Below are positions 1 to 24,184 of a stretch of DNA of 24,184 nt, in pieces (the first letter of the stretch is position 1; every line of letters begins with the position of its first letter). The DNA comes from a virus. The notes under the pieces are model-generated. The model saw only the letters and a program-made list of their open reading frames with translations, was not told where the DNA came from and ran no database searches. The stretch is from positions 1 through 24,184 of the IMG/VR virus record IMGVR_UViG_3300042866_002428; one strand, written 5' to 3'. Position numbers and translations under genes: made by a program.

Positions 1-130
1 TACACCTATACATATACCTAAATTGTTGTGTTAAACGCTCCATAAAGGTGTAATTTATATTAAATTATTGGGTGTTTTGTGCTATTTATGCCCAGTTTTG
101 CTTCAAAAGTAGTGTATTCCTTAGGATAAA

Positions 131-146
131 TGTTCCACATGGAACA
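131..146. repeat. parS-like palindrome TGTTCCACATGGAACA
   Basis: TGTTCCA and TGGAACA are perfect inverted arms around a CA centre; the palindrome extends to 9-bp arms at 129-148. It matches the general bacterial ParB site TGTTTCACGTGAAACA at 13 of 16 positions by eye. No parA or parB gene is visible here, so a partition role is only a suggestion. It could equally be a repressor operator. Confidence 0.4.
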
Positions 147-430
147 TTATGGCATAATGAGACCCTATATGACCCCCTATAAAGGTTCTGATAAGGTTAA
201 TAATTGAATCCCGCAAAATTTATGTAAGCGTCTATGTCAAAAATTTAATATGACAATTAAGACCTATATTTATCATAAATTAGGTGAGCGAATTTGTAAT
301 TTTATTCGGGGGGGAATTAGGTATCCCTATTGTGTTAGTAATACCCCTAGAGTATATATCTAAATTACAATGATGTAACCCGCAAAAATAATAGTTGGGG
401 AAAAGGTATGCCATAAAGGTATTACCTTAT

Positions 431-464
431 GTAAAGCATTAGATAATGCTTTACCCATTTTTTT
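431..464 (+). terminator. hairpin with T-run
   Basis: Arms GTAAAGCATTA (431-441) and TAATGCTTTAC (444-454) pair perfectly over 11 bp around a two-base centre and are followed by seven T at 458-464. The shape fits an intrinsic terminator for a plus-strand transcript entering from the left. The two-base loop is tight, so a DNA-level palindrome is the alternative. Confidence 0.45.
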
Positions 465-476
465 ATATGTACTCCA

Positions 477-504
477 TGTAAGATTACAGCGGTGTAAACT
501 TACA
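477..504. repeat. pair of TGTAANNTTACA sites, 16 bp apart
   Basis: Two exact 12-bp palindromes, TGTAAGATTACA at 477-488 and TGTAAACTTACA at 493-504, are separated by 4 bp. This is the leftmost pair of the dispersed array and lies about 180 bp upstream of the gene at 681. Confidence 0.8.
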
Positions 505-680
505 TAGGTGTTTTACCTAAAACATTAGCTAAAACTTTATATGGGTATTGGTTGGGGTATTTTATATTTATTATATATTTATTGGGCAAGGTTGGTTTTA
601 ATTAAATTAGCCGATATAGTGATTAGGCAATTCGGGATTTTATCCCTAAATAAATAAAACAACTAGTAAAGGAAAAAACA

Positions 681-1022
681 ATGGAACAGAAAAAGATAGT
701 CCCAAAAGAAATGGAAATTGAAATCATTGAAGAATCAGATATGGAATTCGTTCCGCGTGGGCGTAAATCTAATCTTTCTGATGATTTCGTAAAAAACATT
801 AAGAATAGCATTGAGAAATCAAATGCTGTTTCTATGAAGAAATTTGTCATTCTTAAGGAATTCACAATTCCTTCGGATTTGACTAATCAAAAGGATATCA
901 AAAACTATAAGGCTACGACTTCGGCAATGCTTCGGGGTTTGGCTAAGCGTTTGGGTTATTCTTCAGAAATTCGTTGGCATAAGGAAACAGTTCCTGCTAT
1001 TCGTTTCTCATTGAAGAAATAA
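681..1022 (+). CDS. family A small basic protein (FVPRGRKSN motif), AT-rich copy
   Basis: A 113-residue protein of unknown function. The ATG is preceded by AAAGGA eight bases upstream. After an acidic, Glu/Ile-rich start comes DMEFVPRGRKSN (residues about 21-32), which is shared almost exactly with the two minus-strand proteins at 1488 and 2247. The rest has the same plan: a helix, a strand with hydrophobic and Lys residues, a helix rich in Ala/Arg (SAMLRGLAKRLG), then a closing strand EIRWHKETVPAIRF. The family alignment argues for a small DNA- or RNA-binding protein, but that is inference. It is the only plus-strand member, has a longer N-terminus, and its codons are strongly AT-rich, unlike the GC-rich copy at 1488. 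It has its own terminator at 1053-1087, so it is a single-gene unit. Confidence 0.8.
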   Translation: MEQKKIVPKEMEIEIIEESDMEFVPRGRKSNLSDDFVKNIKNSIEKSNAVSMKKFVILKEFTIPSDLTNQKDIKNYKATTSAMLRGLAKRLGYSSEIRWHKETVPAIRFSLKK

Positions 1023-1052
1023 TTAAATAAACTAAATCATTCCGAATTGCGT

Positions 1053-1087
1053 AAGGGGTAGGGTAAAACCTACCCCTTATTTTTTTG
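1053..1087 (+). terminator. intrinsic terminator of the 681 gene
   Basis: AAGGGGTAGG (1053-1062) pairs with CCTACCCCTT (1069-1078) around a GTAAAA loop and is followed directly by a T-run. It lies 30 bp past the stop codon of the gene at 681. Confidence 0.85.
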
Positions 1088-1093
1088 TCTAAA

Positions 1094-1137
1094 ATAAAGG
1101 TTAGGATAAAGGTTGGATAAAGGTTTAGATAAAGGTT
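1094..1137 (+). repeat. four tandem ATAAAGGTT repeats
   Basis: ATAAAGGTT occurs at 1094, 1106, 1117 and 1129, a period of 11-12 bp or about one helical turn. A weaker ATAAAGAT follows at 1153, and another ATAAAGGTT sits near 1200. Single copies also lie at 43, 178, 412 and 5450. No reading frame runs through them. Confidence 0.6.
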
Positions 1138-1212
1138 GGAATTGAAATATGGATAAAGATATGAATGGGGAATTGTATTAGAAAATGAGTATTAAATTAT
1201 ATAAAGGTTCGG

Positions 1213-1372
1213 TGTAAGATTACCCGGGTGTAATCTTACATAAGCGTAAGATTACACCCGCGCTGTAATCTGACATGCCTGTAAGATTACATAGGTCCGG
1301 GACTTGGCGTGTAACTTTACAGTGATGTAAGTTATGAGAGCTGCTGTAACTTTACACTCATGTAAGTTATGG
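1213..1372. repeat. TGTAANNTTACA array 1
   Basis: Exact sites start at 1229, 1280, 1310 and 1345. One- or few-mismatch copies start at 1213, 1245, 1264, 1326 and 1361. Start-to-start steps are 16, 16, 19, 16, 30, 16, 19 and 16 bp, so the common unit is a 12-bp site plus a 4-bp spacer. The array lies in the gap between two family A genes. Confidence 0.8.
1225..1260. repeat. perfect 15-bp hairpin made of the array motif
   Basis: CGGGTGTAATCTTAC (1225-1239) pairs fully with GTAAGATTACACCCG (1246-1260) around the loop ATAAGC. There is no T-run, so it does not look like a terminator. Equivalent hairpins occur at 2104, 2835, 3789 and 4701, with an imperfect one at 5567. Confidence 0.75.
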
Positions 1373-1377
1373 TACGC

Positions 1378-1424
1378 AAAAAAAATCCGGACTAGCTCGA
1401 TCATTTGATCGAGTCAGGCCCGGA
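1378..1424 (-). terminator. second tandem terminator after the 1488 gene
   Basis: On the minus strand, TCCGG, then CTCGATCA/TGATCGAG (1396-1413, 8-bp arms), then CCGGA form a compound hairpin followed by an unbroken T-run (A-run 1378-1385 on the plus strand). It backs up the terminator at 1436-1466. Confidence 0.7.
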
Positions 1425-1435
1425 ATATCGGGGGC

Positions 1436-1466
1436 AAAAAAAAATCCCCCCGATTTCTCGGGGGGA
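1436..1466 (-). terminator. intrinsic terminator of the 1488 gene
   Basis: TCCCCCCGA (1445-1453) and TCGGGGGGA (1458-1466) form a 9-bp GC-rich stem with a 4-nt loop. On the minus strand it is followed by nine T (A-run 1436-1444). It lies just past the stop of the gene ending at 1488. Confidence 0.85.
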
Positions 1467-1487
1467 CTATTTCTGATCGGGGGGCGA

Positions 1488-1766
1488 TCAGGACTTGCGC
1501 ACCGCCTGGGGGATACCAGTGGTGGACCAGTGGATGGTCACGGTGACCCCTGCCTGCTTGGCGGCAGATCGGATGACCGCGCCGACCCTTGCCTTCGCCG
1601 TCTTGGCATCCTTCGCCTTGAGATCAACGGCGAGGCTGTTGAGCAAGAGCGCCTTGCCCTTGGTAAGTTTACCAAGTGCGGCTACCAGTGCTGGCGGGAC
1701 ATTGGACTTGCGTCCACGGGGGACAAATTCCATATCCCCTTCATCTATAAACTCGTAATCGGACAT
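1488..1766 (-). CDS. family A small basic protein (FVPRGRKSN motif), GC-rich copy
   Basis: A 92-residue protein of unknown function. It begins MSDYEFIDEGD and contains DMEFVPRGRKSNVP at about residues 11-24. It continues with a helix (ALVAALGKL), a strand rich in Leu/Val/Lys, an Ala/Arg helix (ARVGAVIRSAAKQAG) and a final strand with TIHWSTTGIPQAVRKS. It has the same length and plan as the 2247 product, and roughly two thirds of residues look identical by eye. The DNA is GC-rich, near 60% by eye, in a setting that is mostly AT-rich, which suggests separate acquisition. The start has GAGGAAA just upstream. Near codon 33 the gene holds a perfect-armed palindrome, CTTGGTAAGTTTACCAAG (1659-1676), close to the intergenic repeat. 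A nucleic-acid-binding role is inferred from basic helices only. Confidence 0.8.
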   Translation of the reverse strand: MSDYEFIDEGDMEFVPRGRKSNVPPALVAALGKLTKGKALLLNSLAVDLKAKDAKTAKARVGAVIRSAAKQAGVTVTIHWSTTGIPQAVRKS

Positions 1767-1802
1767 TGTGGTTTCCTCATTTTTTCACTACCCCTCAGGG
1801 CG

Positions 1803-1861
1803 ATCTTGGCGGTATTGCCTTGATGAATGAAACACTACAGGCAGCCCCGAACCAATGGCAA
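1803..1861 (-). promoter_or_regulatory. promoter and 5' hairpin of the 1488 gene
   Basis: On the minus strand, TTGCCA (1856-1861) and TAGTGT (1832-1837) are 18 bp apart and make a plausible promoter. Seven bases further begins the hairpin ATCAAGGC-AATACC-GCCAAGAT (1803-1824), with two A-A mismatches. The transcript would therefore start at or next to the hairpin. Compare the hairpins at 2544, 4927 and 7090. Confidence 0.5.
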
Positions 1862-2009
1862 ATACCAACATACTCCCAAACCCTTATACCATAAGGGTTC
1901 TAGTGATATATCTAACATTTATCAAGGTTTCCAAAACTTACAACACAAAAGTCATAACTTACACGGATCGGCAGCTGCCCGGGCCATTCGACACCATAAA
2001 GTACATCTG

Positions 2010-2182
2010 TGTAAACTTACATTACATTTTGGTTTAGATAAAGTACAGGCGTGTAATCTTACATAAAGATACTAAAAAATACTTACAAGAGTGTAATCTT
2101 ACAGCGGGTGTAAGTTTAGCGCACTCCTAAACTTACACCCGCCCTGACGACCCGTGTAAGTTTACTCTCGTGTAAGTTTACT
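2010..2182. repeat. TGTAANNTTACA array 2
   Basis: Exact sites lie at 2010-2021, 2052-2063 and 2092-2103. One-mismatch sites (final T for A) lie at 2155-2166 and 2171-2182, exactly 16 bp apart. The motif also forms the arms of the hairpin at 2104-2142. A half-site TGTAAGAA leads into the following terminator. Confidence 0.8.
2104..2142. repeat. perfect 16-bp hairpin made of the array motif
   Basis: GCGGGTGTAAGTTTAG (2104-2119) pairs with CTAAACTTACACCCGC (2127-2142) over 16 bp, with the loop CGCACTC. There is no T-run on either side. It is the longest of the intergenic hairpins. Confidence 0.8.
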
Positions 2183-2195
2183 GAGTTGTAAGAAT

Positions 2196-2223
2196 GCCCG
2201 AGCGTCGGGGGCGACGCTCGGGC
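2196..2223 (-). terminator. probable terminator of the 2247 gene
   Basis: GCCCGAGCGTC (2196-2206) and GACGCTCGGGC (2213-2223) form an 11-bp GC-rich stem 23 bp past the stop codon. Flanking GTAAGA and TCTTAC extend the symmetry. The T tract is poor (ATTCTT), so termination is likely but not certain. Confidence 0.55.
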
Positions 2224-2246
2224 TTATCTTACGGGGCTGTAAGTTA

Positions 2247-2525
2247 TCAGGCTTTGCGTACTGCCTGCGGTGTACCGTCTACTGCCCAATGGATAGAGAC
2301 TGCCATTCCTGCCTGCTTTGCGCCCTGACGGATTACCGCACTAACGCGGGCTTTCTCTGTCTTAGCGTTTACAGCCTTGAGGTCAACTTTCAGGGCTGTA
2401 AGTTTGCAAGCCTTACCCTTTGGCAAAGACGCGAACGCTTTCACCAAAGCCTCAGGAACATTGGACTTTCGTCCACGAGGAACGAACTGCATGTCGCCCT
2501 CGTCAATGAATTCATAATCTGCCAT
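2247..2525 (-). CDS. family A small basic protein (FVPRGRKSN motif), third copy
   Basis: A 92-residue protein of unknown function, equal in length to the 1488 product. I start it at the ATG at 2525 because AAAGG lies eight bases upstream and because the product then begins MADYEFIDEGD, matching MSDYEFIDEGD of its paralogue. The FVPRGRKSNVP motif, the Lys-rich strand (CKLTALKVDLK), the helix ARVSAVIRQGAKQAG and the end SIHWAVDGTPQAVRKA follow in the same order. Base composition is intermediate between the AT-rich 681 copy and the GC-rich 1488 copy. A one-mismatch copy of the intergenic palindrome (TGTAAGTTTGCA, 2397-2408) lies inside the gene. The protein may bind nucleic acid, but no direct evidence is visible. 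Confidence 0.8.
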   Translation of the reverse strand: MADYEFIDEGDMQFVPRGRKSNVPEALVKAFASLPKGKACKLTALKVDLKAVNAKTEKARVSAVIRQGAKQAGMAVSIHWAVDGTPQAVRKA

Positions 2526-2543
2526 GTCATTACCTTTCGTTAC

Positions 2544-2579
2544 TATCAAGCGGTATTGCTTGATAAGAGAAACATTATC
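2544..2579 (-). promoter_or_regulatory. -10 and 5' hairpin of the 2247 gene
   Basis: On the minus strand GATAAT (2574-2579) is followed eight bases later by the perfect hairpin TATCAAGC-AATACC-GCTTGATA (2544-2565), then GTAAC and the GAAAGG ribosome-binding site. The AATACC loop is identical to that of the 1488 gene. I cannot see a good -35 box. Confidence 0.5.
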
Positions 2580-2834
2580 GGAAGCCAAACACTAATGCGA
2601 GGTAATCAAACTGTAACAATGCGCTAGAACCCAATGCCCATATGAGATATATCAGAGGGAATGTTACAGTCTCATGACAATTCTATTACCCATGAGTAAC
2701 TTGAGTCAATTGTCTAAACTTACAAAGAGTGTCTCTAAACTTACATAAACATTACTTTATCGCTTCCATAAAGTACAAGCGTGTAAAGTTACAACCATGT
2801 ACTAAACCTTAACTTACATGCCTGCAAACTTACA

Positions 2835-2870
2835 CAGGTGTAACTTCTGCGTGGAGCGAAGTTACACCTG
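2835..2870. repeat. perfect 13-bp hairpin made of the array motif
   Basis: CAGGTGTAACTTC (2835-2847) pairs with GAAGTTACACCTG (2858-2870) around a 10-nt loop. The outer CAGGTGTAA matches the hairpin at 3789, while the inner stem and loop sequences differ. This points to conservation of the ends rather than simple copying. Confidence 0.75.
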
Positions 2871-2907
2871 CCTGTAATTTTACATCGGTGTAAGTTAACA
2901 CCGGGAC

Positions 2908-2941
2908 AAAAAAACACCGCTGGCTAAAATGCCAGCGGTGT
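2908..2941 (-). terminator. terminator of the 3569-2963 minus unit
   Basis: ACACCGCTGGC (2914-2924) and GCCAGCGGTGT (2931-2941) form an 11-bp stem with a 6-nt loop, followed on the minus strand by seven T (2908-2914). It lies just past the 30-residue gene at 2963. Confidence 0.85.
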
Positions 2942-2962
2942 AATTTTACTAGCTTGTAAGTT

Positions 2963-3055
2963 TTACTTTTTCTCTAAGTACCATGCTAGGGCTAATGCCC
3001 CAATGAACCACCATGAGATACTTAGTACTGCTATGAGTGATTTGATGATTATCAT
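2963..3055 (-). CDS. 30-residue single-span membrane peptide
   Basis: A very short gene below usual calling limits. It is supported by GGAAGGA five bases before the ATG, by its position as the last gene of a minus-strand unit, and by a terminator 22 bp after it. The product begins MIIIKSLIAVLSISWW and ends in the charged LEKK. Residues 6-27 are almost entirely hydrophobic, which fits one transmembrane helix. There is a 18-bp gap from the gene at 3074. Function is unknown; small phage membrane peptides include holin-like, superinfection-exclusion and toxin-like proteins, and nothing here chooses between these. Confidence 0.55.
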   Translation of the reverse strand: MIIIKSLIAVLSISWWFIGALALAWYLEKK

Positions 3056-3073
3056 AACTTCCTTCCGTGTAAG

Positions 3074-3319
3074 TCAGTCTGCGAGTAAGTCTTCTGGCAG
3101 TTCGTCTGTGATGTCTCGTGCGTCTGCGTCCGCGTCATCATCGTCCATGTCTTGGGCAAAAATAACAGCCATGTCTGTATCTTCTTCACTTGCCTTATCG
3201 TCACGGATAGCCCGCAACTGATTAGCGAGATCGGTGATGTCTTTGGCGTAGTACAGGAAACTATCCGCCCATTCTGCGTCGCCTTGCTCGTACTGCCAAG
3301 ATACCTCGTATGTTTTCAT
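3074..3319 (-). CDS. small acidic protein
   Basis: An 81-residue protein of unknown function. I start at the ATG at 3319, which has AGAAAGG upstream, rather than at an upstream in-frame start that would overlap the neighbouring gene. It begins MKTYEVSWQYEQGDAEWADS and is acidic throughout. The C-terminal half has a run of Asp/Ala (DMDDDDADADARD) and ends DELPEDLLAD. The strong negative charge would suit a DNA-mimic or protein-binding role, but this is only a possibility. It sits between the CxxC protein gene at 3342 and the 30-residue membrane peptide at 2963, all in one direction and probably one transcript. Confidence 0.7.
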   Translation of the reverse strand: MKTYEVSWQYEQGDAEWADSFLYYAKDITDLANQLRAIRDDKASEEDTDMAVIFAQDMDDDDADADARDITDELPEDLLAD

Positions 3320-3341
3320 GTAATTATACCTTTCTGTTTGT

Positions 3342-3569
3342 TTAGTAGCCTTGGGTTTCGCCAAGGATTTGGGAATATGAATGTTCACTATCTTCTATCT
3401 GTGTAGTGGTATTGAGAATACCGCAATATTTACAGGTTGCGTGGATTTGGGTAAGTATGTATTTTCCATTTTCTACTTGATTAGAGACAGTACCAATAAA
3501 CATAAATTCATGGGGCATATTGTCTCGGTAATTTATTCTGTTTCTCATGTTACAGGTTAGATATGACAT
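3342..3569 (-). CDS. small protein with CxxC knuckle
   Basis: A 75-residue protein of unknown function. ATCKYCG (around residues 45-51) is a single CxxC pair as in zinc knuckles or rubredoxin-type turns; two further Cys/His ligands are not obvious, though His 43 and His 63 are candidates. GAAAGGGA lies about 12 bases before the first ATG, a little far. An internal ATG (residue 18, MPHEFMFIG) is the alternative start. It is the first gene of the three-gene unit that ends at 2963. Its upstream region has TGTAAG half-sites but no clear promoter. Confidence 0.6.
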   Translation of the reverse strand: MSYLTCNMRNRINYRDNMPHEFMFIGTVSNQVENGKYILTQIHATCKYCGILNTTTQIEDSEHSYSQILGETQGY

Positions 3570-3911
3570 GTTGTAAGTTATCCCTTTCGGTTCTGGTTGG
3601 TTCTATCTCGCTACCCTCACCCTAACACATATCTAGGGCAATTCCAAGCACCATTTCGGGGGCTAATTTGAGCCTATTCCAGACCCCTAGTAAGTTATCA
3701 CCAGAATACTTTCCCATAAAGTTTCATCAGTGTAAACTTACATTGAAAATACACACTAAACATAAAGGTACATCACTGTAAACTTACACAGGTGTAAGGC
3801 TCGCAAGAGAGCAGCCTTACACCTGCCTGTAATCTTACATGTGTGTAAGGTTTTGCTGTGTAAGTTTTGAGGAGTTGGGTTACAGGAGTGTAAGTTTCCA
3901 GTTGTGTAATT
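3570..3911. other. non-coding spacer with array 4
   Basis: No gene is seen. The left half (3570-3720) is low in recognisable signals apart from half-sites. The right half carries the fourth TGTAANNTTACA array and its hairpin. The stretch 3711-3800 is similar to 4622-4712: both have CATAAAGT, a site, TTGAAAATA, CTAAACATAAAG, TACAT, a site and then the hairpin. This indicates a duplicated spacer cassette. Confidence 0.6.
3731..3902. repeat. TGTAANNTTACA array 4 with 13-bp hairpin
   Basis: Exact sites are at 3731-3742, 3777-3788 and 3828-3839. Partial sites start at 3793, 3844, 3859 and 3891. The steps 3777 to 3793 and 3828 to 3844 are both 16 bp. The hairpin CAGGTGTAAGGCT (3789-3801) / AGCCTTACACCTG (3813-3825) has 13 perfect pairs and an 11-nt loop. 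Confidence 0.8.
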
Positions 3912-4370
3912 TTAGTACAGTCGTTTGCTGTATTGCTGGCTATTCTCTAGTCGCCATCGTTCTGTGCCATAGACCCAGTCGCTTTCCATATCTATCTCGA
4001 TTTCTAATTCGGGCGTAGTGTAGAAATCATTTTTCGCAGGTGTATTCTCTATTGCTAAAGTTACAGTGGGGTAAGTTTCCCGCACCTTGTCAAAGAAATC
4101 CTTTACGAAACTATCGCCCAAACTTACAAGCAACGCTAGTTGGCAGGCGAAGATATCGGGTTCTGTAATATTAGGCAGGATAGTATTTGCGGATCCTTGA
4201 TATCTAGGCTTCAGATTACCGTAAACATCTACGGGGAAGTGTTGTTTCAAAACTGTCTTCACTGTAACTTTACGCAAGCCTAACCATTCGGCAATGTCAC
4301 TAGGCGGTACGCTATCTCGAAACATTCCGCAAATCTTATCTATCATATCCTGGGTTAGTATCGTCGCCAT
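3912..4370 (-). CDS. helix-turn-helix protein, candidate regulator
   Basis: A 152-residue protein. Residues 8-45 (DMIDKICGMFRDSVPPSDIAEWLGLRKVTVKTVLKQHFP, abbreviated here by its ends) read as a helix-turn-helix of the homeodomain-like or resolvase C-terminal type: a first helix, then SDIAEWLGL and VTVKTVLKQ as turn and recognition helix. The C-terminal two thirds match no family I know and are rich in aromatic and acidic residues. The start has AGGAAGG ten bases upstream and overlaps the end of the gene at 4355 by 16 bp, so the two are co-translated. Several TGTAAG or TTACA half-sites and one one-mismatch site (4263-4274) lie inside the gene. It is one of two recognisable HTH proteins in the window and the only one in the palindrome-rich region, so it could bind those sites. 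That is unproven. Confidence 0.7.
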   Translation of the reverse strand: MATILTQDMIDKICGMFRDSVPPSDIAEWLGLRKVTVKTVLKQHFPVDVYGNLKPRYQGSANTILPNITEPDIFACQLALLVSLGDSFVKDFFDKVRETYPTVTLAIENTPAKNDFYTTPELEIEIDMESDWVYGTERWRLENSQQYSKRLY

Positions 4371-4537
4371 ATAATCTTACCTTCCTGTAAGTTTGGGGTA
4401 TCCTTTATAATTAGTCTAATCATTGCGATTAGTCTACGATCATTGTGGTGTAAGTTTTGGATAACACACCACATCTCGTCATCTGTAAGTTTACACAGAT
4501 GAGCCAGTATCTCTAGTTCGTGTTGGGTATATGTCAT
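4355..4537 (-). CDS. small helical protein, probable leaderless mRNA
   Basis: A 60-residue protein of unknown function starting MTYTQHELEILAHL. It is predicted helical (TQHELEILAHLCKLTDDEMWCVIQNL, then RRLIAMIRLIIKD). I choose the ATG at 4537 because a TATACT box (4544-4549) ends seven bases before it, so transcription would begin at the ATG itself; a TTG two codons upstream is the alternative. Codons 16-19 (CKLTDD region) hold an exact TGTAAGTTTACA palindrome at 4484-4495, the only exact copy inside a gene. It precedes and overlaps the HTH gene at 3912. Confidence 0.6.
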   Translation of the reverse strand: MTYTQHELEILAHLCKLTDDEMWCVIQNLHHNDRRLIAMIRLIIKDTPNLQEGKIIWRRY

Positions 4538-4543
4538 AGTCAA

Positions 4544-4573
4544 AGTATAGCGTAAATATTCATGTAAGTTTAG
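4544..4573 (-). promoter_or_regulatory. leaderless promoter with overlapping palindrome half-site
   Basis: TATACT on the minus strand (4544-4549) is separated from the ATG at 4537 by exactly six bases. The -35 region is poor (TAAACT) and is covered by TGTAAGTTTAGG (plus strand 4562-4573), a degenerate copy of the repeated palindrome. A protein bound there would compete with RNA polymerase. Confidence 0.5.
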
Positions 4574-4889
4574 GGTTATTTTTGGGTTATTTCTTACCCT
4601 AGTTTCATCATGTAAGATTAGGTTTTCATAAAGTTACACAGCTCTAATATTACAGTTGAAAATATATGCTAAACATAAAGATACATTTGTGTAATATTAC
4701 ATGGGTGTAAGTCTGTTGGCAGAGCCGACTTACACCCATCCGAAGGTGTAAGTTTAGGGCTCCATAAAGTCTGGCTGTGTAAACTTACACAGCGCTACGG
4801 GCTTCCTGATGCGTCTGGTGACAATTCTACTGGGGCTTTCGTGTAAGTTTTGAGGTTGGTTATGTTGAGAATTATTCTCAAAATATAAG
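4574..4889. other. non-coding spacer with array 5
   Basis: No gene is seen. Exact TGTAANNTTACA sites lie at 4690-4701 and 4778-4789; partial sites start at 4610, 4706 and 4745 and near 4841. The 4690 to 4706 step is 16 bp. The 13-bp hairpin ATGGGTGTAAGTC (4701-4713) / GACTTACACCCAT (4727-4739) lies at its centre. A separate 7-bp-arm palindrome TTGAGAATTATTCTCAA (4865-4881) sits just upstream of the promoter of the 4965 gene and may be a distinct operator. Confidence 0.65.
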
Positions 4890-4944
4890 TTGCAATATGT
4901 GTAAGTTTATGTGCTACACTGAAAGCGCAAGCAACAACGCTTGC
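4890..4944 (+). promoter_or_regulatory. promoter, embedded half-site and 5' hairpin of the 4965 gene
   Basis: TTGCAA (4890-4895) and an extended TGC-TACACT (-10 at 4915-4920) are 19 bp apart. TGTAAGTTTATG (4900-4911), a degenerate repeat copy, lies between the two boxes. Six bases after the -10 begins the hairpin GCAAGC-AACAAC-GCTTGC (4927-4944), so the mRNA should start with it. GAAAGGG follows at 4951-4957. Confidence 0.55.
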
Positions 4945-4964
4945 CAAAACGAAAGGGTTCCAAA

Positions 4965-5387
4965 ATGGCAACTGCAAAAGCAACGCCAAAGCAGAAAGCA
5001 AAAGCACTAATGGCAAAAATTGCCAAAGCAAATGTGAAAGCATCAAAACTGCAAGTGAAACAAATTTTTGATCATTCAGTATTTGCTGAACAAATGTACA
5101 AAGCATTGCAAATGCCAAAAATGCCAGTAGGCGAGAATGCCCGCATCTGGGCAATGCAAAATGGCATTGCAGTTTTGCAGTATGAAGTGTGCGCAAAAAA
5201 ATCAACGCTGAATGACAAAGGGATTATGCGCCCAGAGTTGGCAGTGTTGGCAATTATGCAAACACTGATCAAGCATGATGCAAAGTTGTTGAATGTTGGA
5301 TATGTACGCTTTGCAGTGAATGGTACGCCAACTGCAAGTGATGTAAGCAATGATGATGCATACAAAGTTTTGCTTTACCGTAAATAA
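4965..5387 (+). CDS. family B protein, Lys/Ala-rich N-terminus, AT-rich copy
   Basis: A 140-residue protein of unknown function. The ATG at 4965 has GAAAGGG seven bases upstream and is preferred over a TTG at 4941 that lies inside the 5' hairpin. Residues 1-35 are rich in Lys and Ala (MATAKATPKQKAKALMAKIA), like a flexible nucleic-acid-binding tail. The body contains GENARIWAMQNGIAVLQ and ends YVRFAVNGTPTASDVSNDDAYKVLLYRK. The gene at 6618 encodes a paralogue: compare ASKLQVK with ASKEQVK, GENARIWAMQNGIAVL with GERRQWCLDNGATVL, and GYVRF with GYLRV, with matching length. The two genes differ greatly in base composition, this copy being AT-rich. It is a single-gene unit with its own promoter and terminator. 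Confidence 0.8.
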   Translation: MATAKATPKQKAKALMAKIAKANVKASKLQVKQIFDHSVFAEQMYKALQMPKMPVGENARIWAMQNGIAVLQYEVCAKKSTLNDKGIMRPELAVLAIMQTLIKHDAKLLNVGYVRFAVNGTPTASDVSNDDAYKVLLYRK

Positions 5388-5410
5388 ATAAAGCAAAACA
5401 AAAACAAAAG

Positions 5411-5441
5411 ATACGGGGCAGAAATGCCCCGTATTTTTTTT
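5411..5441 (+). terminator. intrinsic terminator of the 4965 gene
   Basis: ATACGGGGCA (5411-5420) and TGCCCCGTAT (5425-5434) form a 10-bp stem with a GAAA tetraloop and an eight-T tail. Confidence 0.9.
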
Positions 5442-5659
5442 GTATTCATAAAGGTTCATAAAGAAAAATTACTATTGTGTAAGTTTACAATTTGTGTTTG
5501 TTTTATGTACCCAAAATGGTATTGCATAATTATACTAAACTATGCATAACTATGCATAAAATCGTTGCGGGAGTAAGATTTGGGGGTTGACATCCAAATC
5601 CAACTCCCGCCTGGCCTAATCTTACATGAGTGTAATTTTACATACCTGTAAGTTTGGAA
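5442..5659. repeat. TGTAANNTTACA array 6 and phased TGCATAA repeats
   Basis: Within the 334-bp gap between 5388 and 5721 there is an exact site at 5478-5489, then a 16-bp-phased trio starting at 5615 (degenerate CCTAATCTTACA), 5631 (exact, TGTAATTTTACA) and 5647 (half). TGCATAA occurs at 5523, 5543 and 5553, at 20- and 10-bp steps. An imperfect hairpin GCGGGAGT (5567-5574) ... ACTCCCGC (5603-5610), with an inner ATTTGG/CCAAAT stem, takes the place of the perfect hairpins of the other gaps. No gene is seen. Confidence 0.65.
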
Positions 5660-5693
5660 TAAAAAATAGCCTACGAGTTTCCCCGTAGGCTAT
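5660..5693 (-). terminator. intrinsic terminator of the 6255-5722 minus unit
   Basis: On the minus strand ATAGCCTACG (5684-5693) and CGTAGGCTAT (5666-5675) pair over 10 bp and run into six T (5660-5665). It lies 29 bp past the stop of the gene at 5722. Confidence 0.85.
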
Positions 5694-5721
5694 CTTTATG
5701 GTGTTGTAAGTTTAGGTATCT

Positions 5722-5919
5722 CTATAATCCCCACACCTTGAGCCAAGTCTCCATGATGACCTCGGCTTGTGCCTCGTTCACACATGGCATGCGGAATAGA
5801 TGGGTGTCTGAACTATCTCCCGTTGGGCTGGCTACCCAGATGACAAGGATATTGTCTACCCGTTCTATTGCTACGGGCATCCCCTTCATTCGGATATTTG
5901 GTCTTGTTTGTGTGTTCAT
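5722..5919 (-). CDS. small conserved-looking phage protein
   Basis: A 65-residue protein of unknown function. AAGGAGAA lies eight bases before the ATG, a strong ribosome-binding site. The sequence alternates short strands (MPVAIERVDNILVIWVAS) and a C-terminal helix (NEAQAEVIMETWLKVWGL), so a small alpha/beta fold is likely. It is the last gene of a unit that also holds the genes at 6046 and 5960 and is followed by a terminator. No motif gives a function. Confidence 0.7.
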   Translation of the reverse strand: MNTQTRPNIRMKGMPVAIERVDNILVIWVASPTGDSSDTHLFRMPCVNEAQAEVIMETWLKVWGL

Positions 5920-5959
5920 TGATGTTCTCCTTTTGTTGGTTGATAATGCTGGGTCGGGC

Positions 5960-6049
5960 TTAGATAAGGCTGAGTAGTGTGGATAGTGTCATCCAAGTGA
6001 GACCTAGCACTACTACTGCCATAAGTATACGGTATGGGGTGGCGATCAT
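5960..6049 (-). CDS. 29-residue single-span membrane peptide
   Basis: A very short gene whose ATG overlaps the TGA of the upstream gene (ATGA), a classic translational coupling. The product begins MIATPYRILMAVVVLGL and ends with TLLSLI; residues 8-29 are hydrophobic and fit one membrane helix. It lies in the otherwise empty 126-bp gap between the genes at 6046 and 5722, in the same direction. Its location as a coupled downstream gene parallels the 30-residue peptide at 2963. Function is unknown. Confidence 0.5.
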   Translation of the reverse strand: MIATPYRILMAVVVLGLTWMTLSTLLSLI

Positions 6050-6255
6050 CGGGATGAACCTAACCGCTTGCTGAGTTCCTCGGTGATGCCGTAAAGGTAA
6101 TCGTACTGGCTACGGATATCGTTGATATCGTCATTGTCGGTAGTTACCTCATCCAGATCGGCAAGGATATCCGAAACTAACTGATGGATATCCTCGGCTG
6201 TTTTTCTTACACTTTTCTTGTGGGCTACATGCCCCTTGAGTTGGATAGTGTCCAT
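6046..6255 (-). CDS. small helical charged protein
   Basis: A 69-residue protein of unknown function. GGAAAGGTAAGG stands directly upstream of the ATG. After a basic start (MDTIQLKGHVAHKKSVRK) it is mainly helical with heptad-like Leu/Ile positions (IHQLVSDILADLDEV, then YDYLYGITEELSKRL), so it may dimerise by coiled coil. It is the first gene of the unit 6255-5722. A 7-bp-arm hairpin (6276-6294) in its leader, ending five bases before the ribosome-binding site, resembles the leader hairpins of the other cassettes. Confidence 0.7.
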   Translation of the reverse strand: MDTIQLKGHVAHKKSVRKTAEDIHQLVSDILADLDEVTTDNDDINDIRSQYDYLYGITEELSKRLGSSR

Positions 6256-6549
6256 TGTCCTTACCTTTCCGTAATGTAGGGGTACTTCCCCTACTGATAT
6301 AACCCTACCCTATCCCCAACCCAATTACAACTACCAAAGTGTTACAGTTTGATTACAATTTTGGGGGTCGAAATGTTCTGGTAAGTTTACATAAAGCCAT
6401 AAGCTCTAATCTTACACAGGGCCATATATGTTTAGTATGGTGTAATCTTACATGTTCATCGAAGTGTCATAAAAACATTCACTAAATGAGGCGGATACGG
6501 GGTGGGGCTACGCCAGGCTAACCTTCTAAACCTACCTAATGGGGTACGC
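6256..6549. other. leader and spacer with array 7
   Basis: Together with the terminator to the right, this 362-bp gap (6256-6617) holds no gene. GTAGGGG-TACTT-CCCCTAC (6276-6294) is a hairpin in the leader of the 6046 gene, with TTATAT (minus) just upstream as a possible -10. The array here is sparse: near-sites at 6380-6391 (first base mismatched) and near 6407, and one exact TGTAATCTTACA at 6441-6452, the last exact copy I see in the window. Confidence 0.55.
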
Positions 6550-6584
6550 AAAAAAGCCCCGACCCATTGGCTGGGTCGGGGCTT
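6550..6584 (-). terminator. intrinsic terminator of the 6618 gene
   Basis: AAGCCCCGACCCA (6554-6566) and TGGGTCGGGGCTT (6572-6584) make a 13-bp GC-rich stem followed on the minus strand by a run of T. It lies about 35 bp past the stop. Confidence 0.9.
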
Positions 6585-6617
6585 GGGGTGGGGTGGGGTT
6601 GCCCCCACCCCTAACCG

Positions 6618-7070
6618 CTAGGCGGTTCGGTAGATATAAACTAGGTTCGCCCGTGGATCACTTGGGTTCGCTTGGGCGGTAGCACTATCCAATACCCGTA
6701 GGTAGCCTAGTTTGCCAATGAATGCGCAACCCTTGACACTTGCCAAGGTGCTAAGGCGCTCCCGAAGGGTATTTTCGGGGCGGTCACTGATGGAGCGACG
6801 GACGATGGTAGAGATATCTAGCACCGTTGCCCCGTTGTCTAAGCACCACTGGCGACGCTCTCCGCCGTTGGTTCGGGTTGCCGTCCGCAAGTGTGCCGCG
6901 ATCATTGGGGCATTGGTAGCGGTTTCTAGTGCCGTCCAGTAGGCGAGAATTGCCTTCTGACGCTTAGCGTCATCGGCTCCCGTATCTACAGGCTTCACTT
7001 GCTCCTTACTTGCCGTAGCATTGTGGGACGCTACCGCCTTGGCGATAGTCCCCTTGGTGATCTTAGCCAT
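6618..7070 (-). CDS. family B protein, GC-rich copy
   Basis: A 150-residue protein of unknown function, paralogous to the 4965 product. The N-terminus is Lys/Ala-rich (MAKITKGTIAKAVASHNATA) and leads into ASKEQVK. A central GERRQWCLDNGATVLDIS corresponds to GENARIWAMQNGIAVLQYE, and the end GKLGYLRVLDSATAQANPSD...YIYRTA corresponds to the C-terminus of the paralogue. GGAAGG lies eight bases before the ATG. The gene is GC-rich by eye, in contrast to the AT-rich paralogue, although both sit in the same type of cassette (promoter, 5' hairpin, gene, terminator). This pairing, like family A, suggests repeated import of homologous genes from different sources. Confidence 0.8.
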   Translation of the reverse strand: MAKITKGTIAKAVASHNATASKEQVKPVDTGADDAKRQKAILAYWTALETATNAPMIAAHLRTATRTNGGERRQWCLDNGATVLDISTIVRRSISDRPENTLRERLSTLASVKGCAFIGKLGYLRVLDSATAQANPSDPRANLVYIYRTA

Positions 7071-7089
7071 TGTATTGCCTTCCGTTATT

Positions 7090-7123
7090 GGTAGGGCGTT
7101 ATTGCCCTACCCCCATAACGATA
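7090..7123 (-). promoter_or_regulatory. -10 and 5' hairpin of the 6618 gene
   Basis: On the minus strand TATCGT (7118-7123) lies six bases before the perfect 8-bp hairpin GGTAGGGC-AATAAC-GCCCTACC (7090-7111), which is followed by AATAAC and the GGAAGG ribosome-binding site. The loop sequence belongs to the same AAYAMC type as the hairpins at 1803, 2544 and 4927. No clear -35 is seen. Confidence 0.45.
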
Positions 7124-7200
7124 CACGGGTGGAAGGTTACACGCTACCACCTAGCCCAAGTTACCCGCCAGTAAACCCTTACGGGGTAAGGACTTGGTGA

Positions 7201-7254
7201 TATATGACCGATATATCCGCATAATGACCAATTCTTCCCGCATAATGACCAATT
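7201..7254. repeat. three direct repeats (AT)ATGACC at about 21-bp period
   Basis: TATATGACC (7201), ATAATGACC (7221) and ATAATGACC (7242) recur at 20-21 bp. The last two sit in an identical 17-bp unit, CCGCATAATGACCAATT. This is two helical turns and fits tandem operators, upstream of the 6618 promoter. The rest of 7124-7375 shows no gene or other signal. Confidence 0.45.
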
Positions 7255-7375
7255 TTCGATAGGGGTGGGGGTATTGACCCCCCACGACAGAGGTTCGCCC
7301 CGCCTTCGGGAAGCTAGCATTACCCTCTTCCGATATGTACTCAATTTTTGTAAAATATGGGGTGGGGGCGGGGAT

Positions 7376-7409
7376 ATAAAAAAGAGACCGCACGAGGCGG
7401 TCTCTTTTC
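7376..7409. terminator. bidirectional terminator
   Basis: AGAGACCGC (7383-7391) and GCGGTCTCT (7397-7405) form a 9-bp stem with an ACGAG loop. The plus strand continues with TTTT and the minus strand with six or more T (A-run 7378-7383). On the minus strand it would end the FmdB-like gene transcript; on the plus strand it insulates the region to the right. Confidence 0.8.
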
Positions 7410-7410
7410 T

Positions 7411-7524
7411 CTTAGTGAGCTATAACGGTCCTAAGATAGCGAAACTCATGCTGCCGTGTTTGCGGGAACAAACAGGATCGACAGCACCACGAGTGCGCAT
7501 ATCTAGTATAGCAGCAATATTTTT
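7411..7524 (+). ncRNA. 23S rRNA helix 69-71-like segment, possible small RNA
   Basis: Positions 7420-7444 reproduce a universally conserved stretch of 23S rRNA, about E. coli 1913-1936, which is also the core of the I-CeuI target. I see one substitution: TAAGATAGC where rRNA has TAAGGTAGC. The flanks are not rRNA. TGAG (7416-7419) and CTCA (7445-7448) pair exactly around the segment, and CTTAG (7411-7415) can pair with CTAAG (7431-7435). A second hairpin, TGTTTG-CGGGAA-CAAACA, follows at 7457-7474 inside TGCTG/CAGCA, and a T-run ends at 7524. No plus-strand promoter is evident. On the minus strand the segment would be in the 3' UTR of the FmdB-like mRNA, antisense to rRNA. Whether an RNA is made is unknown. 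Confidence 0.4.
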
Positions 7525-7531
7525 TTGGGGG

Positions 7532-7714
7532 TTATTTGCGGGTGTTCCGGTAGAATCCAGTTCCTTTGAGTTCAATTACAGGAGGGGAATAGATTTGTTT
7601 TCGGAGGTTTCCACAAATATCACATATTAAATTTTCGGGTTGAATGTCTTCCAGAATTGATCTTTGTTCAGCATACCTATGATTGAGGGTACAGGTGTAG
7701 TCGTAGTGTGGCAT
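7532..7714 (-). CDS. FmdB-family zinc ribbon protein
   Basis: A 60-residue product starting MPHYDYTCTLNH. It resembles the FmdB/CxxC_CxxC_SSSS regulatory-protein family: an N-terminal PxYDY strand, a first ligand group (Cys 8, His 12 in place of the usual second Cys), a second knuckle CDIC (31-34), and the family-typical end VIELKGTGFYRNTRK. Such proteins are common small zinc ribbons in bacteria and phages, with no settled biochemical role. I place the start at 7714 because an upstream in-frame ATG would overlap the divergent promoter. TATACT (plus 7726-7731) would give a leader of only about four bases. The mRNA would end at the terminator at 7376-7409 after crossing the rRNA-like segment. 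Confidence 0.75.
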   Translation of the reverse strand: MPHYDYTCTLNHRYAEQRSILEDIQPENLICDICGNLRKQIYSPPVIELKGTGFYRNTRK

Positions 7715-7725
7715 AGAGAATATAA

Positions 7726-7743
7726 AGTATAGCATGGTATAAT
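7726..7743. promoter_or_regulatory. overlapping divergent promoters for FmdB-like and nuclease genes
   Basis: On the plus strand an extended -10, TGG-TATAAT (TATAAT 7738-7743), ends exactly six bases before the nuclease ATG at 7750. On the minus strand TGC-TATACT (plus 7726-7731) serves the gene starting at 7714. The -10 boxes are six bases apart, so the two promoters must exclude each other. TATAGCATGGTATA between them is nearly palindromic. Confidence 0.65.
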
Positions 7744-7749
7744 ATTTGT

Positions 7750-8151
7750 ATGTACGAATACAATGTGAAGAAGGTGACTAAAATCGTTGATGGCGATACG
7801 ATTGATGTGGATATTGATTTGGGGTTTAATATTTCGTTTTCGCAACGGGTGAGGTTGGCGGGGATTGATACCCCTGAGTCACGCACCAAAGACCTCCGAG
7901 AGAAGGCTCTGGGGCTCGAGGTTAAAAATAAAGTGAAGGTTTCTATGGAGAGCGCCAAAAAGGTTGTTATAAAAACGGAGCTGCCTGATAGCACCGAAAA
8001 GTATGGGCGCATTTTGGGTTGGGTATATTTGGATGGGGCAACCAAATCTTTGAACGAACAACTCATCGAAGAAGGCTACGCATGGGGATACATGGGCGAA
8101 ACCAAAATCAAAGACTTCGATGCCCTCCTCGCCAAGCGCAACAATAAATGA
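7750..8151 (+). CDS. staphylococcal-nuclease-like endonuclease
   Basis: A 133-residue protein of the thermonuclease (SNase) family. KIVDGDTIDVD (11-21) is the first strand pair with the calcium-binding Asp. RVRLAGIDTPE holds Arg 35 (general catalysis) plus Asp 40 and Glu 43, and KYGRILGWVYLDG holds Arg 87. These catalytic residues happen to fall at the same numbers as in the S. aureus mature enzyme. LNEQLIEEGYAWGY matches the C-terminal family region. No signal peptide is present, so the enzyme should act in the cytoplasm, for example in host DNA degradation or DNA processing. The -10 box ends six bases before the ATG and no ribosome-binding site exists, so the mRNA is predicted to be leaderless. 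The stop overlaps the start of the ferredoxin gene (ATGA). Confidence 0.9.
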   Translation: MYEYNVKKVTKIVDGDTIDVDIDLGFNISFSQRVRLAGIDTPESRTKDLREKALGLEVKNKVKVSMESAKKVVIKTELPDSTEKYGRILGWVYLDGATKSLNEQLIEEGYAWGYMGETKIKDFDALLAKRNNK

Positions 8152-8393
8152 AAGTCTGGATTGACCAAGACCTATGTACTGGAGATGGACTGTGCGCCGA
8201 GATCGCACCCGATGTGTTTACGATGATGCCCGATGGTTTGGCATATGTACGCGAAGGGGACAAAATATTTGCCTCTTCTGTGGGAAACCCCGAAGGAGCC
8301 GAAGGTATGGCATCTTTTGGCGATGATCGACTGCAAGATGTGATCGAAGCTGCCGAAGAATGCCCCGGCGAATGCATATTCATCGAACCATAA
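8148..8393 (+). CDS. single-cluster ferredoxin
   Basis: An 81-residue ferredoxin of the actinobacterial 3Fe-4S type that usually serves cytochrome P450 or other oxygenases. MKVWIDQDLCTGDGLCAEIAPDVF carries Cys 10 and Cys 16, with Asp 13 where 4Fe-4S proteins have a Cys; Cys 72 in EECPGECIFIE completes three ligands, and Cys 76 is extra. The middle (residues 30-62) is a longer loop than in the shortest members. The start overlaps the nuclease stop, so the two genes are coupled. The 2OG-Fe(II) oxygenase gene converges from the right, 82 bp away; the gap has TTTAAAAGAC direct repeats but no clear terminator. A phage-borne electron carrier may support a host or phage redox enzyme, which is inference. 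Confidence 0.85.
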   Translation: MKVWIDQDLCTGDGLCAEIAPDVFTMMPDGLAYVREGDKIFASSVGNPEGAEGMASFGDDRLQDVIEAAEECPGECIFIEP

Positions 8394-8474
8394 GCCCGCA
8401 ACAGCCACACCCCATAGTCACCCAATAGTCACTTTAAAAGACTTTAAAAGACTTAGTACTTTTCGTGCCACCGG

Positions 8475-9041
8475 TTAAGGAGTCTGATTCAAGCCCTGAC
8501 GGAAATCCAAGTTCATTACAAACCTGAAAGGGGATAACACGGGACTTGACCCGGCGTGGAATGTATTACCATCAAAAATAATAGCCCGACCTTTTTGCGG
8601 GTACACCGTATCCACAAGATCCCAAGCATTATCAAAAAACATTGTTGGACCATCCGAATAGTTAATATAATATATACAAACCATATGGTCAACCTTAACC
8701 CCATCCTCATACCCCAAATCAACATGAGGAACATGAGGCTCATATTTACTGTACGGAGGACAAGGAGAAGTCACATTCACCTTCGCTCTAAACAAAGTGA
8801 TATTTCCACACTCCCGCACAATCGCATCAAACAACGGGCGGATAATCTGCAAATGAGGAGAAGAAGCCTTCTCTCCATGCATATACAAATGATGCGTCAA
8901 CTGATCCGGGGCATGAGCCCAAAGTTCATCCCCAGAATTAATATGGGTAGGTTGAAACCGATAAGGAAACTTATTAGAAGAAACATACTCCAACAACGAA
9001 TCCTGCTGCTCTGGGGTAATAAAGTTATCAATTATTTTCAT
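8475..9041 (-). CDS. 2-oxoglutarate/Fe(II)-dependent oxygenase
   Basis: A 188-residue protein of the prolyl-4-hydroxylase-like 2OG oxygenase superfamily. The iron ligands are visible as His 106-Val-Asp 108 (PHVDLGYE) and His 162 (FHAGSSP), and Arg 173 (SPFRFVMNLDF) is the expected 2OG-binding residue. The core DHMVCIYYINYSDGPTMFF fits the double-stranded beta helix. Such enzymes are frequent in phages; proposed substrates are proteins or DNA bases, and none can be deduced here. The ATG has no ribosome-binding site. It lies only three bases after the 3' end of tRNA-Asn, so tRNA processing would yield a nearly leaderless mRNA. It is the last gene of the large minus-strand transcription unit. 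Confidence 0.85.
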   Translation of the reverse strand: MKIIDNFITPEQQDSLLEYVSSNKFPYRFQPTHINSGDELWAHAPDQLTHHLYMHGEKASSPHLQIIRPLFDAIVRECGNITLFRAKVNVTSPCPPYSKYEPHVPHVDLGYEDGVKVDHMVCIYYINYSDGPTMFFDNAWDLVDTVYPQKGRAIIFDGNTFHAGSSPVLSPFRFVMNLDFRQGLNQTP

Positions 9042-9044
9042 AAG

Positions 9045-9117
9045 CTGGCGAGGTAGGGATCGAACCTACGACAAGCGGATTAACAGTCCGCTGCTCTGCC
9101 TACTGAGCTACTCGCCA
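9045..9117 (-). tRNA. tRNA-Asn(GTT)
   Basis: The minus strand folds into a full cloverleaf. The 7-bp acceptor stem is TGGCGAG/CTCGCCA with discriminator G, the D-arm is TAGCTCAGTAGGCAGAGC, the anticodon arm is GCGGA-CTGTTAA-TCCGC with anticodon GTT, and the T-arm is GTAGG-TTCGATC-CCTAC. CCA is not encoded. The 3' end is three bases from the start codon of the oxygenase gene. Confidence 0.93.
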
Positions 9118-9122
9118 TTGTA

Positions 9123-9203
9123 TTACTTGATCAACAGTATGGCAATTGTAATTGCATGAAGTGTGAAATACACTGCATGCGTAATCTTATCTTGTTTTGA
9201 CAT
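9123..9203 (-). CDS. 26-residue membrane peptide between two tRNAs
   Basis: A very short gene with one of the strongest ribosome-binding sites in the window: AAAGGAGG six bases before the ATG at 9203 (another in-frame ATG at 9209 abuts the site and is too close). The product starts MSKQDKITHAVYFTL, with a hydrophobic C-terminal half (AITIAILLIK) that could insert in the membrane. It fills the space between tRNA-Thr and tRNA-Asn in the same direction, and the tRNA-Thr 3' end lies just one base before its AAAGGAGG. Function is unknown. Confidence 0.55.
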   Translation of the reverse strand: MSKQDKITHAVYFTLHAITIAILLIK

Positions 9204-9218
9204 TTTCATCCTCCTTTG

Positions 9219-9290
9219 AGCCCGATGAGGGAGTCGAACCCCCGACCCCTTCATTACAAGTGAAGAGCTCTACCGCTGAGCTAATCGGGC
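9219..9290 (-). tRNA. tRNA-Thr(TGT)
   Basis: The minus strand folds as a cloverleaf. The acceptor stem is GCCCGAT/ATCGGGC with discriminator T, the D-arm is TAGCTCAGCGGTAGAGC, the anticodon arm is CTTCA-CTTGTAA-TGAAG with anticodon TGT, and the T-arm is CGGGG-TTCGACT-CCCTC. CCA is not encoded. It would read ACA, a codon favoured in the AT-rich phage genes. Confidence 0.93.
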
Positions 9291-9343
9291 GTGGAATAGC
9301 ACCATTATAAGTATCAAGATAATACCACTCGTCATCAAGAGGT

Positions 9344-9985
9344 TTAATTATCATCAGATACCACATCATAATCATATCGGTCATCGTCAGAGGTTATCCA
9401 CTTATCCCCATCTTCAACATCCCAAATTTTTGTATTAATCAATCTTTCAATCAAGCTATCACCCTTCTTCGTTGTATAAGAAGGATCCCATAGCCGAATT
9501 CTATTATTTGGCTGGATAGCAAAATTACCATCCTTGCGTAAAATTACATGACCACACTTATGTTGACCCGGATTTACAGAATAACCCGCATCAAGAAGAT
9601 TTACATCAGGGTTATGCCAGTCAAGAGTAAACATGTACTTACCATCAACTTTTTCTTTACGGCGATTAATGTATGTCATTGACATGCCGCGCATGTGCTC
9701 AAAGATTGTTACGCTGATATGAGAAGAAAAACTATTCCACAACACAAGGTCGTGTATGTCCACCTCAGGAGCGTCCAGAGTGTCACAGAAAGCATTTATA
9801 GGTGCTCTCCACCAAACCCCACCATCTTCCATTAAAAAATGGAACACAGGGGCTCTATCTGGTATTGATGCTACCCCAAAAATTACACACGGAAATTTAA
9901 GATCATGGCTATCAACCTGATCGCGCAAAAAGTTACCACGCACATAACACTCAATAGGTGGAATGCTTGCATTTAGTTCTGGCAT
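9344..9985 (-). CDS. phage protein of unknown function
   Basis: A 213-residue protein I do not recognise. I use the ATG at 9985 because GAGGAAGG lies just upstream and the frame further upstream lies inside the metallopeptidase gene. The product starts MPELNASIPPIECYVRG and contains FPCVIFGVASIPDRAPVFHFLMEDGGVWWRAPINAF (named by its ends, residues about 30-65), a segment of strands rich in aromatics. It continues through SSHISVTIFEHMRGMSM and a likely barrel-like C-terminal half, and ends in an acidic Asp-rich tail. The gene begins one base after the stop of the metallopeptidase gene and is in the same transcript. Confidence 0.75.
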   Translation of the reverse strand: MPELNASIPPIECYVRGNFLRDQVDSHDLKFPCVIFGVASIPDRAPVFHFLMEDGGVWWRAPINAFCDTLDAPEVDIHDLVLWNSFSSHISVTIFEHMRGMSMTYINRRKEKVDGKYMFTLDWHNPDVNLLDAGYSVNPGQHKCGHVILRKDGNFAIQPNNRIRLWDPSYTTKKGDSLIERLINTKIWDVEDGDKWITSDDDRYDYDVVSDDN

Positions 9986-9986
9986 A

Positions 9987-10469
9987 TCAAGCCTTCCTCT
10001 TTCCAGCGACTTTCTTAGCCGCCTTCTTCTTAACCCTTGGCTTTGGCATATCAGGAGTTGGAAGCCATTTTCCCATTGATTCTGAAAGAGAGTCAATGAC
10101 CCGCTCATTTTCATATTGGATGAGCGATAGCACCATTTTGTGAACTGCCTTACTCTTAGCATCTTCAGGATCCGGCTTTAATACTTCATCAACAGCTTCT
10201 TCAATTACTGCAAGATGACAATGCAGCAACTCATGAACAATGGTTGCCCGAAGATCCTCGGGAGTATCTTTTCTGAAATCTTTATGTAAATACATTTTTG
10301 CTAAATGCTGACCATGAATAACTTCTGTTTCACCAAGAGCATCCACATTGCAAGGCTTTGCTTGCATAAGAATTGTCCAATGAGACAACCCCATCATGTT
10401 CTTTAGCTTGTTAACATAGCGAACAACCCAAACATCCATTTCCTGAGGCGCAGCAGGTTGCTTAGCCAT
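9987..10469 (-). CDS. HExxH zinc metallopeptidase-like protein
   Basis: A 160-residue protein with the zinc protease signature HELLH at residues 79-83, in ATIVHELLHCHL, where the Glu is the general base. The preceding strand HLAKMYLHKDFRKDTPEDLR and a following long helix match small phage SprT-like or gluzincin-type peptidases. The third zinc ligand is uncertain; His 85 or a Glu in the helix (residues 90-95) are candidates. The C-terminus is a Lys/Arg/Ala tail (KKKAAKKVAGKRKA) that may bind nucleic acid. There is an 8-bp overlap with the gene at 10462, showing operon membership. The substrate is not known. Confidence 0.75.
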   Translation of the reverse strand: MAKQPAAPQEMDVWVVRYVNKLKNMMGLSHWTILMQAKPCNVDALGETEVIHGQHLAKMYLHKDFRKDTPEDLRATIVHELLHCHLAVIEEAVDEVLKPDPEDAKSKAVHKMVLSLIQYENERVIDSLSESMGKWLPTPDMPKPRVKKKAAKKVAGKRKA

Positions 10470-10725
10470 TTACAATACCTGAATTTTCTTCTACAAGTTT
10501 TTTTTCATCTTCGCTCACATACAGGCGAAGTGCATAAATACATGGGTCTCCGCCATTTTCCCATTCTTCATCTTCTTCCCGACTTTGCGGAATGCCATCA
10601 TGGGTAGAACACACTGGTTTACTAATCCAATTATTCTGGATACCTAACAACAGCCAGTCTTCAAAACTTTTCTCAACTGCCCAGGGATTGTAATTTTTTT
10701 CTGGGTCATAAAAATTATCGGTCAT
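10462..10725 (-). CDS. small conserved actinophage-type protein
   Basis: An 87-residue protein of unknown function. The ATG at 10725 has GGAGG four bases upstream and is preferred over an in-frame start seven codons earlier. The sequence KPVCSTHDGIPQSREEDEEWENGGDPC has two Cys and one His and resembles a type of small protein often seen in actinobacteriophages, known to me only as hypothetical. Its Cys/His spacing could hold a metal. It overlaps both neighbours, which indicates tight coupling. Confidence 0.7.
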   Translation of the reverse strand: MTDNFYDPEKNYNPWAVEKSFEDWLLLGIQNNWISKPVCSTHDGIPQSREEDEEWENGGDPCIYALRLYVSEDEKKLVEENSGIVNG

Positions 10726-10939
10726 CTTTCCTCCACTTAACAACATTATTTACATACACAATTCCGTAAAAAACAGAACCAAATATAAAACCATACTGTT
10801 TGCTAGTAATTGCAAACACTGTCCATAAACACTCTACACATATTAACCAAACAAATGCTTCCCATCTTTTTTTACCAACAAAAAAAATGCCGACAACTCC
10901 CATTGTAGCAAGAAGCCAAGACCATGCTTGGTTGCTCAT
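10715..10939 (-). CDS. small membrane protein
   Basis: A 74-residue protein starting MSNQAWSWLLATMGVVGIFF. Three hydrophobic stretches are visible (about residues 5-22, 27-44 and 48-64) with a basic end KWRKDDR, so two to three membrane helices are likely. The plan resembles a small transmembrane protein frequent in actinophage genomes, of unknown role. GGAGAA precedes the ATG, which overlaps the stop of the upstream gene (ATGA). A holin function cannot be excluded, but no lysin gene is near. Confidence 0.7.
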   Translation of the reverse strand: MSNQAWSWLLATMGVVGIFFVGKKRWEAFVWLICVECLWTVFAITSKQYGFIFGSVFYGIVYVNNVVKWRKDDR

Positions 10940-11577
10940 GCATTCTCCATTGGTAGCAAGAATTCTCCACGAATCCACATTAGTGCAATCGCAGAGTAGC
11001 CGCCAATATCAAGCAATGTATCATAAATGCTTTCACCTGAGACTGCATTTGTAACCCCTTTTGGTTTAGATAAAAGATTCTCTAATCTTGCAACTTTATC
11101 ATGCAATCGGATTGTTAGCCCGTTAAGGCCAAATCTTTCAATATTTTTTGGTCCGTAATCTTTTTGTTTTTTAACTAAAGTAGAAGAAAGCATTTTTTGA
11201 TTTAAAGAAATACCATTTACTTTGCAGTAATGCAAACCGACAGCACCAATCATTGACCACAACCAACTATGGTACTGCCGGCAATGCATTAACTCATCTT
11301 CACTTTTATTTACAAAATAGTGCGGGTCACTCTCCCATGTCTTGTTATCAATGCACCAATCAATAATTTTTTTAATGTTATCAATATGATTATCTGACAA
11401 GTCAATTCTGAGATTCTTCCAATAAGGATTACTCATTCGTGAATTCTGAGAGGTACCGCACTCCATGGTCATGCGAGTTATGTCAAACCTATCTACAAAC
11501 CAAAACAAATCTCTTACGGCTTCTTCCGCACAAAATTCCCATGACTTTGTATTTCGCACAACCATTGTTTTTTCCAT
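10936..11577 (-). CDS. Nmad1 (DUF1599)-like protein
   Basis: A 213-residue protein. The segment from residue about 130, KKQKDYGPKNIERFG, continues through LTIRLHDKVARLENLL to ESIYDTLLDIGGYSAIALMW. It fits nucleotide modification associated domain 1 (DUF1599), found in phages together with modified bases or nucleotide salvage and distantly related to all-alpha NTP pyrophosphatases; the Asp-rich LHDKVARLENL helix would bind metal. The first 120 residues are an unassigned extension, with several Trp and Cys. The start has no good ribosome-binding site; an ATG four codons later has GGAAA upstream. It follows the HTH gene by two bases. A role in nucleotide metabolism would pair well with the ribonucleotide reductase at 16232, but this is inference. 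Confidence 0.75.
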   Translation of the reverse strand: MEKTMVVRNTKSWEFCAEEAVRDLFWFVDRFDITRMTMECGTSQNSRMSNPYWKNLRIDLSDNHIDNIKKIIDWCIDNKTWESDPHYFVNKSEDELMHCRQYHSWLWSMIGAVGLHYCKVNGISLNQKMLSSTLVKKQKDYGPKNIERFGLNGLTIRLHDKVARLENLLSKPKGVTNAVSGESIYDTLLDIGGYSAIALMWIRGEFLLPMENA

Positions 11578-11579
11578 AG

Positions 11580-12035
11580 TTAGCTATTTGCTCGCTCAAC
11601 TTTAGGATCAATAATTTCAAAGTGTCCACGCTTTACTTTCTTAAAGTAAGAACGATTCGCATTATAAAAATTATAAAAAGTCGGGAGTGAGATTTGTACA
11701 TCTGTAGCTAATTGCACAGGTGTAACAACTTTCCCTACATTTCCGTTAAGAAAGTTAACAATGTTATCTTGCTTAGATTTTCTTCCAGCCATTTTATTTA
11801 CCACCTTTTCTGTGAATTTAAAAAATTCAGCGTATGTTGAATATATTTCTTCATCAATGTTGTAATACTTAATGGTCTTTGATGGAGCCCAACCTTTGTA
11901 ATGACCATATATGACAGAAGCAGCTTCTCTCTGGTTAGACACAGGAACTGATGCAATTAGTTTATTAAAAATAGCATCAAACTCTTTTGTCGCTGTAAAC
12001 CCAGGTTCTTCTTCGTGAATGTTTTCTTCTGACAT
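11580..12035 (-). CDS. helix-turn-helix DNA-binding protein
   Basis: A 151-residue protein and the first gene of the large minus-strand unit. I start at the ATG at 12035, where AGAAAGG precedes; a frame start further upstream would cross the promoter. The N-terminal half is acidic, then helical (AASVIYGHYKGWAPSKTIKYY). The C-terminal GRKSKQDNIVNFLNGNVGKVVTPVQLATDVQISLPTFYNFYNAN (named by its ends) reads as a winged or simple helix-turn-helix, with VQLATDVQIS and LPTFYNFYN as the DNA-contact pair, ending GHFEIIDPK. GRKSK is reminiscent of the GRKSN element of the left-arm proteins, but this may be chance. It probably regulates its own operon. Confidence 0.7.
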   Translation of the reverse strand: MSEENIHEEEPGFTATKEFDAIFNKLIASVPVSNQREAASVIYGHYKGWAPSKTIKYYNIDEEIYSTYAEFFKFTEKVVNKMAGRKSKQDNIVNFLNGNVGKVVTPVQLATDVQISLPTFYNFYNANRSYFKKVKRGHFEIIDPKVERANS

Positions 12036-12060
12036 ATCCAGCCTTTCTCTCGGTGTAGTC

Positions 12061-12089
12061 ATATTAGCATTTTTAGAAAACGAAATCAA
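12061..12089 (-). promoter_or_regulatory. promoter of the large minus-strand unit
   Basis: On the minus strand TTGATT (12084-12089), a 17-bp spacer and an extended TGC-TAATAT (-10 at 12061-12066) form a near-consensus sigma70-type promoter. The predicted leader is about 20 bases and contains the AGAAAGG site of the HTH gene. Confidence 0.7.
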
Positions 12090-12113
12090 CGGGGAGTCAA
12101 AGTTTTTTAAAAT

Positions 12114-12181
12114 AAAAAACGAGCGCCTCAATGCACCTACAATAACCTTTCGGAATACTATAAGCCTAGAAGCGCTCGTTT
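12114..12181 (-). terminator. long-loop intrinsic terminator
   Basis: AAACGAGCGC (12117-12126) and GCGCTCGTTT (12172-12181) are perfectly complementary over 10 bp, with a 45-nt loop. On the minus strand the second arm runs into six T. It separates the genes at 12186 and above from the promoter at 12061. The unusually long loop may hold additional structure. Confidence 0.65.
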
Positions 12182-12185
12182 AAAT

Positions 12186-12416
12186 TTATTTTTTAACAGT
12201 TGCTGGTTTTACTACTTTTTTTGCAATAACTTTATCTGCATGCCAATCAATATGTTTTTCAAGTTTAATGTCAACATCTTTAACATCTTCATGCAAGTCT
12301 TTTAGCAAAAGAGCTACGACACCATGATCTGCTTTATTCTCTTTCCTGCTCATCTGGACTAGTGCTGCAAGTATTCCACCTACAGCGGCAATGGTTGCTA
12401 CAATAACTGCTTCCAT
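12186..12416 (-). CDS. small protein with N-terminal membrane anchor
   Basis: A 76-residue protein. Residues 3-21 (AVIVATIAAVGGILAALVQ) form one membrane helix. A charged helical segment with coiled-coil character follows (LLLKDLHEDVKDVDIKLEKHIDWHADK) and a Lys/Val tail. The layout resembles small phage membrane proteins near lysis or tail genes, such as DUF2746-type proteins, but the match is not firm. The ATG is three bases after the stop of the upstream gene and lacks a ribosome-binding site, so translation is coupled. It is last before the terminator. Confidence 0.65.
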   Translation of the reverse strand: MEAVIVATIAAVGGILAALVQMSRKENKADHGVVALLLKDLHEDVKDVDIKLEKHIDWHADKVIAKKVVKPATVKK

Positions 12417-12419
12417 AAA

Positions 12420-12830
12420 TTACTTAGCCATCAAGAAGTCAGCGATTACATCGACATTAATGTCAAACGAACCGAACTGGCTTTCATGAGCCTTAAGTGA
12501 ATTAATCAAGTCTGCTTTGCGAACAGCAACCTTTTCTGGATCGCCATCACCGAACGATGTGGATGGTGATGGGGTTGGTGAAGTGCCTTCACTTGTTGAA
12601 CCACTGTCGCTACCTGAAAGAGTTGTTTTTGTTTCTGTCAACATAAAAGTGACATCCTTAACTGCTTTTCCAAGTACATCAATTTGTTGCTGGTGGTAAG
12701 CGGCGGCTTCAACAAATTCTTTCATTTGTGTAAAAGCAGCTTTTGCCATTTCTTCGTTCTTGCTTTTGAGGAATGAATGCTGATTAATCATTGTTTCAGC
12801 ACTATCCACTGGGATACTAATAAATTTCAT
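12420..12830 (-). CDS. helical phage protein with Ser/Thr/Pro linker
   Basis: A 136-residue protein of unknown function. AAGGAGAG stands just before the ATG. Residues 15-65 are helical (KNEEMAKAAFTQMKEFVEAAAYHQQQIDVLGKA, named by its ends) and may form a coiled coil. A low-complexity Gly/Ser/Thr/Pro stretch (about 72-97, including SPTPSPSTS) links to a short C-terminal helical part rich in Asp and Val. The linker is typical of structural or tail-associated phage proteins, but nothing assigns one. It is followed, three bases later, by the membrane-anchor gene at 12186. Confidence 0.65.
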   Translation of the reverse strand: MKFISIPVDSAETMINQHSFLKSKNEEMAKAAFTQMKEFVEAAAYHQQQIDVLGKAVKDVTFMLTETKTTLSGSDSGSTSEGTSPTPSPSTSFGDGDPEKVAVRKADLINSLKAHESQFGSFDINVDVIADFLMAK

Positions 12831-12867
12831 AAACTCTCCTTATATCAAAGATATGCTTATAAGCATA

Positions 12868-13896
12868 TCACATTAAATATTCTTTAACCCTGTTTATAAT
12901 ATAGCTCATAATGGCTTCTTCATCATCTTCCTCATCATCTTCTTCTGGCTCAACTATGCCGTCTGGGATGATGGCAAATCTGCACTTGCCTTCTTCCTCA
13001 ACTTTTTGTGCGAGTATCTTGCATACCCCTTCGCCTTCATATAAAACGCAATTAGAACATTTGACTCCGATGTCAGCTACATCATTTTCATCCGGGGAAT
13101 CGTAGCCAGCCCAAACCCCGGTTTCGTCTTCGTTAAACTTGCCGTACCGGCGAGTGATTGCTATCAGCATATCAGCCAAGACCGCTTCTTGCTCGTCAAG
13201 GTCATCTGCAATTTTATTCACAAACTCCTCGGACTTATTCACAGTCCTATAACCGCCGCCTCGTTTTTTATATTCACGAACGAGCCATGCATTTGCATAC
13301 GCTGAAGGGTAAACATCAAATTTTGCTTTAGCCTCAGCTTTGACTCGGGCGTAGAGAGATGGGTTGGTTGGAACATTACGAGATGCTTTCTCAACATCTG
13401 TTGAAACATTAATAGGCTTCTTGTCCTGCCTCGTCTGGGATGACTCAGCCGTGCGCTTGCGCCTGACTGCTGACGCAATCTGTGCGGGTGTCATTCTTGC
13501 AGCACGAGCGGCAGGTACGCACTTTGGGTACTTCCCTGATTCAGCATCTGCTCTGCCGCATGGCTCAAAACCACCGCCAGCTTTTGGTCGGGATATATCC
13601 ACCCATCTTTCTTTAAACCATTGATCAAGGTTTTTACCAAAATCTTCTTTTTTCTTTTTCTTCTTTGGTTTATATCCTTGCTGAGGATTCTTAATCCCTG
13701 AACCCATCGAACTAGTCGTTACTTCATTTACCTTTTCTTCATAACCGCTAACTCTTGCAGCAACGCCCTGCATTTGAGCTTTTGCTTTTGCGGCTTCCAT
13801 CGATTGCTGATCACCTGTAGTGTAGGTGTAGCATTTACCACTATCTCCCCATTTGTAGCCAGGGTTGTTTCCATCTGAACATGAACGAATAGGCAT
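12868..13896 (-). CDS. multi-domain basic protein with DUF5872-like module
   Basis: A 342-residue protein of unknown function with clear modular build. Residues 1-48 hold CSDGNNPGYKWGDSGKCYTY, a Cys-pair motif seen in several phage virion proteins. Residues 75-150 run from a seven-Lys stretch through KERWVDISRPKAGGGFEPCGR and YPKCVPAARAARMT to AVRRKR, which resembles DUF5872 of viruses and phages. Residues 185-217 have the repeat-like FDVYPSAYANAWLVREYKKR motif. Residues 278-310 carry four Cys (280, 283, 292, 305), a probable metal or iron-sulphur site. A very acidic run (EEDDEEDDEE) lies near the C-terminus. No ribosome-binding site precedes the ATG. The basic modules suggest nucleic-acid binding, perhaps a co-packaged protein, but this is inference. 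Confidence 0.7.
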   Translation of the reverse strand: MPIRSCSDGNNPGYKWGDSGKCYTYTTGDQQSMEAAKAKAQMQGVAARVSGYEEKVNEVTTSSMGSGIKNPQQGYKPKKKKKKEDFGKNLDQWFKERWVDISRPKAGGGFEPCGRADAESGKYPKCVPAARAARMTPAQIASAVRRKRTAESSQTRQDKKPINVSTDVEKASRNVPTNPSLYARVKAEAKAKFDVYPSAYANAWLVREYKKRGGGYRTVNKSEEFVNKIADDLDEQEAVLADMLIAITRRYGKFNEDETGVWAGYDSPDENDVADIGVKCSNCVLYEGEGVCKILAQKVEEEGKCRFAIIPDGIVEPEEDDEEDDEEAIMSYIINRVKEYLM

Positions 13897-13915
13897 GATT
13901 TAATATCTTATCATA

Positions 13916-14203
13916 TTATTGATAAATACTCACAACATCAGCCTGATTCCAACGCTGAACTGGTATCTCCACCCGCCAAAAATAGGCGGCAGCGTCTTCT
14001 GATGAATAGACAATTCTTGCGTAAGCTTTCTTTGCACCCTCATCATACACGGGGCAGGAGCCGTTGCTACAAAAGTATAATGCTTTATATTGATACCTGT
14101 CTTGGTGCCAGTGAACAGCATTAACCACAGTTAAGTTTTTATTGCAGTAGGGGCATGTTCTTACCGGATACGGAAAGTCTTTAATTACTTGTCCCAAAAT
14201 CAT
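13916..14203 (-). CDS. zinc-ribbon protein
   Basis: A 95-residue protein. I take the ATG at 14203 (MILGQVIKDF), since GGAG lies nine bases before it; five other ATGs lie just upstream in frame. RTCPYC provides a CxxC pair and FCSNGSCP the second Cys pair, with HWHQDRYQY between, so a zinc ribbon of about 35 residues is likely. The C-terminal half (YARIVYSSEDAAAYFWRVEIPVQRW) is strand-rich. The start overlaps the 14181 gene by 23 bp. Small zinc ribbons of this kind are common among phage hypothetical proteins. Confidence 0.7.
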   Translation of the reverse strand: MILGQVIKDFPYPVRTCPYCNKNLTVVNAVHWHQDRYQYKALYFCSNGSCPVYDEGAKKAYARIVYSSEDAAAYFWRVEIPVQRWNQADVVSIYQ

Positions 14204-14459
14204 ATCGATCATCTCCATCATCATTAATTATTTTCTTTCTTAGAATATAAGTAATGACTTCATCTATTTTGTTTCTTGCAATTTCTATACCATCCATTAA
14301 AGCATTAAGTTCTTCAATTGACATAGGGTATTTGTCATCAGGTGACATTATAACAAAGGCTGGAACAAAAGTTTCTTCAAAAGGCACTGCCTTAACAATA
14401 ATCTGGAGAGACTCAATATCCTCTAGATTTATATCAGAGTTATAGCTAGTTATTCTCAT
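14181..14459 (-). CDS. small phage protein
   Basis: A 92-residue protein of unknown function. It has an alternating strand pattern (LQIIVKAVPFEETFVPAFVIMSP) followed by a helix (SIEELNALMDGIEIARNKIDEVITYIL) and an acidic Asp-rich tail. The ATG overlaps the stop of the 14456 gene (ATGA), so it is translationally coupled. No motif indicates activity. Confidence 0.65.
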   Translation of the reverse strand: MRITSYNSDINLEDIESLQIIVKAVPFEETFVPAFVIMSPDDKYPMSIEELNALMDGIEIARNKIDEVITYILRKKIINDDGDDRYDFGTSN

Positions 14460-14689
14460 CTATGTCTTTTCTTATTAATTCTTGGAGGTGGTAATTTTGC
14501 CTGCACTCTTTCAACTTTCTTTTCAACCTTCTTTTCAGGTGGTTTGATAAACCTAATCCACTGGTATACTAGCATTATTAGTATGCTGGATGTAAAAGTT
14601 ATTTCTCTTTCCAGAAGGATGTTTGTGGAGTATTTTACACCTATCGCAGAAACCGCAGTCCACACAAACCAAAAAAAGAAATTTGTCAT
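14456..14689 (-). CDS. small membrane protein, leaderless
   Basis: A 77-residue protein. Two hydrophobic segments are visible, about residues 3-20 (NFFFWFVWTAVSAIGVKY) and 32-48 (TSSILIMLVYQWIRFI). A strongly basic C-terminal tail (KKVEKKVERVQAKLPPPRINKKRHR) should stay in the cytoplasm. There is no ribosome-binding site; an extended -10 (TGG-TATGAT) ends exactly six bases before the ATG, so the mRNA is predicted to be leaderless. It is the first gene of the minus-strand group running to 12186. Function is unknown. Confidence 0.7.
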   Translation of the reverse strand: MTNFFFWFVWTAVSAIGVKYSTNILLEREITFTSSILIMLVYQWIRFIKPPEKKVEKKVERVQAKLPPPRINKKRHR

Positions 14690-14695
14690 GGGTAG

Positions 14696-14704
14696 ATCAT
14701 ACCA
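14696..14704 (-). promoter_or_regulatory. extended -10 promoter, leaderless
   Basis: On the minus strand TGG-TATGAT (hexamer at plus 14696-14701) stands exactly six bases before the ATG at 14689. The -35 is not recognisable, as is usual for extended -10 promoters. Confidence 0.6.
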
Positions 14705-14782
14705 GGAATTTTTATTTTTTTCTATTTCTTAATACATTTTTTGCAAAAAGATGGTATGCTTACGCATGCAAGGCGTACCAGC

Positions 14783-14860
14783 ATACTAGTATACTACTAA
14801 TACTTATAAACTATATATACTTAATATACTTAGCATACTAAGTATACTAAGCATGCTAGG
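14783..14860. repeat. 9-bp tandem repeats (ATACTNAGY type) between divergent genes
   Basis: Units starting ATACT or close variants occur at 14783, 14791, 14800, 14817, 14826, 14835 and 14844, followed by ATGCTAGG at 14853, mostly at a strict 9-bp step. TATACTTAG (14825-14833) and CTAAGTATA (14838-14846) form a perfect inverted repeat inside it. The block ends 20 bp before the promoter of the 14896 gene. It could be an operator cluster or iteron-type element. Confidence 0.65.
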
Positions 14861-14880
14861 TGTTCAGATAACAAGAAAAG

Positions 14881-14889
14881 TGATATGGT
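14881..14889 (+). promoter_or_regulatory. extended -10 promoter, leaderless
   Basis: TGA-TATGGT (hexamer 14884-14889) ends exactly six bases before the ATG at 14896. The hexamer 17 bp upstream is TGTTCA, a weak -35. This should start the plus-strand right-hand genes. Confidence 0.6.
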
Positions 14890-14895
14890 AGTACT

Positions 14896-15135
14896 ATGCA
14901 AATCATCGCAATTGTAGAATCTGATGACTATGGCCCGGCTGCGATTATTGACCCGGATCATATCAGCGTCATGAAATTTGATGATTTCTATATTGCAGCA
15001 ACTCGGTGCGTATTTACAAATATGCCCATCAGTTTAGAAATTTCTGAAGAAACTGCTAACGACTTGATTAAAAAAGGTGTAAACTGTCTCTCTATGTCAT
15101 CGAACTCAACGGTACTTGAAAATGAGAAAGAGTAA
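14896..15135 (+). CDS. small phage protein, leaderless
   Basis: A 79-residue protein of unknown function and the first plus-strand gene of the right part. The pattern MQIIAIVESDDYGPAAIIDPDHISVMKFDDFYIAATRC (named by its ends) is rich in short strands; a helix (SEETANDLIKKGV) and a polar tail follow. No ribosome-binding site is present; the promoter spacing predicts a leaderless mRNA. It lies eight bases before the glycosyltransferase gene, so the two are probably co-transcribed. Confidence 0.65.
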   Translation: MQIIAIVESDDYGPAAIIDPDHISVMKFDDFYIAATRCVFTNMPISLEISEETANDLIKKGVNCLSMSSNSTVLENEKE

Positions 15136-15143
15136 CACCTTCA

Positions 15144-16157
15144 ATGAAAAAAATTAGCTGGTTTAGTCTTAATCATCAAGATGCGTCTGGGGACACTTGG
15201 TATAGCCAGGGTTACTATAATGCAGCAATATCCACAATTAAAGCTTTGCAGGCTAAAGAATGCGCTGTGTTCTATAACAGGGAAGATATCCCTTACCATG
15301 TTAATTTTTGTCCGCCGACTTATTACCAGATAAAGTCAAAATATAATATTGGGTATACACCATGGGAGTCTACCAAGATCCCTCCGCATTGGGTGGATAA
15401 TATGCGAAGGTGTGATGAAATCTGGGCAACATCTGATTTTATTAAAGATGTTTATATTAAGAACAATGTTAATGCCAATGTGTTCACTATCCCTCACGGT
15501 ATCTCTGAAGAGTTTTCCATTATTGACAGAGAGTTAACAGGTCGGTTCAACTTCTTGCATGTGGGCGGGGACTCTAAGAGAAAAAATGCACAAATGGCTG
15601 TTGATGCTTTTCTTGAGCTTTATGATGGCAATGATGACTTTAGACTTATATTAAAATACAACAAGTTTTGTTTAGCAGAGATTTATTTGAATGATAAACT
15701 TGTACCTGCATCCTACCATCCTCAAATTATTTCTATACCAGAAAATTTTGACACACTTGATTTAGTTGCTTTGTATCATAAATGTCATTGCATGATATAC
15801 CCAACAATGGGCGAGGGTTTTGGAATGATCCCATTTGAGTCTATAGCAACAGGGCTTCCGACTATTGTAACAAATTTAACTGGCTGTGCAGATTTTGCAA
15901 AATATGGCATACCTTTGGAAGCAACTTTTATTAAAGCAGATTGGCAAGATCATTTGTATGATTGCGATACTGGTGAGTGGGCAAGTCCAGACTTCCAGCA
16001 ACTGATGGACCTTATGGAAAATGTTGTTAATGAATATGAAGATTTTAAAAAGTATGCAATAAAATCTGCAAGAATCTTGCACTCGGAATGGTCGTGGGCG
16101 GCGACTGCTGATAAGATACTAGCGCGTTTAGAGTTTTACGAAAATTCTTTATCGTAG
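15144..16157 (+). CDS. GT4-family glycosyltransferase
   Basis: A 337-residue protein of the GT-B fold, glycosyltransferase family 4 type. The N-terminal domain (1-130) includes GYTPWESTKIPPHWV and the switch to the second domain at FTIPHGISEEF. The nucleotide-sugar domain has FLHVGGDSKRKN (137-148), the acidic E-x7-E motif from Glu 224 to Glu 232 (GEGFGMIPFES), then GLPTIVTNLTG. These bind the sugar nucleotide phosphates. The C-terminal EWSWAATADKIL matches the usual last helix. Phage enzymes of this type may decorate DNA bases, virion proteins or host surface glycans; the sequence does not tell which. The ribosome-binding site is weak. Confidence 0.88.
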   Translation: MKKISWFSLNHQDASGDTWYSQGYYNAAISTIKALQAKECAVFYNREDIPYHVNFCPPTYYQIKSKYNIGYTPWESTKIPPHWVDNMRRCDEIWATSDFIKDVYIKNNVNANVFTIPHGISEEFSIIDRELTGRFNFLHVGGDSKRKNAQMAVDAFLELYDGNDDFRLILKYNKFCLAEIYLNDKLVPASYHPQIISIPENFDTLDLVALYHKCHCMIYPTMGEGFGMIPFESIATGLPTIVTNLTGCADFAKYGIPLEATFIKADWQDHLYDCDTGEWASPDFQQLMDLMENVVNEYEDFKKYAIKSARILHSEWSWAATADKILARLEFYENSLS

Positions 16158-16175
16158 TCCTTAGTATCAATCTTT

Positions 16176-16196
16176 GACTGTGCTCTCGGCACAGTC
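16176..16196 (+). terminator. hairpin after the glycosyltransferase gene
   Basis: GACTGTGC (16176-16183) and GCACAGTC (16189-16196) pair over 8 bp around TCTCG, 19 bp past the stop codon. The following bases (TAAACT) are not a T-run, so it may attenuate or stabilise RNA rather than end it. Confidence 0.35.
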
Positions 16197-16231
16197 TAAA
16201 CTGGATACTCTTATCTATCAGGAGGTATTAC

Positions 16232-18160
16232 ATGTCGCTATTGTCGCCAGAGTTTATTGCTAGTTATATTACAAAGACCCCACCTTGGGGTTTTGGTGGT
16301 CTTGGAGAAGTTGTTTTTCTTAGAACCTATAGCAGAAAAATTGAAGGCACTAATAAGACTGAGACATGGGTACAAACCATTAAAAGAATAATTGATGGCG
16401 CAGTCGATATCGGTGTTCCATTTTCTAAAGAAGAAGCCGAGCAGTTGTTTGACCACATGTTCCAGCTTCGATGCTCAGTATCTGGCAGAGCCCTCTGGCA
16501 GCTCGGCACACCTCTTGTATCTCAATTCTCGGGTACTTCGTTGAATAATTGTTTTTATACAAACATTGAAAAAATTGAAGACTTTGAACTTTTGTTTGAT
16601 TACTTAATGCTGGGTGGAGGTGTTGGTTTTTCAGTAGAGCGATCAAAAATTCATGAACTACCAAAGGTCAAGGCGGTTAAGTCAATTACTGCTGAAAGAA
16701 GCAATGATGCTGACTTCATCGTTCCGGACTCAAGGCAAGGTTGGCGAGAGTTACTTCATAAAGTGCTTGAATCATATTTCATTTCTGGCAAATCTTTCAC
16801 ATACTCAACTTTGCTAATTCGTGAATTCGGTACACCACTCAAGACATTCGGAGGTACTGCCTCGGGTTCTGGAGCTTTGGTTGATGGAATTGACGACATC
16901 TGCAAGGTTCTTAATGAGCGTGTTGGCAAGAAACTTCGCTCCATTGATGTTTTGGACATTTGCAATATCATTGGAAGAATTGTAATCTCTGGCTCTTCAC
17001 GAAGGTCTGCGCAAATTGCAATTGGTGATCCTGATGACATGTTGTTCCTTAAGGCAAAAAACTGGGGTAGCGGCAATGTGCCTGCGTGGAGAGCTAATAG
17101 TAACAACTCTATTTACGCTGATGCTTACGATGAAATAGTAAGTGAGTTGTGGAAGGGCTATGATGGCACTGGTGAGCCTTATGGTTTGGTGAACAGAAAG
17201 CTCGCAAGAACTTATGGTCGCTTGGGTGAGAAGTCTCCTGATCCTTCAATTGAAGGCTTTAATCCCTGTGCAGAAATTGCGCTTGCGGATGGCGAGTCTT
17301 GCAACCTTGCAACAATTTTTTTACCAAACATCGAAAGCCTTGCTCAAATGTTAGAGGTTTCAAGACTTCTGTACATGGTGCAAAAACAAATTACAAGACT
17401 TTCTTACCCATACGAAAAGACAAGTTCTATTGTGCACAAGAACGCTCGCTTAGGTCAATCCATCACTGGTATTTTGCAGTGCGATGAAAAACAGATCGGC
17501 TGGTTGTCTGACGCATATTCATTCTTGAAAGAGTATGATAAAGCCTATAGTGCCGAAAATGGTTGGAATCCATCTGTCCGTCTTACAACGGTACAGCCAT
17601 CGGGAACTCTTTCGCTTCTCCCAGGCGTAACCCCTGGCATCCACCCAGCCTTTGCTCCGTACTATATTCGCAGAGTTAGGTTTAGCTCAGTTGACCCGTT
17701 GGTTGATGCTTGCCGTAGAAGGGGTTATAAAGTTACTTGGGATATGGGGCTTGATGGTCGAGAAGACCACAATCGGTATGTTATTGAGTTCCCATGCAAG
17801 TCTCCTGAGAATTCCATCCTTGCTGCCAATATGACTGCAATTGAACAACTTGAGTGGGTTAAGAAGATGCAAACCATTTGGGCGGACAATGCTGTTTCAG
17901 TAACAGTGTATTACCGCAAAGAAGAGCTACCACTGATTAAAGACTGGTTGAGTAAGAATTATGATTCTTCTGTAAAGTCGGTATCTTTTCTGTTACATGT
18001 TGATCATAACTTTGCATTACCTCCATACGAGGAGATTAGCAAAGAAGAGTATGAGAAGGCATCGGCAAAGCTGGATCTTAGCATTCCGCTTCAAGAAAAC
18101 TCAATGGATTTGACTATTGACTTTGATGACTGTGCAACAGGTGCTTGCCCAATACGCTAA
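16232..18160 (+). CDS. nrdJ: class II (adenosylcobalamin-dependent) ribonucleoside-triphosphate reductase
   Basis: A 642-residue monomeric class II ribonucleotide reductase, converting ribonucleoside triphosphates to deoxy forms using vitamin B12 as radical source. The active site is complete: Cys 107 (SLNNCFYT), then Asn 344, Cys 346 and Glu 348 in FNPCAEIAL, and Cys 357 exactly 11 residues after Cys 346, as in the Lactobacillus leichmannii enzyme. QPSGTLSLLPGVTPGIHP is the phosphate-binding loop. Cys 634 and Cys 639 (CATGAC) near the C-terminus are the redox pair that reloads the site. At 642 residues it is shorter than the about 740-residue cellular form. AGGAGG stands eight bases before the ATG. 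It supplies dNTPs for phage DNA synthesis, provided the host has cobalamin. Confidence 0.92.
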   Translation: MSLLSPEFIASYITKTPPWGFGGLGEVVFLRTYSRKIEGTNKTETWVQTIKRIIDGAVDIGVPFSKEEAEQLFDHMFQLRCSVSGRALWQLGTPLVSQFSGTSLNNCFYTNIEKIEDFELLFDYLMLGGGVGFSVERSKIHELPKVKAVKSITAERSNDADFIVPDSRQGWRELLHKVLESYFISGKSFTYSTLLIREFGTPLKTFGGTASGSGALVDGIDDICKVLNERVGKKLRSIDVLDICNIIGRIVISGSSRRSAQIAIGDPDDMLFLKAKNWGSGNVPAWRANSNNSIYADAYDEIVSELWKGYDGTGEPYGLVNRKLARTYGRLGEKSPDPSIEGFNPCAEIALADGESCNLATIFLPNIESLAQMLEVSRLLYMVQKQITRLSYPYEKTSSIVHKNARLGQSITGILQCDEKQIGWLSDAYSFLKEYDKAYSAENGWNPSVRLTTVQPSGTLSLLPGVTPGIHPAFAPYYIRRVRFSSVDPLVDACRRRGYKVTWDMGLDGREDHNRYVIEFPCKSPENSILAANMTAIEQLEWVKKMQTIWADNAVSVTVYYRKEELPLIKDWLSKNYDSSVKSVSFLLHVDHNFALPPYEEISKEEYEKASAKLDLSIPLQENSMDLTIDFDDCATGACPIR

Positions 18161-18214
18161 AGATATCAATTTGGTGCAAGACAAGTATCATTATCTATTG
18201 AAACCGTAAAATAT

Positions 18215-18265
18215 TTGACAACTTGTGTCGCTATTGTTCTTTATTTAAGAAAAATGATGTACAAT
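18215..18265 (+). promoter_or_regulatory. probable promoter upstream of the head genes
   Basis: TACAAT (18260-18265) ends seven bases before the ATG at 18273, again giving an almost leaderless mRNA. A perfect TTGACA stands at 18215-18220 and a second TTG box (TTGTTC) at 18234-18239; neither is at the ideal 17 bp from TACAAT, so which -35 is used is unclear. Confidence 0.5.
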
Positions 18266-18272
18266 AGATTTA

Positions 18273-18605
18273 ATGAGTATGGATGCGGTAAAGAAAAAAC
18301 GACTTTGGGTTCCTGAAAGAACTTACGGCGTTTGTATCTGGGTTCTTCCAGACGGTCAAGTGTTATCGGATGGTGATGGTTTTCTATCAGCAGAAGGTTT
18401 CGTTGGTGACAAAGATATTGAAGACAGAGTTTTTGCTGCCGCTAAATACTGGACGGGAAGTGAAGAAGGTGAAGTTGCTTGGGTTCATGGAGCAAGAAAG
18501 ATTACTGCATCTGAAAGAGATGATCAGGTAGATAGGTTAAATAATGGTCACATACCAGACCCGTATGAAGATTTTTTTGACGGATTGAGGAAACATGGAA
18601 AATAA
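18273..18605 (+). CDS. small phage protein preceding portal
   Basis: A 110-residue protein of unknown function. It starts MSMDAVKKKRLWVPERTYGVCIWVLPDG. Two compact segments are visible: strands GVCIWVLPDGQVLSDGDGFL, and a helix region DIEDRVFAAAKYWTG followed by EEGEVAWVHGARKI. There is no ribosome-binding site, and the promoter predicts leaderless translation; the second ATG two codons later is the alternative. The stop overlaps the portal start by 11 bp, so the gene belongs to the head module. Genes in this place are often conserved hypotheticals in actinophages. Confidence 0.65.
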   Translation: MSMDAVKKKRLWVPERTYGVCIWVLPDGQVLSDGDGFLSAEGFVGDKDIEDRVFAAAKYWTGSEEGEVAWVHGARKITASERDDQVDRLNNGHIPDPYEDFFDGLRKHGK

Positions 18606-20205
18606 AATAGTGCATGTAGTTGATGAGCCAGTAACAGATGAGATTGATGATTTATCATATTTTGGATTTGATTCCACCCCTGTAAATGATGACCCATTTG
18701 CAAAAATTGCATATTCAAGTCTTTCCCCGAAAATGAAAAGAAAAGTATCAAGGCTTGCTAAGAAATATGAAGGCATTGATGGGGTAGCGACAAAGTATAT
18801 TGACCCAGAGACTCTTGATGGCTACAGTCTTTACGATATTGTGAACCCCCCGTATGATTTAGACAATCTTGCCGGGCTTTATGATTCAAGTGCAATTCAT
18901 AACGCATCTATCGCAGCAAGAGTTATGAACACAGTTGGTCTTGGCTATGAGTTTGTTGAAACAATCAAAGCAAAAAGAAAATTAGAAAAAGTTGCTGGCG
19001 ATCCAGAAAGGCTTTCTCGTGTTAGAAAATATATTCAAGATGAAAAGCAGATGCTTGAAGATATTTTTGAAAACACTAATAAAGAAGAAACTTTCAATGA
19101 AACAATGATAAAGATTTGGCAAGATGTTCTTACCATTGGTAATGGCTATATGGAAATTGGTCGTAACAATGCGGGAGAGATTGGCTATATTGGTCACATC
19201 CCAGGAACACTTATGCGTATTCGCCGTCAAAGAGATGGTTTTGTTCAGATCGCTAGGAGCAATAAAATTTCCGCAGTGTTCTTTAGAAACTTTGAAGATA
19301 AAGAAACTGAGGATCCAATCAACACCGATCCAAATCCAAATGAAATTATTCATTTTAAAACATACTCTCCAAAGAATACATATTACGGTATCCCATCGGC
19401 AGTTTCTGCAGCCGCTGCAATTGTTGGAGATAAGTTTGCAAAGGAATACAATATTGATTACTTTGAAAATAAAGCAATCCCGCGTTATGCAATTATTCTA
19501 AAAGGTGCAAAACTTAGCAATAAGTCAAAACAGGAATTGATTAACTATTTTAGAAAAGAAGTCAAGGGGCGCAATCATGGCACTCTTGTTATTCCAATCC
19601 CTGCTTCAATAGGTTCTGATAGTGATATTAAATTTGAAAAGCTTGAAGCCGGCATTCAGGACTCATCTTTTGATAAATATCGTAAATCAAATCGTGATGA
19701 GATTCTTGTTGCAAACAGAGTTCCAGCTCCAAAAGTTGGTGTGTATGACAATGCCAACCTTGCTGTGTCTAGGGATGCAGACAAGACATTCAAAACTCAA
19801 GTGATCGGCCCAGATCAGGCGGTTGTTGAAAAAAGATTGAATCGTGTTGTTGCTGAATTTAGTGACATGGTTGTTTTACAGTTTAAGAGAATTGATTTGA
19901 TTGATGAAGACATTCAATCTAGAATCAATGACAGATATTTGAGAACGGAAGTTATTGCCCCGAATGAGGTCCGTCAGCAGCTCGGCTTGCCTGAGCGCAC
20001 AAATGGCGATGAGCCATTGCCGTTCCCAACAAAGATTAAGAAAGAGCAAACTGGTGCGGGAGCTCCAGTAGGCAATTCTAATAATCAAGCCTCGCAGCCA
20101 AGAAATGCTAGGTCAGATACGCCAGAAGGCGCTTCTGACCCAAGGGCATCTGGCGATCAAGCAGAACGAGGCGAAGTACAAGATACCACAGGAGGTTCTA
20201 AATGA
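18595..20205 (+). CDS. portal protein
   Basis: A 536-residue portal protein, which forms the dodecameric ring at the capsid vertex through which DNA is packaged and to which the tail joins. Supporting features are an acidic N-terminus, LYDSSAIHNASIAARVMNTVGLGYEF (wing start, named by its ends), WQDVLTIGNGYMEIGR and IGHIPGTLMRIRR. The typical portal segments NEIIHFKTYSPKNTYYGIPS, then FFENKA-like YFENKAIPRYAIILKG and RVPAPKVGVYDNANLAVSRD follow. This matches PBSX/SPP1-like phage portals in order and length. The last 50 residues are polar low-complexity (Asn, Gln, Ser, Gly), like a disordered tail. GAGGAAAC stands before the ATG. It ends with an ATGA overlap with the 20202 gene. Confidence 0.88.
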   Translation: MENKIVHVVDEPVTDEIDDLSYFGFDSTPVNDDPFAKIAYSSLSPKMKRKVSRLAKKYEGIDGVATKYIDPETLDGYSLYDIVNPPYDLDNLAGLYDSSAIHNASIAARVMNTVGLGYEFVETIKAKRKLEKVAGDPERLSRVRKYIQDEKQMLEDIFENTNKEETFNETMIKIWQDVLTIGNGYMEIGRNNAGEIGYIGHIPGTLMRIRRQRDGFVQIARSNKISAVFFRNFEDKETEDPINTDPNPNEIIHFKTYSPKNTYYGIPSAVSAAAAIVGDKFAKEYNIDYFENKAIPRYAIILKGAKLSNKSKQELINYFRKEVKGRNHGTLVIPIPASIGSDSDIKFEKLEAGIQDSSFDKYRKSNRDEILVANRVPAPKVGVYDNANLAVSRDADKTFKTQVIGPDQAVVEKRLNRVVAEFSDMVVLQFKRIDLIDEDIQSRINDRYLRTEVIAPNEVRQQLGLPERTNGDEPLPFPTKIKKEQTGAGAPVGNSNNQASQPRNARSDTPEGASDPRASGDQAERGEVQDTTGGSK

Positions 20206-20477
20206 ATTACGGATCCGGAATAGTTTTTTCCAACATAGCAGTGACTAGTACGAGCGGCACATCAGGTGTTGTGTCTACTAATGGTCACACTAAATGCATA
20301 CATTTTTACAATACCCATGCTACAACAAATGCGACAGTTAAGCTTAATGGTGGTCCTCACCAAGTAGTTATTCCTGCAATTAATAGCGGCGGCGGCTATG
20401 TTGAAATTGAAGGTGATTTTACAAACTTTCAGGTCATGACGGCAGGTGTAACACTTGCTGTTTATGCTGTTGCATAA
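20202..20477 (+). CDS. small beta-rich protein, possible capsid decoration
   Basis: A 91-residue protein of unknown function, rich in Ser, Thr, Gly and Val with alternating strands (IAVTSTSGTSGVVSTNGHT, then TTNATVKLNGGPHQVVIPA, then LAVYAVA). AGGAGG lies six bases before the ATG, which overlaps the portal stop. Size, composition and position between portal and protease suggest a small jelly-roll or immunoglobulin-like virion protein, as found for capsid decoration or head-fibre proteins. This is inference from composition and place. Confidence 0.65.
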   Translation: MNYGSGIVFSNIAVTSTSGTSGVVSTNGHTKCIHFYNTHATTNATVKLNGGPHQVVIPAINSGGGYVEIEGDFTNFQVMTAGVTLAVYAVA

Positions 20478-20478
20478 T

Positions 20479-20507
20479 TTGCTTGCATTAAAATAATGTA
20501 TTATACT
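20479..20507 (+). promoter_or_regulatory. internal promoter of the capsid genes
   Basis: TTGCTT (20479-20484), an exact 17-bp spacer and TATACT (20502-20507) lie in the 46-bp gap upstream of the protease gene. The predicted leader is about ten bases and lacks a ribosome-binding site. It would boost protease/scaffold and major capsid expression. Confidence 0.65.
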
Positions 20508-20523
20508 GGTCTTAATTATCTAT

Positions 20524-22158
20524 ATGAACGACTTTAATATTTCTTTCCCAATTGAAATGATTAAGAAGGAACAGCGTATTGTTTCTGGCATTGCAACTGC
20601 AGATAATATTGATAAATCTAATGACATTGTAGACTTTGCTGCGTCTGAAATAGCATTTAAAAACTGGCAAGGCAATATCCGTGAAATGCATGCCCCCATT
20701 GCTGTCGGCAAGGCTATCAGCTACAAGCCATTGAAGATGAAAGGTGCTGACGGTCAGGAATATAATGCAATTCAGGTTGAAGCTTATATTTCCAAAGGTG
20801 CTGAGGATACTTGGCAGAAGATCCTTGACGGCACACTTCGTGCTTTTTCTATTGGCGGCAGAATTACCAAGAAAGAAGTGATGGCTGGCAAAATGCACAA
20901 TGGTCGTCCTATTTCAATTATTAAACAGTATGACCTTGGCGAGTTGAGCCTTGTTGATAACCCAGCAAATGCTCTCGCAACTATTGATCTTGTAAAAATG
21001 AATAATGATGGTGGATTGAATTACGCACTTGATTGCGATCTTGATTGCCAAATTGAGAAGGCAAAGCAGCCATTGAAAGATCCAAAGGGTGGATTGACGG
21101 CTGCTGGAAGAAGGCACTTTAAACAAACAGAGGGTGCAAACTTAAAGCCCGGGGTGAGAGGCGCAGCCAATACTCCAGAAAAAATGCGTCGCAAAGGCTC
21201 CTTCCTTACTAGATTCTTCACAAACCCATCTGGCCCAATGAAAAAGCCAAATGGTGAGCCAACACGCTTGGCTTTGTCTGCCGCTGCATGGGGAGAGCCA
21301 GTCCCGCAGAATGCGCAAGATGCTGCCGCTTTGGCTGCAAAAGGAAGAAGGATGTTGGAAAGATACGCCAACACTAAAAAGAAGAGTTTTTCAGAAAATG
21401 ACTTTGATGACTCCATGCTGGATACCTTGCTGGAGATTATCACAAGTTCAAATTATGAAGAAGTCGTTCAGGGTATTTCTGAAAGTCAGGAAGACAGCAT
21501 GATTGATAATGATGTTGTGAATATGCTTCTGGATGATTTGTATGAGGAGTACATGATGGAAATTGAAAAATCTAATAATTGTGGATGTAATGTTGATAAG
21601 GAATTGCATAATGTTGAAAAATATGATAATGTAACACCTATGGATAATTTGTCAGAGACAGATACAAAACTGTCTTTTATCAAGAAGTTTATTAATTGGT
21701 TAGGTCCAATTGATAATTTAGGACTGGAGAAGTCCGAGCATAGTACTGAAGCTTCAATTGAAGCTGAAGTGAATGTCGAACAAGTGGAGGAACAAGATAT
21801 GGATATTGAAGTTCTTAAAGAAGCCCTTGGTTCAGTCATTGATCAAAAGCTTAACGACTTTGCGACTTCATTTAAGCAAGAAGTTGAAGAGAATGTTAAT
21901 GCCAAGATCGAGGAAGTAACTAAGAGTGTAGAAGCTCAGAAAGTAGAGTTGGCTGAGAAGTTGGAAACAACTGAGAAGGCTCTAGAAGTTCAAACAGCAA
22001 AAGTTGAAGGCTTTGCCCAAGCTGGTGCTGTGAAGAAGAGCGTTGACCCAGAAGAAGATGAAGAAGGCGAGGAGCTAGTAAAGTCCGCACCAAAATCATT
22101 TTGGGGCAATATGTATTTGCCACAGGGGTTAATTAGCTCCTTAGGCTATAAGTCATAA
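20524..22158 (+). CDS. HK97-type prohead protease fused to DUF6321-like insert and scaffold-like tail
   Basis: A 544-residue protein. Residues 1-160 are a herpesvirus/HK97-type prohead serine protease of the XkdF kind: His 56 in IREMHAPIAVG and Ser 109 in TLRAFSIGG form the catalytic pair, and YDLGELSLVDNPAN (136-149) is the conserved last strand. Residues 185-282, from DPKGGLTAAGRRHFK through PGVRGAANTPEKMRRKGSF to LSAAAWGEPVP and AAKGRRMLER, resemble DUF6321. The C-terminal part (about 430-500) is a long charged coiled coil (EEVTKSVEAQKVELAEKLE) as in delta-domain scaffolds, ending with a capsid-maturation-like tail. Protease plus scaffold in one chain suggests self-cleavage after assembly. 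No ribosome-binding site precedes the ATG; see the promoter at 20479. Confidence 0.85.
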   Translation: MNDFNISFPIEMIKKEQRIVSGIATADNIDKSNDIVDFAASEIAFKNWQGNIREMHAPIAVGKAISYKPLKMKGADGQEYNAIQVEAYISKGAEDTWQKILDGTLRAFSIGGRITKKEVMAGKMHNGRPISIIKQYDLGELSLVDNPANALATIDLVKMNNDGGLNYALDCDLDCQIEKAKQPLKDPKGGLTAAGRRHFKQTEGANLKPGVRGAANTPEKMRRKGSFLTRFFTNPSGPMKKPNGEPTRLALSAAAWGEPVPQNAQDAAALAAKGRRMLERYANTKKKSFSENDFDDSMLDTLLEIITSSNYEEVVQGISESQEDSMIDNDVVNMLLDDLYEEYMMEIEKSNNCGCNVDKELHNVEKYDNVTPMDNLSETDTKLSFIKKFINWLGPIDNLGLEKSEHSTEASIEAEVNVEQVEEQDMDIEVLKEALGSVIDQKLNDFATSFKQEVEENVNAKIEEVTKSVEAQKVELAEKLETTEKALEVQTAKVEGFAQAGAVKKSVDPEEDEEGEELVKSAPKSFWGNMYLPQGLISSLGYKS

Positions 22159-22178
22159 GGTAAGGAGGAAAAACTACT

Positions 22179-23210
22179 ATGGCAACACAAGAAGAAATCC
22201 TTGCAAAAGCAGACGAAGTAACTACGAGCGTCGTTGGCAATGCATCAGGTGGTCTGCTTAATGCAGAGCAATCAAATCGTTTTATTGATTTCGTAGTTGA
22301 TCAATCTAACCTCATGAAGAATTCCAGAGTTGTGCGTATGCGCACACCAACAATGGACATCGATAAGGTGTCGGTTGGTACAAGACTCATGGCTAAGGCA
22401 ACAGAAGCATCCGATACCGGTTCTAATGCTGCAGTGACTTTCACAAAAGTTTCGCTGTCCAGTGTTAAGCTTCGCCTTGACTGGGAATTGAGCACAGAGT
22501 CCCTTGAGGATAACATTGAAGGTGCTTCCTTGGAAGATCACCTTGCTCAGATTATGGCTCGCCAGACAGCAAACGATCTTGATGATCTTTTGATTAACGG
22601 CAATACATCTTCGAACAATGCTCTTTTGAAGGCACTTAATGGCTTTACAAAGCTGGCTCTTACGGGCGGCACTGTTGTTGACGAAACAGGAAACAATGTT
22701 TCCCGTTCGACATATGACAGAGTTCTTCGTAATATGCCAACTAAGTACCTACAGCGTCGTAATGAGTTGAGGTTCTTTGCAGGTGCAGGCGTTGTGCAAG
22801 ACACATCGTTTAGCTTGCAGAATCCAAACTCGGCAACGGCAGCAACCGCTGGAGCTCCAGCTCCAGGTTCGACTTACGGTGAGCAGGCATTCATGAATGG
22901 CTCGATCCGTGCGAACGGCGGTCCAGGCGCAACTGGTCTTTCACCATATGGTATTCCATTGATTGAAATTCCTTTGATGCCAGAAACAGTTGCTGGTGAT
23001 TACTCACCAACATCGGGCAGCCATGGTTATGTAGAGCTTACATTCCCAAATAACAAGGTGATCGGTATCCACCGCGATATCACACTGTACCGTCAGTTCC
23101 AACCAAAGACTGACACCATTGAGTACACACAGTTCATGCGTGTTGCAAACAATGTTGAGAATCTTGATTCTTATGTGATTGCAAAGAATGTCAAACTGCG
23201 CACTCTTTAA
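22179..23210 (+). CDS. major capsid protein (HK97 fold)
   Basis: A 343-residue major capsid protein, the main shell subunit. Its position directly after protease/scaffold, the AAGGAGG ribosome-binding site nine bases before the ATG, and the terminator 22 bp after it all fit high expression. It starts MATQEEILAKADEVTTSVVG. SSVKLRLDWELSTESLEDNIEGASLEDHLAQIMARQTANDLDDLLINGN (named by its ends) contains the spine helix with the E-loop-side strand. The later NELRFFAGAGVVQDTSFSLQN, SPYGIPLIEIPLMPE and NKVIGIHRDITLYRQF correspond to A-domain and P-domain strands. There is no N-terminal delta domain, consistent with scaffold function in the upstream protein. Codon use is even and rich in GCN and GGN. 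Confidence 0.9.
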   Translation: MATQEEILAKADEVTTSVVGNASGGLLNAEQSNRFIDFVVDQSNLMKNSRVVRMRTPTMDIDKVSVGTRLMAKATEASDTGSNAAVTFTKVSLSSVKLRLDWELSTESLEDNIEGASLEDHLAQIMARQTANDLDDLLINGNTSSNNALLKALNGFTKLALTGGTVVDETGNNVSRSTYDRVLRNMPTKYLQRRNELRFFAGAGVVQDTSFSLQNPNSATAATAGAPAPGSTYGEQAFMNGSIRANGGPGATGLSPYGIPLIEIPLMPETVAGDYSPTSGSHGYVELTFPNNKVIGIHRDITLYRQFQPKTDTIEYTQFMRVANNVENLDSYVIAKNVKLRTL

Positions 23211-23231
23211 TATAAATAATTAATGATGATG

Positions 23232-23262
23232 GGCGGGGGTGATTATACCCCCGCCTATTATT
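23232..23262 (+). terminator. intrinsic terminator of the major capsid gene
   Basis: GGCGGGGGT (23232-23240) and ACCCCCGCC (23247-23255) form a 9-bp GC-rich stem with a GATTAT loop, followed by TATTATTAT. The T tract is interrupted, so some read-through is likely. Confidence 0.75.
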
Positions 23263-23270
23263 ATGTTAAA

Positions 23271-23299
23271 TTGATTTAAATTCATTTGAATGATAGGAT
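23271..23299 (+). promoter_or_regulatory. promoter, leaderless, for the post-capsid genes
   Basis: TTGATT (23271-23276), an exact 17-bp spacer and TAGGAT (23294-23299) are followed by exactly six bases and then the ATG at 23306. The -35 is identical to that of the 12061-12089 promoter. This gives another predicted leaderless mRNA. Confidence 0.6.
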
Positions 23300-23305
23300 T
23301 GGTAT

Positions 23306-23647
23306 ATGGTAAATAGAGATAATGTTGTAACAAGTGAGTCTGTACTCCCAAAAAAGAAAGTAGCTGCTAAAAAGCCGGCTGCACCAAAAAAGAAAATTGT
23401 TGACGAAGTTATTGATGAAGATTCTACTGTTGTTGAATCTGTAATTTTTACAAATAATGAACAAAGTGTCCTGCTGTATTTTGAGAGCGGGGCCGGATAT
23501 GTGACAGGTTCTGGATTTAGATTCACCAGAGCCCAGCCAATGGGTGAAGTTTCTTCTGATGAAGCAAATAGCTTGTTGAGACTTCCTAACTTCAGATTGC
23601 CTAATGACGAAGAAAAGGAAATGTATTATAATAATCTGGAGGGATAA
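23306..23647 (+). CDS. small protein after capsid gene, head-tail candidate
   Basis: A 113-residue protein of unknown function. The N-terminal third is a polar Lys/Ala/Pro linker (PKKKVAAKKPAAPKKK). The remainder is strand-rich (VIFTNNEQSVLLYFESGAGYVTGSGFRF, named by its ends) and ends with a helix (SDEANSLLRLPNFRLPNDEEKEMYYN). The place between major capsid and a tail-type gene suggests a head-completion or capsid-associated role; the basic N-terminus could face DNA. No ribosome-binding site is seen and the promoter spacing predicts a leaderless start. The gene ends two bases before the next start. Confidence 0.6.
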   Translation: MVNRDNVVTSESVLPKKKVAAKKPAAPKKKIVDEVIDEDSTVVESVIFTNNEQSVLLYFESGAGYVTGSGFRFTRAQPMGEVSSDEANSLLRLPNFRLPNDEEKEMYYNNLEG

Positions 23648-23649
23648 CA

Positions 23650-24033
23650 ATGGCAGGCAATCTTACAAACTATCTTGAAAACAAGTTGATTGACCACTTT
23701 CTTGGTACAACCACTTATACAAAGCCAGCGGCTGTTTATGTAGGATTGTTTACCGTTACACCTGGCGAAGCTGCTGGTGGAACAGAAGTAACTGGGGGCT
23801 CGTATGCTCGTCAGACTGCAACCTTTACTGCAGCCGCAAGCGGCGCAACATCAAACGATACCAATATTGATTTTACAGGAATGCCAGCTGCTACAACAGT
23901 AGCGATTGGTATTTTTGATGCTTCAACAAGCGGAAATATGTTGCTGTACGGATCACTTACAGTAAATAAAACAACAGATGCTGGGGATACTCTAAGAATC
24001 GCAACAGGCGATCTTGATATCAGCATTGACTAG
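23650..24033 (+). CDS. tail-fibre-type/Gp80-like phage structural protein
   Basis: A 127-residue protein. MAGNLTNYLENKLIDHFLGTTTYTKPAAVYVGLFTVTP (named by its ends) begins with a helix followed by strands, then TEVTGGSYARQTATFTAA, DFTGMPAATTVAIGIFDAS, MLLYGSLTVNKTTDAGD and TLRIATGDLDISID. This strand order and the motifs GG-YARQ, F-MPAATTVAIGI and LLYGSL match a small protein widespread in tailed phages, usually annotated as tail fibre or minor structural protein. GGAGGG lies before the ATG. Its exact virion site cannot be told from sequence. Confidence 0.75.
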   Translation: MAGNLTNYLENKLIDHFLGTTTYTKPAAVYVGLFTVTPGEAAGGTEVTGGSYARQTATFTAAASGATSNDTNIDFTGMPAATTVAIGIFDASTSGNMLLYGSLTVNKTTDAGDTLRIATGDLDISID

Positions 24034-24042
24034 GAGATTAGT

Positions 24043-24184
24043 ATGCTGAGAAGAGAGTTTAGCGGTGCGGTACTGAGAACATCTCTTTCCGCCAACATTT
24101 CAAACTCTGCATCTTCAATCACTGTTGTTGACGGATCAACTTACCCGAGTGGAAATAACCCTTTTGTTATCGTTATTGATCGTG
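24043..24184 (+). CDS. partial gene at window edge, structural candidate
   Basis: Only the first 47 codons are present; the frame is open at the window end. GGAG stands seven bases before the ATG, and the gap from the previous gene is nine bases. The product starts MLRREFSGAVLRTSLSANIS and continues with SASSITVVDGSTYPSGNNPF, a strand-turn pattern seen at the N-terminus of phage minor tail or baseplate-type proteins. It follows directly after a tail-type gene, so a structural role is likely. Confidence 0.6.
   Translation, partial: MLRREFSGAVLRTSLSANISNSASSITVVDGSTYPSGNNPFVIVIDR

What the first reader, a model, noticed from the sequence alone, without database searches (positions are those of the whole stretch)
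7411..7448. A 23S rRNA helix 69-71 fragment embedded in phage DNA
Positions 7420-7444 match a universally conserved rRNA stretch at 24 of 25 bases by my recall, the same stretch that contains the I-CeuI site, while both flanks diverge at once and instead pair with each other (TGAG/CTCA). This is not a coding shadow. Possible meanings are a decoy for an rRNA-modifying or rRNA-cleaving enzyme or toxin, an antisense 3' UTR of the FmdB-like mRNA aimed at 23S rRNA, or a scar of a homing element or recombination target.
Basis: partly seen in the sequence, partly recalled or inferred. Interest (0 to 1): 0.76.

Follow-up and report, generated by a model that had tools for sequence, protein, structure and literature searches.

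The report
Phage RNA complementary to ribosomal RNA
Many unrelated bacterial viruses carry a small structured RNA gene whose key segments are the exact complement of one of the most conserved, essential spots in the bacterial ribosome, which suggests that the virus uses RNA pairing to act on the host's ribosomes.

Summary
Window 7420-7444 matches 23S rRNA C1914-A1938 at 24 of 25 bases. It is not a chance match or a scar. The 16-17-nt core recurs in more than 100 IMG/VR phage contigs, exactly once in each of 28 records checked, in unrelated gene settings (fmdB-like, nrdA, ruvC/HNH, capsid gene) and in seven Vibrio phage records. Loci fetched only by a neighbouring protein confirm it: 36 of 58 nonredundant nrdA loci carry it. 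Promoter position, terminator U-run and G·U pairs in the stems show that the RNA is the strand complementary to 23S (minus strand here). A second block, UCGCUAY, complementary to the adjoining rRNA bases, is contiguous in the window but lies in the terminator loop of other groups (23 of 67 elements against 0.7 expected). In nrdA phages the H69-complementary stretch is itself a covarying hairpin. I conclude that this is an undescribed family of phage small RNAs antisense to 23S helices 69-71. The best-supported mechanism, which is inferred, is docking on the large subunit to block its late maturation or subunit joining. Expression and function are untested.

The parts
7420..7444 (-). 25-nt block complementary to 23S rRNA C1914-A1938: RNA 5'-UUUCGCUAUCUUAGGACCGUUAUAG-3' (24 Watson-Crick pairs and one U.G at G1930)
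   Evidence: duplex energy -40.7 kcal/mol against -43.3 for a perfect complement; conserved in 18 phage loci at 24 nt
7378..7409 (-). Intrinsic-terminator hairpin with U-run directly downstream of the complementary block
   Evidence: stem GAAAAGAGACCGC/GCGGTCTCTTTTT; the same arrangement in nearly all relatives; U-run favours this strand 41:5
7505..7513 (-). Extended -10 promoter element TGCTATACT; TGnTATA(A/C)T or TATA(A/C)T recurs after the fmdB-like gene in relatives
   Evidence: consensus match only, no transcript data
7380..7499 (-). Predicted small RNA gene of about 120 nt (start about 7499, end at the U-run)
   Evidence: fold -50.9 kcal/mol, z = -5.96 against 200 shuffles; covariance model R1 from nrdA relatives hits 7373-7452 on this strand, 21 bits, E = 0.02
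7410..7436 (-). Predicted hairpin CUUAG/CUAAG that presents ACCGUUAUAG, the complement of the H69 loop side, in its loop
   Evidence: analogous CUUAGG/CCUAAG pairing seen in L010
7532..7714 (-). FmdB-like small zinc-ribbon protein gene immediately upstream of the RNA; conserved neighbour in the actinophage-like group
   Evidence: PF09723 Zn_ribbon_8, E = 0.0016, below the curated cut-off; fmdB neighbours in relatives

Best explanation
Window 7380-7499 on the minus strand is a phage small-RNA gene whose conserved segments are the reverse complement of 23S rRNA 1912-1937: helix 69, the linker, and the 5' strand leading into helices 70/71. SHOWN by sequence: single-copy conservation, RNA strand, hairpins with compensatory changes, and two separately placed blocks complementary to adjoining rRNA stretches. 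INFERRED: the RNA is made during infection and pairs with 23S rRNA, with CUUAGGACC on the linker, the UAGU loop kissing the H69 loop, and UCGCUAY on 1930-1937. It would do so on free or immature large subunits, where H69-H71 is exposed and flexible. This would hold the subunit interface in an inactive state, block late 50S maturation or 50S-30S joining, and so stop the host from investing in new ribosomes while engaged 70S ribosomes keep translating phage mRNA.
For: (1) Single copy, intergenic, in unrelated phage groups. (2) Loci fetched only by a neighbouring protein: 36 of 58 nonredundant nrdA loci carry it, and the longest 23S complement downstream of nrdA falls at 1911-1930 in most of them while the opposite-strand control is scattered; fmdB and ruvC relatives carry it too. 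(3) The second block UCGCUAY, not part of the core scan pattern, occurs in 23 of 67 elements against 0.7 in shuffles (maximum 4) and 0 for its reverse complement. (4) 5'-ward extension of complementarity 3.4 nt against 0.6 in controls, 0 of 1000. (5) RNA strand: U-run 41:5, promoter-like 22 against 4; all 238 cells of the 14-pair stem are standard pairs, many of them G.U, which would be A.C on the other strand. (6) The H69-complementary stretch is a covarying hairpin in nrdA phages. (7) The departures from 23S shared by many phages (G1930A; CTTGGG for CTTAGG) keep pairing through G.U. (8) H68/H69/H71 are flexible in pre-50S particles (PMC11260487); a PNA against H69 inhibits E. coli growth (PMC7038079).
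Against: No transcript or pairing data. Predicted accessibility of the 16-mer alone is middling (mean 0.45), and in the window it partly folds back. The nrdA group keeps only about 10+4+8 complementary bases, so the role need not be simple duplex formation. Some ruvC relatives have diverged (GACCGUUAUAG only, or UCGCUACC...UAUAG) or lack the element. The effect on ribosomes is inferred from what the target does. In the nrdA and capsid groups no separate promoter is seen, so there it may be an mRNA 3' end.
Confidence: 0.6

Rival explanations
1. The element is a 3' UTR device that acts in cis: pairing with H69-H71 of just-released 50S subunits tethers or recycles ribosomes on the phage mRNA it ends (nrdA, capsid), or protects that mRNA's 3' end.
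For: It follows the stop codon closely in the nrdA (about 22-45 nt) and capsid (1 nt) groups and sits at the transcript end.
Against: Only one copy per genome; in L030, L052 and others it follows no gene on its strand; own extended -10 in the fmdB group; upstream genes are not all highly expressed types.
Confidence: 0.15
2. It protects host 23S rRNA: pairing at H69-H71 shields the site from a host abortive-infection RNase or modifying toxin.
For: rRNA is a known target of toxin endonucleases (general knowledge); cross-phage conservation would fit counter-defence.
Against: Pairing at the subunit interface should itself inhibit translation; no toxin with this exact site was identified here.
Confidence: 0.08
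3. A sense-strand rRNA mimic (decoy) that titrates an rRNA-modifying enzyme, assembly factor or toxin.
For: The sense strand reads as H69 loop plus linker; an H69-like hairpin with a varying stem would suit a decoy.
Against: Promoters, U-runs and G.U pairs all assign the transcript to the antisense strand; on the sense strand the hairpin would come before the 16-mer.
Confidence: 0.06
4. A structured phage RNA that binds a protein; its resemblance to the 23S complement is convergence or chance.
For: In nrdA phages the conserved parts are short (CUUAGGACCG, UAGU, UCGCUAC) and presented by hairpins.
Against: Every conserved piece matches one contiguous 26-nt rRNA stretch, and the second block and the 5'-ward extensions were found independently of the core scan pattern.
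Confidence: 0.08
5. A DNA-level site: homing-endonuclease (I-CeuI-like) target, recombination site or scar of an rRNA-targeting element.
For: The match overlaps the I-CeuI site (general knowledge); small HNH genes neighbour one group.
Against: The blocks occur in permuted order inside hairpin loops, stems covary, and most groups have no adjacent nuclease gene.
Confidence: 0.03

Closest known systems
Phage-encoded antisense small RNAs (e.g. c4 RNA of P1/P7, STnc6030 of BTP1; reviewed in PMC12197685)
   Same: Short phage RNAs that act by base pairing, often with complementary segments in loops.
   Different: Those pair with mRNAs or sRNAs; a word search of the review finds no mention of rRNA. 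Here the complement is to universally conserved 23S rRNA.
Archaeal/eukaryotic box C/D and H/ACA guide RNAs
   Same: Natural small RNAs complementary to rRNA.
   Different: No C/D or H/ACA organisation is seen, the setting is bacterial viruses, and the element ends in an intrinsic terminator.
Synthetic anti-H69 peptide nucleic acid (Kulik et al. 2017, cited in PMC7038079)
   Same: Sequence-specific binding of helix 69 inhibits E. coli growth.
   Different: Man-made oligomer; here a natural, structured, phage-encoded RNA.
ROOL RNA (RF03087) and other large phage RNAs
   Same: Structured noncoding RNA in phage genomes; ROOL of phage LfeInf has a weak (23/27) chance-level resemblance to the core.
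   Different: Far larger, different fold; Rfam finds no match to the present elements (ROOL hit in L077).

Membership tests
Phage antisense sRNA | Discrete RNA gene with promoter and intrinsic terminator | tested here: inconclusive
   Terminator-like hairpins in at least 51 of 62 elements with U-run bias; -10 elements in the fmdB group, none clear in the nrdA and capsid groups.
Phage antisense sRNA | Conserved complementarity to a trans target | tested here: met
   23S 1912-1937.
Phage antisense sRNA | Expressed and pairs with the target in vivo | not testable with these tools
   No transcriptome or crosslinking data.
Any Rfam family | Covariance-model match | tested here: not met
   Nothing at gathering threshold for the element; E-value mode gave only weak hits such as isrK at 24.3 bits against a gathering score of 50.
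Box C/D or H/ACA guide RNA | C/D boxes or ANA/ACA boxes at fixed places | tested here: not met
   No such boxes at conserved positions in the alignments, by reading; no Rfam guide RNA match.
Homing-endonuclease target site | Contiguous DNA site preserved as such | tested here: not met
   Second block displaced into the hairpin loop in several groups; core diverged in unbiased sets.
Sense rRNA decoy | Transcribed in the rRNA-like orientation | tested here: not met
   Orientation evidence (indirect; RNA-seq not available).

The most novel reading that the evidence does not exclude
A widespread class of viral RNAs controls bacterial ribosomes by docking on 23S rRNA helices 69-71 through kissing and linear pairing. 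It selectively stops maturation or joining of new large subunits during infection and would be the first natural rRNA-targeting antisense RNA known to the author in the bacterial world.
Probability: 0.4. Interest if true: 0.94.

Novelty: categorically new. Interest (0 to 1): 0.87.

Why it matters
Phages are known to redirect host ribosomes with proteins. A phage RNA that base-pairs with a universally conserved functional helix of 23S rRNA would be a new way to control ribosomes and a natural template for anti-ribosome oligonucleotides. Because the target is nearly invariant, one solution can serve phages of very different hosts, which fits the broad distribution. It can be tested directly, since isolates exist (for example Vibrio phage PWH3a-P1 on V. 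natriegens). It also gives a probe for late large-subunit assembly and for bridge B2a.

Tried and rejected
Chance match: rejected. Host-specific 23S variant with A1930: the 84,980-species scan with the A-containing 17-mer found only three hits, all inside apparent coding sequence. Coding shadow (minus strand reads FAILGPL*): rejected because flanks change frame and a stop codon falls close upstream in L005. Rfam families: none. ROOL link through LfeInf: the match is weak and inside a different fold, taken as chance. Simple accessibility as proof of pairing: inconclusive. Relatives in Streptomyces phages StarPlatinum and Bmoc, whose capsid protein is about 50% identical to the window's: no element. 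Isolates with related nrdA (immuto, phi14:2, MaF61, Mx1, S-TIM54): no model hit. RNA-guided nuclease idea (HNH and ruvC flank the element in one group): dropped because other groups lack both. Literature searches found no description of such an RNA; only open-licence papers were searched.

Full report
WHAT IS THERE. Window 7420-7444 reads CTATAACGGTCCTAAGATAGCGAAA, which is 23S rRNA C1914-A1938 with one change, G1930 to A. The expected chance number of such a match in this window is about 1.5e-5. The window is a 24-kb virus record. Its capsid protein is about 50% identical to that of Stanwilliamsviridae phages of Streptomyces, and it carries portal, RNR and two tRNA genes.

CONSERVATION. An exact 24-mer scan of IMG/VR gave 18 phage loci, all with the A, plus one true 23S. 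A few of these are chance hits in coding sequence. In 28 records checked, some up to 170 kb, there is exactly one copy. Neighbouring genes differ by group: an fmdB-like gene (this window and relatives), the capsid gene (L025), nrdA (marine), HNH/ruvC (freshwater), others, and Vibrio phages. The A variant of the 17-mer is absent from 23S genes of the 84,980-species collection; its three hits there lie in apparent coding sequence.

WHICH STRAND. Read on the minus strand, the order is upstream gene, complementary block, GC-rich hairpin, U-run. Among 62 nonredundant elements, strong hairpins were scored in 51, and the U-run favours this strand 41 to 5. Promoter-like sites number 22 on this strand upstream against 4 that would drive the opposite RNA. 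In the fmdB group an extended -10 follows the fmdB stop, TGCTATACT here at 7505-7513. In the ruvC/HNH group the 14-pair stem forms standard pairs in all 238 cells, with compensatory changes in six pairs and many G.U pairs that would be A.C on the other strand. The window RNA folds at z = -5.96.

UNBIASED TESTS. Scanning with the motif biases conservation, so I fetched loci by neighbouring protein alone. Of 58 nonredundant nrdA loci, 36 carry the element, and where the longest complement to 23S is substantial it lies at 1911-1930; the opposite-strand control is scattered. There the RNA has three hairpins: P1; CUUAGGA followed by P2, CCG-NNN-UAGU-NNN-CGG, whose stem covaries (24 double-change cells against 9.7 in shuffles, 0 of 500); and P3, a terminator with invariant loop UCGCUAC. 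All invariant pieces are reverse complements of pieces of 23S 1912-1937. The ruvC set shows intact, partly diverged and lost copies. The fmdB set found by protein retains it with its promoter.

THE SECOND BLOCK. UCGCUAY, complementary to 23S 1930-1936, was not in the core scan pattern. It occurs near the core in 23 of 67 elements against 0.7 in shuffles, and never as its reverse complement. It is contiguous with the core in the fmdB group but sits downstream, in or near the hairpin loop, in nrdA, Vibrio and other groups. That permuted order argues for RNA pairing and against a preserved DNA site. A covariance model from the nrdA set finds several other groups and the window itself on the minus strand (21 bits, E = 0.02), but does not reach significance in all of them.

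MECHANISM. The duplex with 23S is predicted at -40.7 kcal/mol for the window and is the best site on the rRNA-bearing contig. The linear core pairs 1914-1929, the P2 loop can kiss the H69 loop, and the UCGCUAY block pairs 1930-1937. Pre-50S particles have flexible H68/H69/H71 and cannot join 30S (PMC11260487), and an anti-H69 PNA inhibits E. coli (PMC7038079). I therefore favour docking on immature or free large subunits. This step is inferred. Cis action in mRNA 3' ends is the main rival, because the nrdA and capsid groups show no separate promoter.

LIMITS. There is no expression data. Hosts of most contigs are unknown. Only Vibrio isolates carry the core among INPHARED phages found here. 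Predicted accessibility is middling. The literature search covers open-licence papers only.

Noticed in passing
window 681-1022 (+), 1488-1766 (-), 2247-2588 (-): Three small proteins share a motif like [ED][EG][SGD]DM[EQ]FVPRGRKSN and look like paralogues within one phage fragment.
   Followed up: no
window 4941-5387 (+) and 6618-7070 (-): Two further small proteins of about 150 aa look related to each other; the second lies just downstream of the RNA element's terminator.
   Followed up: no
window 8148-8393 (+): A 4Fe-4S ferredoxin (Fer4_15, E = 1e-18) next to a staphylococcal-nuclease-like gene in phage DNA.
   Followed up: partly
window 7218-7256: Short direct repeat CGCATAATGACCAATT in the noncoding stretch upstream of the 6618-7070 gene.
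   Followed up: no
L077 (Lactobacillus phage LfeInf) 2939-3484: ROOL RNA with TTACCTATAAAGCACCTAAGACGTGGT near its 5' end, weakly like the 23S core plus the GTGGT hairpin of marine elements; probably chance.
   Followed up: partly
L075, L076, L079, L334, L335 (Vibrio phages): The region around the element is conserved across phages while outer flanks change (small genes, tRNA genes, a NUMOD4 HNH gene), and in L334 the sequence around GGUGUCGCUACC is replaced but that piece is kept.
   Followed up: partly
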